A DNA stretch of 63,436 bases from Alphaproteobacteria bacterium GM202ARS2. Its GTDB lineage: Bacteria; Pseudomonadota; Alphaproteobacteria; GM7ARS4. The DNA is taken from assembly GCA_014323835.1 (NCBI GenBank), contig JACONH010000007.1, positions 1-63,436 on the forward strand, in the 5' to 3' direction. Positions 1 through 63,436 of the stretch are shown piece by piece (position 1 is the first letter of the stretch; each line of letters starts with the position of its first letter). The notes beneath the pieces are model-generated. The model was not told the DNA's origin. It saw only the letters and a program-made list of their open reading frames with translations, and did not search any database. The position numbers and the translations under genes are program-made.

Positions 1-742
1 GCTTCTGTCCCCCCTTTTTCCGCATCCGTTGCGGTTGAGACTCACCGCCCCCCACACGTCCCTCCACATTACCCCCCACACGTAACGCCTGTCCCACCGC
101 CAACTTCGACGCATCCGACAAATCATTCGCCGCAATCAAATCCGCAATGGTCACCCCATGGCTACGAGCAATACCATAAGCCGTCTCACCTTTACGCACC
201 GTATGCACCTTACCCTTACCCCTACCCCCACTTGCTACCCTACCTTTACGCCCCTGAGCCAGACGTAAAGTCTGTCCCGGCTTAATAACATAAGGCGGAG
301 CAATACCATTCCACGCCGCCAAATCCGCAACCTTGACACCATGACGGCGAGACAAACTATACAACGTATCCCCCTTCTCAACACGAATACGACTACCTTC
401 ACTCGAGCTCTCCCCCGGGCCCTCTATCGCTGGCACAACAAACTCTTTTCCTGCCGACCTGCTGTCCTCCTGCATGCCATAAGCCATCTCGGTATCAGTG
501 TCGGTGTCGTTCTCCTGCCAATAATCTACCCCCTCTTCTTCTCCCTCTCCTTCTCCTTCATCGCCATCACGGAACATACCCTCGATTAAGTCCTCATGGG
601 ACAGCTCCTCAAGGTAAGCTTCCTCGCCATAAATCAGCTGCTCGCACCCTGCCACGCTCCACGCCAGCACCAGCACGCAGAGCCCAACAAGCCCTCCTCG
701 AGACAAATCCCCCGTCCTCCTACCTAACGTCTTACTTGTCAT
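1..742 (-). CDS. nlpD: LysM-domain lipoprotein, NlpD-like (partial, runs off left edge)
   Basis: The frame opens with ATG at 742 and stays open to base 1, so only the N-terminal 247 residues are visible. A hydrophobic N-terminus ends in a lipobox (VAGC, Cys33), so the product should be a lipid-anchored envelope protein. An acidic, low-complexity linker rich in Glu and Asp follows. Two LysM peptidoglycan-binding modules come next: the first begins near residue 120 (RVEKGDTLYSLSRRHGV), the second near residue 180 (HTVRKGETAYGIARSHGV). In the NlpD family a C-terminal M23 peptidase or activator domain follows; it would lie outside the window. Position downstream of surE fits the common surE-nlpD order. 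The family helps regulate cell-wall amidases at division; that role is inferred. Confidence 0.82.
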   Translation of the reverse strand, partial: MTSKTLGRRTGDLSRGGLVGLCVLVLAWSVAGCEQLIYGEEAYLEELSHEDLIEGMFRDGDEGEGEGEEEGVDYWQENDTDTDTEMAYGMQEDSRSAGKEFVVPAIEGPGESSSEGSRIRVEKGDTLYSLSRRHGVKVADLAAWNGIAPPYVIKPGQTLRLAQGRKGRVASGGRGKGKVHTVRKGETAYGIARSHGVTIADLIAANDLSDASKLAVGQALRVGGNVEGRVGGGESQPQRMRKKGGQK

Positions 743-794
743 ACGCAACGCTCCCCTTATGGTGGTATTACGAATCATGGCACACAAAACACGC

Positions 795-1580
795 TCATAA
801 GGATAATGTGTCCATAGACGGGCGATGTGTCAAGTCAAGATGCAAAGGCGTAATCGTAATGTTGTTCTTAGCAATCTCGTCTAAGTCGCTGCCCTTTTCT
901 GGCTTGATATGACTACCAACATTACCAACCCAAAAATACGGTCGTCCCCTCGGGTCGATTTTTTCTTCCAACAAGCCCCCCCCGCAGTGACGTCCCTGAT
1001 AGGCTGTTACCATGCCCCGCACCTCGCCCTCATCACAGCACGGAAAATTGACGTTGAAAAAGACTCCGTCCTGCCAATCATGGCTCATCAGCCTATCGAT
1101 GATTTTTGGCGTCCACAAATTCGCAATCCGCCAGTCATCTTCTTGCTGGTCGTAGTCCCGCAGTTGACTCAACGCAATCGCTGGAATCCCCAAAACAGTC
1201 GCTTCCATAGCCGCCGCCACTGTCCCCGAATACGTAACATCCTCGCCCAAATTCCCCCCCGCATTGAATCCCGACAAAATCAAATCGGGCTTTTTGTCTC
1301 GCAAGATGTGCTTGACCGCCAGAAGCACGCAATCAGTCGGTGTGCCATCCACCGCATACGTATGTGCGTCCAGCTGCCGCAACCGCAACGGTCGGTGCAA
1401 CGTCAACGAGTGGGCGACGCCGCTACACTCGTGTTCGGGCGCGACAACCCACACCTCCGCACACAGCGGCGCCATGCACCGCTGCAAGGCTTTGATGCCC
1501 GGTGCATGAATACCATCATCATTGCACAGAAGCACCCGCGCCTTATCGCAGGGAGGCAGACTCGTCGACCTAGCCAGCAT
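795..1580 (-). CDS. surE: 5'/3'-nucleotidase SurE
   Basis: SurE is a metal-dependent nucleoside monophosphate phosphatase of the cytoplasm, linked to stationary-phase survival. The metal-binding N-terminus is present ([13 protein letters not shown], Asp21/Asp22), as is the second motif [13 protein letters not shown] (Asn106) and the following [12 protein letters not shown] helix, all at normal spacing. The ATG at 1580 overlaps the end of hppA by 11 bases and gives 261 residues, the usual family size. The frame continues upstream to another ATG at 1613, but that would add 11 non-conserved residues and a deeper overlap. Last but one gene of the visible operon. Confidence 0.93.
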
Positions 1581-3729
1581 GCCCAATAAATGACAGCAAA
1601 AGCAACGCCACAATATTGAGAATCTTAATCATCGGATTCACAGCAGGGCCAGCAGTGTCCTTGTAAGGATCACCCACAGTATCACCGGTCACGGCAGCCT
1701 TGTGAGCCTCCGAGCCTTTGCCACCATGCGCGCCGTCCTCGATAAGTTTCTTGGCGTTATCCCAAGCCCCGCCCCCCGATGTCATCGACAAAGCCAAAAA
1801 CAGCCCCGTCACAATAGAGCCCAACAACAAAGCACCCAATATCGTCAAGGCTTCCCGCTGCCCAACAAAAGTCGTAACCACACCATAAACAACCACCGGT
1901 GCAAGCACAGGCAACAAGGACGGCACAAGCATTTCTCGAATGGCAGCCTTGGTCAACAAGTCCACCGCCCGTCCATACAGCGGTTTCGCCTTTCCTTGCA
2001 TGATTCCCTTGACCTCTTTGAATTGGCGGCGCACCTCAACAACCACCGCCCCCGCCGCACGTCCCACCGCCATCATGCTTAGGGATGAAAACAAATACGG
2101 CAGAAGACCACCAATAAACAGACCCACAACAACATACGGGTCAATCAAGTCAAAGGACAAATTCAAAGACGGAAAATAATGACTAACATCATGGGTATAA
2201 GCAGCAAACAGAACCAACGCCGCCAACCCCGCCGAGCCAATAGCATAGCCCTTCGTCACCGCCTTTGTCGTGTTACCCACCGCATCGAGAGCGTCGGTCA
2301 CCTGTCGCACCTTCTGCGGCAAAGCCGCCATCTCGGCAATGCCGCCGGCATTATCGGTCACGGGCCCATAAGCATCGAGAGCCACCACCATACCCGCCAA
2401 AGCCAACATAGCGGTCGCCGCCAAAGCCACCCCATACAAACCACCGAGACCATAAGACACCAAAATGCCACCACAGATAATCACCACCGGCAACGCACAC
2501 GCCTCCATAGACAACGCCAAACCCTGAATAATGTTGGTGGCATGCCCCGTCTGTGACGCTTGCGCGATAAGACGCACAGGACGATGCTGTAAGCCCGTAT
2601 AGTAATCCGTCACCCACACAATCAACCCCGTCACCACAAGACCCGTCAAAGCACACAAGAACATCGTCATACCATTCAAGGCTTCACCATCAGCACCCAA
2701 AAATTGAATACGAGTCATCACGTCATGAAAGTCATGACTGGTAACCGACGTGCCATACGTGATAAACAAGCCATACGTAGCCGCAGCAATCAGCACAATG
2801 GAAATGCCCGCCGTAGCAATAAAGCCCTTATACAGAGCAGCCATGATCGACTGGCCATCGCCCAAACGAACAAAATACGTCCCTATCACCGATGCCACGA
2901 TACACACCGCCCCCACCACCAGAGGATAAAGCATCATCAAAGCCCGAGACTCCGGCGTAGCAAAAAGAATCGAACCCAACAACATGGTGGCAACCAAGGT
3001 CACCACATACGTTTCGAAGAGGTCAGCAGCCATACCCGCACAATCGCCCACATTATCACCCACATTATCGGCAATGACGGCAGGATTACGCGGGTCATCC
3101 TCAGGAATCCCCGCCTCGATTTTACCCACCAGATCAGCCCCAACATCCGCGCCCTTGGTAAAGATTCCCCCACCCAAACGAGCAAAGATAGAAATCAACG
3201 ATGCCCCGAATCCCAACGCCACCAGAGGCTCGAGAATGGCACGTAACCCTTCTGTGCTGGTGCTATCGTAGGTCAGCTGCAACAGATAATAGAAAACGAC
3301 AATGCCCAACAAAGCAAGACCCACCACCAGTAAACCGGTGACCGCCCCCGAGCGGAAGGAAATCGACAAAGCATCCTGAAGGCTTTTTGTTGCTGCTTGT
3401 GCGGTGCGTAAGTTTGCCCGCACCGAGACATTCATGCCGATGTAGCCTGCCACGCCCGACAGAATCGCCCCGATAAAATAGCCCACTGCGACTGCGGTGC
3501 CGAGAAACCAGCCCAACAACAGCCCCAAGACGACACCCACTGCCGTAATGGTGCTATACTGGCGATTCAGATAAGCCCTTGCCCCCTCCTGAATCGCTCC
3601 CGCTATCTCCTGCATACGAGCATTGCCCGGGGCTGCCCGCAAAATAGACAAACCCGTCCCAACACCATAAACAACCGCCGTCAAGGCACATAACCCCATC
3701 AAAATATAAATCTGCGTGATGATATCCAT
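1570..3729 (-). CDS. hppA: Membrane-bound proton-translocating pyrophosphatase (K+-insensitive type)
   Basis: An integral membrane pump of 719 residues with about 16 hydrophobic segments that couples pyrophosphate hydrolysis to ion export. The substrate-binding signature is intact ([20 protein letters not shown], followed by [19 protein letters not shown]), as is [11 protein letters not shown] near residue 50. The diagnostic GNTTKA motif near residue 470 carries Lys where K+-dependent enzymes carry Ala, so the pump should be of the K+-independent, H+-pumping class. Lies between thiL and surE on the same strand, 53 bases after thiL. It probably supplements proton motive force and removes pyrophosphate from biosynthesis. 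Confidence 0.96.
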
Positions 3730-3782
3730 CGTCTCTTCGCATCTCCTCTATGCACATAGTCCATGCCACTCCATTCCCTTCC

Positions 3783-4772
3783 TTATAACGTCATATTCAA
3801 CCCGTGTCGATATCCCTCTTGCTTTATTGCCATCGCCTTGCCCTTTGCGTCATAAACCCGCACCCCCTGCCCTCCCTGCCCTCCCTGCCCTCCCTGCCCT
3901 TTATGAACAGTGCCAATACGGGTTATCGGCACACCACACGCCTCAGCAAGACTCGCCACCGCCCGCCGTTTCCCCCTCTCCGCCGTGAAAGCCAATTCAT
4001 AATCATCCCCCCCACCCAGAGCCAACGTAAGCTGCTGCGGCACCGCCACAGCGCGAAAAGACTCCGACAACGGCAACGCCTCCGCCTCGATAGCCATCGC
4101 CACCTGAGACGCCCGACAAATATGCCCCAGCTCCGCCACCAAGCCATCAGAGATATCGATACAAGCACTCGCCACCCCACAGAGTTTCTGCCCCAACGCC
4201 ACCCGCGGCTCAGGACACAACAGACGTTGCCGTAAAAACGCATCATCGCTCTTGCCCCGCACCGCAAGAGCAAGAGCAGCATCGCCCAGAGTGCCACTCA
4301 CGTAAACATCATCGCCATCCCGTGCACCCGAGCGACAAAGAGGATTTTCACGACAAGACTCGCCCATCATCGTAACCGCAATGCTGGTCGCAGCAGCCCC
4401 AGCGATAAAGTCGCCACCCAGAAGCGACACGTTATATAGAGCTTGGTCGAGACGTAAGCCCTCAGCGAAAGCCCGTATCCACGCTTCAGGAGTCTTATCC
4501 CGCACCATAAGCACCATCACGTAAGCAATCGGCACGCCCCCCATCGCGGCAATATCCGACAGATTGACTCGCAACGCCTTACGCGCAACCGCCTCAGGCG
4601 GGTCGTCCGCAAAAAAATGCACCCCTGCCGTTAAGCCATCGCTCGCGACTAAACGACAGCACCGTGCCTGCTCCTCGCTAACCAAAGCAGCATCATCACG
4701 CCCCAAACAGATATCGCCACCAACCAACGGACGAAAATACGTCTCGATAAGGTCAAATTCACCCCGTTCCAT
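3783..4772 (-). CDS. thiL: Thiamine-monophosphate kinase
   Basis: ThiL phosphorylates thiamine monophosphate to the active cofactor thiamine diphosphate. The N-terminus (GEFDLIETYFRPL) and the early Asp pair GRDDAALV match the family, as do the glycine-rich SLLGGDFIAG segment and the later ISDGLVAELGHIC motif. Length, 329 residues, is normal. The ATG at 4772 is preceded by a strong ribosome site (AAGGAGGGG, 6-base spacing) and overlaps the end of nusB by 14 bases. Near the C-terminus a Gly-Gln stretch is encoded by four perfect 9-base repeats at 3865-3900, an addition not expected in ThiL. Confidence 0.94.
   Translation of the reverse strand: MERGEFDLIETYFRPLVGGDICLGRDDAALVSEEQARCCRLVASDGLTAGVHFFADDPPEAVARKALRVNLSDIAAMGGVPIAYVMVLMVRDKTPEAWIRAFAEGLRLDQALYNVSLLGGDFIAGAAATSIAVTMMGESCRENPLCRSGARDGDDVYVSGTLGDAALALAVRGKSDDAFLRQRLLCPEPRVALGQKLCGVASACIDISDGLVAELGHICRASQVAMAIEAEALPLSESFRAVAVPQQLTLALGGGDDYELAFTAERGKRRAVASLAEACGVPITRIGTVHKGQGGQGGQGGQGVRVYDAKGKAMAIKQEGYRHGLNMTL
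3865..3900. repeat. Four perfect 9-bp tandem repeats inside thiL
   Basis: The unit CCCTGCCCT is repeated four times without a mismatch. It is a multiple of three, so copy-number change keeps frame; it encodes a Gly/Gln-rich insertion close to the ThiL C-terminus. Perfect copies suggest recent slippage. Confidence 0.95.
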
Positions 4773-5289
4773 GATTCGCCCCTCCTTCCGTCATCTTGTG
4801 GAAAAAAGCATTCAAAAAAGACACCTCCTTTTTGTCGCAGAAGCCATCGGCAACCGTCAGCCACGCCTTGATGAACTGCGGCGGCGGCAACGTGGCTTGT
4901 TCGGCATCATCGCCATAGAACCACTCCCATGCACCCAACAGCAAAAAAGCACGCACCACCAACACCATCTTCACCAAGGGCCAGTCCACGTGCAACAACG
5001 GCAGTAACCGAGCCTCAATGTCGGTGCGTTGCGCAATAACCCCACCACACAAAGAGCGAAAAAAAGACACCACATCCTTATCCGAGTCCGCCATATACCC
5101 CTCAACAAAAGCCTGCAACCACACCGCGTCATCCCTCGATGCGGACAACTCAACGTTGTCTACCTCTGTTTGCTCTGTCGCTTCCTGTAACGTCAGCCGT
5201 TGGTAGACCGCTTGCACCGCATAAGACCTTGCTTGCATGCGATAATCATACGTCTTCGTTAAACGTTTAGCCTTCGGGGGAACCTTCAT
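4759..5289 (-). CDS. nusB: Transcription antitermination protein NusB
   Basis: NusB binds boxA RNA with S10 and supports antitermination in rRNA operons. The NusB fold begins at ARSYAVQAVYQ, and the C-terminal helices (LPPPQFIKAWLTVADGF) close the domain. The ATG at 5289 lies 20 bases after ribH and has a usable ribosome site (GAAGG, 5 bases before). The frame is open further upstream to a GTG at 5349, inside ribH, with a weaker ribosome site; that form would have 196 residues instead of 176. A 24-base in-frame direct duplication (AGCCTTCGGGGGA at 5269 and 5293) surrounds the proposed start. The divergent N-terminal tail is lysine-rich. Confidence 0.88.
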   Translation of the reverse strand: MKVPPKAKRLTKTYDYRMQARSYAVQAVYQRLTLQEATEQTEVDNVELSASRDDAVWLQAFVEGYMADSDKDVVSFFRSLCGGVIAQRTDIEARLLPLLHVDWPLVKMVLVVRAFLLLGAWEWFYGDDAEQATLPPPQFIKAWLTVADGFCDKKEVSFLNAFFHKMTEGGANHGTG

Positions 5290-5309
5290 GTGAGCCTTCG
5301 GGGGAGCGT

Positions 5310-5717
5310 TCACGTCTTCAGCCCCTGCAGTGCCATCATAGCCAGACACGTCCGCGCCGCTCGCGCGCCATAATCGAGGCGCGCCCGCGCTTGTGCCAAT
5401 GTCGCCACAGTCAACACGCCAAAACCAACAGACGCATCAGCGCGACACGACACATCCATGACGCCCCGACAGCAACTCTCGCAAACATACCGATAATGGT
5501 CGGTCTCCCCCCGCACCACACAGCCCAACACCACATAACCATCATACACCCCCGTCTTAATCGCCCGACTCAACGCCATCGGCAACTCGAAAGCCCCCGG
5601 CACACGTATATACGTGGTCTCAATCCCCTTCTCATGAAGAACCTTGCTTGCCGACTCCTGTAGCCCTCGGGCAATCTCGTCATAAAAGTCTGCCGTTATC
5701 ACCGCAACCCTTGCCAT
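5310..5717 (-). CDS. ribH: 6,7-dimethyl-8-ribityllumazine synthase
   Basis: RibH condenses the ribityl-pyrimidine made by RibD with 3,4-dihydroxybutanone 4-phosphate to give lumazine, the penultimate riboflavin precursor. Seen are PGAFELPMALSRAI, the GCVVRGETDHYRYVCE loop carrying the catalytic His, and the GVLTV strand. At 135 residues it is slightly short at the C-terminus, where lumazine synthases usually carry a longer final helix; the core is complete. The start codon follows the ribB stop by two bases, implying translational coupling. Confidence 0.93.
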   Translation of the reverse strand: MARVAVITADFYDEIARGLQESASKVLHEKGIETTYIRVPGAFELPMALSRAIKTGVYDGYVVLGCVVRGETDHYRYVCESCCRGVMDVSCRADASVGFGVLTVATLAQARARLDYGARAARTCLAMMALQGLKT

Positions 5718-5719
5718 GA

Positions 5720-6844
5720 CTACACCTTTACGTTGTCTAGAGATTGATAGCCGACAACTTTAAGTCCGTAACCATCGAGAGCATGCAGTATCGGCTTGCT
5801 TTGCGACAACAACACCATATTCGTAATACCCAACGCCCTGAGGATTTGCGCACCGATGCCATATTCCCGTAAGTCCATGCCTCCTTTTTGTCGCGCCCTC
5901 TGTTCCTGTGGCGGTGCCTCCCCTGCCTCATGCACCGAGACCTGTGGCTCGCCCCCTATCAAGATAATGACACCATAGCCTTTTTGCGTTATCCAGCGCA
6001 TGGCTTTTTGTAAGGAACTCGGCTGATGGCGACTCTGTAAGGCAGCCAGCCCATCATAAAGCCCCTGCGAGCGATGCACCCGCACCGGTATCCCCTCACC
6101 CCCCTTAGCCATAAGACTATCGATATGTCCCTTGCCCTTTATCAAAGCCACATGCTCGCAGACCTGCGGCGCACTGGTATACACCTTCATCGTCCACACA
6201 TCGTCATCGCACCCATGAAAGTCTCGTGTCGCCTGACACGTAACCAACGTTTCAAAACGCAACCGCCACGCTATCAACTCGGCAATGGTCGTCATCTTCA
6301 GGCGGTGGTGCGCGGCAAACTGCCGCAACGGCTCGCCCTTTGCCATAGTGCCATCGTCATTCATAATCTCGCAAATGACGCCACACGGACGCAAACCCGC
6401 AATACGTGCCAAGTCCACCGCTGCCTCAGTGTGTCCCGCCCGCACCAACACACCCCCCTCCCGCGCCACCAAAGGAAAAACATGCCCCGGAGTCACAATA
6501 TCACCCGCACCCTTGCGCGGGTCAATCGCCGTCGCTATCGTGTGCGCCCTATCCGCAGCAGAAATGCCCGTCGTAATGCCCGCCGCAGCCTCAATCGACA
6601 CCGTAAATGCCGTCTTATGACGAGAACGATTCACCGGCGACATCAAATGCAAACCCAAAGCATCAACTCGCTCGCTATCCAAAGCCAAACATATCAACCC
6701 CCGCCCATAACGCGCCATAAAGTTAATCACCTCAGCATTAACCGCCTCAGCCGCCACAACCAAATCGCCCTCGTTCTCCCGCGCCGCATCATCGGTGACA
6801 ACAATCATCTCACCCGCCTTAAACGCCGCGATAATCGTCTCCAT
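5720..6844 (-). CDS. ribB: 3,4-dihydroxy-2-butanone-4-phosphate synthase with degenerate GTP cyclohydrolase II-like domain
   Basis: The N-terminal half (residues 1-205) is a complete DHBP synthase: [13 protein letters not shown], the GRGLICLAL strand, [12 protein letters not shown], and the [10 protein letters not shown] and [17 protein letters not shown] motifs, converting ribulose 5-phosphate to the four-carbon riboflavin unit. The C-terminal half resembles RibA in overall layout (HVALIKG start, [14 protein letters not shown] end), but the zinc-binding Cys cluster (GDxxxSxRCDC) is absent, so GTP cyclohydrolase activity is not expected. Such RibBX forms are known from alphaproteobacteria. 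The ATG at 6844 has GGGAG upstream and puts the conserved N-terminus at residue 1; the frame extends upstream to 7030 across ribE, which is unlikely to be used. Confidence 0.92.
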
Positions 6845-6899
6845 CGTGCTGCTACTCCCTGAAAGCTCAAGCCCCCCCTGTAAGCTCCCCCGTAAGCTC

Positions 6900-7529
6900 T
6901 TACGTCCCTGTCGCATAATCGTCCGCCTCCTCTCGTCGAGCATAGCGCGCCAGCATATCCACTTCAACATGGACGTTGTCATCAACCCGACAACCACCCA
7001 ACAACGTCTCAGCCAACGTATGCGGCACAACCACCCACTCCACCTGTTGCTTGCCCCTATCCACTGCCGTTATCGTCAACGACACCCCATCGATAGCCAC
7101 CGACCCCCGCACCACCATAAACACCATAAGCTCTTGCGGTAGGCGCGCCGTCATCCGTAGCGACGCGCCCTCCCGCTGCAAGCGACAAATCGTCCCCAGC
7201 CCATCCACATGCCCAAACATCAAATGCCCATCCACCGTATCACCCAGCCGCAACGCACCCTCAAGATGAATCCTTTGTCCCACGCGCCACGACCCCATCT
7301 GCGTGCGCGCCAACGTCTCCGCTGATGCCATCACCCAAAAACGCTTGCGCAACGAAGGCAACCCACAAGCACGGCGCATCACCGTTAAACAGACTCCCTG
7401 ACAAGCAACGGACGCGCCCACCGCCATCGCCCGCCACGGCAACGAACCCTCAATCACCAGCCGCGCACCGCCCGGCTCCTTATCCAGAACCACAACCCGA
7501 CCCAACGTTGACACAATACCACTAAACAC
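6900..7529 (-). CDS. ribE: Riboflavin synthase, alpha subunit
   Basis: Catalyses dismutation of two lumazine molecules to riboflavin. Two homologous lumazine-binding barrels are visible: the first with GASVACQGVCLTV, the second with GDTVDGHLMFGHVDGLG and GSVAIDGVSLTI. The start is taken as GTG at 7529, giving the family-typical MFSGIV beginning, with a perfect AAGGAG six bases upstream; a TTG five codons earlier overlaps the ribosome site and is less likely. 209 residues, normal length. Starts 12 bases after ribD. Confidence 0.93.
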   Translation of the reverse strand: MFSGIVSTLGRVVVLDKEPGGARLVIEGSLPWRAMAVGASVACQGVCLTVMRRACGLPSLRKRFWVMASAETLARTQMGSWRVGQRIHLEGALRLGDTVDGHLMFGHVDGLGTICRLQREGASLRMTARLPQELMVFMVVRGSVAIDGVSLTITAVDRGKQQVEWVVVPHTLAETLLGGCRVDDNVHVEVDMLARYARREEADDYATGT

Positions 7530-7540
7530 GACTGTCTCCT

Positions 7541-8725
7541 TCAATGCCCCTTATCCGCCACTGTATCCTTCACTGTATCCTTCAGGGGACGATACGTCTC
7601 GATGCAATCTTGCCCCTTCTTATAGATAGGCACAGACAACCGATAATCTTGCAGAGTCTTCTCCTCGCCACGACAAAAGCCATCATAGCCACCCTCGCCC
7701 AAGACCTGCGGTGAACGAATCACAATCAACTCATCGACACAACCGCTCGCCATAAAATGCCCCACCGTCACCGCCCCGCCCTCCACCAAAAGACGTGTCA
7801 GTCCCCTTTCTGCCAAAGCCTCGAGAATCATCGGCACCGCAAAAGGCTTATCCCCTTCAAGGGTAATCATATCACATCCCTGCTCCGCCAAAGCCCCCAA
7901 AGCTTCAGTCCTGTTCTCATCCCGCCCGCTACCTGTGACCAACCACAGCGGACAATCCGCACACACCCGTAACATACGTGCCTGCAAAGGCATACGTCCC
8001 GCGCTATCAATCACAATCCGCACCAAGCGATGACGCAACCCATCGGCAACACCCGCCAATCGACACGTCAACATCGGGTCATCGCTCAACACCGTATCAA
8101 TACCCACAAGAATACCATCATGGTGCAACCGCAACCAATGGCTATAGTCGAGAGCCGCCCGACAACTTAAAGTCGTGGGCTTGCCCCGCACCCGCGCCAG
8201 CTTGCCATCCCGAGACAACGCCATCTTCACCGTAACCCACGGACGCTTGTCCCGAATACGCTGACAATACCCCCGATACAGCCCCTCGGCTTGCTCCTGC
8301 AACACGCCCTCGTCAACCCGCAGTCCCGCCTGTCGCAACGCACGGATACCCTTGCCCTTGACTCGCGCATCCGGGTCACGCATCGCCACAACCACCCGTG
8401 CCACCCCCGCCGCAATAATCGCATCAACACAAGGGGGCGTCTGTCCATGGTGACAACACGGTTCAAGAGTCACGTAAAGCGTGCTTCCTTCAGCCTGTTT
8501 GCCCGCCTCAGCAAGAACCTGTGTTTCGGCATGGGGCCTGCCCCCCAACGCCGTGATTGCCGTCCATACGCCACCACTGGCTTTGCCACTGCCCCCGCCC
8601 CCCCCACCATCAGCTGCCAGCATAACCGCTCCCACCGACGGGTTAGGACAAACAAGACCCTGCCGAGATGCCGCAAGCTGCAACGCCCAATTCATAAAGC
8701 AATCATCACGATTTGTCCGAGTCAC
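7541..8725 (-). CDS. ribD: Bifunctional diaminohydroxyphosphoribosylaminopyrimidine deaminase / 5-amino-6-(5-phosphoribosylamino)uracil reductase
   Basis: Performs two consecutive riboflavin steps. The N-terminal deaminase has the zinc signature His65-Ala-Glu67 and PCCHHGQTPPC (Cys90, Cys99); the C-terminal reductase begins near residue 165 (RPWVTVKMALSRDGKLA) and contains LLVEGGAVTVG. A GTG at 8725, overlapping nrdR by 20 bases, is the best start; the next in-frame ATG at 8695 lacks a ribosome site. A run of six glycines (residues 40-45) interrupts the deaminase just before HAET, encoded by a C-rich tract near 8590-8610, which is unusual. Confidence 0.94.
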   Translation of the reverse strand: MTRTNRDDCFMNWALQLAASRQGLVCPNPSVGAVMLAADGGGGGGSGKASGGVWTAITALGGRPHAETQVLAEAGKQAEGSTLYVTLEPCCHHGQTPPCVDAIIAAGVARVVVAMRDPDARVKGKGIRALRQAGLRVDEGVLQEQAEGLYRGYCQRIRDKRPWVTVKMALSRDGKLARVRGKPTTLSCRAALDYSHWLRLHHDGILVGIDTVLSDDPMLTCRLAGVADGLRHRLVRIVIDSAGRMPLQARMLRVCADCPLWLVTGSGRDENRTEALGALAEQGCDMITLEGDKPFAVPMILEALAERGLTRLLVEGGAVTVGHFMASGCVDELIVIRSPQVLGEGGYDGFCRGEEKTLQDYRLSVPIYKKGQDCIETYRPLKDTVKDTVADKGH

Positions 8726-9176
8726 GTCTCTTCTCTAACTCAACCAAAAGATTCTGAAAGTCCGTCAACGCCGTAAAATCAAGGTAAACAGAAGCAAAAC
8801 GCACATAAGCAACGTTGTCTAGGTCTTGCAAGCTGCTCATGACTTTTTCGCCAATAATGGCGCTGTCGATATCGTGTTCACCGCTTCTTTCTAAATCTCG
8901 TTGAATTGTGCTGACAATTTGCTCGATATGCTCGTTACTGACCGGGCGTTTGCGACACGCAATCGCTATAGAGCGATACAGCTTCTCCCGGTCGAAAGGT
9001 TGCAACCGCTGATTGCTCTTACGCACCTGCAAAGGACGCAACTGCACACGCTCGAAAGTGGTAAAGCGAGAGCCACACTTCGGACACATGCGCCGCCTGC
9101 GGATAGCCTGCCCACGCTCGCTGGCTCTCGAATCTTTGACGCTGGTATCATCGTAAGAACAAAAAGGGCAAAGCAT
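8706..9176 (-). CDS. nrdR: Transcriptional repressor NrdR
   Basis: NrdR is a nucleotide-sensing regulator of ribonucleotide reductase genes. The N-terminal zinc ribbon has Cys3, Cys6, Cys31 and Cys34 around a basic RRRR stretch, and the ATP-cone follows from about residue 50 (VRKSNQRLQPFDREKL). 156 residues is the standard length. Position between glyA and ribD is the usual one in alphaproteobacteria. Operators (NrdR boxes) were not found near it; its targets are probably elsewhere. Confidence 0.96.
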   Translation of the reverse strand: MLCPFCSYDDTSVKDSRASERGQAIRRRRMCPKCGSRFTTFERVQLRPLQVRKSNQRLQPFDREKLYRSIAIACRKRPVSNEHIEQIVSTIQRDLERSGEHDIDSAIIGEKVMSSLQDLDNVAYVRFASVYLDFTALTDFQNLLVELEKRRDSDKS

Positions 9177-9190
9177 AAAGAGGCATCACC

Positions 9191-10480
9191 TCAAAGAGCC
9201 GTCTGATAAATCGGGAACTTGGCACACAAGGCATTGACATCGGCAAGCACCTTTTTTTCCACTTCAGCATTGTCTTCCGGCGAACCCGCCTGCACAAGCC
9301 CATCCAACACATCGCCAATAAAGTGTCCCACCTGCTCAAAAGCCTTTTCATCGAAACCACGTGTGGTCGCCGCCGGCGTCCCCAGCCGTATACCCGACGT
9401 AACAAAAGGCTTCTGCGGGTCAAAAGGCACGCCATTTTTGTTACACGTGATACCCGCCCGCTCGAGGCTGGCTTCCACAACATTGCCCGTCAACCCCTTA
9501 GGCCGCAAGTCCACCAACATCAAATGCGTATCCGTCCCCCCCGTGATAATATCTAAACCGCGCTCCACCATCACCGCAGCAAGTGCCTTCGCATTAGCAA
9601 CCACCTGCTTGATATACGCCACATACGCCGGCGTTAACGCCTCACCGAAAGCAACCGCCTTCGCCGCAATAACGTGCATCAGGGGGCCCCCCTGTAAGCC
9701 CGGAAACACCGCTGAGTTAATCTTCTTAGCCAAAGCCTCGTCATTGGTGAGAATGATACCCCCTCTGGGGCCTCGCAACGTCTTATGCGTTGTAGAGGTC
9801 ACCACATGCGCGTGCGGTAACGGATCCGGGTGTTGCTTGGCTGCCACCAAACCCGCAAAGTGTGCCATATCCACCAAAAGATAGGCACCGACACTATCAG
9901 CAATGGCACGAAAACGAGCAAAATCGATGGGACGAGAATAAGCCGAACCCCCCGCAATAATCAAAGCAGGCTTGTGTTCCCGCGCCAGCGACTCGATTTC
10001 GTCATAATCAATCAAGTGCGTCTCTTTATGGACGCCATACTGGACGGCTTTGAACCACTTGCCCGACTCGTTAGGGGCAGCCCCATGAGTCAAATGGCCA
10101 CCCGCCGCCAACGACATACCCAAAATCGTATCGCCCGGCTTCAGCAACGCCAGAAAAACCGCCTGATTCGCTTGCGAGCCCGAATGAACCTGAACATTGG
10201 CATACTGACAGCCAAACAAACGACAAAGACGCTCAATAGCATGACGCTCAATCTCGTCCACATAAGCACAACCGCCATAATACCGCTTGCCCGGATAGCC
10301 CTCCGCATACTTGTTGGTCAGCAACGTCCCCTGTGCCTGCATGACCGCCTTCGAGACAATGTTCTCGGAAGCAATCAACTCAATCTGCCCATTCTGTCGC
10401 TCATACTCGCGGGCAATCGCCCCCGTCACATCATTGTCCGCTTGTTGCAACGACCTGCTAAAAAAATCCGTCTGTGACAT
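9191..10480 (-). CDS. glyA: Serine hydroxymethyltransferase
   Basis: PLP enzyme converting serine and tetrahydrofolate to glycine and 5,10-methylene-tetrahydrofolate, the main source of one-carbon units. The PLP-lysine motif [14 protein letters not shown] is present near residue 230, as are the N-terminal [10 protein letters not shown], the substrate motif [15 protein letters not shown] and the C-terminal [15 protein letters not shown]. 429 residues, standard. Starts the glyA-nrdR-rib gene run and follows rpiB by 25 bases. Confidence 0.97.
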
Positions 10481-10505
10481 CTTCTCTCCCTTAGACCTCG
10501 TGTTA

Positions 10506-10943
10506 TCACGTTTCGATTCCCTCGATTCGCCTCATGTGCCGTCCCCCCTCGAAGCTGCCACGCAAGAACTCCTGCAAGCAAGCCTTTGCCACCTCGACTC
10601 CCACAAGGCGTTCCCCTAAAGTAAGCACATTGGCATTATTATGCAACCGCGCATAGCGCGCCGCAACCACATCATGACAACACGCCGCCCGCACGCCACG
10701 ATGACGATTCGCCGCCATGCACATGCCTAAACCACTGCCACATACAAGAACACCCCAACCCGCCTTGCCCGACTGCACATGCTCGGCAACACGATGGGCA
10801 TAATCCCCATAGTCCACCGATTGCTCCGCACCATCCGTCCCCACATCAATCAACGCATAACCCTGCTCCTGCAGAAACGCACACAAAACACGCTTCAAAC
10901 TATACCCCGCATGATCACACCCTATCGCAACAACCTTATCCAT
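10506..10943 (-). CDS. rpiB: Ribose-5-phosphate isomerase B (RpiB/LacA/LacB family)
   Basis: Interconverts ribose 5-phosphate and ribulose 5-phosphate, the latter also being the substrate of the DHBP synthase downstream in this operon. Seen are [11 protein letters not shown] at the N-terminus, the catalytic-Cys loop [16 protein letters not shown], and [15 protein letters not shown] near the end. The ATG at 10943 places the conserved start at residue 1; a GTG at 10958 could add five residues. First gene of the leftward operon; its upstream region is the parS-like palindrome cluster. Confidence 0.93.
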
Positions 10944-10966
10944 CCTCAACACCCACACCTCAAAAA

Positions 10967-11250
10967 TGTTTCACGTGAAACAATTCCTATCCCCTCCCAA
11001 ATGTTTCACGTGAAACAATTGCTTTTTTTTCACCCCCCAAAATGTTTCGCGCGAAACAATTGTTTTTTTTACCCCCAAAATTGTTTCTCGTGAAACAATT
11101 GCTTTTTTTTCACCCTCAAAATGTTTCACGTGAAACAATTGCTTTTTTTACCCCCCAATGTTTCACGTGAAACAATTGCTTTTTTTACCCCCCAATGTTT
11201 CACGTGAAACAATTCATTTTTTTACCCCCAAAATTGTTTCTCGTGAAACA
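10967..11250. repeat. Tandem cluster of eight parS-like 16-bp palindromes
   Basis: Eight 16-mers start at 10967, 11002, 11043, 11082, 11122, 11159, 11196 and 11235, spaced 35-41 bases. Five (sites 1, 2, 5, 6, 7) are the perfect palindrome TGTTTCACGTGAAACA; sites 4 and 8 read TGTTTCTCGTGAAACA; site 3 is TGTTTCGCGCGAAACA, also a perfect palindrome. The sequence equals the widespread bacterial parS consensus bound by ParB. Spacers are alike: AATT, a run of 7-10 T, then C-rich sequence and A. The cluster fills the divergent gap between rpiB and the MaoC gene, which contains no gene of its own. Function as ParB loading site is inferred; parA and parB are not in the window. Confidence 0.9.
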
Positions 11251-11319
11251 ATTCCTATTCTCTGCTCTCCTTATATAATCAAAAAAACATGGAATCACCA
11301 TGTTTATTTCCGTTATACC

Positions 11320-11757
11320 ATGCTTATGATGACGCGTGATTCTTTTCTTCAGTTAGCTGTGAGCCAGCGGGCAGAGCGAGTCAATGTGGTCTCGCAGGAG
11401 TCCATTGCGCAGTTTGCTTCTGTCAGCGGGGATAACAACCCGTTGCATACGGATTCGTCTTTTGCCGAGCAAACCATGTTCAAGGGCATTATTGCCCATG
11501 GTTTTTTGACGGCTTCCTTTATTTCAGCCGTCATCGGCAACGATTTGCCCGGTGCTGGCTGTGTCTATCTCAGCCAGCAGTTACGCTTTAAGGCACCCGT
11601 GCGGGCGGGCGACAGCGTGCGCACAGAGGTTACCATAACGGCTATCGATGCCGAGCGTCGGCGCGTCACGCTGGCGTGCGTCTGTTCGGTCGGCAAGCGG
11701 GTTGTTCTCGAGGGCGATGCCTTAATTTACGTGCCTCCCCTAAAGCCCTCTTCTTAA
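11320..11757 (+). CDS. MaoC-like (R)-specific enoyl-CoA hydratase
   Basis: A single hot-dog-fold hydratase of 145 residues. The hydratase-2 motif is clear: FASVSGDNNPLHTDSSFA, containing the catalytic Asp and His, followed by the helix FKGIIAHGFLTASFIS. The family hydrates trans-2-enoyl-CoA to (R)-3-hydroxyacyl-CoA in fatty acid or polyhydroxyalkanoate metabolism; which pathway applies here cannot be told. In-frame ATGs stand at 11320, 11326 and 11329; none has a strong ribosome site. The reading frame remains open leftward through the palindrome cluster, but that extension is repeat-encoded and not protein-like. Confidence 0.85.
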   Translation: MLMMTRDSFLQLAVSQRAERVNVVSQESIAQFASVSGDNNPLHTDSSFAEQTMFKGIIAHGFLTASFISAVIGNDLPGAGCVYLSQQLRFKAPVRAGDSVRTEVTITAIDAERRRVTLACVCSVGKRVVLEGDALIYVPPLKPSS

Positions 11758-11764
11758 GGTGTCT

Positions 11765-12736
11765 ATGCAGCCTGTGCTTCTGCGTGATGCCCCTCTTCCT
11801 GCCACGTTACGTGGCGGCGTTGTCGTCATGGGCAACTTCGATGGCATCCACCTCGCCCACCAGCTGTTGCTCGACAAAGCACGGCAAATCGCCACAGACG
11901 AAGGGCTTGCCCTGTTGATGCTCACCTTCGAGCCCCATGCGCGCCAGTTCTTCTCCAGCGAGCCCGCCCCCTTCCGCCTGATGACCCTCAGCACCAAACT
12001 CGCCTATCTCCGCAGCTTGAACGCCCAAGCAACCCAGCCAACCCCTCTTCGCGCGGTGGTGGCTTTGCGTTTCAATCATGCCCTCGCCTCCATGAGTCCC
12101 ATCCAGTTCATCGAGCGGGTGCTCTGTCGGCATCTCGCTGCCAAGCATGTTCTATCGGGGCGTGACTTTCGTTTCGGCTTGCAACGGCAAGGCACCAGCG
12201 CGCTGCTCGCCCAGCAAACCGCCTTCCGCTATCACGCCCTCGACTCGGTTACCACCGCGGACGGACGCACCCCTATTTCGTCCTCGCTGGTGCGGGCGTG
12301 CTTACGGCAAGGCGATGTCGAAACCGCAACCAATTTACTGGGGCATCCGTGGCAGTGGCGCGGCCACGTCATCAAAGGCGACCAGCGCGGACGCACCATC
12401 GGCTTTGCCACCGCCAACTGCCGCGTGCCACCCCACCTTCTCCACCCCAAAGCCGGGGTCTATATCACACAAGCCTGCCTGCCAGCCCATTCTGCCCAGT
12501 GGTTGCCCGCCCTATCCAACTTTGGTGTCCGTCCCACCTTCGGCACACGCACACCCTTGCTTGAGACCCACATTCTCACCACAGAACAGCTTAATCTTTA
12601 CGGCAAAGTGCTGTATACCCGTTTTATCCGCTTTGTGCGGGCAGAACGCACCTTCGAGTCTGTCGATGCTCTGCGCACCCAGCTGCATAAAGATTGTGCC
12701 TTGGCACGAGAGTTCTGGCAACAACACACTGAATAG
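11765..12736 (+). CDS. ribF: Bifunctional riboflavin kinase / FAD synthetase
   Basis: Makes FMN and FAD from riboflavin, completing the pathway encoded by the leftward rib genes. The N-terminal adenylyltransferase domain has GNFDGIHLAHQ near residue 25 and SGRDFRFGLQRQG; the C-terminal kinase domain starts near residue 195 with GHPWQWRGHVIKGDQRGRTIGF and includes PKAGVY and NFGVRPTFG. ATG at 11765 has TAAGG six bases upstream; a GTG two codons earlier is possible. Followed directly by ileS, the usual alphaproteobacterial order. Confidence 0.95.
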   Translation: MQPVLLRDAPLPATLRGGVVVMGNFDGIHLAHQLLLDKARQIATDEGLALLMLTFEPHARQFFSSEPAPFRLMTLSTKLAYLRSLNAQATQPTPLRAVVALRFNHALASMSPIQFIERVLCRHLAAKHVLSGRDFRFGLQRQGTSALLAQQTAFRYHALDSVTTADGRTPISSSLVRACLRQGDVETATNLLGHPWQWRGHVIKGDQRGRTIGFATANCRVPPHLLHPKAGVYITQACLPAHSAQWLPALSNFGVRPTFGTRTPLLETHILTTEQLNLYGKVLYTRFIRFVRAERTFESVDALRTQLHKDCALAREFWQQHTE

Positions 12737-12772
12737 ATTAACAAAACACAAGCCTCTTCCAAGACGACCGCC

Positions 12773-15601
12773 ATGTCCGCTGATTCGCCCTATCATCTGT
12801 TTCTGCCCCGCACCGCCTTTCCCATGAAAGCCCAACTGCCCCAGCGGGAACCCGAACGTCTCCAACGCTGGCAGAACTCCTCCTCGCCCTCCTCGCCCTC
12901 CTCATCCACCCCTTCAGGCAATCAAAAAACGTTCGTGCTCCATGATGGGCCGCCGTATGCCAACGGGCATCTCCATATGGGGCATGCCCTCAACAAGATT
13001 CTCAAGGACATCATCAACCGCAACAAAGCCATCGATGGTTATGCCACGCCGTTTATTCCCGGTTGGGATTGCCACGGGCTACCTATCGAGTGGCAAGTGG
13101 AACAAGACCTCAAAGCCCAAGGCATCGACAAAAAAGACATGGACGTGCTGACGTTCCGTCAGCACTGCCGCGCACACGCACAACGCTGGCTCGATATTCA
13201 AAAGGTAGCGTTTCAACGCCTCGGCGTTTCAGCCCAGTGGGATAACGCCTACGACACCATGTCGCCCGCCAACGAAGCCATGATCGCACAAGAGCTCAGC
13301 CGATTCTTGCTGGACGGCAGCCTGTATCGCGGCGTGCGTCCCGTCATGTGGTCTACTGCCGAGCAAACCGCTCTTGCCGATGCGGAAGTGGACTACAAAG
13401 AACACACCTCCACCACTGTGGTGGTGCGGTTTGCTGTTCAATCCTCGCCTATCCCTGAACTGGCAGATGCCAGCGCGCTGATTTGGACAACGACTCCGTG
13501 GACGCTCCCCAGCAATCGTGCCATCGCCTACGGCGAGGCTATCGACTATGTGGCGGTGCGGGTCGACTCCGTGCAAAAAGACAGCCTCGCCCGTGCCGGC
13601 GAGACGTTACTTCTTGCCGAAGCCCGCCTTGCTCTGTTGGAACAAGCTGGCATCGACACGTATACAGTGGTTGCTCGTTTGCCCGGTAAGCAGCTGGCTG
13701 GCACACAGGCGGCACATCCGTTGGTGCAAAAAGGCTATGACGCGGCGGTGCCGTTGTTGGCGGCAGACTTTGTCGATACCGAGACGGGCAGTGGTCTCGT
13801 CCATATTGCCCCTGGCCATGGCGAGGACGACTTTCATCTCGGCAGAAAGCACAACCTTGAAGTCACCGAGTTCGTCCAAGCCGACGGCTGTTTCGTCCCC
13901 GAACTGCCCTTGTTTGCGGGCATGCACGTCTTCAAAGCCAACGATGCGGTCATCGAAGCCTTACAGCACCAGCAAGCTTTGTTGCTGCGGGGACGGCTGC
14001 GGCATAGTTATCCTCATTCGTGGCGGTCAGGCGTGCCATTGATTTTTCGAGTCACACCCCAGTGGTTCATCAGCATGACTCACAACGGCTTACGGGACAA
14101 AGCCCTTGCTGCCATAGACAAGGTCGATTGGCATCCGCCAGCGGGCAAGACTCGGATAACGTCCATGGTGGCGGAACGTCCCGACTGGTGTATTTCTCGC
14201 CAACGGCTATGGGGCGTGCCTCTGGCGGTGTTCATGCACAAAGACAGCGGCGACGTGCTACGGGACAAGCACGTGGTCGCGCGCATCGTCCAAGCCATGC
14301 AGCAAGACGGCGCGGACGCATGGTTCGCACAGGATCCTCGCCGATTTCTTGCCCCCGACTATAGCCCTGACGACTTTACCTACAGCAACGATATCATCGA
14401 TGTCTGGTTCGATTCGGGTGCGAGTCATGCTTATGTGTTGCGGGACAACCCCGCTCTTAAAGTGCCTGCCGATGTCTATCTGGAGGGTTCAGACCAGCAT
14501 CGCGGCTGGTTTCAATCATCGTTGTTGCATAGCTGCGGCACACGTGGCACAGCCCCTTACGAGCATGTCGTCACCCATGGATTCGTTCTCGACCAGAAGG
14601 GCTACAAAATGTCTAAATCCCGCGGCAATGTGCTGGCACCGCAAGATGTCATGCAACGCTTCGGCGCGGATGTGTTACGGCTGTGGGTGGCGACCTCGGA
14701 CTCGAGCAACGACTTGCGGATGGGCGATGCCGTCCTGCAAGGGCATGTGGATGCTTATCGACGGTTGCGGCATTGCCTGCGGTTTATTCTCGGCAACCTG
14801 CACCAACACCCCCCCAGCAAGACGAACGCCGCACCCGATTTGTCGGCTTATCCCTTAGAACGTCTTATGCTCCATAGTCTTGCGGACATGGAAGACGCCC
14901 GCACGGAGGCTCTTGCCGGCTATCGGCTGGTCGGCTTTTACAACCGAGTCGTCCATTTTTGTGCTCTTGATTTGTCGGCATTTTACTTTGACATCCGTAA
15001 AGACTGCCTGTATTGCGATTCCGCCCATAGCCCTAAACGACAAGCGACTCTGTTTGTGTTAGAGCAAATCTTCATGAGTCTGCTGCGGTGGCTGGCACCC
15101 GTGTTGTGCTTTACCTGCGATGAGGCGTGGGAGGTCTACTGCCAACAAAGCAACCGAGCGTATGAGCCTTTGCATGAGGGTATCGCAGCACGGGGCTTGC
15201 CTCCTGCGGATGCGGGCTGGCGCGATGAGGCTTTAAGCCAGACGTGGACGCACATTCGACAGGTGCGCGGGGTTGTGACGTCGGCTTTGGAGCGGGCGCG
15301 TGAGAAGAAGGTGATTGGCGCGAGTTTGGATGCTCATGTGGATGTGTATGTGTCTGAGGGTATGAACGTGGACGTGGATTGGGCGGAGGTGGCGATTGTG
15401 TCGTCATGCGCGTTGCATACCGGCGAAGCCCCGGCGGGCGCGCATCGGGTGGATGGTGTCGAGGGCGTTGCTTGTGTTGTGTCGCCGCATGGGGGCGTTA
15501 AGTGTCCGCGTTGCTGGCAGCGGCATGAGGGCGGTGAGGGTGCGTTGTGTGCGCGGTGTCAGGTGGCGGAGAGGGATTATGCTTTGGTTGGCGCATCATA
15601 G
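12773..15601 (+). CDS. ileS: Isoleucyl-tRNA synthetase
   Basis: Class Ia synthetase of 942 residues. The HIGH-type motif PYANGHLHMGH lies near residue 62, the KMSKS motif in GYKMSKSRGN near residue 612, WDCHGLPIEW and the editing domain in between, and a C-terminal zinc ribbon (CPRC ... CARC) at about residue 911. Oddity: a Ser/Pro low-complexity run (SSSPSSPSSSTPSG, about residues 40-53) sits between the N-terminal helix and the catalytic core, encoded by imperfect 9-base CCTCCTCGC repeats at about 12880-12910. The 3' end overlaps lspA by 23 bases. Confidence 0.97.
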   Translation: MSADSPYHLFLPRTAFPMKAQLPQREPERLQRWQNSSSPSSPSSSTPSGNQKTFVLHDGPPYANGHLHMGHALNKILKDIINRNKAIDGYATPFIPGWDCHGLPIEWQVEQDLKAQGIDKKDMDVLTFRQHCRAHAQRWLDIQKVAFQRLGVSAQWDNAYDTMSPANEAMIAQELSRFLLDGSLYRGVRPVMWSTAEQTALADAEVDYKEHTSTTVVVRFAVQSSPIPELADASALIWTTTPWTLPSNRAIAYGEAIDYVAVRVDSVQKDSLARAGETLLLAEARLALLEQAGIDTYTVVARLPGKQLAGTQAAHPLVQKGYDAAVPLLAADFVDTETGSGLVHIAPGHGEDDFHLGRKHNLEVTEFVQADGCFVPELPLFAGMHVFKANDAVIEALQHQQALLLRGRLRHSYPHSWRSGVPLIFRVTPQWFISMTHNGLRDKALAAIDKVDWHPPAGKTRITSMVAERPDWCISRQRLWGVPLAVFMHKDSGDVLRDKHVVARIVQAMQQDGADAWFAQDPRRFLAPDYSPDDFTYSNDIIDVWFDSGASHAYVLRDNPALKVPADVYLEGSDQHRGWFQSSLLHSCGTRGTAPYEHVVTHGFVLDQKGYKMSKSRGNVLAPQDVMQRFGADVLRLWVATSDSSNDLRMGDAVLQGHVDAYRRLRHCLRFILGNLHQHPPSKTNAAPDLSAYPLERLMLHSLADMEDARTEALAGYRLVGFYNRVVHFCALDLSAFYFDIRKDCLYCDSAHSPKRQATLFVLEQIFMSLLRWLAPVLCFTCDEAWEVYCQQSNRAYEPLHEGIAARGLPPADAGWRDEALSQTWTHIRQVRGVVTSALERAREKKVIGASLDAHVDVYVSEGMNVDVDWAEVAIVSSCALHTGEAPAGAHRVDGVEGVACVVSPHGGVKCPRCWQRHEGGEGALCARCQVAERDYALVGAS

Positions 15602-16070
15602 GGTTTTGGTTGGCGTGACGTTCGTGGCGGTGCTGGTGGCGGACGTGGCGAGCAAGCAGTGGATTCTGTCGCTGTTGGGCTGGGGCGAGTTCATCGATGT
15701 GGTGCCGCGGGTGCGGTTGGTGCTGGTGCTGAATACCGGCGTGAGCTTCGGCATGGCGGCGGATTGGGCAGTGCCGCCGTGGGTGCTGGGCGGGTTCGCC
15801 TGTGTCGTGGGGGTCGGGCTGTTGCTGTGGGCGACACAGCATGCACAGCTATGGCAGGCGGTGGGGCTGGCGTTGATTGCAGGGGGCGCGTGGGGCAACG
15901 GCTTAGACCGATTCTTCTATGGGGCGGTGGTGGATTTTTTGGATGTGGAACTATGGAACGGCTACCACTGGCCCGCGTTCAATGTGGCGGACTCGGCTAT
16001 CACGTGCGGAGCCGTGCTCTATCTGGTGAGGGAACTATGGTTTGGGGAGCGGGCACAATCTAAGCTTTAA
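15579..16070 (+). CDS. lspA: Lipoprotein signal peptidase (signal peptidase II)
   Basis: Inner-membrane aspartyl peptidase that cleaves prolipoproteins before the lipid-modified Cys. Four hydrophobic segments are visible. The catalytic aspartates lie in GNGLDRFFYGAVVDF (Asp110) and FNVADSAI (Asp138); the N-terminal Asp-Lys pair of the family is seen in ADVASKQW. ATG at 15579 has GGAG/GAGGG just upstream and gives 163 residues; longer upstream extensions are just ileS read in another frame. Its substrates here include the lipoproteins at 1-742, 20496 and 50372. Confidence 0.95.
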   Translation: MLWLAHHRVLVGVTFVAVLVADVASKQWILSLLGWGEFIDVVPRVRLVLVLNTGVSFGMAADWAVPPWVLGGFACVVGVGLLLWATQHAQLWQAVGLALIAGGAWGNGLDRFFYGAVVDFLDVELWNGYHWPAFNVADSAITCGAVLYLVRELWFGERAQSKL

Positions 16071-16133
16071 TAACAAAGCACACCTTTTTTTATTCAGAGC
16101 TAAACAGTCCTTCTTTGACAAATATATTGTCAA

Positions 16134-19007
16134 CTAACGCCAGCCTGCCTTTGCTCCCCGAATCAGACCATTTTTTTCCACTTCACTTATTATCCTTTCT
16201 TGGTCTTTCAGAGAGAACTTGGGAAACAGAATTTTCTTGAAATGGTCAAGATTTAACCCTGCCTGACCTTTTTTGTTATACGCGAGTTTCTTAACCTGCC
16301 TCTGAAAAAAAGTGCTCATCGTAAAGTAAAACATGAATTTTTGGAGAACCTTTTTTTCATCAGTACGTATTAAAAACACATGCTCATTCACGCAACAAAC
16401 ATATTTTTCGTCATCAAAATAAGCACATTTTCCCGTTCTAGCACCATCTTTACATACGAGAATATCACCTGTTTGAACGCGACCGCTACTCATAGTTTTG
16501 TAAAATTCACTCGACACAAACCTCATATCAGCCTTTTCAATTTCACCATTTTCGCCAATATGTGCACCTCCAAGGCTGGGTACACCTTCCATATTTTCTG
16601 ACACACCGCCCTTCGGACGCTTGCCTGATTCCAACTTTGTCATATATGGAAACATAACCTCAAGGATGTTTTCTTCATGATGTAGTTTATACAAATCGGT
16701 AAAAATAGCATTTGAAAACTCATTACCTTCTTCATCCGTCCAATCCATTATATCTTTCAACTGAACAACCTTGATGTTATCCGAAAGACGCGATTTTATC
16801 GGGGGAATATCATGTTCGAGCATAGCTTTATAGATGTAACTGTTTACGTATTCATCCGACATAACATCCTCGTCACTATATAGGAACTTCTCTCTTCTTA
16901 ATATTATCCCCTCACTACCCTTACGGTTACTGCATTCGTATCCTAAAAAATGTTTCTCTGCACTTGTCCCTCCTTTATCGGTTTGAACCAATACCACATT
17001 GTTGTTTTCCGCTACTGCATCCTTTATATCTTTCATCTTTACCAAATTCAGTGTTTTTTTTCGCTTCTTCAAAAACAATATCACCGTGTTAATCCCTGTG
17101 GATGGAAAAGCATTGCCACCAAGAATAACTATTCCTCGAATGAAAAAATTCTCAAAAACTAACCTTCTAGCGTGTTCATAAATTCCACTATTATTGAGAA
17201 ATGATTTGGGTAACACGATGCTCGCAACTCCACCTGGTCTAATCAATTGCGCCATGCGTTCGACAAACAGCACTTCAATCTCATCACTTTTATCGCCAAG
17301 TTTATCAAATAGAGAGAAAAGTTTATGACCATCCCTTACGGTTGTCTTGAAACTCTTCACTGCATAGGGAGGATTCGCCACTAATATATCAAAAACAGGG
17401 TTCTCTTTTTCTCCTTTTTTTGCTTTCAATTTACCTGTGTAAGAATCGGTTGAAAAAGCGTCAATGCCCGACCCATGTACCACCGTAGCTTCGCCGTCTC
17501 CATTCAGAAACGATGAAAGTTTAGATGTCTTCGCTAATCTATAATCTCTTTCAATCCCATAGATAAAATTCCCTGCCCACGCAAATTCGTCCGCCAAATA
17601 TCCTTTCAGCTTTTTCTCTTGAGTAGGTATCAAATCTGACAATTTCAGAGATTTGACTACTTGTTGAACAGCATCCATGCTTTCAATAATGAAGTGCCCA
17701 CTTCCGCAAGCATAATCAATTATGTTAGGTAAAAAATCTGTTTCTTTTTTTCTTATTTTTTCCTGGATAATCTCAGCTACAGGAAGACTTCGAATCATAA
17801 ACCTAACCAATGGTATTGGTGTGAAAAACTGTCCTGATTCCTGTTTGAAACCTGCATTCAATAATAGCTCAAAAAATTCTCCCAGAAATTGTTGCTTATG
17901 TGAATACCTAATTTTCCATCCCTGCAAGAGTTTTACCATCTCAATTACAACTCTGGCGTTTTCCTTAAATGACTCCTCATTGTAAACTTCGATAAAAGCA
18001 AACTCCTGATTTTTGTAAAGACGAAGTTCAGTGATTATTCTTTTTAATTTACTATCATCACGCAACTCCAAATCATCAGCACTATAGTCAGTTACATTCT
18101 TTTTCAGATAAAGCTTCATACCTTCCTTAAACAAGTCATTCAATCGACCTATAAGAATTTCGTCACTGTCACGCCCCTCAACCCATTGAAATTTAAGCTC
18201 TGTGTTTTCACTACAATTCTCATCGACAATCTTACACAAGAAAAGATTGAATATCTTATTGAACGCATTTCCCTTGTCTGAAATAACATTGTGCCTCAGA
18301 ATTTCTAGAAACTGTGAATATATTCTCTTACCATCTTCCTGTTGCAATTGCTTCAGGTCCTTACACAATAGGGGCTTGGTTTTAATATTATACGTATTAA
18401 CTTCTTTTTCAAATATGCCGTTGGGAAGAAATTGTTTGTTCCAACGCTCAGTAGCAGCTTTGACCGATTGAGTGTTTCTAATACTTTCATCAATCGGAAC
18501 TATATTGTTCTTGTATTCAATTTGACCGTCGTTGTTTACCTCGGATGTGTATAAACAAAGATAATCAGCATTACGATCCTGTTGCCAGTATGAGAACAGT
18601 TGTCCCCCTTCCTTCTCAACCATAATTTGTGCTTCTTTATCAAATTCTGATTTAAACGTTTTGCACTCAATCATCAGATAAGGAGATTCATTATTTTTTT
18701 GCTTTACTAATATATCCAGCCTTCCCTTGTTGTTTTTTCCCAAAGCCCAATTCTTCTCCAACTCGATTCTGTCCGGAGAGTAGCCTTTCTCTAAAAGTCT
18801 GTTCACACACTCTAAAACAACAAAATTTTCATCATTTGAAAAATTTGTTGTGGTATGAGCATAAACCTTGATTTGTTTCGGATAGTTAATTGTTGATTGA
18901 GCTAGGGATACTACTATCTTGCAGTCGTGTTTCTCGTAATACTTTTCAAAGGTATGTGCCTGCTCCACAAAGCCAAGAGCCCCTAGCAATTGATGAATAT
19001 TAACCAT
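16134..19007 (-). CDS. Single-chain restriction-modification enzyme (type IIG/IIC-like: nuclease, N6-adenine methyltransferase, specificity domain)
   Basis: 957 residues with three parts. N-terminal PD-(D/E)XK nuclease of HsdR_N style: GRLDILV (Asp98) and LMIECK (Glu114, Lys116). Central N6-adenine methyltransferase: GQFFTP (392-397), SAM motif DYACGSGH (431-438) and NPPY (545-548). C-terminal HsdS-like target recognition region from about 740, with GDILVCKDGARTGKCAYF and a closing LSLKDQERIISEVEK-type helix. One polypeptide could both cut and methylate one recognition site. The gene is markedly AT-richer than its neighbours and interrupts the conserved lspA-lipoprotein-M16 order, so horizontal acquisition is likely. 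No separate hsdR, hsdM or hsdS is nearby. Target sequence cannot be predicted. Confidence 0.85.
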   Translation of the reverse strand: MVNIHQLLGALGFVEQAHTFEKYYEKHDCKIVVSLAQSTINYPKQIKVYAHTTTNFSNDENFVVLECVNRLLEKGYSPDRIELEKNWALGKNNKGRLDILVKQKNNESPYLMIECKTFKSEFDKEAQIMVEKEGGQLFSYWQQDRNADYLCLYTSEVNNDGQIEYKNNIVPIDESIRNTQSVKAATERWNKQFLPNGIFEKEVNTYNIKTKPLLCKDLKQLQQEDGKRIYSQFLEILRHNVISDKGNAFNKIFNLFLCKIVDENCSENTELKFQWVEGRDSDEILIGRLNDLFKEGMKLYLKKNVTDYSADDLELRDDSKLKRIITELRLYKNQEFAFIEVYNEESFKENARVVIEMVKLLQGWKIRYSHKQQFLGEFFELLLNAGFKQESGQFFTPIPLVRFMIRSLPVAEIIQEKIRKKETDFLPNIIDYACGSGHFIIESMDAVQQVVKSLKLSDLIPTQEKKLKGYLADEFAWAGNFIYGIERDYRLAKTSKLSSFLNGDGEATVVHGSGIDAFSTDSYTGKLKAKKGEKENPVFDILVANPPYAVKSFKTTVRDGHKLFSLFDKLGDKSDEIEVLFVERMAQLIRPGGVASIVLPKSFLNNSGIYEHARRLVFENFFIRGIVILGGNAFPSTGINTVILFLKKRKKTLNLVKMKDIKDAVAENNNVVLVQTDKGGTSAEKHFLGYECSNRKGSEGIILRREKFLYSDEDVMSDEYVNSYIYKAMLEHDIPPIKSRLSDNIKVVQLKDIMDWTDEEGNEFSNAIFTDLYKLHHEENILEVMFPYMTKLESGKRPKGGVSENMEGVPSLGGAHIGENGEIEKADMRFVSSEFYKTMSSGRVQTGDILVCKDGARTGKCAYFDDEKYVCCVNEHVFLIRTDEKKVLQKFMFYFTMSTFFQRQVKKLAYNKKGQAGLNLDHFKKILFPKFSLKDQERIISEVEKNGLIRGAKAGWR

Positions 19008-19099
19008 TAATTCGTCAACTCTTTATACATACTCCCTCTATATCGACTTTTTAATACTTTCTCATTTGTAGGGCAACAAGTATATATTTTCCTAAATTC

Positions 19100-19417
19100 C
19101 TATCCAGCCGTCATTACCTCGACAAAATCTTTTTCGATGCGGCTACGGAACGGCTCCCGCAACGTATGCCAGTCAAGCACATCCACTCGATACGGCAGTA
19201 TACTCTCATCAAAAGCATCTTTCAGGGCGTTGATAACCTTCGCTTCTACCCTGCCCTCGCCTCGCAAGCACAAATCCACATCAGCATAACGCACCCGCAC
19301 CAACCGCTTTGCCCGCGAGCCAAACGCATAAACCCGCACGCCCCGCGGCACATGACGCCTCAAAATAGCACGCACCAACGCAACGTATTCTGGCTCTAGC
19401 TCTATCGCCTCAGTCAT
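19100..19417 (-). CDS. Minimal nucleotidyltransferase (MNT), antitoxin-like
   Basis: 105 residues with the polymerase-beta-type nucleotidyltransferase signature: AFGSRAKRLVRVRYADVDLCL (Gly33-Ser34, Asp46 and Asp48). The ATG at 19417 overlaps the stop of the upstream HEPN gene as ATGA, which implies translational coupling and obligate partnership. In characterised HEPN/MNT pairs the MNT protein neutralises the HEPN RNase, in some cases by AMP transfer to it; whether that occurs here is not known. Last gene of the leftward three-gene operon in the accessory insert. Confidence 0.85.
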   Translation of the reverse strand: MTEAIELEPEYVALVRAILRRHVPRGVRVYAFGSRAKRLVRVRYADVDLCLRGEGRVEAKVINALKDAFDESILPYRVDVLDWHTLREPFRSRIEKDFVEVMTAG

Positions 19418-19839
19418 CCCTGCTTTATCCTCGCCCGCAACGTCGCACAAACAAAACGCGCCTCCTGCAAAAAATCAGGCACCACAGAAAAAACCTCCTG
19501 TGCCTTGCCATCATCATACACATGACTCGTCTTATTACGTTTGTCCCGATACGCCAGCCACGCTTTGACTTCGCCCTTCACCAAGCCACGCACCAAAGAC
19601 AGACGAATCAAACCCTGAAATGACAACTCCCGAACATCCTGCATATTCGCCTCCGTCATCTCAAGAAAACGCCTCAACATCCTGTGACTCACCTCATACG
19701 TATCCGTAAAAGCCTTAATCGACGCCGTCTGAGTCATACGCCTATTGTCAGGATTATTCTTTTCTTTTTCTGCCTGTGCCAAGAACAATTCCAACTGTGC
19801 AACGGCTTTCTCCAGAGGGCTAATGTCCAGTTCAACCAT
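19414..19839 (-). CDS. HEPN-domain protein, HepT/HI0074-like (nucleotidyltransferase partner, putative RNase toxin)
   Basis: 141 residues, all-helical in appearance. The HEPN RNase motif is present: Arg101-x4-His106-x-Tyr108 (RNKTSHVY). The sequence matches the nucleotidyltransferase-substrate-binding (HI0074) family in length and in the SIKAFTDTYEVSHRMLRRFLE region. Start at ATG 19839, seven bases after the stop of the PH-domain gene; the frame is open upstream but only through that gene. With the downstream MNT gene it forms a toxin-antitoxin-like module; toxin activity is inferred from motif and pairing. Confidence 0.83.
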   Translation of the reverse strand: MVELDISPLEKAVAQLELFLAQAEKEKNNPDNRRMTQTASIKAFTDTYEVSHRMLRRFLEMTEANMQDVRELSFQGLIRLSLVRGLVKGEVKAWLAYRDKRNKTSHVYDDGKAQEVFSVVPDFLQEARFVCATLRARIKQG

Positions 19840-19846
19840 CCCACAC

Positions 19847-20377
19847 CTACCGATAATCGTGCTTCTTTGCTTGCATGACCGCTTCATCGATAAAACGTTT
19901 ATTACGCATCGGCTCATCGATGTCACGGAACACCACACGAGACCCACCCGTGCCGGTCATCTCCAACGTGCCATAGCCCAAAATACGACCCATAACCGAT
20001 TGATTGATGTCCACCGTCTCCACCTTAGACAAACGCATCTCGTCCGTCTCCCGACGAATTAAGCCCTCCTTGTAAATGACACGATGATCCGTCAAGCCCA
20101 TATGCACCGTCAACCAACGAATAAAAGAATGTAGAAACTCCCATACACCCCACCCCACCAAAAATAAACCACCATAAGAAATAACCCATTCACTCACTAA
20201 CACCATGCCCACGTCCCCCCTCAATAAAGGCGAAAAAACACCAGACACAAACAAAATATCCAAAACGATGCCCGCACAAACAAACAGACTCGGCGTCAAC
20301 CACAACGCCCAACCGCTCAATGAATGAAGAGCAACAATCTTCTCTTCACTGGTGACAACTTCTTCAATATAACCCAC
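19847..20377 (-). CDS. bPH2-domain (DUF304-like) membrane protein
   Basis: 176 residues: two hydrophobic helices (about residues 25-80) followed by a bacterial PH domain with the family's HRVIYKEGLIRRETDEMRLSKVETV and GYGTLEMTGTGGSRVVF strands. Start chosen as GTG at 20377 because GAGAGG lies six bases upstream; the frame can be read from a TTG at 20422 without such support. Function of the family is unknown; YdbT/YdbS-like proteins are membrane-associated. It leads the operon with the HEPN/MNT pair, and its close spacing (7 bases) suggests co-expression. Confidence 0.8.
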   Translation of the reverse strand: MGYIEEVVTSEEKIVALHSLSGWALWLTPSLFVCAGIVLDILFVSGVFSPLLRGDVGMVLVSEWVISYGGLFLVGWGVWEFLHSFIRWLTVHMGLTDHRVIYKEGLIRRETDEMRLSKVETVDINQSVMGRILGYGTLEMTGTGGSRVVFRDIDEPMRNKRFIDEAVMQAKKHDYR

Positions 20378-20495
20378 AACACACCTCTCAATCGTTAAAA
20401 TCCCCCCTTGCAATGCGAACAAGATACATTAGTATACCACAAAGACGTAACCTCAAACTGAAAAACACGTCTGACCTCTTTGACCCCACTTTTAC

Positions 20496-20885
20496 ATGAC
20501 CATGCGTTTTCCTCTTTCTTTTCTCGTTCTTGTGCTTGCCGTTGTCTCTCTTGGCAGTTGCGGCAAAGAGATGCGCCAAGCCGTTGGCATCGATAAACCC
20601 GAAATCGACAGCGACGTGACTCGCGTGCCGCCCCTGACTCTGCCGCCCGAGTTTACGCTCCGTCCGCCCAAAGACGGCTCTGCGCCGACAGCCAAACAAA
20701 TCAAACGGAGCCAACGCGCACAAAAACGCCCCAAAAGAGCCGCGCGACGCTCCGCAACAGAAAAACAACAGCAACGCCGCAGCACCATACCCACCTACCG
20801 AGACGCCGACACACAACACATCCCGCAAGATTGCAAAAAAGTCGTCCTCGACTCCAACGGACAATACGTCTGTGAAGACTCATGA
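20496..20885 (+). CDS. DUF3035/BamF-like lipoprotein
   Basis: 129 residues with a signal sequence and lipobox (LGSC, Cys22), so probably anchored in the outer membrane. The TRVPPLTLPPEFTLRPP stretch matches the DUF3035 signature of alphaproteobacterial lipoproteins described as BamF, an accessory of the BAM outer-membrane protein assembly machine. The middle is strongly basic (KRSQRAQKRPKRAARR). The stop overlaps the next start as ATGA. In related genomes this gene directly follows lspA; here 4.4 kb of accessory genes separate them. Confidence 0.78.
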   Translation: MTMRFPLSFLVLVLAVVSLGSCGKEMRQAVGIDKPEIDSDVTRVPPLTLPPEFTLRPPKDGSAPTAKQIKRSQRAQKRPKRAARRSATEKQQQRRSTIPTYRDADTQHIPQDCKKVVLDSNGQYVCEDS

Positions 20886-22264
20886 ACGCTGCGTATTTAC
20901 GTGTCTGTTTGATTGTGCTTGCTCTTTTTCTTCATCCCGCCCCCGCCGCGTCCGAGGCTCCAACGTCCGTTTTTCGACCACAGACATTCGTCCTCGATAA
21001 CGGCATGCAGGTGGTCGTCATAGAAAATCACCGTAGCCCCGTCGTCGCACAGATGGTCTGGTACAAAATCGGCGCCGCCGACGAAGAAGCAGGAAAATCA
21101 GGACTCGCACACTTCTTCGAACACCTCATGTTCAAAGCCACAAAAAGCATCCCCGCCGGCGAATTCTCCAAAATTGTCGCACGACACGGCGGCAGAGACA
21201 ACGCCTTTACCTCGCAAGACTACACCGCATACTTCCAATCCGTGCCCAAAAACACCCTAGAGACCATCATGCGCCACGAAGCCGACCGCATGCGCAACCT
21301 CGTCCTCACCGATGACACCGTCTACCCCGAAAGAGACGTCATCATCGAAGAACGCAAACAAAGAGTCGACAACGACCCCGCATCAATTCTCGATGAAGCC
21401 GTCTCCGCAGCACTCTACACCAACCACCCCTACGCTATCCCCATCATCGGATGGCAACACGAAATCGAAAAACTCACCACCGCCGATGCTATCGACTTCT
21501 ACAACAAACACTATCAGCCCCGCCACGCTATCCTAATTGTCAGCGGCGACGTCACCGCCACCGAAGTCAAAACCCTCGCGGAAAAATACTACGGCGTCAT
21601 TCCTAACAATGACAGCACCAGCGAAGTTTCTCCCAGCCCCGCTGTGCGCGACCGCACGATATCGCCGCCGCGCTTTGCCCAATCCTACGTCAAACTTGCC
21701 GACCCACGAGTGCAACAAGAAAAATGGCAACGGCTGTGGGTCATGCCCAGCATCAATCACGCAACCCAACGCACCCCCGACGAAGTCTATGACCTGCTGG
21801 CAGAGATTCTCGGCGGCAGTAGCACATCGTTCCTCTACGGACGACTGGTGCGAGAACAAAAAGTCGCAACCAGCGTCTACGCCTATTTCTCGAATGCCCT
21901 CGACTACGATACATTCGTTGTCGGTGCCCTGCCCGCACCGAATGTGTCCCTCGAGCAACTGGAACAAGCCGTCAGTGATGCCCTACAAGCATTCCTCGCT
22001 GAACCCATCGATAGCCGCATGCTGAAACGAATCAAAAACCAATACCTCGCCCAAGCCATCTTCGACCGAGATAGCCTGATAGGGCCCGCTATGATTCTCG
22101 GACACGCCCTCGTGCTCGGCAGAACCATCGCTGATGTGGAACGCTACCCCCAGAAAATTAACCAAGTCACACAAAAAGCCATCGCACAAGCCGCACAGGA
22201 ACTCTTAGGCACCATCCAACCCCTCACTGCATGGCTACAAAAACAAGACCCACCACCGCAATGA
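20882..22264 (+). CDS. M16 family zinc metallopeptidase (catalytic subunit)
   Basis: 460 residues with an N-terminal signal peptide ending near PAASEA, so an exported protease. The inverted zinc motif is intact: His77-Phe-Phe-Glu80-His81, with the third ligand Glu expected in the ETIMRHEADRMRNL segment. Two M16 domains are present. It overlaps both neighbours by four bases. The paired downstream gene lacks the motif, so the two should form the usual active/inactive heterodimer that degrades peptides in the periplasm. Confidence 0.93.
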   Translation: MNAAYLRVCLIVLALFLHPAPAASEAPTSVFRPQTFVLDNGMQVVVIENHRSPVVAQMVWYKIGAADEEAGKSGLAHFFEHLMFKATKSIPAGEFSKIVARHGGRDNAFTSQDYTAYFQSVPKNTLETIMRHEADRMRNLVLTDDTVYPERDVIIEERKQRVDNDPASILDEAVSAALYTNHPYAIPIIGWQHEIEKLTTADAIDFYNKHYQPRHAILIVSGDVTATEVKTLAEKYYGVIPNNDSTSEVSPSPAVRDRTISPPRFAQSYVKLADPRVQQEKWQRLWVMPSINHATQRTPDEVYDLLAEILGGSSTSFLYGRLVREQKVATSVYAYFSNALDYDTFVVGALPAPNVSLEQLEQAVSDALQAFLAEPIDSRMLKRIKNQYLAQAIFDRDSLIGPAMILGHALVLGRTIADVERYPQKINQVTQKAIAQAAQELLGTIQPLTAWLQKQDPPPQ

Positions 22265-23658
22265 ACGCCCCACATCTATATTGCACCCCACGCAAGCCCC
22301 CTCACGCACCCCGCTCGCCTCGTTTTGTCTTTTTTGTTTTTTCTGTCCTGATGTCCGTTACGCCGTTTTTTCCCCCCCTGGTAACACCCGCCTTTGCCGA
22401 GCCAACGGTGCCCACTGCTTTAACTATCCAAGATGTCACCAGCAAGCAAGGCATCGAGGCGTGGCTGATTGAAGATACGTATCTGCCGATTGTCTCCCTA
22501 GAGTTCGCGGTCGAGGGCGGTAGTGCCTTTGACCCGAAGGGCAAAAAGGGGCTCGCCTTGTTGACGATGCACCTTTTAGACGAAGGGGCGGGTGCGTTCA
22601 GCAGCCAAGAATTCCACGAGCAACTGGAAGAACACAACGTATCGTTGTCGTTCTGGGCATCGAAGGATTGGCTACGGGGCAGCCTGAAGGTGCTGAAAAA
22701 GGATTTGAAGAAAGCCCTCGAGCTGTTTGTGTTGGCGACAACGAAGCCTAACTTCGACAAGGACTCCATCGAGCGTCTCAAGAAACAAAAGCGGGCAACG
22801 ATACGTTCTCGGCAGGAAGACCCTGCTTCTCTGGCGCAACTCGGTTGGTTCGAGCGGGCTTTTCCTGAGCACCCTTATGGCGTGCCGGTGATTGGCACCG
22901 AGGCGGATCTTGCTAACATCACGCGCACGGACATACAGGCATACTTTGCCGATGCTTTTAATCGTGAGGCGTTGACGGTGGCGGCGGCGGGCGACATCAC
23001 GCCTGAAGAACTGGGCGACGTGCTGGATACGCTGTTTGGCGGGTGGCAAAAGACCACGACACGCCGTCTGGCTGACATCAAAAAGCCGGCTTTGCCTGAG
23101 CCGACTTTGCATGTGATTGACACGGACATTCCGCAGACGACTGTGTATTTTGGCAGAAAGGGCGTGGCGCGCAACGACCCCGATTTTTATGCTTATCATT
23201 TGATGAACTACATTTTTGGGCAGGGCAGCTTTAGTTCTCGGCTGATGGAAGAGATACGGGAAAAGCGCGGGCTTGCCTATGGCGTGTCGACGTTCAGCTG
23301 GGACGGCTATGCGGTGCCGTTGTTGCAGGGGCGGTTGGCGACATCAAACGAGCGGGTGCACGAGAGCATCGATATTTTGCGGCGGGAAACGCAAAAAATG
23401 GCAACGAAGAAAGTTAGCCAAGATGAACTGGATGATGCCAAGACGTATGTTATCAATAGCCTGTATTTGAATCTGGTGCGGACATCGTCATTGGCGGGCT
23501 TTGCGTTGAACTTGCAACTGGACGATATAGCGAAAGACTACCCACAAAAAAGACAAGTGCTGTTCGAGAACGTGACGCTGGAGGACATCCAACGAGTCGC
23601 CCGTGACGTGCTGGAAGGTCAATGGTTGATTATTGCTGTTGGCAAACCTGAGCTGTGA
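22261..23658 (+). CDS. M16 family peptidase homologue, non-catalytic partner
   Basis: 465 residues with a signal peptide (hydrophobic FVFFVFSVLMSV, cleavage near TPAFA). At the position of HxxEH the sequence reads LALLTMHLLDEG, so zinc-binding residues are missing. The conserved substrate-binding segment EKRGLAYGVSTFSW is kept, which is the pattern of the inactive M16 partner. The start ATG at 22261 overlaps the preceding stop (ATGA). Base composition switches here: the preceding gene is C-rich on the coding strand, this one is G-rich. Confidence 0.92.
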   Translation: MNAPHLYCTPRKPPHAPRSPRFVFFVFSVLMSVTPFFPPLVTPAFAEPTVPTALTIQDVTSKQGIEAWLIEDTYLPIVSLEFAVEGGSAFDPKGKKGLALLTMHLLDEGAGAFSSQEFHEQLEEHNVSLSFWASKDWLRGSLKVLKKDLKKALELFVLATTKPNFDKDSIERLKKQKRATIRSRQEDPASLAQLGWFERAFPEHPYGVPVIGTEADLANITRTDIQAYFADAFNREALTVAAAGDITPEELGDVLDTLFGGWQKTTTRRLADIKKPALPEPTLHVIDTDIPQTTVYFGRKGVARNDPDFYAYHLMNYIFGQGSFSSRLMEEIREKRGLAYGVSTFSWDGYAVPLLQGRLATSNERVHESIDILRRETQKMATKKVSQDELDDAKTYVINSLYLNLVRTSSLAGFALNLQLDDIAKDYPQKRQVLFENVTLEDIQRVARDVLEGQWLIIAVGKPEL

Positions 23659-23751
23659 TGGTAGACTTAATGGATACCTTCTCAAAAGATAACACCTCTT
23701 AGTCCTCTTTATAAGCCTTGGGAATATCCCTGTCGTCACAGAAGGGCATCA

Positions 23752-26700
23752 TTGCCCCATGGTGCGAAATCGACTATTGAGAACACTCGCCGTTCCTCGA
23801 ATATTAAAGGAATTAATGACCTCCGCCGTCAAGTGGATACATGGCGCGGCGATGACCTCTATGCTGGTGTCAGCAAAACGACTCGCACGCTTTTGCGTCA
23901 CTGGTTTTGTAGCGACCACACGATAGAACGTCCTGATGGCACAGGCTATCCTTTTCATTATTACTTTTGTCAACGGGAAGCCATTGAGACGCTGATTTAT
24001 CTGATAGAAGTGTGCGGTGTTAACAATCTGTATAATCTCATAGAACATCAACACCAGAGCCAAGCTGTTTGGTCTGAGCCATCCCCTGGCAAGCCTTTGA
24101 TATTCAATGATAAAGAAGGGGCTCGTCCTGCCCTGCTCGATGACAACACGCCACAAAGTATCGAAGCCCTCGGCATTGACCCCGATAATGACAAGTGGGG
24201 GCGTTATGCGTTCAAAATGGCAACAGGGAGCGGTAAAACCAAGTGCATGAGTATGGCTCTTGTCTGGAGCTATTTTCACGCCTTGTTTGAGCCCGATTCA
24301 CCGATGACAAAGCATTTTCTTGCGGTTGCTCCGAGTCTGACCGTGTATGAGCGTCTACGACAGGACTTTTACCCTGAGGACGGGCGCGATATTTTTCAGA
24401 CCGACCCGCTTATCCCTCGAGAATGGAAGCACCACTGGCATTTATCGGTGTGCTTGCAAGATTCTGCTTTATCCTATTCTGTTACAGATGATACGGGTAT
24501 GCTTTACCTTACCAACATTCATCGATTACTGCCCTCACGTAAGAGCGATGATACGCGGGAAGGCATCGATGTTTTGGGCAAAGCACCGCCATCTTCTACG
24601 CGTAAAGCCATGCGTGACAGTTTCCACGAGAGTTTATTTTCTCTTAAACGGCTCATGGTATTGAACGATGAAGCCCACCACGTATGGGATCCTGATTCAG
24701 CTTGGAATCAAGCCCTAAGAACCATTCACGACACCATCTACGACCGACAAGAACGCCAACCCCGTAGCGGTATTATTGCCCAGCTGGATTTTTCTGCCAC
24801 ACCAAAAGACAATAAAGGCAACCTGTTCCGTCATATTATCTGTGACTCGCCCTTAAGCGAAGCCGTCGATGCGGGTATTGTCAAAACCCCTATCATTGGC
24901 GAGTCGAAAGAGCTCAAGCATGATAATCACGACGACGCGGCGATACGCTATCACCACCACCTAACCCTTGGCTACCAACGTTGGCTTAAAAGCAAAAAAG
25001 AGTGGGAAAAATGTGGTGTCATACCCCTGATGTTTGTCATGTGTGAAAACACCGATGCCGCGAATCAAATCACCAACGTCCTTAATGCCGATAAGAACTT
25101 TGCCGACCTCAACGGCAAAGTCATTAACCTACACACCCGCCTAAAAGGCAGAATAAAAAAAGTCGGCACAGGAGAAAACCAACGCTTGGAATTCATCGAA
25201 AAAGAAAGCGGTATCTCCGATGAGGATTTACGTCAGTTGCGCCAACTGAGCCGAGACCTCGATAGCCCGCAAAGCCCCTATCGCTGTATTGTCTCGGTGC
25301 TGATGCTACGGGAAGGCTGGGACGTGCGCAACGTCACCGTCATTGTGCCGTTGCGTCCCTATACGGCAGAATCACGAATTCTCCCTGAGCAAACCTTAGG
25401 GCGGGGCTTACGCCGTATCCTGCCTCACCAAGATGTCGAGGAAACTGTTGTTGTCATTGATCACCCGCGCTTTGTTGAAATTTATGATGAAACGATGGTG
25501 CAGGAAGGCTTACCTTTCACAGTCCAGAGTCTCAATAAGGTGCGCCCAACCACAATTACTATTTACGTCGATGAGAAAAACAAAGATACGCAAGCCCTCA
25601 ATATCACGATTCCACGCACCAAAGGTGCTTACCAGGAAAACAAGAAGCCCCGCTCTCTTACAAAGCAAGACGTCGACCAAGCATGCAAACAAAGCGGGTT
25701 TGCCCCGCTTAAGCTTGGCAAAAAACGCAGTGACGTTGTTAATTATCAGGGATACCACTATCTCACGCGAGAACTGGTGGAAGAAATGAAACTGCACATG
25801 CCCCTACTCAATCAGGGAATAACCGGGGCTATCAGTTTTTATAAACGGGAGCTGCGACTCGCGTGCGGTCACTTGCCAGATTTTGCATGGATTGCCCCGC
25901 ATATAAAATACTTTGTCACCCACCATCTTTTTGGCAAACCTATCGCTGAGACCAACGCCCAGCTCAGTGTCCGCTTAGGCGATGATGATGTGCGGGAAAG
26001 TATCCTGCGCGTGTTTGTGCCTTTGGTGAATGAACGATACTATCGACCAAACCCGCCCACCTTCAACACATCTAATGCGTTAAAAAGCTATCGCCCCTAT
26101 CAAGCCAGTTACAGCGAAAAACGCCCGGCTATCCCTGGCAAGAAAACGCTGTTTAATTTGGTTCCGTGTGATTCTAGCCTCGAACAACGCTTTGCCCAGT
26201 TTATCGATGGTGCTAGCGATGTGGTTGCTTTTGCCAAAAACGCGGGACCGCAAGCCTTGCATGTTAACTACTTTAACCGCTTGCGCCGTCCTTGCATTTA
26301 TATACCCGATTTTATTGTCCGTCTCGATGATTCAAGGTGCGTCTTGGTCGAATTGAAGGGACAAGAAGACCGTGACGTTGGGCTCAAGGTCGACGCAGCA
26401 GAGTCTTGGTGTAAGATTATCTCGAAGGCAACAAAAACACCATGGCAATTCCTTTATGTTCCTGAGCACGTGTTACAGGCAGCCAAAACCGCGCGCTTGG
26501 CTATGCTGATGTCGACCTGTGATACCTACAAAAAGGAACTCCTCGAAGAAACAAAAAACAAAAATGCAACGCAACGTCTGCCCTTCGATGCGCCTCTCGA
26601 TAATCAACGGGGCGAAACCTTTTACAACAAAAAACGCATGGCTGCCCTTTCCCCTAGAGGCACAAAAGCCGCGTTAGATGCCTATGACCTCTATGATTAT

Positions 26701-27237
26701 CTCAACAACAAGGAAGACACCGACAGCTATGCCCCTGCCTTTCAACCGCTTTTGCTTCCTCTTGACCATGTCGCCGACAAGATTATCATCGCCAGCATTA
26801 GACGTCACTTACCCGACCACCCGCAAGAAGTGAGAATGTTCTATGACCAGAGCTTGTATCATGCCAAAGATAAAAAGGAGGAAGGATTCATTAAAAAAAT
26901 TAGGATGGGCTTGTTCTATGGCAATTTTCATTCGGCATTAGGGATTCTTTCTACCTGTATCGATTATGCCTTAAACCGTGAGACAGAAAGGGAGGGTGTG
27001 CTGATGGCTTTACAACACAGCTTGAAACCCGTTTTAACCAATAAACGCACGTTGTGGTGCCTACAGAGCGTTAATCACTTCCGCAATCACTATGTTGCCC
27101 ATTATAGTGGCAAAGCAAAACCGACTGAGGAACAAGTCAAGTGGATGCTACGCTTATGGGTGGAAACTCTGGGCATACTGGAAACACTGTTAGGTGACCT
27201 GACAAGAGAAATAAACAAAGCGCAACAATACCGATGA
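23752..27237 (+). CDS. Type III restriction enzyme, Res-like helicase-nuclease, with extra C-terminal HEPN-like region
   Basis: 1161 residues. SF2 helicase motifs: Walker A MATGSGKT (156-163), DEAH (306-309), DFSAT near 347, then the second RecA domain with VSVLMLREGWDVRNV and EQTLGRGLRR. A PD-(D/E)XK nuclease follows: YIPDFIV near 850 and VELKGQ near 868. Residues about 1030-1161 form an additional helical tail with RNHYVAHY (Arg1111-x5-His1117), resembling a HEPN RNase motif; this tail is not needed for a Res subunit. Start is TTG at 23752 with AAGGG five bases upstream; no ATG fits. The stop overlaps the methyltransferase start (ATGA). The order Res before Mod is the reverse of classical type III loci. 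Confidence 0.88.
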   Translation: MPHGAKSTIENTRRSSNIKGINDLRRQVDTWRGDDLYAGVSKTTRTLLRHWFCSDHTIERPDGTGYPFHYYFCQREAIETLIYLIEVCGVNNLYNLIEHQHQSQAVWSEPSPGKPLIFNDKEGARPALLDDNTPQSIEALGIDPDNDKWGRYAFKMATGSGKTKCMSMALVWSYFHALFEPDSPMTKHFLAVAPSLTVYERLRQDFYPEDGRDIFQTDPLIPREWKHHWHLSVCLQDSALSYSVTDDTGMLYLTNIHRLLPSRKSDDTREGIDVLGKAPPSSTRKAMRDSFHESLFSLKRLMVLNDEAHHVWDPDSAWNQALRTIHDTIYDRQERQPRSGIIAQLDFSATPKDNKGNLFRHIICDSPLSEAVDAGIVKTPIIGESKELKHDNHDDAAIRYHHHLTLGYQRWLKSKKEWEKCGVIPLMFVMCENTDAANQITNVLNADKNFADLNGKVINLHTRLKGRIKKVGTGENQRLEFIEKESGISDEDLRQLRQLSRDLDSPQSPYRCIVSVLMLREGWDVRNVTVIVPLRPYTAESRILPEQTLGRGLRRILPHQDVEETVVVIDHPRFVEIYDETMVQEGLPFTVQSLNKVRPTTITIYVDEKNKDTQALNITIPRTKGAYQENKKPRSLTKQDVDQACKQSGFAPLKLGKKRSDVVNYQGYHYLTRELVEEMKLHMPLLNQGITGAISFYKRELRLACGHLPDFAWIAPHIKYFVTHHLFGKPIAETNAQLSVRLGDDDVRESILRVFVPLVNERYYRPNPPTFNTSNALKSYRPYQASYSEKRPAIPGKKTLFNLVPCDSSLEQRFAQFIDGASDVVAFAKNAGPQALHVNYFNRLRRPCIYIPDFIVRLDDSRCVLVELKGQEDRDVGLKVDAAESWCKIISKATKTPWQFLYVPEHVLQAAKTARLAMLMSTCDTYKKELLEETKNKNATQRLPFDAPLDNQRGETFYNKKRMAALSPRGTKAALDAYDLYDYLNNKEDTDSYAPAFQPLLLPLDHVADKIIIASIRRHLPDHPQEVRMFYDQSLYHAKDKKEEGFIKKIRMGLFYGNFHSALGILSTCIDYALNRETEREGVLMALQHSLKPVLTNKRTLWCLQSVNHFRNHYVAHYSGKAKPTEEQVKWMLRLWVETLGILETLLGDLTREINKAQQYR

Positions 27238-29159
27238 CACAAGAAAAAAAACCATCCTGGGGACCGGATAACCCGCACCCGCTGTCACAGAAAAAAGCCG
27301 AGTTCGTCTGGGAGGGCAAATATGATGTCTATGGCAAACGCTATCAACCGAATAGAGCGAAACTTGTGCTACCGCTACAGAAAGTAGAAAGCATCGATGA
27401 GCCACGCCAACGCTTAGAGACCCCGATACAGAGGGGCGAGACTGCGTCTATGTTCGATGAGAGTCTGACGTATGATGATTTTCGTAACCTGCTTGTCTGG
27501 GGCGATAATAAAATTGCTCTGGCGACGCTGTATGAAAAGTTTGCCCGTAAGGTAGACCTGATTTATATCGACCCGCCTTTTGATGTGGGGTCTGATTTCT
27601 GTGCCAAACTCGCTGTTGGTGACGAGGGGGAACAATTAGAAAAGCAACAATCTTTGATGGAGACTGTCGCTTACCGCGATACATGGGGGGAAGGCACGGA
27701 TTCGTATCTAGGCATGCTAGCTGAACGATTTGTGCTCGCCCGTGACCTGCTAACAGAACGTGGTAGTTTTTATCTACATTGTGACCAACGTGTTGTTGGC
27801 TACATAAGACTGATATTGGATGAAATTTTTGGAAAGGACAATTTCAGAAATGAAATTATATGGTGCTACACTGGCCCTTCAAATACAAAAGAGTATTTTC
27901 CAAGAAAGCATGACTCCATTCTAGCTTACGCAAAAACAAAAGATGTCATATTCAATTCTGATTCGGTACGTTTACCTTATAGTGAATCCTTTGCTAAGAG
28001 GCGATTGTACACAGAAGGAACATCAGGAATTACTGGAGGCTACGCTGAAAAAGGAAGAACAGATGAAGAAGTAAAAAAGGAATTTAGCAAAGGTAAGTTA
28101 GTTGAAGACTTCTGGACGGATATACCCGCTGGAGGACAAATATCGCAAAAAGAACGACTCGGCTACCCTACACAAAAACCTGAGAAGCTGTTAGAGCGTA
28201 TTATCAAGGCATCGAGTAACGAGGGGAGTTTGGTATTGGATTTTTTTTGTGGTTCCGGGACGACTCTGGCGGTAGCGGAAAAGTTAGGGCGGCGGTGGAT
28301 TGGCTGTGATTTGGGGCGGTATGCTATTCATCAAACCCGCAAGCGTTTGATTGGTGTTCAGCGTGAGTTGTATGAGAAAAAGGCGCGCTATCGTCCTTTT
28401 GATGTATACAATCTTGGGCGTTATGAGCGGCAGTGGTGGTTGCAAGCCCGTGGGCATCATGGTGAGGCAGACCATCGCCGCGTGGTCTTAGAGTTCTTTC
28501 AAGCGGTGCCTTATAGCGAACCGCCGTCGCTCTATCTGCATGGGCATAAAGACGAAAGTGCTGTTTACGTCCATTCTGTTGCTTCCTCTCTCGACAATGA
28601 TACCTTAGATAAGATAGCCGAGGCAGCAGAGGCTTTGAAAATACGCCAAGTCTATTGTCTAGCGTGGGAGTTCACAATGAACATCAAGCAACGCATCGAA
28701 AGCTTGCGTGCCAAGCATAACGTCTCGTTACGCTTGAAGTATATCCCAAGAGAAATCATGGAAAAAAACTACGACTCCAAAAACCCACCCGTCTTTTTTG
28801 ACGTAGCCTACATCGAAGCCAAAACCCTTACAACAAAACACGAAGGCAAAAAAGCATGGAACGTGCAACTGACCGATTTCATCCCGAGCCTCGAGGAAAT
28901 TTCACCAAAAGAGCTGGAACAAGCAGGGCAACGCAATCCCTTTGACTTCATTGACTTTTGGGCTGTCGACTTCGACTGGCAGGAGACTCGCCCTTTCAAT
29001 CATCACTGGCAAGCTTATCGCACAACCAAAGACCGCAAGCTGACTCTCACCAGCACACGAGATTACATCTACAGCGACACCAACCCGCACACTATCTGCA
29101 TCAAAGTCATCGACATCTTCGGCTGCGACACATCAACAACCTTGAACATTAAGCCGTGA
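27234..29159 (+). CDS. Type III DNA adenine methyltransferase (Mod-like)
   Basis: 641 residues, beta-class order: catalytic motif DPPF (113-116) precedes SAM motif I (LDFFCGSGTT, about 333-342). The region between them, which determines target specificity in Mod proteins, is encoded by visibly AT-rich DNA (about 27790-28200), while flanking parts are GC-richer, suggesting exchange of the recognition domain. The C-terminal 250 residues are a family-specific region (RYERQWWLQARGHHGEADHR). It should methylate one strand of an asymmetric site and, with the upstream Res protein, restrict unmodified DNA. The final 420 bases switch to C-rich codons. Confidence 0.9.
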   Translation: MTQEKKPSWGPDNPHPLSQKKAEFVWEGKYDVYGKRYQPNRAKLVLPLQKVESIDEPRQRLETPIQRGETASMFDESLTYDDFRNLLVWGDNKIALATLYEKFARKVDLIYIDPPFDVGSDFCAKLAVGDEGEQLEKQQSLMETVAYRDTWGEGTDSYLGMLAERFVLARDLLTERGSFYLHCDQRVVGYIRLILDEIFGKDNFRNEIIWCYTGPSNTKEYFPRKHDSILAYAKTKDVIFNSDSVRLPYSESFAKRRLYTEGTSGITGGYAEKGRTDEEVKKEFSKGKLVEDFWTDIPAGGQISQKERLGYPTQKPEKLLERIIKASSNEGSLVLDFFCGSGTTLAVAEKLGRRWIGCDLGRYAIHQTRKRLIGVQRELYEKKARYRPFDVYNLGRYERQWWLQARGHHGEADHRRVVLEFFQAVPYSEPPSLYLHGHKDESAVYVHSVASSLDNDTLDKIAEAAEALKIRQVYCLAWEFTMNIKQRIESLRAKHNVSLRLKYIPREIMEKNYDSKNPPVFFDVAYIEAKTLTTKHEGKKAWNVQLTDFIPSLEEISPKELEQAGQRNPFDFIDFWAVDFDWQETRPFNHHWQAYRTTKDRKLTLTSTRDYIYSDTNPHTICIKVIDIFGCDTSTTLNIKP

Positions 29160-29194
29160 CAATACGCATCGCCCCCGATTAAAAAACAATGTAT

Positions 29195-29251
29195 AATACT
29201 TTAAGTATTACAGAAATAATTGTTGCATTATCACTCGTTTATAGGTATAAT
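29195..29251 (+). promoter_or_regulatory. Promoter with upstream palindrome for the first GIY-YIG-like gene
   Basis: A near-perfect inverted repeat AATACTTTAAGTATT lies at 29195-29209. Twenty-one bases from its centre starts a sigma70-type -35 box TTGCAT (29223-29228), then exactly 17 bases, then a perfect -10 box TATAAT (29246-29251). The palindrome would be centred near -56, a position typical of activators. The same design is found upstream of the second paralogue. Confidence 0.72.
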
Positions 29252-29294
29252 AAGCATCACCCAGTCCGGCAACCACAAACAACAGGAGCATGCT

Positions 29295-29558
29295 ATGAAT
29301 ACGAAGAGCGACATATACTACTGCTACGACGTCAAAGATTCCTACGAAGTTGTCTATCGAGGAATCACAAACGATCCCAAAAATTGCGAAAAACAACATA
29401 AAGAACAAGGCTGGCAGTTCACGCATATAAACATGTCCTCCAAACGGCTCACATACGAAGAAGCCAGAAAAATAGAAACAATACAGCTCCGAAAATACCG
29501 CCTGGGACACCACGGAAAAAGTCCCAGATACAACAAAGCCCCCGACCCCGAAGACTAA
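29295..29558 (+). CDS. Small GIY-YIG-like protein, paralogue 1
   Basis: 87 residues. The core VVYRGITNDPKNCEKQH resembles the second half of the GIY-YIG nuclease motif (YIGxTxDxxxRxxxH), and RYNKAPDP near the C-terminus matches the conserved Asn region; the classical GIY triplet is not clear (YYCYDVKDSYEVVYRG). Start ATG 29295 has a strong CAACAGGAG site upstream. It is about half identical to the gene at 29709. Catalytic activity is uncertain; it may be a diverged nuclease or a regulator. Lies directly behind the type III restriction genes. Confidence 0.62.
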   Translation: MNTKSDIYYCYDVKDSYEVVYRGITNDPKNCEKQHKEQGWQFTHINMSSKRLTYEEARKIETIQLRKYRLGHHGKSPRYNKAPDPED

Positions 29559-29612
29559 AACACACCACACACAGAGTCCCTTTCATCACCCTTGCTTAAA
29601 TATATATATATG

Positions 29613-29668
29613 ATACTTTAAGTATAAAAAAAATAAATCTTGCATGATTAAACGTTTACATATAAAGT
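29613..29668 (+). promoter_or_regulatory. Promoter with upstream palindrome for the second GIY-YIG-like gene
   Basis: The 13-base inverted repeat ATACTTTAAGTAT at 29613-29625 is the core of the palindrome seen at 29195-29209. A TTGCAT -35 box begins at 29640, again 21 bases from the palindrome centre. The -10 region is TAAAGT at 29663-29668 (17-base spacing) or the overlapping TATAAA at 29661. An alternating TA run (29600-29611) precedes it. Confidence 0.65.
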
Positions 29669-29708
29669 GAATACCCAACATGACAACCTCAAACAACAGG
29701 AGAATGTT

Positions 29709-29969
29709 ATGAGCAAAAGTAGCGAACGCGACACATACAACTACGAACTGAAGCAAGGGCGCATGGTTGTCTATCGAGGCATTACAAAAGACCCCGCAGA
29801 CCGCGAACTACGCCATCTGCGAAGTGCTAAGATATTCACACACATGCGAGTAGACCGCCGAGTGCGCACATACGAAGAAGCTAAGAAGAAAAAAAGAGAA
29901 TTGCTCGTGGCACACCGCACAGTATATGGCGAGAACCCCAAATACAACAAAGCCCCCGACCCCTTCTAA
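29709..29969 (+). CDS. Small GIY-YIG-like protein, paralogue 2
   Basis: 86 residues, a tandem paralogue of the preceding gene: shared VVYRGIT-DP, RTYEEAKK and NPKYNKAPDP segments. It is more basic (KKKKRELL) and keeps an Arg in DPADRELRH where GIY-YIG nucleases have their conserved Arg; paralogue 1 has lost it (DPKNCEKQH). The start ATG at 29709 is preceded by CAACAGGAG as in paralogue 1. The duplication covers the promoter, palindrome and ribosome site as well as the gene. Ends 8 bases before the convergent ubiB stop. Confidence 0.62.
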   Translation: MSKSSERDTYNYELKQGRMVVYRGITKDPADRELRHLRSAKIFTHMRVDRRVRTYEEAKKKKRELLVAHRTVYGENPKYNKAPDPF

Positions 29970-29977
29970 CCCCCCCC

Positions 29978-31564
29978 TCACGGCATCAGCCCACCGTGCA
30001 CAATTAACGTATACGTCCCCACCGCGCACAGCACCCCTATCAGTGTGCCGCCCACCACTCGCCACAGCGATACCCTACCCCTCTCGGCACGCCCCCCTTC
30101 TCGTAGACTACGTGCCAGTGCCTCGACAGTCTCTGGGTGCAGTTTCACCCCCTGTTCGCTCAAGCCATCCAAGTGCCGCAACAAGCGCATCACCCGCTCA
30201 GGCAATTCCTCGCCCACGCTGGCAGCGCGCCCCACCAGTTCCTTCAGTTGCCTATCAAAACGCTGGTGCTCCTTCTGCCACTCGGCTATCAGCGGACGCA
30301 CCAAAGCCCACATATTCGCCTGCGGATACAGCGTCCGACTCACCCCCTCCGTCACCAACATCGCCTTTTGCATCATAACCAGCTGAGGCTGAATACCCAT
30401 CTCGAACTCGGTCGCAACCGCAAACAGCTGCGCCAGCAAATCCGCCATCGAAATAGACTCCAACGCTTTGCCCACGATGGGCTCGCCCACGGCTCGCACC
30501 GCACTGGCAAAAGCTTCCCTCGATTGGCCACTCGGCACCCAGCCCGCCTTGAAATGCACGTCGGCGACTCGCTTGTAATCCTCCCGCAGAAACGCCAAAA
30601 AAATATCCGCCAAATACGCCCGATTCATCCTATCCAAGCGACCCATAATGCCAAAATCCACCAGCACAATACGCCCTCGCTTGTCTATCAGCACATTGCC
30701 CGGGTGCAAATCCGCATGAAAAAAGCCATCGATAAACAACTGACGAAAAAAAGCCTGCGCACAGGCAACCACGATTTTATCTCGTCCCAAAGTCGCCGAC
30801 TCGGCAAAAGACGGATGATCCACGCGCACGCCATCGATACGTTCCATCGTCAGCACTCGCTTACCCGTGCGCTGCCAATCGATAGACGGAATATAAAAGC
30901 GCGCATCCGCCGCCATCGTCTTTTTCATCTCGCTGGCGGAAGCAGCCTCCATACGCAAGTCCATCTCCGTGCGCACCACGTTTTCCAACACACCCACAAC
31001 CTCAGGCAAACGCAGCCGATGCAAATCCGGGCGATGCCTGTCAATCAACGCCGCCAGCCAACGAAACAACGCAAAATCCCTCGCAAAAATACGAGCAACA
31101 TCAGGACGCAACACCTTAACAGCGACCTCTTTGCCGTCTCGAGTCACGGCAAAGTGCACTTGCGCAATAGAAGCAGCAGCAACGGGCTTGGCTTCGACAT
31201 GCTCGTAAAAAGACTGCCACGGCGCGCCTAAGTCTGCCTCGATGATGCGTAAAGCCTGTTTGGTCGAAAAAGGCGGCAGCTTGTCTTGTAGCACCACCAG
31301 TTCTCTTGCGACATCTGTGCCGACAACATCTGAGCGCGTCGCCATCATCTGCCCCAGCTTGATAAAGCCCGGCCCCAGTGTCGTCAAAGCACGCGCCAAA
31401 CGTTTGCCAGTCTCTTTTTTGCGCCCCGCTCGCAAACGCCCCACCCTGAAAAAGCCTTTCAGCACCCGCGGCATCGGCACAATGTCCGCTACAAAGCCCA
31501 AGTCATGACGCACCAGCACGAACACAATACGCAAAAGACGAGCAAACAACGATACCGAAGACAT
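29978..31564 (-). CDS. ubiB: Ubiquinone biosynthesis regulatory protein kinase UbiB
   Basis: Atypical protein-kinase-like ATPase needed for ubiquinone synthesis. The family-defining KxGQ motif is present (GFIKLGQMMATRSD, Lys69), with VAVKVLRPDV as the ATP Lys strand, the catalytic-loop HADLHPGNVLI and metal-binding LVDFGIMGRL. Two hydrophobic helices at the C-terminus are expected membrane anchors. Start ATG 31564 has AAGGAG eight bases upstream; the frame extends to 31630 inside ubiE but that start lacks support. 528 residues. Six bases after ubiE. Confidence 0.95.
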   Translation of the reverse strand: MSSVSLFARLLRIVFVLVRHDLGFVADIVPMPRVLKGFFRVGRLRAGRKKETGKRLARALTTLGPGFIKLGQMMATRSDVVGTDVARELVVLQDKLPPFSTKQALRIIEADLGAPWQSFYEHVEAKPVAAASIAQVHFAVTRDGKEVAVKVLRPDVARIFARDFALFRWLAALIDRHRPDLHRLRLPEVVGVLENVVRTEMDLRMEAASASEMKKTMAADARFYIPSIDWQRTGKRVLTMERIDGVRVDHPSFAESATLGRDKIVVACAQAFFRQLFIDGFFHADLHPGNVLIDKRGRIVLVDFGIMGRLDRMNRAYLADIFLAFLREDYKRVADVHFKAGWVPSGQSREAFASAVRAVGEPIVGKALESISMADLLAQLFAVATEFEMGIQPQLVMMQKAMLVTEGVSRTLYPQANMWALVRPLIAEWQKEHQRFDRQLKELVGRAASVGEELPERVMRLLRHLDGLSEQGVKLHPETVEALARSLREGGRAERGRVSLWRVVGGTLIGVLCAVGTYTLIVHGGLMP

Positions 31565-31569
31565 GGGGA

Positions 31570-32316
31570 TTACTCCTTGATAGCGTGATAGAGATGCACG
31601 GCTTTGAACGTATAAGGCGTTGCTCGACAATCGACAAAGCCCGCCCGACCCAGAGCGGCTTTGATGTCAAACGGCGCGGCAAAACGCTGGATGCTCTGTG
31701 CCAAATAACGATAGGCATCGCCGTTGCCCGTAATCCACTGCCCCATCCGCGGAAGACAAGAAAAAGCATAAAACTGATATAGGTCTTTGAGGACGGCATC
31801 ACGCACCGGGCTGAGCTCGAGGGCAAGGAACTGCCCGCCAGAACGCAAACAACGATAGGCTTCACGTAAAGATTGCTCATAATCGGTCATGTTACGCAAA
31901 CCAAAAGCATTGGTGATAACGTCAAACTGCTCGTTGGCAAAGGGTAGCGACTCGCCATCACCAACAAGCCACCGCAGCGGCAACGTATCAGCAGACGAGC
32001 GCGTAGCACGACCATGAGTCAGCATAGACATCGTGCTATCACAAGCAACCACATGGCTGTTGGTGTGAGCATGGGCGATGCGCACCGCCAAATCACCGCT
32101 GCCTGTTGCGACATCTAGGACGGATAAGCGCGCACGTATAGCTGTGCGGGGACGAATGGCTTGCACGAGGGCTTGCTTCCAAGCACGCTGGATGCCCAAC
32201 GACATCACGTCATTCATAACATCATAACGGGACGCCACCGACGTGAAGACATCCTCGACGAGTTTGCGCTTGGTGGAAGGCTCAACGGAGCGATAGCCAA
32301 AAGGAACGTGTGCCAT
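31570..32316 (-). CDS. ubiE: Ubiquinone/menaquinone biosynthesis C-methyltransferase UbiE
   Basis: SAM-dependent C-methyltransferase of quinone biosynthesis, 248 residues. Family signatures are VFTSVASRYDVMNDVMSLG at the N-terminus, SAM motif VLDVATGSGDLA, and NAFGLRNMTDYEQSLREAYRCLRSGGQFLALE. Directly precedes ubiB on the same strand, the common ubiE-ubiB pair of proteobacteria. Presence of ubiB nearby favours ubiquinone rather than menaquinone. Confidence 0.95.
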   Translation of the reverse strand: MAHVPFGYRSVEPSTKRKLVEDVFTSVASRYDVMNDVMSLGIQRAWKQALVQAIRPRTAIRARLSVLDVATGSGDLAVRIAHAHTNSHVVACDSTMSMLTHGRATRSSADTLPLRWLVGDGESLPFANEQFDVITNAFGLRNMTDYEQSLREAYRCLRSGGQFLALELSPVRDAVLKDLYQFYAFSCLPRMGQWITGNGDAYRYLAQSIQRFAAPFDIKAALGRAGFVDCRATPYTFKAVHLYHAIKE

Positions 32317-32413
32317 ACCCTGTTCTTACGTGTGGTTTCTGTTGCCAGTCATGCACATTCATAGTAACAAGAGCATAGTAACAAGAGCCAACAACGATGG
32401 CAAAGAGTTTGTC

Positions 32414-32488
32414 GGGCGCGTAGCTCAGCGGGAGAGCACTACGTTGACATCGTAGGGGTCGCTGGTTCAATCCCAGCCGCGCCCACCA
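32414..32488 (+). tRNA. tRNA-Val (anticodon GAC)
   Basis: 75 nucleotides including an encoded CCA. Acceptor stem GGGCGCG pairs with CGCGCCC; D arm GCTC-AGCGGGA-GAGC; anticodon stem CTACG/CGTAG closes the seven-base loop TTGACAT, anticodon GAC; T arm GCTGG-TTCAATC-CCAGC. All stems are Watson-Crick. It stands 14 bases from the edge of the third accessory block, as is common for integration sites, though no integrase or repeated 3' end was seen. Confidence 0.97.
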
Positions 32489-32502
32489 GACATAGGTTTT
32501 TA

Positions 32503-33240
32503 TCAGTTCATTTTCTCTATCGCATTTTTTGCCAGATCGTTGACAAGCTGTTGTAGTTGTTCAGGTGATAAGGCATCAAGTAAACGTACGCCACCTTCGA
32601 AATTAAGGCGTTTTAACCATTCACGATAGGCTTCTCGTTTAAGCAACCCGTCTCCTTTCTCGAATGATTCTCGTAACCGTTTATAGATGCACGTGAGTAT
32701 ACCAATATTTGTTTCCATTGTTGGTCGCTCAAAAACACTTGCGAATATATCTTGCTCTAACAGCATAACCTCTAGAAATTCATTGGGTGCATCGGGAGTA
32801 ACTTTATGTGCAGCATGCCCTAGCCACCAGAGACGTGAAATTGCGTTTCTACTCTTCAACGACCTTATATCAGGCAAAAAATAACGTGACGCTATTCTTC
32901 TTTTGACATCTTCTTCTGAGGAACCCTTTATCCAGCGATTATAGGTGTAGTCTTTTGCCTCAATATGGGTCATGTAAGCCCACACTCGCTCATCACTTGC
33001 CTGTTTAGGTGAAAGATTTTTCAGATTCTCATAGACCTTTAATGCATTCTCCTTGTCATCTTCCGGCGCGTAAGAAGTCAAGCTGAGAGAGCCAGTGCAA
33101 GAGATACTCGACTTTTTTATTTTCACCATATCAGTGAAAGATTTTATCGTGCTAAAGTAACAGTCTTTATTTTTCTCAATGTTACTGAGCAACGTCGCAA
33201 CGGAATTCTCGCTTAGATAATAGACAGTATCAGTCATCAT
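32503..33240 (-). CDS. Unknown protein of the methyltransferase/GHKL ATPase operon (possibly DUF6339-like)
   Basis: 245 residues, soluble, mostly helical by appearance. A middle segment NLSPKQASDERVWAYMTHIEAKDYTYNRW and the later NAISRLWWLGHAAHK are the most conserved-looking parts and recall, from memory, the uncharacterised DUF6339 family; this is not verified. No nuclease or ATPase motif was seen. It overlaps the upstream gene by 11 bases and is the last gene of the four-gene operon. The DNA is AT-rich compared with the housekeeping genes. Role in restriction is suggested only by context. Confidence 0.6.
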   Translation of the reverse strand: MMTDTVYYLSENSVATLLSNIEKNKDCYFSTIKSFTDMVKIKKSSISCTGSLSLTSYAPEDDKENALKVYENLKNLSPKQASDERVWAYMTHIEAKDYTYNRWIKGSSEEDVKRRIASRYFLPDIRSLKSRNAISRLWWLGHAAHKVTPDAPNEFLEVMLLEQDIFASVFERPTMETNIGILTCIYKRLRESFEKGDGLLKREAYREWLKRLNFEGGVRLLDALSPEQLQQLVNDLAKNAIEKMN

Positions 33241-34090
33241 TAATAATCTTATCGGTGACAGTTAAGAACTCTTGCAAGCTTCCTTCGAGGAGTTTTTGAG
33301 CATCAGATAAACGATTTTTCTCTTTATCACTTCCGGGCAAAGCCAAATTTTGCTCTTCTAATTTGGCACAGAAAGCGCGCACCCACTTCAATTCTTCATC
33401 AATGCCGTCTCCATCTTTTTCATCGGCATCTAACTCATGGAGCAAGCTGACTATGATCGGGAAATAAATCCCTTGCATCAAAAGTGCATCTCCCTTCGGT
33501 GCTGAACGCATCAATTTCAGCTTATCAAGAAAAGATTTTGAGACAGAAATAATGATATGATTATAGTCTCTATCGTAACGATATTCATCGTCTCCCATAG
33601 CATTATCCACTTCAATCTCAAAAACTGAGCCCAAATGCACCTTGGAAGTAACATAAAGATTTTTTTCTTCGTCTATAGCCAGTACGGTACCACTCGCAAA
33701 GTCAAAAGACTTTTTACCGAATTCTGGATGTATGAGGGGACTTGAAAAACCCTTTATGTCAACACAACTGACAATATAAGGTGAAATTGTAATTTTTCCG
33801 CCGAGAATCCCTTCTTCTACAAAGTATGCAAATTGATTGTCAAAACCTGATTCAAGATGACGAAAACCCGTTTCTATAGATTTTATAAGAACGGCATAGC
33901 ACGCTTGTTCTTTTTTTATCAATTCAACAAGGGGGGCATCCTCGGAGAGGTCAAATTCAAATGTGAAATGTATCCCATCTTTTTTCGATTGAGACTCAAG
34001 CGTAAATTGAAAGTCATAGCCACCCTGATAATCATCATTATCTCGGCGCAACACTGGATGTGGAAAGACTTTATTCGAATTATATTGCAT
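33230..34090 (-). CDS. Unknown protein of the methyltransferase/GHKL ATPase operon
   Basis: 286 residues of no family I recognise. The N-terminus NKVFPHPVLRRDNDDYQGGYDF is distinctive; the first 130 residues look beta-rich, followed by VLAIDEEKNLYVTSKVHLGSVFEIE and a helical, charged C-terminus (DADEKDGDGIDEELKWVRAF). No signal peptide, membrane segment or obvious catalytic motif. It overlaps the ATPase gene upstream by 11 bases and the 245-residue gene downstream by 11 bases, so the three are translationally coupled. It is a candidate effector or recognition subunit; this is inference from its place only. Confidence 0.6.
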   Translation of the reverse strand: MQYNSNKVFPHPVLRRDNDDYQGGYDFQFTLESQSKKDGIHFTFEFDLSEDAPLVELIKKEQACYAVLIKSIETGFRHLESGFDNQFAYFVEEGILGGKITISPYIVSCVDIKGFSSPLIHPEFGKKSFDFASGTVLAIDEEKNLYVTSKVHLGSVFEIEVDNAMGDDEYRYDRDYNHIIISVSKSFLDKLKLMRSAPKGDALLMQGIYFPIIVSLLHELDADEKDGDGIDEELKWVRAFCAKLEEQNLALPGSDKEKNRLSDAQKLLEGSLQEFLTVTDKIINDD

Positions 34091-35900
34091 TTATGAACTC
34101 CACAATTTGCGCAGAATTAGTAGGAAGCGGTTCCGACGTTTTAATCTCAACACTACAGTGCGTTCCTTTCTCTACCTCAAGTGGCAGTGAAGGAGAACAA
34201 TCCTCAATGTCTATCTGTGTTTGCCCTGTGTCCCCGGCTATCGAAAGACGCAAGCTCCTAATTCTCCCTGTTTCATCCGGTGTGAAATAGACAATATAGC
34301 AATTTTTGTCACTTTCTTTCGACACAAGACGAATATTATTGACGGGATATAAATGTACTTTTCCTGGTACTCGTTTAGTACCCCCCTTGCCACCACGACC
34401 TTTTCCCTTGCCACTATTCCCTCCGACCCCACCATTCTTCCCACCAGACACTTCGGTAGGTTCTGAGCCATATAAGCGACGTCCAGGCTTTTTTGGAGGC
34501 ATGAGATAAATTTCCTGTGGACTTTCTAGAGGCGGGTCAGATGACTCATCAGGCGAACCCCCATCATAATCAGGGTCAGGGAAATATTTAGATAAGTCAG
34601 TAATATTAGACTTTTTACTGAGCTCAATTTCTCTGCCGGCAATTTCTTTTATCTTTGTTCGAATCCATTCTATCAGTTTATTAAACTGCTTTTTTTCTTC
34701 AGAATCAAGACGTTTTGGGTGGAACTCATTGTGTGCTGGATTTTCCATGCTACGGAGAATCTTATTGCCCTTTGGGTCACAACACCTAAATGTAGCATAA
34801 AACGAATCTACACCGGGCCATCTGCGTAATTTTTCCTGCCCACGCGTTATCAACATACCAGAACGGAAGAAACTGACAGTCTTATCCCCATCTTCACAGA
34901 CCCGAATGCGCAGTTCGCACATGCCAAAGCCGTCAATTTTTTCTTCAATAATTTCATCTTTAATACCAGTCAGTATTTCCCAATCGATTTTTGCTCGATC
35001 AACAAGACCACCATCATCTTTAAGGACGTTGAATATTTCTGACAACGTACTCGTATCGATGAGGTACAGATTGTCCTTTTTGCTATCTTTTTCAGGGGCG
35101 ATTAGAACCTCCAAGTCTTTGTCATGGATAGCAAGGAAGTAATTGGCGATAATATTTTTCGCTATTTCGTGCCTCCATTTCTCCTTTTTATCGAAACCAG
35201 CAATCCAAACAGCTGTGCCTAGTTTAGGCTCACCACTGTTTGTATCCCTAAAGAATGGCGGAATATCAGCCATGGTATCCACAAATTGGCAATTGTTCTT
35301 GTAACCATAATAGCCAATTCCTTGGTATCTTTCTTCTTTACCGTGTGAAACAAGTATAGATTTGCCCTGAAAGCGTTCGCATATTTTTTGCGATTCTTCA
35401 TCTTTATAGCAACTCCAATAGAATACTGTTCGAAGGTTGGAAACTGCAAAAATTGCATTTTTCCCTATGCCAAATGACCCACCGGCAGTATCATTTTCTT
35501 TATGGCTTGTTCCTTGTTTTTTGACTAATGCATCCCAGTTAGCTGGCTGAAGCCCGATTGTATTGAAGTCACGTACGCAGAGATATTCGCTTTTTTCTAT
35601 TTCTCTTTTTGCTTTCTTAAATTCGCTTTCGCCTTCTTTGTCTTTCAGTTCTCCTATGCAAAGATTAATGGTTGGTTCTAACTCCCTCAACACTTCAATC
35701 CCCTTATCACGTGATTCAATAAGTTTAAATTCGACAGTGACTGCTCCGTCTTTCGTTGCTGCATCTAGAGAATTCTGCACCGTTTCGCGTGCCAAACTCC
35801 CATAGGGCTCGCCACTATAAATTTCTGTTGCCGCATGTCTATAGCCTTGTTCTTCCCCTCCACCAGTAGGGGGAAATTTCCATCCTTGTTTTTTTGACAT
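34080..35900 (-). CDS. GHKL (MutL/MORC-like) ATPase of a restriction-type operon
   Basis: 606 residues. N-terminal GHKL ATP-binding fold: N-box ETVQNSLDA (Glu39, Asn43, Asp46), a DFNTIG segment at 111-116 in place of DxGxG, and the G2 lid GGSFGIGKNAIF (140-151). A charged region follows, then a glycine-rich linker near residues 485-515 and a beta-rich C-terminal domain. ATG at 35900 has GGGAG eight bases upstream; a second ATG at 35906 is too close to that site. MutL/MORC-like ATPases of this type are known partners of DNA methyltransferases in mobile restriction-like loci. Here the partners are the cytosine methyltransferase 61 bases upstream and two unknown proteins downstream. Confidence 0.8.
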   Translation of the reverse strand: MSKKQGWKFPPTGGGEEQGYRHAATEIYSGEPYGSLARETVQNSLDAATKDGAVTVEFKLIESRDKGIEVLRELEPTINLCIGELKDKEGESEFKKAKREIEKSEYLCVRDFNTIGLQPANWDALVKKQGTSHKENDTAGGSFGIGKNAIFAVSNLRTVFYWSCYKDEESQKICERFQGKSILVSHGKEERYQGIGYYGYKNNCQFVDTMADIPPFFRDTNSGEPKLGTAVWIAGFDKKEKWRHEIAKNIIANYFLAIHDKDLEVLIAPEKDSKKDNLYLIDTSTLSEIFNVLKDDGGLVDRAKIDWEILTGIKDEIIEEKIDGFGMCELRIRVCEDGDKTVSFFRSGMLITRGQEKLRRWPGVDSFYATFRCCDPKGNKILRSMENPAHNEFHPKRLDSEEKKQFNKLIEWIRTKIKEIAGREIELSKKSNITDLSKYFPDPDYDGGSPDESSDPPLESPQEIYLMPPKKPGRRLYGSEPTEVSGGKNGGVGGNSGKGKGRGGKGGTKRVPGKVHLYPVNNIRLVSKESDKNCYIVYFTPDETGRIRSLRLSIAGDTGQTQIDIEDCSPSLPLEVEKGTHCSVEIKTSEPLPTNSAQIVEFINAI

Positions 35901-35961
35901 AACCATTGCTCCCTAAAGCTAAAGCACGTTCTATAACTTAGAATATTAAAAACCGTCAAGT

Positions 35962-37035
35962 TTAACCTTTTCTATTCTTCATATTCTCGAATACGTTCAT
36001 GCACTCTAATGCAAGCAAATATGCAGTCGGCACGCAGACTGAGTTGCCAATGAGTCGATACTGCTCGTTTTGCGGAACATTTTTAGGAAATAGTCTATTA
36101 TTTTTCTCGGTAATCCCTTCCATGCCTTGTAGACTGGCACACTCTCTAACTGTCAATTTTCTTATTCCCCATTCATCTTTGATGAAAGGCACATTATGCC
36201 CGCCTAAGCCCATGTTTGCAGTCAGGGTCGGACATCTATCATTATGTTTACCTCGTGCATAGTAGCGTCTTATCTGATAAATGCTATCGGGGTTTCCTGT
36301 CTTCTGGATTTCCTTATCAATTAAACCACGATACTTGTTGGAAACTGGTAAATAATACTCTTCACCGGGGTTTTTGCTCCTATCTATAAAGCTCGTTAGA
36401 GGTAAAACCTCTTTGGTAGACGACGGAAAACGAAAAGGATTACCATGAAAAACAGACCGCGAGGTAGCAACCATAAACAAACGATTGCGATCTTGTGGAA
36501 TGCCCCCATAATCACAAGAACTCATTACCTTGCGGGAACTAGAAGAAAACCAGTAGCCAGCACGACGTATCTCACGCTCGATTTCAGAGAACCAGCTCCC
36601 TCTTTCTCCATAGAGCAGATAAGGAACATTCTCCAGAACCAGTAGTGCTGGGCGATTTTCCCCAAATTCTCCAAGAATACGAATAATCTCATAAAACAAG
36701 CGTCCGCGTGGGTCGGAAAATCCTTTGCGATTTCCTGCCTGTGAAAAACTCTGACACGGAAAACCTGCCACTAGCACATCAGGTGGTTGCAAATCGTGGC
36801 TACTAACTTTTAGCTCTCTTATGTCCATCTCATATAAATTTACGTCATCATGACGGAAACGGAAGCTCGCACAAGCCGAGTCATCCAACTCGTTTGCCCA
36901 GATGGGACTAAAGCCTGCAAGCCGAAAAGAAGTGCAAAAATTGCCTATACCTGCAAACAAAAAAGCAACGGTAAGAACGCTCTGTCCATTCCCCTGTGTA
37001 ATCATGTGCGCGTGATTTGTAACCGTATCTTTCAT
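35962..37035 (-). CDS. DNA (cytosine-5-)methyltransferase
   Basis: 357 residues with the ordered C5-methyltransferase motifs: I FLFAGIGNFCTSFRLAGF, IV GFPCQSFSQAG (catalytic Cys94), VI LENVPYLL, VIII QIRRYYARG, IX RKLTVRECASLQGM and X QYRLIGNSVCVP. The target recognition region between VIII and IX is short. No Vsr nicking gene and no recognisable cognate endonuclease is adjacent; instead a GHKL ATPase and two unknown genes follow on the same strand. First gene of that operon; it probably protects host DNA from whatever the other three do. Confidence 0.92.
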   Translation of the reverse strand: MKDTVTNHAHMITQGNGQSVLTVAFLFAGIGNFCTSFRLAGFSPIWANELDDSACASFRFRHDDVNLYEMDIRELKVSSHDLQPPDVLVAGFPCQSFSQAGNRKGFSDPRGRLFYEIIRILGEFGENRPALLVLENVPYLLYGERGSWFSEIEREIRRAGYWFSSSSRKVMSSCDYGGIPQDRNRLFMVATSRSVFHGNPFRFPSSTKEVLPLTSFIDRSKNPGEEYYLPVSNKYRGLIDKEIQKTGNPDSIYQIRRYYARGKHNDRCPTLTANMGLGGHNVPFIKDEWGIRKLTVRECASLQGMEGITEKNNRLFPKNVPQNEQYRLIGNSVCVPTAYLLALECMNVFENMKNRKG

Positions 37036-37230
37036 AGGTATCTATTGTCGGAGCCAAACTAAGCATGACGTAAAGCATAGATTGAGCCTAAGAGCAACTC
37101 AGCAATTGCCACCGCGAGCTAGGACTCACGTTACTATTCTAAGTGGGCACATCATAGCCGAAAGCCTCTATTTCCTTTTGAGCTATGCTCCCCTTCGACA
37201 CGCGCACCAGTGAGCTTTTATTTTTTATCG

Positions 37231-37680
37231 TTATTTGCTACCATTTTTGCGTCTACGCTTAGGCTTTAAGAGAGCTCGGACAGCGTCAGTATCGATAGAT
37301 TTCAATAGCGTCTTGATATCCGCCCGTGCGATAATCTTCTTAGTGTCTCTATCGATGATGCCGATAGTCGTGTATCCCTTAGCCTGCTCGATGATGTCCA
37401 ACAGAGTCTCGGCATCGACGCGCACAACCACCCTCTCGTTATCCTTATCAATGATAGTCGGCTGTGTTTTGGTATCGACAACCACGACTTCCTCGATTGC
37501 TCTATTCATGTCTTTACCCACTGTCTGCCAGTCATCAGCCATTGCCCAGAAGTCGGATGCCATATCGCGACGCACCGCGGCGTTGATATCTTCCCCAAAA
37601 TTAATAGAAGGCGCGGCACGCGCCACCCCTGAGCCCAAACGACCCACAAAATCCTTTAAGAATGATACACGAGAAAGCAT
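37231..37680 (-). CDS. Unknown small basic protein with an internal repeat
   Basis: 149 residues of no recognised family. Two similar segments occur in the second half: IIDKDNERVVVRVDAETLLDII and, 29 residues later, IIDRDTKKIIARADIKTLLKSI, each predicted strand-turn-strand-helix. The C-terminus is strongly basic (LLKPKRRRKNGSK). No ribosome site is obvious at the ATG at 37680. An antisense frame covers the same interval but looks like a shadow. The 195 bases between this gene and the methyltransferase show no gene or structure I can name. Confidence 0.55.
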   Translation of the reverse strand: MLSRVSFLKDFVGRLGSGVARAAPSINFGEDINAAVRRDMASDFWAMADDWQTVGKDMNRAIEEVVVVDTKTQPTIIDKDNERVVVRVDAETLLDIIEQAKGYTTIGIIDRDTKKIIARADIKTLLKSIDTDAVRALLKPKRRRKNGSK

Positions 37681-37774
37681 AAGAAAAAACCAAATTCACG
37701 TCCTAAGACAACCATACTCTAACAAGAGATAGAACGTATCAATCATTTCGTCAAGACTCGATAGGCACGTGCCC

Positions 37775-38470
37775 TTAAAAATCGAATCGTTGCAAGAAGT
37801 CTGCTGCTTTGCTGTCGCCAAGTTCCCTAGCACGTTCCAAGTCTCGTTTTGCTTGCGCGCGCTCGCCCATCAAATAGAACACGATACCCCGCCCCGTATA
37901 AGCAGTGGCATTGTCCGCATCAATCTTGAGCGCCCGATTATACGCCGCGATGGCTTTTTTGTAGTCACCTTTGCCTTCATAGACCAGCCCGAGCCCAATA
38001 GATGCGTCCCCATTCAACGGATCCACCCGCAACGCATTTTGAAAGTCGCGCAAAGCTGCCGATAGTTCCCCTTGCTGATACAGCACGATACCCCGCCCTG
38101 TAAAAGCAAGGCTATCCTCAGGACGCAAAGACAAAGCACGGGCGTAATCTCGCAAAGCCTCAGGGATGCGCCCCTGATGGTGGTGTGCCAACCCGCGATA
38201 GCTGTAAGCATCCGCATTGGTCTCGTCCGACTCAAGGGCACGGGTAAAAGCCGCAAGCGCACCGCTGATATCCCCCTGCTCATAACGTTCAATACCCTGC
38301 TGGACGTACGACTCGGCTTGTCCCTGCCGTTCGTCACGGGCAGCAGAAGCCCCCACTGGCACAACCAGCACAGATACACATATAACCAGCAAAAATATAG
38401 GCATGAAAAGCACTCTACGTTTTTTGAAAAACCACCATAGCATCCTGAGACACCAACATATATACTTCAC
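37775..38470 (-). CDS. TPR-repeat protein, exported or membrane-anchored
   Basis: 231 residues: a hydrophobic N-terminal segment (VLFMPIFLLVICVSVLVV) after a basic stretch, with possible cleavage after GASA, then about five tetratricopeptide repeats (for example GDISGALAAFTRALESDE, GRIPEALRDYARALSLRP, GELSAALRDFQNALRVDP). TPR arrays mediate protein-protein contacts; the partner is unknown. Divergent from the aspartoacylase-like gene, 33 bases apart, so both may be controlled from the same short region. Confidence 0.82.
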   Translation of the reverse strand: MKYICWCLRMLWWFFKKRRVLFMPIFLLVICVSVLVVPVGASAARDERQGQAESYVQQGIERYEQGDISGALAAFTRALESDETNADAYSYRGLAHHHQGRIPEALRDYARALSLRPEDSLAFTGRGIVLYQQGELSAALRDFQNALRVDPLNGDASIGLGLVYEGKGDYKKAIAAYNRALKIDADNATAYTGRGIVFYLMGERAQAKRDLERARELGDSKAADFLQRFDF

Positions 38471-38503
38471 TTAACCGTAGTCTATCTTGATACACAGTAA
38501 CAG

Positions 38504-39538
38504 ATGATGAAAGAGAATAAAAATGTGACCATTGGCGGGGCGTCTATTGCTCCGAATAGTCGCAAACAAGTTCATATCAAGCTTCCCCGCCTCTATGACT
38601 ATACCGAGATGACCATCCCGGTGAAAGTCATGCGCGGCAAAAAAGAGGGACCCCGCCTGTTTGTCTCTGCTGCCATCCACGGTGACGAGATTAACGGCGT
38701 CGAAGTCATTAAACGTCTGCTCCACCATCCTGACCTCAAGAGCACGCAAGACATCTGTGGCACTTTAGTTCTTGTGCCGATTGTTAATGTTTTTGGCTAT
38801 AACAACAAGTCGCGCTACCTACCGGATAGGCGAGACCTGAATCGCTGTTTTCCTGGTCATTATCAGGGGCCTCTTGCCAGTCAGTTGGCTTATACGTTTA
38901 TGGAAGAGATTGTCAAAAAATGCACACACGGCATTGATTTGCACACGGGTGCGGTTCGGCGCACGAACATTCCGCAGATACGTGCCTGTCTCGACCAAGG
39001 GGAAACACAAGAGCTGGCACAAGCCTTCAATGCGCCGGTGATTATTAACGCCCAGCTGCGCGATGGCTCGTTGCGAGAAGCAGCACGAGAACTGAACATA
39101 CCGATGCTCCTGTTCGAAGGCGGCGAGGCTTTACGTTTTGACGATTATGCTATTGATACGGCACTGCGGGGTATCCTTAATGTCATGCGCGAGATAGGCA
39201 TGATCAAGACCACACACGAAAAAGAAGAAGGCACAAAGCCCATCTTCATTGCTCGCACAAGCCACTGGGTGCGCGCACCGCAAAGCGGCAGCCTACAAAG
39301 TTTTGTCAAAGTCGGTGATACAGTCAAAAAGAAACAAATTTTAGGTGTCATTTCTGACCCATTCGGGTATCATGCCACCCGAGTCGAGTCGCCGTTGAAC
39401 GGCATGATTATCGGCGCAACGACGCTCCCCTTGATTAATACGGGCGATGCCTCGTTCCACATCGCCACCTTCGAGGACTTGAAGGAGCACGAACAATTCA
39501 ACGACCAACGCTATGGCCCCATCAGCAAGGTCACGTAA
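38504..39538 (+). CDS. Succinylglutamate desuccinylase/aspartoacylase family protein
   Basis: 344 residues of the M14-related zinc deacylase family. Zinc ligands His59 and Glu62 in AAIHGDEINGVE, a further His in GIDLHTGA, and catalytic Glu in LLFEGGEALRF. A C-terminal beta domain follows (APQSGSLQSFVKVGDTVKK). Substrate unknown. It precedes a RimB-RimK fusion by 27 bases, a pairing seen in several proteobacteria; this suggests removal or trimming of amino-acid groups that the ligase adds, but that is inference. Confidence 0.88.
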   Translation: MMKENKNVTIGGASIAPNSRKQVHIKLPRLYDYTEMTIPVKVMRGKKEGPRLFVSAAIHGDEINGVEVIKRLLHHPDLKSTQDICGTLVLVPIVNVFGYNNKSRYLPDRRDLNRCFPGHYQGPLASQLAYTFMEEIVKKCTHGIDLHTGAVRRTNIPQIRACLDQGETQELAQAFNAPVIINAQLRDGSLREAARELNIPMLLFEGGEALRFDDYAIDTALRGILNVMREIGMIKTTHEKEEGTKPIFIARTSHWVRAPQSGSLQSFVKVGDTVKKKQILGVISDPFGYHATRVESPLNGMIIGATTLPLINTGDASFHIATFEDLKEHEQFNDQRYGPISKVT

Positions 39539-39565
39539 ACAACCCTACACCGCAAAGGAACAACC

Positions 39566-41005
39566 ATGACGAAAAAAATCAATCCAGCTGACAAAACAGT
39601 TATCGGTAAAGAAGAGTGGTGTGCTCTGCCTGAGCTGGGTTTGCCGGCGATTAAGGCACGTATCGATTCGGGGGCTAAAACGTCGGCTCTGCATGCCTTT
39701 AATATCAGCCTCTTTGAGGAAGACGGCCAGCGTTATGCCCATTTTGATATTCACCCGCTACAAGACGACAACCGCACCATCAAAAGCTGTCGCGGTCTGA
39801 TTATCGACCGCCGCGCCATCAAAAGTTCTAGCGGTGTTGCCGAACACCGTTACGTTATTAGGACGCCCATAACCCTCGGCAAAGAGACGTGGGATATCGA
39901 GATTACCCTCACCAATCGCGATGCCATGGGCTTTCGTATGCTCATCGGCAGAGAAGCCTTAGGCGACCACGTTCTTATTGACCCGAATCGCTCAGCCTTG
40001 CTGGGTAAGAAGACCACGAAAGATGCCCAAAGTCTCTATAAGACGGCACAAAAGAAACCCAAAAAAGACAAGCTGGATATGGTGGTTCTGGCGACCAACC
40101 CTAATCTGTATTCGAACAAACGCCTGATGGAAGCCGGCGAAGAGCGCGGCTATAACATGCGCTTCGTCAACATTAGCCAATGCTACATGAACATGAGTGC
40201 CTCCAAGCCGCAGATTTTCTATCGCGGCGGGCAGTTACTCAACAACGTTGATGTTGTTATTCCGCGCATCCGCCCGTCGATGACATTCTACGGCTGTGCG
40301 GTGGCACGCCAGTTCGAGACCATTGGGGCTTTTTGTCTGAATGACTCGATTTCCATTGCTCGTTCTCGAGATAAGCTGCGCTCCCTACAGATGTTGGCGA
40401 ATCGTGCGATACGCATGCCAACGACTGGCTTTGCTAACTCGCCGATGGATACCAACGACATTATCAAGATGGTCGGCGGCGCGCCGCTCGTCATTAAACT
40501 CTTGGAAGGCACACAAGGCAAAGGAGTCGTGTTGGCAGAAACCGCCAAAGCCGCAGAAAGCGTCATCAACGCCTTCAAAAGCCTGAAAGCCAACATTCTC
40601 GTGCAAGAGTTCATCAAAGAAGCCGACGGCAAAGATTTACGTTGCTTTGTCATCGATGGACAGGTTGTCGGCACCATCCAACGAGAAGCAGCACCGGGCG
40701 AGTTCCGCGCCAATTTGCATCTTGGCGGCAGTGCCCGAGCCATTAAACCAACCAAAGATGAAGAAAAAACCGCCATTAACGCCGCTCAAGCCATGGGACT
40801 GCACGTAGCCGGCGTCGATATCCTACGCTCAAAAAGCGGGCCCATGGTGCTCGAAATTAACTCGGCACCCGGACTCGAAGGCATCGAAGGTGCAACAGGG
40901 ACTGATGTTGCCGGCATGATGATCGAATCCGCCTACACACACATCAAACAAGGCGATAAAAACAGAGCCGCCCTCGAATTGCCACCGACACTCCCCCCCG
41001 TTTAA
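39566..41005 (+). CDS. RimB-like retropepsin-type protease domain fused to RimK-like ATP-grasp ligase
   Basis: 479 residues. Residues about 12-150 match the RimB/ATP-dependent zinc protease family (aspartate motif [13 protein letters not shown], Asp34; later [10 protein letters not shown]). Residues about 170-470 are a RimK-type ATP-grasp amino-acid ligase, with [45 protein letters not shown] and metal-binding [15 protein letters not shown]. RimK in other bacteria adds glutamates to ribosomal protein S6. Convergent with rpsI, ending two bases before it. Fusion joins ligase and its presumed trimming protease in one chain. Confidence 0.9.
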
Positions 41006-41006
41006 T

Positions 41007-41471
41007 TTATCGTTTAGAGAATTGATGGGAGCGTCTTGCTTTGTGTCGTCCGTATTTTTTGCGTTCGACGATGCGGGAATCCCGCGTGATGAATCCTGCT
41101 TTGCGGAGCATCGAGCGAAGACCGGGGTCGTAGGATGATAAAGCCAAGCTGATGCCATGTCGTAAGGCGGAAGCCTGCCCAGACAACCCGCCCCCCCTGA
41201 CAGTGCTGAAAATATCGTAGCCACTTTCGTCTTTAATAACGGCAAAAGGCTGGCGCAAGATCATACGCAACACCGGGCGCGCAAAGTAGGTATCGGCTTG
41301 CTTGCCGTTGACTGTGAGCTGCCCACTGCCCGGCTTGAGCCAGACTCGAGCGATGGCATTTTTGCGTTTGCCGGTAGCATAAGCACGCCCCTGTTTGTCT
41401 AAGGGCTGCGAGGGTTGCTTATGCTGTGCCGTGGGGGTCTCTTCTGTGACGGGTGTTTTGTCTTCGGTCAT
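41007..41471 (-). CDS. rpsI: 30S ribosomal protein S9
   Basis: The S9 core starts near residue 28 ([21 protein letters not shown]) and ends in the conserved C-terminal tail [17 protein letters not shown], which reaches the P-site tRNA; the usual ARRAPQ reads ARRSHQ here. The N-terminal 27 residues (many Thr, Pro, Gln) are an extension of the type seen in alphaproteobacteria. 154 residues. Downstream of rplM by 11 bases, as in nearly all bacteria. Confidence 0.96.
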
Positions 41472-41482
41472 GGTTGCACCTC

Positions 41483-42130
41483 TTAGGAGACTCGCAGGGA
41501 GCGTTTGGCGTTTTTGTTATTCAAAGCCCGCATGTCGATAATCTGCGGTTTGGCTTCTTGGTGAGGATGGTTCTCGCCTGTGTAGACGTAGAGGTTTTTC
41601 ATCAAGCGTCTTCCGAGGGGCCCGTGTTTCATCATGCGTTCGACGGCTTTGATGACGAGGCGTTCGGGGCGTTTGCCCTCTAGGATGTCTTGTGCTTTGC
41701 GCACCTTCAAGCCGCCGGGGTAGCCGGTATGCCAGTGAAACAGCATGGTATCCATTTTTTTACCACTCAGGGCAACTTTTTCGGCGTTGATAACGATGAC
41801 TTTGTCGCCGCAAGCATAGTGTGGCGTAAACGATGGGTTGTGCTTGCCGCGCAACAGACGAGCAACATGCGCCGCCATACGACCCAACACAAGCCCCTCA
41901 GCATCGATGAGGTGCCAGACAGGCTGCCGCGTTGCCTGCGGCATCGGCGTGCGTCCCATCAACGTATAAAGAGACGCCACACCAAAACGCTTGCCCGCTG
42001 GCGTAGACGACTCAGCCTTGCCCGCCTTTTGAGGAGGGGGACTCGCCGTCTTCGCTGCCTTCGTTGCCCGCGCTGACTTCTGTGAGGCTTTCGCGGGCTT
42101 GGCTGCTTGTGCTTTTGGGGTCGTTGCCAT
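41483..42130 (-). CDS. rplM: 50S ribosomal protein L13 with long N-terminal extension
   Basis: The L13 fold spans about residues 65-215 ([64 protein letters not shown]). Before it is a 60-residue Ala/Lys/Pro-rich extension ([18 protein letters not shown]), making 215 residues where 140-155 is normal. The ATG at 42130 follows a purine-rich AAAGAAAAAAG-like context; a downstream in-frame ATG at the start of [12 protein letters not shown] would give near-standard length, so the extension could be partly untranslated. Confidence 0.92.
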
Positions 42131-42178
42131 CTGTTATCTCAAAAAAGAAAGAGTATGTGCGCGACTATAGGGCGTTGT

Positions 42179-42535
42179 TCAGGCTTTGTCATCTGTTTTG
42201 TTGGGTTGAGTTGTCTCGACAATCCACTGGAGAAAATCAGGTATGCCGCCGCTGATAGGCACGACCACCATGCCCGGGCATGAATCGGGGTGGTGATGAG
42301 CGATGAGCTCTAGGGCAGAGTCACAACAAGCAGTCGATGTTTTAATCAGCAAGGGGTACTCGGTGCGGGTCTCGACTTGTCCCTGCCAGCGAAAGGTTGC
42401 CGTGATAGGAGGCATGCGATGCACACAGGCAACAAGACTCTTGTCGATAAGGCTGTCGGCAAGAACACGAGCAACCTCTTGCTCGGGCACAGTGCCATAT
42501 ATGATACACGGCATATTCGGGGGTGACGTCGACAT
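42179..42535 (-). CDS. cutA: Divalent-cation tolerance protein CutA
   Basis: 118 residues of the CutA1 family, a trimeric ferredoxin-like fold. Signatures: GTVPEQEVARVLADSLIDKSLVACVHRMPPITATFRWQGQVE and the C-terminal PISGGIPDFLQWI. The family binds copper in vitro; its cellular role is unsettled. The ATG at 42535 gives the expected size, and the frame upstream to 42670 has no family similarity. Confidence 0.92.
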   Translation of the reverse strand: MSTSPPNMPCIIYGTVPEQEVARVLADSLIDKSLVACVHRMPPITATFRWQGQVETRTEYPLLIKTSTACCDSALELIAHHHPDSCPGMVVVPISGGIPDFLQWIVETTQPNKTDDKA

Positions 42536-42633
42536 GATTTTTGTGGGGAAAACAATTTTATGATTGACGAGACCTCGTGTTCGGGCTACAATAGTCTCGT
42601 GTGTAGCTATGCTCTTTGTTATAGAACAAAACA

Positions 42634-42662
42634 TTGACATCCGCATAGGATTTTTGTAGCAT
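42634..42662 (+). promoter_or_regulatory. Promoter of the first acidic porin
   Basis: A perfect -35 box TTGACA (42634-42639) and a -10 box TAGCAT (42657-42662), spaced 17 bases. The same boxes with the same spacing occur before the second porin, and the sequence just downstream (GGTGC then GCGAGCTTG) is shared, so the two porins were duplicated with their promoters. The leader to the ATG is about 70 bases. Confidence 0.78.
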
Positions 42663-42739
42663 GGGTGCACAAGCGAGCTTGAGCGAATCGAGTTCTGCTT
42701 TATTGTTAACGTCTAACCTTACGATGGAGACTATCTAAG

Positions 42740-44224
42740 ATGAACAATAAACTAACCCTTTTGGTGGCTCTTTTTGCTGGCATGGCTTTGTGTTTTGCCC
42801 CGCAAGGCGTGCGTGCCGATGTCGAGCCCGAGTTCGAGGAATTCGAATTTGAGGAATTCGATGACGACTTCGAAGAAGAAGAGTTCGAAGAAGAAATTGA
42901 AGAGATGGTGGAAGAGGAATTCGAGGAAATGGAAGTCGAAGAACAAATCGGCGGTTGTATTCTCGATACCGAAGCCCGTTTGGGTGTGCTGTGCGATACG
43001 TGGTCGACTCGTATCATCGGACGCATGATCAATGATGCTCTCTTCATCAATTCGGATTCAGAAAATCCCGGTGCCTTCAGTCCACGTTCCAGTGCGGCAG
43101 GCGTGCGTGCCGCACGTCTCGGTATTGCGGGAACACTCTACAAAGACTGGATCTACAAACTGGAGTATGACTTCGCCCTCCGCAATCCCGACGGCGAAAG
43201 AGGTCAGCTCTCTGATGCTTATCTCGGCTACAAAGGTATAAGAGACTTCGTCTTCCGAGTCGGTAACATGAAAGCCGTCTATAACCTCGATCAAGCAGGC
43301 GATGCCCGCTTCGACTTGTTCATGGAAAGCATCTTCAGCGACAATCCCTACGGCTATGGCAAACCCCGCTATCCGGGTATTGCCGTCTCGTACACCAGAG
43401 ATAAGCGCCTCAGTGCCAACCTCGGTGCACACATGGCTCCCTACAATGCCAATGAGGATGCCGACGGTGCCGACGATGTTGCCGTCTACGGACGCATCAC
43501 CTACGCGCCCTACATGGAAAACTATTGGTATACGCACGTAGGATTCGGCGGAAAGTACTACAACTACAACGGGTCAAATCCTGAAAATCGCTTCAGGGGT
43601 GCTGCACCCTTCTCGTTGGCAACCATCGATAGCGATGAAGTCCTCTACGATACGAACGGATCGAGAGACTTGGACAACGGCTCGAGAGGCTTCGTCTATG
43701 ATTATCGCTATACCGTCAGCTTCGATGCTGCCGGTGGCTGGCGCAACTATGGCGGACAAGCAGGCGTTACACGAGTCGTGCAAGAACCCACCTCAGGGTC
43801 GAGCATCGAACAGTATGCCTTCTATGCACAAGCCAACTGGTGGCTCACCGGCGAAAGGAACAACTACCTCCCCGAACAGGGTGTCTTCGGTAGAGTCGTG
43901 CCAGTCAGACGACTCGGCAGTGGCGGACTCGGTGCCATCGGCGTTGCCGTCCGCTATCATCAACTCATCCTTGATAGTAGCGAAACGCCAACGCCCCCTC
44001 ATGCCAACGTTGCCTACAACGAAGGTGGAAGAGTCTGGGGAATCACCGCAGGTATCACGTGGAAACCTAACCCCTACGTGAAACTCATCGGTGAGTACGT
44101 CTATGTCGACCGGGACCGCTTCGCATGTGGTTCTGTCGTCGGTGCCGATGACGACGCAGCTGTCGCTTGCCGCGGCGGCGATACCCCAAGAGCCGTCCAA
44201 TTCAGAGCACAGATGGACTTCTAA
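42740..44224 (+). CDS. Outer-membrane porin (OprO/OprP-like) with acidic N-terminal segment, paralogue 1
   Basis: 494 residues: signal peptide with cleavage near GVRA, then about 35 residues composed almost only of Glu, Phe and Asp (for example EEFEFEEFDDDFEEEEFEEE), then a Cys pair CILDTEARLGVLC and a beta-barrel. The barrel has family features: GRMINDALFI, YKLEYDFALRNPDG, GNMKAVYNLDQAGD, and a terminal Phe (AQMDF). The barrel resembles phosphate-selective porins O/P. The acidic segment would lie at the periplasmic mouth, and its role is unknown. DNA of that segment is a GAATTCGA-rich repeat. Confidence 0.85.
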   Translation: MNNKLTLLVALFAGMALCFAPQGVRADVEPEFEEFEFEEFDDDFEEEEFEEEIEEMVEEEFEEMEVEEQIGGCILDTEARLGVLCDTWSTRIIGRMINDALFINSDSENPGAFSPRSSAAGVRAARLGIAGTLYKDWIYKLEYDFALRNPDGERGQLSDAYLGYKGIRDFVFRVGNMKAVYNLDQAGDARFDLFMESIFSDNPYGYGKPRYPGIAVSYTRDKRLSANLGAHMAPYNANEDADGADDVAVYGRITYAPYMENYWYTHVGFGGKYYNYNGSNPENRFRGAAPFSLATIDSDEVLYDTNGSRDLDNGSRGFVYDYRYTVSFDAAGGWRNYGGQAGVTRVVQEPTSGSSIEQYAFYAQANWWLTGERNNYLPEQGVFGRVVPVRRLGSGGLGAIGVAVRYHQLILDSSETPTPPHANVAYNEGGRVWGITAGITWKPNPYVKLIGEYVYVDRDRFACGSVVGADDDAAVACRGGDTPRAVQFRAQMDF

Positions 44225-44266
44225 ATCCGTCCTCTGAAGGGTCGTAAGGTAGACCGTTAACAAAAG

Positions 44267-44296
44267 CCCGCCCCCTCACAACGAGGGGGCGGGTTT
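44267..44296 (+). terminator. Rho-independent terminator after porin 1
   Basis: Perfect 11-base stem CCCGCCCCCTC/GAGGGGGCGGG with a five-base loop (ACAAC), followed by TTT. It stands 42 bases after the porin stop. The T tail is short, the stem very strong. Between it and the next promoter (44297-44438) I see no gene. Confidence 0.82.
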
Positions 44297-44438
44297 GACG
44301 TTACAAAACACACCACAAAAAACGACAAAACACGATGGGAGAACCCGCCTGTGACCAAAAAATGAAAAAAACATGCCCCATTGAGCCGTTCTATAAGAAA
44401 ATTTTACAGAAAATAGACCATAAAGCTGCTTATAATTA

Positions 44439-44467
44439 TTGACATTGACAACGGATTTGCGTAGCAT
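44439..44467 (+). promoter_or_regulatory. Promoter of the second acidic porin
   Basis: -35 box TTGACA (44439-44444), 17 bases, -10 box TAGCAT (44462-44467). TTGACA is immediately repeated at 44445. Matches the promoter at 42634-42662 in boxes, spacing and downstream GGTGC/GCGAGCTT sequence. Confidence 0.78.
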
Positions 44468-44537
44468 AGGTGCGGGCGAGCTTGGCAGACGTTCAAGTTG
44501 CGCTTTTTATCGCTAACTCACTATGGAGATGTGAATA

Positions 44538-46046
44538 ATGATTAATCGATTAACCTTTTTGGTAGCATTTGGCTTTACGCTCGCCGCTACATTGGCACCA
44601 CACCATAGCAGGGCGGATGTCGAATTCGAGGAATTCGAAGAAGAAGAGTTCTTCGAAGAAGAAGAATTTATTGAAGAAGAATTCGAAGAGCCCGAGATGA
44701 TGGATGACTCTGAGATGATGGATGACCCCGAATACGATGAGTTCGTCGAGGACGTCTACGAAGAAGAAGATGATATCATGGAGCCCATGATGGAGCCGCA
44801 AGAGGAATCCAACACGTGCACCATCGATACCAGTTCTCGCCTCGGCGTTGTCTGTGACTTGTGGACGGCAGAAATGTTCGGTCGCATCGGCATCGATGCT
44901 TTCTTCTTGCAACAAGACCGTGATCTTGGTTTCCGTCCTCGTAACTCGGCAGCCAGCACCAGTAGTGGTCGCCTCGGTATTCAGGGACGTCTTCTCACCG
45001 ATTTCCGTTATGTCTTCGAATATGATTTTGCTTCTCGGGACCCCGAGGGCGGTAGAGGACAGATTGAGGATGCCTACCTTGCTTACGCGCTTTTCCCACC
45101 TAACTGGGAAATACGCATCGGCAACATGAAGACGGCTTACAATCTCGAGCAAGCCAATGATCGGCGCTTCGATATTTTCATGGAGACGTCCTTTGCCGAC
45201 AACGCTTATGGCGCGAGTAAGCCCCGCTATCCCGCTATCACCTTGTTCTATGGCGGCGAGTGGACAACGGCTCACTTCGGTGCGCATCTGCAAGCGTATA
45301 ACACCGACGAAAACGCCGAGGGCGGAGAAGATGTCGCTGTCTTCGGAAGGCTGACATTCGCTCCCCATGAAGAAGAAGCCGACGGCTATTACTCGCACTT
45401 CGGGCTTGGCGGACAATACTACAACTACAACGAAGCCGGGCAGTTGACAGACGGCACCGCAAGTCTCTCTCGAATGCGCGGAGCCGTGCCGTTCTCGCCG
45501 GCTATCGTCAATCCTGTTCGACCAGGCCAAATTGTCTATGACACCTCTACCTCTGTCGAGGGCGGCAGCATCTTCGCCTCACGCTACATCATGAGCATCG
45601 ACACCGCGTTTGGACAAAGACCATGGGGCGTTCAGGCTGGAGCATCACGACTCGTTCATGAGACAAGGCTAAGAGGACGTTCCGTTGACTACTACCACTT
45701 CTACGGACAGTTCAACTGGTGGCTAACCCAGGAGCGTAATCGATATAATCCCTCAACAGGAACCTTCGATCGCGTTATCCCCATACAGCAGCTCAATCAA
45801 GGCGGTATGGGTGCACTCGGTGTCGCAGCACGCTATCACCGAATCCTCTTGTCTAATGACGAAGCACCCGAATCAGGACAGATTTGGGGATTCACCGCAG
45901 GGCTGACTTGGAAACCGAACCCGTATGTCAAATTCCTCGCGGAATATGTCTACGTCAATATGGACCCCAAGGCATGCGCCGATGCTTGCCCCGGCGGCGG
46001 TGATTCGCCTAAAGGAGTCCAGTTCAGAGCTCTGATGGACTTCTAA
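44538..46046 (+). CDS. Outer-membrane porin (OprO/OprP-like) with long acidic N-terminal segment, paralogue 2
   Basis: 502 residues, a paralogue of the preceding porin. Signal peptide (cleavage near SRA), then about 70 residues rich in Glu, Asp, Met and Phe, including PEMMDDSEMMDDPEYDEF. The Cys pair CTIDTSSRLGVVC and barrel follow, with GNMKTAYNLEQAND, WKPNPYVKFLAEYVYVN and terminal MDF. The acidic part is about twice as long as in paralogue 1 while the barrels align well. Convergent with pstS. Confidence 0.85.
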   Translation: MINRLTFLVAFGFTLAATLAPHHSRADVEFEEFEEEEFFEEEEFIEEEFEEPEMMDDSEMMDDPEYDEFVEDVYEEEDDIMEPMMEPQEESNTCTIDTSSRLGVVCDLWTAEMFGRIGIDAFFLQQDRDLGFRPRNSAASTSSGRLGIQGRLLTDFRYVFEYDFASRDPEGGRGQIEDAYLAYALFPPNWEIRIGNMKTAYNLEQANDRRFDIFMETSFADNAYGASKPRYPAITLFYGGEWTTAHFGAHLQAYNTDENAEGGEDVAVFGRLTFAPHEEEADGYYSHFGLGGQYYNYNEAGQLTDGTASLSRMRGAVPFSPAIVNPVRPGQIVYDTSTSVEGGSIFASRYIMSIDTAFGQRPWGVQAGASRLVHETRLRGRSVDYYHFYGQFNWWLTQERNRYNPSTGTFDRVIPIQQLNQGGMGALGVAARYHRILLSNDEAPESGQIWGFTAGLTWKPNPYVKFLAEYVYVNMDPKACADACPGGGDSPKGVQFRALMDF

Positions 46047-46122
46047 AGGCGTATCGTCTATCTCCATAGAAGACAACCGGCACCCTCGCTCGCCCAAAAC
46101 AGAGTGCCGGGCATCAGCCATA

Positions 46123-46170
46123 AGCCCCCTGCACTTGCGATAGGTGCAGGGGGCTTTGTGCTTTCCTTTT
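46123..46170. terminator. Hairpin terminator between porin 2 and pstS
   Basis: Perfect 12-base stem AGCCCCCTGCAC/GTGCAGGGGGCT with a nine-base loop, then a T-rich run (TTGTGCTTTCCTTTT) on the plus side. A smaller stem CCGGCAC/GTGCCGG lies just before it at 46077-46109. Since flanking genes are convergent, it may serve both; the T-rich side favours the plus-strand porin. Confidence 0.78.
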
Positions 46171-46215
46171 CTCATAAAACACCCCCCCCTTTCCTGAATA
46201 GAGCGGTGCAAGGCG

Positions 46216-47268
46216 TTAGTGACGAGCAAAGTCCTCAGCCATAGCCTCTCGGTCTTCCTCGTTTTGTGGAATTAAGCCATGCTCGACCAGCAAGCCTTCG
46301 TCACCAATCATCTCATCGGAGATGAAGTACTCAACATAGTCTTTTAAGCCATCCACTTTATCGAGATGGGCCTTCTTGACGTAAAAGTAAAGGGGGCGAG
46401 AGATGGGCCAAGAGCCATCTTTGATGGACTCGAAGGTTGCTGTTTTGCCGTCAACAGTAGCGATACGCAGTTTGCCTTGGTTCAAGTAGTAGAAGTTGAA
46501 ACCGAAGACGCCGACAGAGCCAGGATCTTGGAGGATACGGCTTTGGGTCACTGTGTAGTCGCCATCGATATCGACAGAGCGTCCATCTTTACGCACTTTT
46601 TTGCACTGCTTTTTGAGTTTTCCGCCGCCTTGCTTCTTGAGGTAAGCTTCAACACTATCGGCAAACCCTTTACAGCCCGGCACCAATCCCTTTGATTCGA
46701 AAACATCGCGGGTGCCATGTTTGACGCCGGGGATGAAGGCGCGGATAAGCTCATTGGGCAAGCCTGAGCGGATTTGACTCCAGTGCGTATACGGGTTGTC
46801 CACAAGGGTTGTGCCATCTTTGCTAGGCACCTTTTCACCGAGTGCAAGGTAGATATCTCTTGAAGTCAGTCGATAGGTGGTGCTTCCTTTGGCACTGGCG
46901 AAGACAATTCCATCGAAGCCGATGACGATTTCAGCGAAATCCTTGACGCCGTTGTCGGCACATGCTTTGACTTCTTTGTCTTTGATGCGCCGCGAGGCGT
47001 TGGCGATATCGATGGTATCGAGGCCTGTCCCGGTGCAAAACAGCTTTAACCCTGCGGACGAGCCTCCCGACTCGACCACCGGCGTTTTATACTGGGGAAA
47101 GCGGCGACGGAACTCTTCTGCCACGACAATGGCAAACGGCAGAACCGTCGATGAACCCGCAATGCTGATGTGGCTACGCTCTGCTGCTGAGGCGGGTGCC
47201 ACAGGCACAACCGCCAAAAAGCAGACGCAAGTCAACGTTGCTACACATATTGAGGTCATGTGTTTCAT
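46216..47268 (-). CDS. pstS: Phosphate ABC transporter substrate-binding protein PstS
   Basis: 350 residues with a signal peptide (cleavage near APASA). The phosphate-binding signature is visible: SIAGSSTVLPFAIVVAEEF and VESGGSSAGLKLFCTG, plus IDIANASRRIKDKE. ATG at 47268 has AGGAG nine bases upstream; an ATG at 47277 abuts that site. It follows the third porin by 28 bases on the same strand, so outer-membrane channel and periplasmic receptor seem co-transcribed. Genes for the membrane permease (pstC, pstA, pstB) are not in the window. Confidence 0.9.
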   Translation of the reverse strand: MKHMTSICVATLTCVCFLAVVPVAPASAAERSHISIAGSSTVLPFAIVVAEEFRRRFPQYKTPVVESGGSSAGLKLFCTGTGLDTIDIANASRRIKDKEVKACADNGVKDFAEIVIGFDGIVFASAKGSTTYRLTSRDIYLALGEKVPSKDGTTLVDNPYTHWSQIRSGLPNELIRAFIPGVKHGTRDVFESKGLVPGCKGFADSVEAYLKKQGGGKLKKQCKKVRKDGRSVDIDGDYTVTQSRILQDPGSVGVFGFNFYYLNQGKLRIATVDGKTATFESIKDGSWPISRPLYFYVKKAHLDKVDGLKDYVEYFISDEMIGDEGLLVEHGLIPQNEEDREAMAEDFARH

Positions 47269-47296
47269 TGTTCTCATCTCCTATGTGTGAGAAGGT

Positions 47297-48553
47297 TTAC
47301 CAATCGATGCCGAGACGCATCTGAAAGCCTTTCGGCTTTGTCTCGGTACCGTCGATATCACGCGTTGCGAAGGCATACTCGAAGCTCAACTGGACATGCG
47401 CGTGCATACGCCATAAAGCAGCGATAGACACGGCATTGACACTTCTGTCGATTTTATCACCGCCTCCCACTACTCTATCCGCCTCGAAGGCTGTGTTTTG
47501 ATAGCGCACAGCAAAACCAAGGGCACCGATGCCACCTTCTCCGAGAGGCTTCAGGGGCTTCACCCGTTTGAAGGCACCATCCTTATAGGCGTTTGCTTCA
47601 CCCGTAAGCCAAACCAACCCTTGAATATAGAAGGCTGTCATATCGACTTCATGGGCGGACACTTCCGCCGAAGACGACATCGTCCATAGTTCCCCTTGAA
47701 TACCGAGGGCCCCCCAACCAACGGCGACTTCGGGATTGAAGACATTAAAGCTCTCAAGACCTTGTCCTTTGACGCTGTAAATGTCCGTGCCGAGCACCGC
47801 CGAAGAAAACGGGCTGTGACCGTCAAAATCCTGTTGAGCCGGGTTGCCTTCCAGATTGGATGCGTTACGATAGCCAATACCCAAGTGGACATAGTTGCCT
47901 TTCTTGGCTTCCAACCATGGTGCATACGTCAAGCGAGTCACAAAACCGAACAGACTCTCTGTCCTGTTATCATCGTTCCTATAGTTATCGGTATGCAACG
48001 CCATGCCCCACGTCCACTGGCTCCCTTTGGTGAACAAACCGACTCCCATTTTGCGTCCGGGGATAGCAACATTGTCATCCGTAAGCGGACGCTCCGTGAA
48101 CGGATAAAAACGCGAGGAGGTCATCTCCGCCAAGCTGAACGGCATTTTGAACTGCCCAAGACGCAAATTGAGTGCCGACATCTTAATATTGAGATACATA
48201 TCCTTAATCGGCGTCGATGACGTAAAGTCATACCCGAACTTATAGCCAAGCACTTTGTTGACCTTCCCTTTCAAGGCAATACGCGTGCGTCTGTCGTTGG
48301 CAGAGGCACGTCCCGAATTAATCGGGTCCGTTAAGGCACCATCGCTATCGTCTCGGCTGAATGCCAGATAGTCGATGTGTATTCTTCCTGACAGTGCCAA
48401 GCTTGCGTCGCCGCATATGATGCCGATGCTTGCTTTCTCGTCAATCTTGCACGCGCCATCGGCAGCCAAAGTCGGCTGAGGAAGAAGCAGAACGGTGAGT
48501 AGAACAGTGCTGAGAAAAAGGGTGCACTTATCCCTTAAGCAAAAAAGAGTCAT
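47297..48553 (-). CDS. Outer-membrane porin (OprO/OprP-like), paralogue 3 without acidic segment
   Basis: 418 residues: signal peptide (cleavage near LAA), then directly the Cys pair CKIDEKASIGIIC and the barrel (LSGRIHIDYLAF, YKFGYDFTSSTPIKDMYLNIK, LRLGQFKMPFSLAEMTSS, RFYPFTERP), ending in Trp (LGIDW). The LGQFKMPFSLAE segment is the hallmark of phosphate-selective porins O/P. AGGAG lies six bases before the ATG. Upstream of pstS in an apparent two-gene operon, which supports a phosphate channel. Confidence 0.87.
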   Translation of the reverse strand: MTLFCLRDKCTLFLSTVLLTVLLLPQPTLAADGACKIDEKASIGIICGDASLALSGRIHIDYLAFSRDDSDGALTDPINSGRASANDRRTRIALKGKVNKVLGYKFGYDFTSSTPIKDMYLNIKMSALNLRLGQFKMPFSLAEMTSSRFYPFTERPLTDDNVAIPGRKMGVGLFTKGSQWTWGMALHTDNYRNDDNRTESLFGFVTRLTYAPWLEAKKGNYVHLGIGYRNASNLEGNPAQQDFDGHSPFSSAVLGTDIYSVKGQGLESFNVFNPEVAVGWGALGIQGELWTMSSSAEVSAHEVDMTAFYIQGLVWLTGEANAYKDGAFKRVKPLKPLGEGGIGALGFAVRYQNTAFEADRVVGGGDKIDRSVNAVSIAALWRMHAHVQLSFEYAFATRDIDGTETKPKGFQMRLGIDW

Positions 48554-48674
48554 CTTCGTCTCCTATATCTATAGTCCTTATTGCTTGAGTCGAGCTAGCC
48601 CTATAAGGAGACAAAAACGAAGGCAAGCTTTTTTTAACAAATATAGCTTAACCTCCTGATTCACACTTTTTCTT

Positions 48675-49322
48675 TTATGACTCTTGTTGAGCGTAGCGTT
48701 CTTCTTTCCATGGGTCGGCATGGTTATGGTAGCCGTTTTTTTCCCAGAAGCCGCGCTGGTCTTCGGTCATAAAGACGAGCTTACGTAGCCACTTGGCACT
48801 CTTCCACAGATACAGGTGCGGCACGAGCAGACGCACGGGGCCGCCATGCTCTCGAGTCAAGGACTTGCCCTCCCACTGAACAGCAAGCAAGCTGTCTTCT
48901 GCCTGCAACGCCTCTATGGGCAGATTGGTCGTATACGAGTCAAAGCTTTCAGCCATAACAAAGCGCGCTTCCGTCTTTGGCTCAACCCTATCGAGCAACA
49001 CCCGCGTCGGCAACCCGCGCCAGTGATTATCATAGCGCGACCACGTGGTTACACAGTGCATATCAGAAACACTATCGACGAGGGGCATGTCTTGTAGCTG
49101 CTGCCAGTCAAGAGTCTGCGGCTTTTTAATCGCCCCTTCAATCTGCAACTGCCATGCTTGCGTTGTAATGTCTGGCTGCACCCCCAGATCTAACACGGGC
49201 CACGTTGTTACGAGACGTTGTCCTGGCGGCAACCTCTCCTGCCCGGTTTCCTGCCCTGACAGGTGCTGCCCCTTCTCTGCCCATGCGCGCTTGGTGCGGA
49301 TAAGTTTATCTTTATTCGTCAT
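48675..49322 (-). CDS. Sulfite-oxidase-like molybdopterin oxidoreductase
   Basis: 215 residues matching the short sulfite-oxidase-like (YuiH-type) molybdenum-cofactor proteins: WPVLDLGVQPDITTQAWQLQIEGAI, the cofactor-ligating Cys in SDMHCVTTWSRYDNHWRGLP, GGPVRLLVPHLYLWKSAKWLRKL and the C-terminal GFWEKNGYHNHADPWKEERY. No signal peptide, so probably cytoplasmic. Substrate unknown. GAGGA lies eight bases before the ATG and the start overlaps the ArsC-like gene by 11 bases. Confidence 0.88.
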   Translation of the reverse strand: MTNKDKLIRTKRAWAEKGQHLSGQETGQERLPPGQRLVTTWPVLDLGVQPDITTQAWQLQIEGAIKKPQTLDWQQLQDMPLVDSVSDMHCVTTWSRYDNHWRGLPTRVLLDRVEPKTEARFVMAESFDSYTTNLPIEALQAEDSLLAVQWEGKSLTREHGGPVRLLVPHLYLWKSAKWLRKLVFMTEDQRGFWEKNGYHNHADPWKEERYAQQES

Positions 49323-49701
49323 CTTGTGCGTCCTCGATGAAGGCTTGCAGTTTGCCGATGTCTCGGGCGATGAGTCCTCGTTTGCCCACGAAAACCAGCG
49401 GTCGTTGCATCAATTGCGGATGGGCAGACAGAATATCAGCCATGCTTTTATTATCGAAGTGCTGTCCTTGTAGCCCGAGTTCCTTGTATACGTCACCGCC
49501 TACCCGCATAAAGTCCATCAAGGGCGTATCGATACGCTCGAAAAAGTCACCGAGTTGCTCGGCAGACAACGGCTTCTTTAGGTACTCGATGACGGTTACG
49601 TCATGCACCCCTGCTTCTTTGCCTTCGTTGCCTTGTAGCCATGCCAAAGCCGTGCGGCTATGTCCGCAGTTGGGATTGTGGTATATGGTAACCTGTGTCA
49701 T
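49312..49701 (-). CDS. ArsC-family (glutaredoxin-dependent arsenate reductase-like) protein
   Basis: 129 residues of thioredoxin-like fold. The N-terminal IYHNPNCGHSRTALAWL carries the single redox Cys12 of the family; the KKPLSAEQL, VGGDVYKELG and LMQRPLVFVGKRGLIAR segments align with ArsC. The RP near residue 105 is part of the arsenate/phosphate site. No other ars genes are near, so the true substrate is open. Co-transcribed with the sulfite-oxidase-like gene. Confidence 0.87.
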   Translation of the reverse strand: MTQVTIYHNPNCGHSRTALAWLQGNEGKEAGVHDVTVIEYLKKPLSAEQLGDFFERIDTPLMDFMRVGGDVYKELGLQGQHFDNKSMADILSAHPQLMQRPLVFVGKRGLIARDIGKLQAFIEDAQDDE

Positions 49702-49730
49702 AACGTCACCCTAACAAAGAGAGAGAGACA

Positions 49731-50390
49731 ATGCAATTTGCTTTGAATACGTACACCCTGAAGCCGAAGCAGCAAACCGATTCGCTGGTGATTTTGTTGC
49801 ATGGCTATGGTGCTGATGGTCAGGATATGCTCCCGATAATCAATCATTGGCAGGCGGATTTACCGCGGACGTTGTTTATTGTGCCTGATGCGCCATTTCC
49901 TTGTGAGGTCAATCCGTCGGGTAAGCAGTGGTTTAGTCTCCAGCCGTTTAATTTAGAGACCATCACGCAGCAAGCCAATCAACACAAAGGGTATATGGCT
50001 CAATTCATCGAGGATGCCCTCAGCCAAGCCCCCGATGGTGCTCATGTGCCATCCAGTCGGCTTATTCTTGCTGGCTTCTCGCAGGGCGGTATGTTCGCGC
50101 TGCACGTGGGTCTGACTCTGTCACAGCCCGTCGGTGGCATCATCGGCTATTCTTGTGCTCTTGCCAACCTCGAAGCAGAAGAGATACGCAACAAGCCACC
50201 CGTTCTTCTTGTCCATGGCGAACAAGACGACGTTGTGCCCTACCACTTGATGCAACAAAGTGCGGGGCGCCTGAAAGAAAACGGCATTGAAACAACAACC
50301 CTGAGCCGAGCCAACCTCGCCCACAGCATCGACCAGCAAGGGCTGACCGCCGGACGCAAATTTATCCAGCAATGCCTGCATACATCGTAA
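49731..50390 (+). CDS. Phospholipase/carboxylesterase family alpha/beta hydrolase
   Basis: 219 residues. Catalytic Ser in the nucleophile elbow GFSQGG, Asp in VHGEQDDVVPYHLM, His near the end in LAHSID; oxyanion region LLHGYGADGQDM. Typical of bacterial carboxylesterases related to acyl-protein thioesterases. GAGAGAGA stands before the ATG. The 3' end overlaps lptE by 19 bases. Confidence 0.9.
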   Translation: MQFALNTYTLKPKQQTDSLVILLHGYGADGQDMLPIINHWQADLPRTLFIVPDAPFPCEVNPSGKQWFSLQPFNLETITQQANQHKGYMAQFIEDALSQAPDGAHVPSSRLILAGFSQGGMFALHVGLTLSQPVGGIIGYSCALANLEAEEIRNKPPVLLVHGEQDDVVPYHLMQQSAGRLKENGIETTTLSRANLAHSIDQQGLTAGRKFIQQCLHTS

Positions 50391-50878
50391 CGTTGGCGGT
50401 TGCTCTGGTGCTGGCCGGCTGTGGATGGAAGCCTATCTACAGCAGTAGCAGTTCTCTATCGACTCATCGGTTGCTGGCTAGCATCGATATTCTTCCCATT
50501 CCCGAACGTGCGGGACAAATTCTGCGGGAAAACCTCGAAATCAATTTGACGCCCTATGGTAAAAATGCCGATAAACGCTATCGCCTTAAAGTGACGTTGG
50601 ACGAAGCCAATTCTCTTGCTGGTCTGCAGGGCGATGCCACCTACACGCGCACGCAGCTGACGGCAACGGCGCGCTTCCAGCTGACCGATACACAAAGAAA
50701 TAAAGTTATCTTGCGGGGACGGCGCATCGTGCATACCAACTTTGATTATCTCGAGTCACCGTATGCGCACATGATATCGGCTCGAGAGCACACCAAGCGT
50801 CTGATGAAGCGTCTCGCTGAGATGTTGACTATAAAGATTGTTGCTTTTTTGCAGCACTATCATGAGAAACATTCATGA
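50372..50878 (+). CDS. lptE: LPS-assembly lipoprotein LptE
   Basis: 168 residues. Short signal sequence with lipobox VLAGC (Cys17) followed by GWKPIYSSSSS, the hallmark of LptE (GFxPLY). It plugs the LptD barrel that inserts lipopolysaccharide in the outer membrane. Its stop overlaps the holA start as ATGA; lptE-holA is the normal alphaproteobacterial order, although leuS, usually upstream, is replaced by a hydrolase here. Confidence 0.88.
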   Translation: MPAYIVTLAVALVLAGCGWKPIYSSSSSLSTHRLLASIDILPIPERAGQILRENLEINLTPYGKNADKRYRLKVTLDEANSLAGLQGDATYTRTQLTATARFQLTDTQRNKVILRGRRIVHTNFDYLESPYAHMISAREHTKRLMKRLAEMLTIKIVAFLQHYHEKHS

Positions 50879-51888
50879 TTGTCCGCCCGTCTGCCTTCGA
50901 TTCATGGTTGCGTGAGCACGCGGCGACAGTGCGGGCTGTGATTATCTATGGGAGCAATCATGGTCTTATCCAGCACTATGCCCGTGCGCTGCAACGTCAC
51001 TATCTTGGTGCGGAGCATGCCGATGATGCCTTTCGCTTTGTGCCGATGGATGGGGCGACATTGAAGAATGCCGCCCACCAGCTGCTCGATGAGGTGCGTA
51101 GCCCCGCCCTCGATGGCACCAGTCGACTTATCTGGATTAAAAACGGCGGTGATTTCCTCACCAAACCCCTCGAGCAGCTGGCAGACATCGCCACAGATAA
51201 CGCCCTGATTATCACCTGCGAGCGTCTCGATAAGCGCTCGTCCCTACGGCGTTTAGCCGAGCGGACAAGCGACCTCGCTATTGTTGCTTGCTACGATGAA
51301 CAGCCTTCATCGCTGACCGCCTACATCGACACGGTCGTGCGCGAACACGGCAAAACCATTGACGCACAAGCCCGCAGCTTTCTGGTGCGAAGCCTCAACA
51401 GCGAACGCCTTGATGCCCGTAATCAGCTGGATAAGATTTTGCTTTACAGTGCCTTCGATGAATCTATCACTCTTGCCATGTGTGAGGCGTGCCTAACGTC
51501 CCATGATGCGGTCGCCATGAATCCGATTGCTTTTGCGGTTGCCTTAAAGGATAGGGCGACTCTTGGGGTTCTCCTCGACAAAGCACAAGAACAAGGCCTT
51601 GCCATGCCGTCGATTCTGCGCAGTGTCGCCTATCACTTTATGCGTCTGTACCAGTGCCTCGCGTGGATGCAAGACGGTGTGCCTCTCGCCCAGACCCTTT
51701 ACCGCTTGAAGCCACCGGTCTTTTTCCGCGATGAAGATGCCTTCAAAAAACAACTGACCCTGTGGTCTGTGGAAGGCGTCCATCGAGCCATCGCCCTGCT
51801 GACAGAAAGTGAAATAGTTAGTAAAAGCGGCGAGACAACAAGCCCGCTACAAGCCCATCGCCACCTTATGAGTCTGGCTACTCGTTAA
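50875..51888 (+). CDS. holA: DNA polymerase III subunit delta
   Basis: 337 residues of the clamp-loader delta family. Visible features are VIIYGSNHGLIQHYARAL in place of a Walker motif, the conserved LLDEVRSPALDGTSRLIWIKNGG region, LNSERLDARNQLDKILLY and the helical collar at the C-terminus. Delta opens the beta clamp during loading. Overlaps lptE by four bases and is convergent with the ACT-domain gene. Confidence 0.93.
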   Translation: MIVRPSAFDSWLREHAATVRAVIIYGSNHGLIQHYARALQRHYLGAEHADDAFRFVPMDGATLKNAAHQLLDEVRSPALDGTSRLIWIKNGGDFLTKPLEQLADIATDNALIITCERLDKRSSLRRLAERTSDLAIVACYDEQPSSLTAYIDTVVREHGKTIDAQARSFLVRSLNSERLDARNQLDKILLYSAFDESITLAMCEACLTSHDAVAMNPIAFAVALKDRATLGVLLDKAQEQGLAMPSILRSVAYHFMRLYQCLAWMQDGVPLAQTLYRLKPPVFFRDEDAFKKQLTLWSVEGVHRAIALLTESEIVSKSGETTSPLQAHRHLMSLATR

Positions 51889-51891
51889 GTG

Positions 51892-52422
51892 TTAAGCCGT
51901 TTCGTAACGCAAGCCCATCTCGTAGTCGCTCGCAAGTTTAGCCACAAGAGCCAAACAATCGGCAGAACGTTCTTTGCGTAACGCAACCGCAAAACGAGCA
52001 AAATACAAGTCGCCGCTACTGCCATGAAAGCGTTCGGCGTTCATCCGCACGATGATTGCCGAACATTCGTCCAAAACTTTAACCATATCACGAATGAATC
52101 CGCGCTTGTCTTTACCGGACAAGACAAAACGGTGCGTGATGCGATTAGAGGGGCCTCGTTCTGTTTTCAGGTGAAACGGTGCAACGGACATCTCGCCCTG
52201 TTTGACTGGCTCCAAAGCCGTCAACAGCCCCGACAATTGGTCAACGCTCAAGTCGTCAGGCATTTCATAGATGAAAGCCAGCTCTGCCCCCTGCCCCAAA
52301 GCAGCAAATGTTATATCATGTAGACTGCCGCCTTTGTCGTAGAGAACAGCGGTAATCGATGAAATCAGCCCTGCCCTATCTGGGCCCGTATAAGAGATTA
52401 AAACGTTTGTGTTGCTTGCCAT
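51892..52422 (-). CDS. Tandem ACT-domain protein, GcvR-like
   Basis: 176 residues with two ACT modules: residues about 5-80 (VLISYTGPDRAGLISSITAVLYDKGGSLHDI) and about 95-170 (HRFVLSGKDKRGFIRDMVKVLDECSAIIVRM). GcvR proteins of this layout modulate the glycine cleavage regulator; in alphaproteobacteria most are uncharacterised. No DNA-binding domain. Same strand as sucD, 26 bases downstream of it. Confidence 0.82.
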   Translation of the reverse strand: MASNTNVLISYTGPDRAGLISSITAVLYDKGGSLHDITFAALGQGAELAFIYEMPDDLSVDQLSGLLTALEPVKQGEMSVAPFHLKTERGPSNRITHRFVLSGKDKRGFIRDMVKVLDECSAIIVRMNAERFHGSSGDLYFARFAVALRKERSADCLALVAKLASDYEMGLRYETA

Positions 52423-52448
52423 AGAATGCGTCCTTTTATGGTGGGGTG

Positions 52449-53327
52449 TTAACGATTGAGCGACTCTTTCATGGCTCGCCCGATATCGATGATGGTTTCG
52501 GCAATGACGACTCCGGCAGAGCGTAGAGCCTCCTTTTTTGCTTGTGCGGTTTCATCTCCACTAGAGACAATAGCACCAGCATGTCCGAGTTTACGTCCTG
52601 GCGGCGCGGAAGCACCCGCAACAAAAGCGGCGACGGGTTTACCTTTTTTGCCCCTATCCTTGATGAGCTGGGCTGCTTCTATTTCGGCGGTGCCGCCGAT
52701 TTCACCGATGATAACGATACCATCAGTGTCATCATCGGCAAGAAACAACTCCAAAGCATCGATATAGTTGGTGCCATTGACGGGGTCGCCGCCGATGCCG
52801 ACAATCGTGGATTGTCCCATATCTGATGCCGACAGCTGGACGGCAGTCTCATAAGACAGAGTCCCTGAGCGAGAAATAACGCCAATACGCCCGGGCTTGC
52901 AAATATGCCCGGGAATGATGCCGATTTTACCGATGCCCGGGCTCAAAACCCCCGGGCAGTTCGGGCCCACGAGACGTGTTTTGCGTCCGCGCATATCGCG
53001 TTTGACTCGCTGCATATCCCGCACGGGCACGCCGTCGGTGATGCAGATAATCAGCTCAAGACCCGCTTCGACACCTTCGAGAATAGCGTCAGCGGCAAAA
53101 GGCGGCGGCACGAACACGCCGCTCGCCTGACACCCTGTGGCTTTGACGGCTTCGGCAACCGTGTTAAACACCGGCAGGTCGAGATGCTTTCTTCCGCCCT
53201 TGTCTGGGGTGACGCCGCCCACCAGCTTGGTGTTATAGGCTAAAGCCCGCTCAGAGTGGAACGTACCCTGAGCCCCGGTGAAACCTTGACAGATAACTTT
53301 TGTCTCTTTGGTCAGCAATATAGCCAT
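52449..53327 (-). CDS. sucD: Succinyl-CoA synthetase, alpha subunit
   Basis: 292 residues. CoA-binding [19 protein letters not shown], ligase motif [16 protein letters not shown] and phospho-His loop [14 protein letters not shown] are intact. The ATG at 53327, four bases after sucC, matches the family start; ten extra upstream codons are possible. Catalyses the substrate-level phosphorylation step of the TCA cycle with SucC. Confidence 0.96.
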
Positions 53328-53331
53328 GCCT

Positions 53332-54498
53332 CTAGCCCGCCTTGACTTGTTCGACAATAGTGCGGGCAGCTTCTTCCATGCCGCCCACGGGCGAAATCGG
53401 CAGACCCGAGTCCCGTAAAATTTTCTGTCCCTGCTCGACGTTGGTGCCTTCGAGACGGACGACTAAAGGCTTTTTTAAGCCGACTTCACGAGCTGCCTGC
53501 ACCAATCCTTCGGCAATATCGTTGCACCGCATCATGCCGCCAAAAATATTCAGCAATATGCCTCGCACATCCTCGTCGCGATAAATCAGCTTGAAAGCTG
53601 CCGCCACGCGCTGCGGCGTTGCGGCACCCGCCACATCCATGAAGTTGGCAGCTTCGCCGCCGAAATGCTTGATAATATCCATTGTCGCCATAGACAAGCC
53701 CGCACCATTGACCATCAAACCAATGTTGCCGTGCAACTTGACATAATTCAGGTCGTGACGAGACGCCTCCAGCTCGAGAGGATCCATCTCGTCATCGTCT
53801 CGCATTTCTTCCACCTGCCGTTGCCGATACAAGGCATTATCATCGAAGGTCGCCTTGCAATCTAACACGTAGACGTGCTCGTCTTCTGTGACAGCTAAGG
53901 GGTTGATTTCAACCATATAGGCATCGAGAGCACAGAATCCTTTGTAAATGCGTGTCATGACATCCTGCACGCGTCTGCCGACTCGCCCTGAGAGCCCCAT
54001 CGCATAGCACAAGCTACGCACATGATGAGGCTGCAGGTCACTACCGCTGTCGAGGCTGACTCGATGAATAAGGCTAGCATCTTTTGCTGCAACCTCTTCG
54101 ATATCCATGCCCCCTTCGCGGGAGGCTATAAGGTCATTACCGCCGGTCTGACGATTAACCAGAATACAGAAGTAGAATTCTTGGGCGATTTTACAGCCGG
54201 CCTCGATATAGACTCGGTTGACCTGTTTGCCTTCGGGCGGTGTTTGTGGCGTAATCAGACGCTTGTTGAACAAGGCATCGGCCCCTTCGATGACTTCGTT
54301 GAGAGAATGTGCTATTTTGACGCCGCCGGCTTTGCCGCGCCCGCCCGCATGAATCTGGGCTTTGAGAACAACCACGTCCTCATCGAGCCAGCGAGCAATA
54401 CGCTCGGCATCATGAATACTATACGCAACATCCCCCGCTAAAATGGGCACACCCAATTGACTGAGAAGTTGTTTGCCCTGATATTCGTGAATGTTCAT
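53332..54498 (-). CDS. sucC: Succinyl-CoA synthetase, beta subunit
   Basis: 388 residues, ATP-grasp N-terminal domain ([59 protein letters not shown]) and ligase C-terminal domain ([40 protein letters not shown]). The start at 54498 matches the family exactly; the frame extends 18 codons upstream without similarity. In the run mdh-sucC-sucD; sucAB is not here. Confidence 0.96.
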
Positions 54499-54602
54499 CT
54501 TGTAATTCCATAAAAAGCTGACCCCTGCCGTTTTTGGGCCCGATAGAGTCACACATCATCGCACGTTTCATAAACAAAAAGCAAGCACCCTATTCGGCAA
54601 TC

Positions 54603-55562
54603 CTATAACCCTGCCAAAATCTTTTTGGCAGCAGCGGTAATATCTTTGACGGCAGTAACCGATTGGTCGAATTGCTTTTTTTCTTGCTCGTTGAGCTCGA
54701 GGCTGACGATTTTTTCCACGCCCTCCTTTCCGATGATGACGGGCACGCCGGCGTAGATGTCTTTTATGCCATAGTCGCCCTGTAACCATGCCGCACAGGG
54801 CAACAGACGTTTTTCATCGAAGAGGTACGATTTAACCATCGACAAAGCAGAAACAGCGGGCGCATAAAATGCCGAGCCTGAACCCAACAAGGCAACAATT
54901 TCAGCACCCCCCTTGCGGGTGCGCTCGATGATGGCATCCACCTGTTTTTCTGTAATCATGCCCTCAGAGATGCACTGCGGCAACGGCACGCCGCTCACTG
55001 TTGTATAGCGCACCAACGGCACCATCGTATCGCCATGCCCGCCCATAACCATCGTTTGAATATCTTGATGAGACACACCAAGGGCTTCGCTCAAAAAATG
55101 ACAAAAACGAGCCGAATCAAGAACGCCAGCCATACCAACAACTTTGTGCGGCGGCAAACCGCTGACATGCTGCATAACCCACACCATCGCATCAAGAGGA
55201 TTAGTCACCATAACAACAAAAGCATCAGGCGCATGCTTTTTGATGTTCTCGCCAACCTGCTTGGTGATTTTTGTATTGACCTCAACGAGGTCGTCTCGAC
55301 TCATGCCCGGTTTGCGTGGCACGCCTGCAGTGACCACAATAGCATCGGCTCCTTCCAGCAAGCTATAGTCGTTGCCCGCCCGAATCGGCGAATCATAACC
55401 ACTCAGAGAACCCGCCTGCGACAAATCAAGAGCCTTGCCCTGTGCCACACCCTCGGCAATATCCACAACAGCAACCGCACCCCAGTTCTCTAAAGCAATC
55501 ATATGTGCCAATGTGCCGCCAATGTTACCCGCCCCCACCAAACCAATCTTGCGCTGTCTCAT
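54603..55562 (-). CDS. mdh: Malate dehydrogenase (LDH-like type)
   Basis: 319 residues. NAD-binding GAGNIGGTLAHMIAL, acidic residue in VVDIAEGVAQGKALDL, active-site loop TAGVPRKPGMSRDDL, substrate Arg in VTNPLDAMVWV and LDSARF, catalytic His in MGGHGDTMVPL. The ATG at 55562 has GGAGTTGA upstream and gives the expected N-terminus. Oxidises malate to oxaloacetate in the TCA cycle; first gene of the mdh-sucCD run, separated from sucC by 104 bases. Confidence 0.96.
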   Translation of the reverse strand: MRQRKIGLVGAGNIGGTLAHMIALENWGAVAVVDIAEGVAQGKALDLSQAGSLSGYDSPIRAGNDYSLLEGADAIVVTAGVPRKPGMSRDDLVEVNTKITKQVGENIKKHAPDAFVVMVTNPLDAMVWVMQHVSGLPPHKVVGMAGVLDSARFCHFLSEALGVSHQDIQTMVMGGHGDTMVPLVRYTTVSGVPLPQCISEGMITEKQVDAIIERTRKGGAEIVALLGSGSAFYAPAVSALSMVKSYLFDEKRLLPCAAWLQGDYGIKDIYAGVPVIIGKEGVEKIVSLELNEQEKKQFDQSVTAVKDITAAAKKILAGL

Positions 55563-55688
55563 GCTCAACTCCGTCAAAAAAAACACAGATGTCTATACGT
55601 TGTCGCCTACCCCGACACGTCAACATTTATCTTAACAACGCAAAAAAGACAATAGAACACCTACCGAGATTCTCTTCTGTATCATCGC

Positions 55689-56996
55689 TCACTGTCGTGC
55701 GATAAGATGAACAAAAGAGCCCGCCACTTTGTCTTGCATCAATCCAATGGGATGTCCCGTTGTTTCATCGATGAACAAGCCCTGATTCTTTTGTGTATCA
55801 GTCACCCGTGCATAATGGAATTCGTGTCCTCGCCATCGTGTGCCTTGTGTTCCCAAAGGCGTATCCCGTGGACAACGCACCTGCCGATAAGCAAGAGCCA
55901 GCTGCGGTTCGTCTATGCTGGTGCGACAAGGCAACAAACCTGCCATCTCGTGCCATTGTCCTTCTCTATCACACAACGCCCGCCCCAGAGTCATGAATCC
56001 ACCACATTCGCCATAGACAAAAACACCCCGCCCCGCACAAGCACGCAAGCCACCCAAAAAACGTCTGTTACTCGCCAATCTCCCCGCATAACGTTCCGGA
56101 TACCCCCCAGGCAAAAAGACAACGTCCGAATCCAACGGCGGTGCTTCATCCGCAAGAGGCGAAAAAAACGTCACGTCACGCCCACCCTTCCGCCATGCCT
56201 GTCGCATCCAGCCATAAACAAAACAAAAAGCATCATCATAAGCAACCGCCAGACGCTGCCCACCAAACAAAACATCGATACCTGCTTGCGAGCCCTCTTG
56301 TGCGCCTTGCCCATAATCAAGCGGTTGCATCATCGCGCACAAGCCCGCCACATCCACGTGCTCGCGCACAGTGTCCGCAATCCCCTGTATAACCGCTTCG
56401 TTGCCTTTATGCTCCCAAGACGGCACCAACCCCAACAGACGTTGCGGTAACGCCATTTCCACACGGCGCGGCACCATGCCATAAATGGCTATACCTTCTG
56501 CCTCCAAAGCCGCGCGCAACAAGTCTCGGTGACGTTGCCCACCCACTCGGTTGACAATGACTCCGCCCACCGCAACACCCATCCGCGCCGCTCGCGCCCG
56601 AAAACCATCGGCAACAGCAACCACCGACTCAGCCATTGCCGACACATCAATCACTAAAACGACCGGGCTCCCCAAATACGCCGCCACCTCCGCCGTCGAA
56701 CACCCCACACCCTTATCAAACAAACCCATAACACCCTCGACAACCAAATGCGTACACCCCGAATCCGCTTCATCCGCCACCATCGCCGCCAAACGCCGAT
56801 GCCCCAATGCCCACAAATCACACAATAAACTCGGACGCTGGCTTGCCAACTCGTGAAAGGACGGATCAATATAGTCAGGCCCCACCTTGCCGCCACAAAC
56901 CCGCACGCCTTGCTCTCGTAACACCCGCAATAAGCCACTCACTATCACGGTTTTACCGCTACCCGAACACACCGAGCCTATAACCACACCACGCAT
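55689..56996 (-). CDS. cobB: Cobyrinate/hydrogenobyrinate a,c-diamide synthase
   Basis: 435 residues: ATP-binding P-loop IGSVCSGSGKTVIVSGL, GKVGPDYIDPSFHEL, GVMGLFDKG, then a class I glutamine amidotransferase domain with the catalytic Cys in VFVYGECGGFMTLG. The enzyme amidates the corrin ring in cobalamin synthesis. No other cob/cbi gene is near. ATG at 56996 is taken because the conserved region starts there; GTG/ATG codons five positions earlier are possible. Ends six bases... the lptB stop lies 22 bases upstream of this start. Confidence 0.9.
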   Translation of the reverse strand: MRGVVIGSVCSGSGKTVIVSGLLRVLREQGVRVCGGKVGPDYIDPSFHELASQRPSLLCDLWALGHRRLAAMVADEADSGCTHLVVEGVMGLFDKGVGCSTAEVAAYLGSPVVLVIDVSAMAESVVAVADGFRARAARMGVAVGGVIVNRVGGQRHRDLLRAALEAEGIAIYGMVPRRVEMALPQRLLGLVPSWEHKGNEAVIQGIADTVREHVDVAGLCAMMQPLDYGQGAQEGSQAGIDVLFGGQRLAVAYDDAFCFVYGWMRQAWRKGGRDVTFFSPLADEAPPLDSDVVFLPGGYPERYAGRLASNRRFLGGLRACAGRGVFVYGECGGFMTLGRALCDREGQWHEMAGLLPCRTSIDEPQLALAYRQVRCPRDTPLGTQGTRWRGHEFHYARVTDTQKNQGLFIDETTGHPIGLMQDKVAGSFVHLIARQ

Positions 56997-57017
56997 CACA
57001 TCCACACCCACAAAAGC

Positions 57018-57767
57018 CTACCAGTCGAACTGCCGACCCAAATAATATTCCCGCACCGCCTTATTGGAAACAATCTCACCGGGTGTGCCCTCAACAATAA
57101 TATCGCCATCATGCAACACATAAGCCCTATCAATAATTTTCAACGTATCCCGCACATTATGATCCGTAATCAAAACACCCAACCCTCGCCGTTTCAAGTG
57201 ACCAACCAACTCCCGAATATCATGCACCGCTATAGGATCAATGCCCGCCAAAGGCTCATCGAGCAAAATATAGTTGGGACGCGCCGCTAAACAACGAGCA
57301 ATCTCAACGCGGCGACGCTCACCACCCGATAACGTCAGCGAATCGGCACGGCGCAGATGCGAAATAGAAAACTCGGCAAGCAACGCATCCAAAAAAACAT
57401 GACGTTGCTCGATGTCGGGCTCGACCACCTCCAACACCGAGAGAATGTTTTCTTCCACGCTCAAGCCTCGGAACACCGATGCCTCCTGCGGTAAATAGCC
57501 CAGCCCATAGCGCGCCCGCAAATACATCGGCAACAACGTCACATCATAGCCATCAACAAAAACCGAACCATGATCCGATACCACCAACCCCGTGATAATA
57601 TGAAAAATTGTCGTTTTGCCCGCACCATTAGGGCCCAACAAGCCGACAATCTCCCCCCGCTTCAGCTCTAAAGAAACATCCTTCAAAATACGCTTTTTAC
57701 GCAACGTCTTGCCCAGCTTATAGACAACGAGACGCCGCCCATCGTCACTCTTTTTACTCTTTGCCAT
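57018..57767 (-). CDS. lptB: LPS export ABC transporter ATPase LptB
   Basis: 249 residues. Walker A GLLGPNGAGKTTIF, Q-loop YLPQEASVFRGLSVEEN, ABC signature LSGGERRRVEIARCLA, Walker B YILLDEPLAGIDP and switch His in LITDHNVRDTL. The YLPQEASVFR stretch is diagnostic of LptB. ATG at 57767 overlaps lptA by 14 bases. Powers extraction of lipopolysaccharide from the inner membrane. Confidence 0.96.
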   Translation of the reverse strand: MAKSKKSDDGRRLVVYKLGKTLRKKRILKDVSLELKRGEIVGLLGPNGAGKTTIFHIITGLVVSDHGSVFVDGYDVTLLPMYLRARYGLGYLPQEASVFRGLSVEENILSVLEVVEPDIEQRHVFLDALLAEFSISHLRRADSLTLSGGERRRVEIARCLAARPNYILLDEPLAGIDPIAVHDIRELVGHLKRRGLGVLITDHNVRDTLKIIDRAYVLHDGDIIVEGTPGEIVSNKAVREYYLGRQFDW

Positions 57768-58662
57768 CGTCCTTGTCCTCATCTAAGTCTTCCACATCGA
57801 AGACACCACGTATGCGCTGTTTTGCACCACCCTGACTCGCCTGACGACCAGCCATAAGGCGACTGACGCCCCGCTTAAAGTCAAAACGAGCATGCTCCCC
57901 ATGTAAATACTGCTCGCCATAATAAATCGCAACATCACCGAGAATATCGGCAATACCGCTGTTCGCATCATACCGCCCCTGCTGACCTGTCACCCGCTGG
58001 CTCGGGTCAGAGGCAAAAACATCACCATAAGCATCCACCTTGTCTAAAACAAGCCCACCTGACGCACTCGTCATAAAATGCGCAACCAACGTATCACCGC
58101 CCAAGACACTCCTACCACGTTCCACTTGCGCACCACCACTCGCAACCGCCAACCTGTTGTCATGCCAATACGTGAACTGTTTGTCAGCACGCAAAATCAT
58201 GTCCTCATGCAAAATTGTCGCTTGATAACCCGACAAAGCCAGCGTCTGATTGACAATATGATAGACGGCTTTCTCGGCATATGCCGAGCCCGAAGGCCCC
58301 TCGAGATAAACATTGCCCGTCGCCTCAATAAGCACAATATGCGCCCCACCCATACCCAGAGACGTATCATTGTCGCTCCCATCATCACCACCCGCCGCAA
58401 CGTGATTGTCATCATACGTAACCGATACCACCTCAGCATGAACCACCATATCATCTTGCTGAACCATAACATCACCACGAGCAATAAAGCGTTTCTCATG
58501 ACGTAACCACTCGATGCCATCCCTAGCTTCAATGTCAATAGGCGTCTCATTAAAGGCGGGAAATAAAATGCCCTGTGCTCGAACAGGCCCCCCTGCCGCC
58601 CCCAGCACAAGAGTCCCTAAGAGCCCCGCCACAACCACACCCGCAACAAAACGCCTCATCAC
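57754..58662 (-). CDS. lptA: Periplasmic LPS transport protein LptA (OstA-like)
   Basis: 302 residues with a signal peptide (cleavage near VRAQ). Repeated OstA strands: FIARGDVMVQQDDMVVHAEVV, IVLIEATGNVYLEG, AVASGGAQVERGRSVLGGDTLVAHF and GIADILGDVAIYYGEQYLHGEHARFDF. Forms the periplasmic bridge for lipopolysaccharide between LptC and LptD. Longer than the E. coli protein owing to a glycine/Asp-rich loop (AAGGDDGSDNDTS) and a charged tail; the first OstA repeats are well kept. Upstream of lptB, which it overlaps. Confidence 0.9.
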   Translation of the reverse strand: MMRRFVAGVVVAGLLGTLVLGAAGGPVRAQGILFPAFNETPIDIEARDGIEWLRHEKRFIARGDVMVQQDDMVVHAEVVSVTYDDNHVAAGGDDGSDNDTSLGMGGAHIVLIEATGNVYLEGPSGSAYAEKAVYHIVNQTLALSGYQATILHEDMILRADKQFTYWHDNRLAVASGGAQVERGRSVLGGDTLVAHFMTSASGGLVLDKVDAYGDVFASDPSQRVTGQQGRYDANSGIADILGDVAIYYGEQYLHGEHARFDFKRGVSRLMAGRQASQGGAKQRIRGVFDVEDLDEDKDDGKE

Positions 58663-58689
58663 AAAATCACCTTTTTTCTATCGATTTTT

Positions 58690-59340
58690 CTACCGGCGGG
58701 CACAAAATGCCGATGCCAACGTTGTATCATCGAGATAATCCAGCTCACCACCAAAAGGTAGCCCCTGCCCAAGCCTCGAAATCACCACGTTCTTATCTGC
58801 CAACAAATCCTCGATATAGTGAGCAGTGGTCTGCCCCTCCAGCGTGGCACTGGTAGCAAGAATAACCTCCCGCACGTTATCCTCTGCCACCCTGTCTACC
58901 AGACGAGCCATGCCCAACGCTTCTGGGTCTTTTCCCTGTAACGCCGACAGCGTCCCGCCCAAAACAAAGTAACGTCCGCGATACGCCCCGCTCCGCTCGA
59001 TAGCCCACACGTCCGAGACACCCTCCACCACACACAACGTATCCTGCTCTCTTGTCGAATCTCGGCATATCGAACACGGGTCTTGCACATCCCAATTGCC
59101 ACACTGCCCACATATCTTTATGTCATCATGTGCCTTCGCCAACGCCGCCGACAGCGGCACCATCACACTGTCACGATGCGTCAACAAATGCAAAACCGCC
59201 CGCCGAGCCGAACGCATACCCATACCCGGCAACTGAGCAAATAACGATATCAAAACATTCAAACCTTGACCTTGACTCCCCCCGCCCTCATCGACCCGCG
59301 TCGCCGGTTGAACATCTGAAGATGAAGACGGCTTAATCAT
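58690..59340 (-). CDS. recR: Recombination mediator RecR
   Basis: 216 residues. Helix-hairpin-helix QLPGMGMRSARRAVLHLL, zinc finger CGQC ... CSIC (Cys77, 80, 89, 92), Toprim domain VVEGVSDVWAIERSGAYRGRYFVLGG and C-terminal Walker-like region RLGQGLPFGGELDYLDDTTL. An N-terminal extension of about 25 residues (Ser/Gly-rich) precedes the core. Start overlaps the dnaX stop (ATGA). RecFOR pathway protein. The ybaB gene often lying between dnaX and recR is absent. Confidence 0.95.
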   Translation of the reverse strand: MIKPSSSSDVQPATRVDEGGGSQGQGLNVLISLFAQLPGMGMRSARRAVLHLLTHRDSVMVPLSAALAKAHDDIKICGQCGNWDVQDPCSICRDSTREQDTLCVVEGVSDVWAIERSGAYRGRYFVLGGTLSALQGKDPEALGMARLVDRVAEDNVREVILATSATLEGQTTAHYIEDLLADKNVVISRLGQGLPFGGELDYLDDTTLASAFCARR

Positions 59341-60767
59341 GACTCGTCACGAACAACCGCATAAGGAAAAGCCTGCCGAACCGCCGCCACCAAAGAATCC
59401 TCCTCACGAGACTCACCAACCGCAGGTTTGCCAACCGCAGGTTTGCCAACCGCAGGTTCTTCCCTAGACTCCGCCTCTTGTGCCTTTTCTTGTATCGGCG
59501 AAGCCGAACCAGAAGGAACTGAAGGAGGCGGTGACGGTGTTACATTCGAAGGTGGCGGTGCCAGTTCTGCCACCAGTTTATCGATGGTCGGCAGATGCAA
59601 GCCGTGCATGACTCGCAGGGCAACGACTTCCAACGCCGCCAGAGCATGCGGTGCCAGGCGGACATCATCGAATCCGGCAACCAGCATTTGCCAAAGACGC
59701 AACAACACCGCTTTCGACAATCCCTGCACCAAAGCATCAGTTTTGTCATTAACCGCCAGCCACGGCGGTGGCGCGTGCCCCATCTTAACCAGCAACACCC
59801 CATAGCTGACATCCAGCAAATCACACAGCAATGACTCTGCTGATGCCCCTCGACCATACAGCGTCCGCACCAACGCCAACGCCCCTTCGCTATCGCCGCG
59901 ACACATCGTATCGAGAAGAGCCACCAAATCATCGCCTTTACTGATGCCAAGCAACGGCACAACGAGGTCGCTCGTGATTTTTTTATCGGTCGCCCCACAA
60001 CACGCCGCATCCAACAACGATAAAGCATCGCGCAACGACCCCTCCGCACGCCGAGCAATAATATGAGCAGCCTGTTCCTCCAAAGAAAAACCCTCCGAGG
60101 ACGCAACCGACACCAAACAAGACGCTATCAAAGACGGCTCAACCCGACCCAAGTCAAAACGCTGACAACGAGACAACACCGTCAACGGTATCTTCTCGGG
60201 CTCCGTTGTCGCAAAAATAAAAATCACATGCGACGGCGGTTCCTCCAACGTCTTCAACAAAGCATTAAATGCCGAACGACTCAACATATGCACCTCGTCC
60301 ACAATACACACCTTGAAACGACCCTGCACCGGCTTATACGGCACATGCTCAATCAACTCACGGATATGATCAACGCCCGTATGACTGGCAGCATCCATCT
60401 CAATCACATCCAAATAACGCTCCGCCAGAATATCTTGGCAAGCCGCACAAACACCACACGGCTTTGCTTGTGGGTCATCCGCCAAACAATTAACCGCCCG
60501 CGCTATCAGCCGCGCCAACGTCGTCTTGCCCGTCCCCCGAGGACCCGCCAACAACAAAGCATGACCCACCCGCTCCGTCGCAACCGCATTCTTTAAGATA
60601 CGCACCACCGTCTCTTGACCCAAAACATCATCAAAAAAACGAGGACGATAACGACGAGCCAACGCTATACGCTCACCTGTAAACGCACCCTCCGCAGACG
60701 CGCTCTCTTTCGGCGCACCAAAAAGGGAAGAATCGTTTTTATCGGACACAGAAGGGGGTAACGTCAT
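59337..60767 (-). CDS. dnaX: DNA polymerase III subunits gamma/tau
   Basis: 476 residues. Clamp-loader ATPase core: RRYRPRFFDDVLGQETVVR, Walker A GPRGTGKT (75-82), zinc-binding Cys94/104/107/110, DEVHMLSRSAFNALLKTLEEPP (DExx and sensor region). The C-terminal part is a short proline/Ser/Glu-rich linker, with three in-frame 15-base repeats encoding PAVGK; the tau-specific tail is small. ATG at 60767 matches family start; the frame extends 17 codons further upstream. Confidence 0.95.
   Translation of the reverse strand: MTLPPSVSDKNDSSLFGAPKESASAEGAFTGERIALARRYRPRFFDDVLGQETVVRILKNAVATERVGHALLLAGPRGTGKTTLARLIARAVNCLADDPQAKPCGVCAACQDILAERYLDVIEMDAASHTGVDHIRELIEHVPYKPVQGRFKVCIVDEVHMLSRSAFNALLKTLEEPPSHVIFIFATTEPEKIPLTVLSRCQRFDLGRVEPSLIASCLVSVASSEGFSLEEQAAHIIARRAEGSLRDALSLLDAACCGATDKKITSDLVVPLLGISKGDDLVALLDTMCRGDSEGALALVRTLYGRGASAESLLCDLLDVSYGVLLVKMGHAPPPWLAVNDKTDALVQGLSKAVLLRLWQMLVAGFDDVRLAPHALAALEVVALRVMHGLHLPTIDKLVAELAPPPSNVTPSPPPSVPSGSASPIQEKAQEAESREEPAVGKPAVGKPAVGESREEDSLVAAVRQAFPYAVVRDES
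59417..59461. repeat. Three 15-bp direct repeats in dnaX
   Basis: Unit CAACCGCAGGTTTGC at 59417 and 59432, with a third, imperfect copy at 59447. They encode repeated PAVGK in the C-terminal linker of DnaX. In-frame, so copy change only alters linker length. Confidence 0.92.
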
Positions 60768-60868
60768 GACACACCACAGCAACACCTTGCAACCATCGTA
60801 GCAAGTCATTATAGACAAACACAGGGGCAGCTGCTAGGCATAAATATCGACAACGACCACCGACTCTT

Positions 60869-61543
60869 ATGGCGATTTATCGACACCAACGTCAGCACAT
60901 GGTTTTTGGGCAGTTGCGTCCTGCTCCCATCACCAACGAGGCTCTTCTTTCTGCCTTTTCTATCCTGCCGCGAGAACGTTTCGTCCGTCCACAACGGCGA
61001 CAAAGTGCCTACTGCGACAGCGACATTCGTTTGGCTCGTAGCCGTTGGCTTTTTGCACCCGCAACCATGGCACGTCTGCTCCAATCCCTCGCTCTTAAGC
61101 CCGATATGCGTGTCATGGTGATTCCCACCGCCAGCGGCTATACCGCAGCTTTATGTGCCTTGCTGGGCGCACACACCACAGCCGTGGACAATCACCCCGT
61201 CCTCAGCCAACAAGCACAAGAGAATTGGCAAAAACAGAGCCTCACCATTCATCATCACCACGGCTCCCTGCAAGACGGATGCCCCCAGAACGCACCCTAT
61301 CAACGTATCATCATCGAAGGCTTTCTGCCCGCCACTGCCCGCAAGACCCTACACGACCAACTCGATGATAACGGCAAACTCGTTGCCACAGAGGACGACA
61401 ACACCCTCGTGGTCGAAACCCGCCACACAGACAACCCAACCGAGACCGATACCACCTCCACCGCATACGTGTCTCGGCATCGTCTTGGCATTCAGCAAGC
61501 CTATCCACTCTTTGATTTTGATGTTTCTACACCGCAAGCTTAA
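60869..61543 (+). CDS. Protein-L-isoaspartate O-methyltransferase-like protein
   Basis: 224 residues of the PCMT family: N-terminal MVFGQLRPAPITNEALLSAF, DVDIRLARSRWLFAPATMARLLQSL, a SAM region MVIPTASGYTAALCALLGA, and the later AVDNHPVLSQQA, YQRIIIEGFLPATARKTL and GKLVATEDD. The canonical EIGTGSGY reads VIPTASGY, so the first glycine of the SAM loop is replaced; activity is uncertain. The gene immediately upstream of tolC in alphaproteobacteria is commonly of this type. Overlaps tolC by 23 bases. Confidence 0.85.
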   Translation: MAIYRHQRQHMVFGQLRPAPITNEALLSAFSILPRERFVRPQRRQSAYCDSDIRLARSRWLFAPATMARLLQSLALKPDMRVMVIPTASGYTAALCALLGAHTTAVDNHPVLSQQAQENWQKQSLTIHHHHGSLQDGCPQNAPYQRIIIEGFLPATARKTLHDQLDDNGKLVATEDDNTLVVETRHTDNPTETDTTSTAYVSRHRLGIQQAYPLFDFDVSTPQA

Positions 61544-62837
61544 TCCCGCCTATCTTGTGCTCTTTGTGTTTGTCGGTTGGTGCTCTCCCGCCTCCGCTCA
61601 GACCCTAGAAGAGACGCTACTCTATGCCTATCAACACAGCCCGCAGTTGCGGGCAGCCCTTGCTCGCCGTAATGCGACAGCGACACAAGTCGGGCAAGCC
61701 CGCGCCAACTTTCTTCCCTCCATATCGGCAGGCGCCCAGTACGCCCGCTCACGAGTGGACAATCAGGGCTTCTTCAATCAAGACGAAAGCCAAAAACCAC
61801 GAGCAGGGCGACTTACAATTACGCAACCCATTTTCAATGGCTTTGCCGACGTCGCCCAATTCAAACGAGCCCAATACATGCGAGACGCCGCCAACCAAGA
61901 ACACGAAGCACAAAAACAAAACGTGCTCTTCGCCGCCGCCAGCGCCTTCTTCGACCTGCTACGAGGCAAAGACCTCCTAGATATCTCCCGCCGTAGCGAA
62001 GGATTCTTTATCGAACAACTGGAGTCAGCCCGTGACCGATTCGAAGTCGGCGAATTGACCTTCACCGATGTTGCCCAAGCAGAAGCACGCCTAGCACAAG
62101 CCAAAGCAGAAACCACCCGTAGCACCGGCAACTACACCATCGCACGAGCACGTTACTATGACGTTGTCGGCATGGATGCCCCCTTTGAACCCGAAACACC
62201 AAAATTCAAATTCCGCCTACCCAAAAGCCTCGACAAAGCCCTCGAGTCAGCCCGTAAAAATCACCCCATGCTCAAAATGAGCATCTACGACCACAACGCC
62301 GCCGAACAAGCCGTCAACGCCGCCATCGGCAGACTCCTGCCCTCCGTTGAAGTCGAAGGAGTCGGACAACGCGCCTTCGATACCATAAGAAAAGGCTCAC
62401 GCAGCGAATCCCTCCAAGTCACAGCCAATGTGTCGATTCCCATCTGGCGCGGCGGTGCCGCCTTCAACAGACTGGAAGAAATACGACAAAATGAACACGC
62501 CCAAAAATACACCATCGTGCAACTGCGGCGCACCATCGACCAAAACGCAAAAATCGCCTGGCAAAGACTCAAAACAACAGAAGCAGAAATAACATCCTAT
62601 AAAGCACAAATACAAGCCAACCGAATCGCCCTCGACGGCGTGCGAGAAGAATCCGCCGTCGGCGACCGCACCGTCCTCGACGTCCTCGACGCCGAAAACG
62701 AACTCTTCCAATCCCTGCAACGACTCATCCAAGCCCAAAGCGACTACCGCAAAGCCGTCTTCCAACTGCTCCGAGACACAGGCACCCTCACCCTCGATAC
62801 CCTCAACATCGCCCGACCAAACCAAACAAACCCATAA
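61521..62837 (+). CDS. tolC: TolC-family outer-membrane efflux/secretion channel
   Basis: 438 residues. Signal peptide ending near SPASA, then QTLEETLLYAYQHSPQLRAALARRNATATQVGQARANFLPSIS, the hallmark of TolC/AggA proteins, and the second repeat beginning near ALESARKNHPMLKMS. Helical barrel segments have long coiled-coil character. ATG at 61521 overlaps the upstream gene; longer upstream reading is in another gene's frame. Exit duct for type I secretion and multidrug efflux; its pump partners are not in the window. Confidence 0.94.
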   Translation: MFLHRKLNPAYLVLFVFVGWCSPASAQTLEETLLYAYQHSPQLRAALARRNATATQVGQARANFLPSISAGAQYARSRVDNQGFFNQDESQKPRAGRLTITQPIFNGFADVAQFKRAQYMRDAANQEHEAQKQNVLFAAASAFFDLLRGKDLLDISRRSEGFFIEQLESARDRFEVGELTFTDVAQAEARLAQAKAETTRSTGNYTIARARYYDVVGMDAPFEPETPKFKFRLPKSLDKALESARKNHPMLKMSIYDHNAAEQAVNAAIGRLLPSVEVEGVGQRAFDTIRKGSRSESLQVTANVSIPIWRGGAAFNRLEEIRQNEHAQKYTIVQLRRTIDQNAKIAWQRLKTTEAEITSYKAQIQANRIALDGVREESAVGDRTVLDVLDAENELFQSLQRLIQAQSDYRKAVFQLLRDTGTLTLDTLNIARPNQTNP

Positions 62838-62930
62838 CTCCCCCTTGAATTCCCCGCCCATAAAGCTTATATTACCCCTTGCAGCTCACCAGAATTGAGC
62901 GCACACACGCCCGTAGGATTTCTCGTAAGA

Positions 62931-62985
62931 ACACGTAGCCCTCACGTAGCCCTCACGTAGCCTTCACATAGCCCTCGCATAGCTC
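62931..62985. repeat. Five tandem 11-bp repeats before the PopZ-like gene
   Basis: Five 11-mers in tandem at 62931, 62942, 62953, 62964 and 62975, consensus TCACGTAGCCC. The second and third are nearly identical; the others carry one to three changes. They end two bases before the start codon at 62988 and would occupy the ribosome-binding region. No gene is seen between 62838 and 62930. Confidence 0.85.
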
Positions 62986-62987
62986 TT

Positions 62988-63436
62988 ATGACAACGAAAG
63001 ATACGCCCTCGAACAAGGATAAAGCAACGGCACAGGACATTCTGCAAGCCATCGACAAGATGGTGCAACAGACTCCGCATGGGTCGCAGACGCACAAACC
63101 GTCGTCGATACCCTCGCCTTCGCCCTCCCCATCGCCGTATCAGTCCCCGCACCAGTCCCCGCACCAGTTTACGTCTGGCTCGCCGTCTTCGTCTCCTATT
63201 GGCACCCCTCGCCCCTCGCCTCGCCCCTCGCCCTCCTCGCCCTCCTCGCCCAACCCACAAGGACAGCCCCCCTCAGCCTATCACCAGCAACAAGACTCCA
63301 TGCGGATGGTTGCCTCCTCCATCGTTGAACACAACACACTATCCCCCCCGCGGGCACCCTCACAGGCACCCGCACAAGAACGTAGTGTACTTCCAACGTT
63401 GCGTAAGTTGGCTCAGACGTCGCCTCCTCCCCCCCC
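62988..63436 (+). CDS. popZ: PopZ-like (DUF2497) polar organising protein, partial at right edge
   Basis: Open frame from ATG at 62988 to the window end, at least 149 residues. A charged N-terminal helix ATAQDILQAIDKMVQQ resembles the EEILASIRRII region of PopZ/DUF2497. A long Pro/Ser-rich linker follows, partly coded by CCTCGCCCT-type repeats (63180-63255), then SMRMVASSIVEHN and LPTLRKLAQ. The conserved C-terminal oligomerisation region would lie beyond the edge. Place after tolC is that of DUF2497 genes in alphaproteobacteria (often followed by valS). In Caulobacter PopZ tethers ParB-parS at the pole, of interest given the parS cluster at 10967. Call rests mostly on context. Confidence 0.68.
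   Translation, partial: MTTKDTPSNKDKATAQDILQAIDKMVQQTPHGSQTHKPSSIPSPSPSPSPYQSPHQSPHQFTSGSPSSSPIGTPRPSPRPSPSSPSSPNPQGQPPSAYHQQQDSMRMVASSIVEHNTLSPPRAPSQAPAQERSVLPTLRKLAQTSPPPP

Follow-up and report, generated by a model that had tools for sequence, protein, structure and literature searches.

Dispersed arrays of parS-type palindromes in the genome of Alphaproteobacteria bacterium GM202ARS2, probable loading sites for a single ParB

The window considered here is the whole stretch of DNA that was analysed, 63,436 nucleotides forming contig C7 of the assembly of Alphaproteobacteria bacterium GM202ARS2 (G000; 1.83 Mb, 49 contigs, 90.5% complete). A pattern search of the window located eight parS-type palindromes at positions 10967-11250, five of them perfect, which follow one another at steps of 35-41 bp in the divergent gap between a leftward rpiB gene and a rightward gene with a MaoC domain. 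The positions, the steps, the gap and the variant copies (one TGTTTCGCGCGAAACA at 11043 and two TGTTTCTCGTGAAACA at 11082 and 11235) are exactly those described in a first-pass annotation of this DNA. The features of the locus are as follows.

10506-10943, minus strand: rpiB (LacAB_rpiB, PF02502; Pfam), left neighbour of the array
10944-11325, no strand assigned: divergent intergenic gap of 382 bp that contains the entire array
10967-10982, no strand assigned: parS site 1, TGTTTCACGTGAAACA, perfect (pattern search, as for sites 2-8)
11002-11017, no strand assigned: parS site 2, perfect
11043-11058, no strand assigned: parS-type site 3, TGTTTCGCGCGAAACA, the version dominant in genome G085
11082-11097, plus strand: parS-type site 4, TGTTTCTCGTGAAACA, with one variant half-site
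11122-11137, no strand assigned: parS site 5, perfect
11159-11174, no strand assigned: parS site 6, perfect
11196-11211, no strand assigned: parS site 7, perfect
11235-11250, plus strand: parS-type site 8, TGTTTCTCGTGAAACA
11326-11757, plus strand: MaoC-domain gene (PF01575; Pfam), right neighbour of the array
11759-12736, plus strand: ribF (FAD synthetase / riboflavin kinase), within the conserved neighbourhood

With up to three mismatches allowed, the window holds nine matches against 0.21 expected from shuffles of the window. The spacers of the array have a mean likeness of 77% and two are identical. The earlier suggestion that the array grew by duplication and then drifted is supported. 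Helical phasing of the site spacings is weak (vector length approximately 0.25 at periods 10-11). The gene order ribH-ribBA-ribE-ribD-nrdR-glyA-rpiB, followed across the gap by maoC-ribF-ileS, is common to G000 and G001, the only other genome of the same family (45-79% protein identity). The comparison of this gap with a relative, which had been recommended as a check, found the syntenic rpiB-maoC gap of G001 to be approximately 150 bp long with zero parS sites, and the window gap has thus gained its sites relative to the nearest relative.

The array in the window is one of many. The whole assembly of G000 contains 141 exact TGTTTCNCGNGAAACA sites, 133 of them identical or near-identical copies outside the window, against 0 for a reversed control pattern, and 148 sites when one mismatch is allowed. 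Seventy-eight of the 141 are perfect palindromes and all others differ only at positions 7 and 10. When all 141 sites were fetched and mapped and those less than 1 kb apart were merged into loci, 43 loci of one to eight sites resulted, distributed over 20 contigs that total 1.41 Mb, or approximately one locus per 33 kb. Fourteen of the 43 loci are found less than 2 kb from the end of a contig. The assembly is thus probably interrupted by arrays, and the real count of sites is likely above 141. Both G000 and the comparison assemblies are drafts with unclosed contig order, for which reason the sites are reported by contig and not on an origin-to-terminus map. The chromosomal parAB locus (on C41, a contig of 3.7 kb) carries three sites and the dnaA contig C5 also carries sites. 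The spread over 20 contigs and 1.41 Mb does not correspond to confinement to an origin-proximal part of the chromosome. The first-pass annotation had named as evidence against itself many equal sites dispersed elsewhere together with none near the origin; the dispersal was found, but sites are also present at parAB.

Contigs C9, C14, C16, C19, C21, C24, C27, C28, C30-C34 and C37-C39 are free of sites and show a foreign tetranucleotide signature (r 0.53-0.64 versus 0.85-0.98). These contigs are probably bin contamination missed by the listed contamination figure of 0.34%. Since the siteless contigs are mostly foreign by signature, practically every authentic contig longer than 25 kb bears sites. 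A terminus exclusion zone was considered for the apparent 400-kb site-free part of the assembly and was rejected because most contigs there have the foreign signature and are most likely such contamination.

The 16-mer core is under strong constraint in G000. At the 14 fixed positions (all except 7 and 10), 141 sites match fully, seven have one mismatch and two have two, and at three mismatches the count is at chance level (21 versus 28 in the control), while the spacers drift by 15-35%. In the duplicated S8 protease genes, none of 42 fixed core columns is changed, compared with 19.3% of the other columns (P approximately 1e-4). The half-sites combine at positions 7 and 10 as A+A (78), A+T (42), A+C (10), G+G (9), G+C (1) and A+G (1). 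Sites with T or C in both half-sites are absent (shuffle P = 0.002), and the variant G is mostly symmetric, with nine GG sites (P < 1e-4). Such a pattern would be expected if a dimeric protein reads two half-sites. Neither T7-A10 or C7-G10 pairs nor compensatory stem changes, all of which an RNA hairpin would accept, occur among the sites.

The placement of the sites was evaluated with gene calls made by a simple hexamer-based program instead of a curated annotation, and on these calls only 11 of the 141 sites lie within genes, while 90% of the sequence is coding. The median distance of a site is 18 bp to the nearest stop codon (3' end) versus 117 bp to the nearest start, 19 of 22 tandem-gap loci lie closer to the stop codon of the upstream gene (P = 0.0009), and the loci are over-represented in convergent gaps (8 of 22, P = 0.007). 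Four loci lie in frame within genes, in the linkers of two S8 proteases, in an M23 peptidase linker and in a loop of MnmG, and the peptide inserts encoded in these four genes are VSRET/FHVKQ. The G000 mnmG gene contains one parS site inside an in-frame insertion of approximately 15 residues, NTPPPPHNVSRETS, and the loop is without the insertion in G001, G085 and G199; this site has therefore been gained relative to the nearest relative. The two variable bases of the core are synonymous third positions in the VSRET frame. A peptide-level cause for the conserved inserts was rejected because the same two bases also vary in non-coding copies and the other synonymous positions are invariant.

Spacers are similar inside arrays and dissimilar across arrays, except for the A/T-rich bases adjoining the core and, in occasional cases, ATTCCTAT; T-runs are frequent beside sites. 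BLAST of the flanks among loci returned only gene duplicates and three matches of 21-25 bp. The likeness of spacers within arrays, together with the lack of flank homology between loci, is consistent with sites that were seeded one by one and then duplicated in tandem on the spot. In one region (L163, G000:C22:4017-17994), a parS array follows each of two adjacent giant genes of 1709 and 2865 codons, and the flanks of these arrays are duplicated.

A single ParB_N protein was found in a search of G000, a genome that is approximately 90% complete. It is encoded by a parA-parB pair at C41:1988-3708 and is an intact, complete ParB with ParB_N, HTH_ParB and ParB_C domains, whose best PDB match is the ParB chain 6t1f, aligned over residues 6-265. 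SMC-like proteins are encoded in all four genomes (G000, G001, G085 and G199). In Caulobacter numbering, the G000 ParB keeps R173, N178 and R204 and has S179, T184 and A201. Residue 201 is alanine in the ParB of G000 and G085, and glycine in G001 and Caulobacter. In the series of Caulobacter ParB variants switched toward Noc (PMC7383237), residue 201, as arginine, recognises the base beside the central CG. The G000 sites vary only in the base pair on either side of the central CG, the very base recognised by residue 201. The association of A201 with the expansion is a correlation from two genomes only, and some clostridial ParBs share A201. As a sufficient private mark of genomes with many sites A201 was discarded, because it occurs in a few ParBs of clostridia whose parS sites are limited to doublets and also in the site-free G199.

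Among the other genomes of the class, 58 were counted and hold 0-9 sites each, mostly 0-3, and the three sites of G001 lie around its mnmG-parB region. Across 385 genomes sampled from the class, the number of paired sites is 74 in G000, 36 in G085 and 0-4 in the others. G085, which belongs to another family, contains 135 sites with the centres GCGC (98, derived from strand counts) and GCGT/ACGC (37), and none with ACGT. The sites on its parAB contig are GCGC, the same version as its genome-wide sites, and the nine G085 contigs examined share one signature with the parAB contig. The copies of G085 are partly decayed (59, 11, 18 and 13 with zero, one, two and three mismatches, respectively) and are located in longer mosaic repeats, and constraint is weaker there than in G000. 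Considering the different families, the different site versions and the site-poor relatives, two separate expansions in the class, in G000 and in G085, are likely. In G199, the family mate of G085, no parS-type site was recognised in the genome, and its ParB (L195, G199:C1:1469630-1471372) combines A201 with R204L at a DNA-contact residue, which suggests that the centromere sequence has changed in the family to which G085 belongs.

Based on these observations, the array in the window probably (at a probability of roughly two in three) belongs to a set of parS loading sites that extends over the genome, serves the single ParB of G000 and is kept for ParB binding. In the proposed course of events, short palindromic seeds would appear at many 3'-intergenic places through a copying step and could then multiply in place via tandem duplication. 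ParB may bind the resulting arrays, load as a CTP clamp and slide into the flanking DNA. ParB, and perhaps SMC, would thus be nucleated at dozens of chromosomal places instead of one origin-proximal region, with a possible effect on segregation or nucleoid folding, and the sites would be retained where ParB binding is useful or at least tolerated. A more far-reaching form of this proposal, which is tentative, is a polycentric (holocentric-like) chromosome in which ParB loading at many arrays drives segregation and compaction and which may have arisen twice independently, with the local parS version and with ParB A201. In textbook bacteria, parS sites lie near the replication origin.

The G000 sites share with the chromosomal parS of Caulobacter and B. 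subtilis the same 16-bp palindrome TGTTNCACGTGAAACA, the ParB architecture and sites at the mnmG-parA-parB locus. In contrast to the 1-24 origin-proximal sites of known systems, however, G000 has at least 141 sites in 43 loci on nearly all authentic contigs. Up to 20-23 parS sites near the origin were reported for Streptomyces coelicolor and Listeria innocua (PMC7333895). In Pseudomonas aeruginosa, hundreds of ParB contacts with half-parS sites were proposed to shape the nucleoid (PMC7022226). Those contacts resemble the G000 sites, the putative ParB-binding places of this genome, in being many and dispersed; they are genome-common 7-mers with narrow ParB peaks, whereas the G000 sites are full palindromes in arrays that are absent from relatives. 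No comparable case of full parS arrays dispersed across a chromosome was found in the literature searched. In Caulobacter, extra parS clusters are harmful at mid-arm and are tolerated mainly within approximately 500 kb around the native cluster (PMC5815017), so that as many sites as in G000 would call for a change in ParB, in dosage, in ploidy or in the mode of segregation. The distribution contradicts the view of parS as confined near the origin, and two natural genomes with more than 130 sites each provide a direct test bed for the origin-confinement rule: either a chromosome can support ParB loading along its length, or ParB has adjusted to the spread of copies of the site that it recognises.

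Several of the observations would also be expected of a selfish or neutral palindromic repeat of the REP or RPE kind that copies itself into tolerated places, with parS as its ancestral source and ParB binding not being what keeps it. This explanation is rather unlikely for G000. It accounts for the 3'-intergenic placement, for the insertions in the S8 protease and M23 peptidase linkers and in the MnmG loop, and for the tandem growth of arrays, all of which count against the loading-site interpretation, as do the decayed G085 copies and the near absence of flanking homology across loci that could account for seeding. REP/BIME and Rickettsia palindromic elements are likewise interspersed palindromes, intergenic near 3' ends and in some cases in frame within genes, and the in-frame palindromic inserts in four G000 genes are a likeness in this trait to the Rickettsia elements that implies no membership of that family. 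On the other hand, the core in G000 is conserved far beyond the spacers as a strict parS core, and, apart from the gene duplicates and the three 21-25 bp matches, the loci share the 16-mer and a few A/T bases, approximately 16-24 bp only, without the longer unit common to dispersed REP/BIME copies. A Y1/RAYT-type transposase (PF01797) had no match in G000, G001 or G085 while control profiles did match, and the lack of both this transposase and common flanks weakened the idea of a transposon-borne repeat. The palindromic-repeat reading may hold in G085, where decay is stronger and the copies lie in longer mosaic repeats.

It is improbable that the sites serve a Noc-like role, in which ParB or another protein spread over the nucleoid would block division or tether DNA rather than segregate it. 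The dispersed layout resembles that of the B. subtilis Noc sites (NBS), which are also many and parS-related, and parS and NBS differ at two bases, one of which is the variable base beside the central CG (PMC7383237). However, the sole ParB_N protein found in this genome, whose approximately 90% completeness leaves room for a second one, has the ParB-type R173, no lysine at 179 or 184 and no R201, in contrast to the Q173/K179/K184/R201 of Noc, and the G000 sites form tandem arrays and carry G, not A, at position 2. Furthermore, Noc is limited to Firmicutes (PMC7383237).

Intrinsic terminators, with the palindrome as an RNA hairpin followed by a T-run after stop codons, would explain the proximity to 3' ends (19 of 22 tandem-gap loci), the enrichment of convergent gaps and the common T-runs, but are very improbable. 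The T-runs ignore the direction of transcription (20 downstream versus 38 upstream; by loci, 8 versus 9), which largely refutes this function; in addition, stems show no compensatory changes, the would-be loop contains an invariant CG, the predicted hairpin of one window unit is weak (-4.7 kcal/mol), and the array of the window occupies a divergent gap; up to eight copies would also make little sense for a terminator. That the window array is a single compact plasmid-like centromere, as the first-pass annotation had proposed and as its compact, regular eight-site layout might suggest, is scarcely credible, because 42 other loci exist, the array lies in conserved chromosomal synteny (rpiB / maoC-ribF operon neighbourhood) and not on a plasmid-like replicon next to par genes of its own, and no comparable array was present in 72,556 plasmids searched. 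The underlying point that chromosomes do not usually carry a clustered array is sound, yet tandem chromosomal clusters were already known from Myxococcus xanthus, with 22 parS sites near the origin (PMC3899335).

A PopZ-like gene had also been proposed for the far end of the window; the frame in question (62988-63434) is truncated and has no PopZ match in Pfam, and the assignment is unconfirmed. In addition to the array, the window contains a type IIG restriction-methyltransferase (16134-19007), a type III restriction-modification pair (23752-29159) and a pair of nucleotidyltransferase and NTase_sub_bind genes (19100-19947) that is possibly a toxin-antitoxin module. Three genes at 32503-35906, in a low-GC stretch, match the candidate defence system PDC-M33 A/B/C (PADLOC) and are adjoined by a DNA cytosine methylase gene (35962-37035). 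Perfect parS sites also stand in close pairs on 37 IMG/VR contigs, three of which (L200, L209 and L223) have more than one pair, which possibly reflects hijacking of ParB by viruses or host contamination. Among the matches listed, a Rhodospirillales MAG contig (L070) carries at least three tandem perfect parS sites, with parB on the same short contig.
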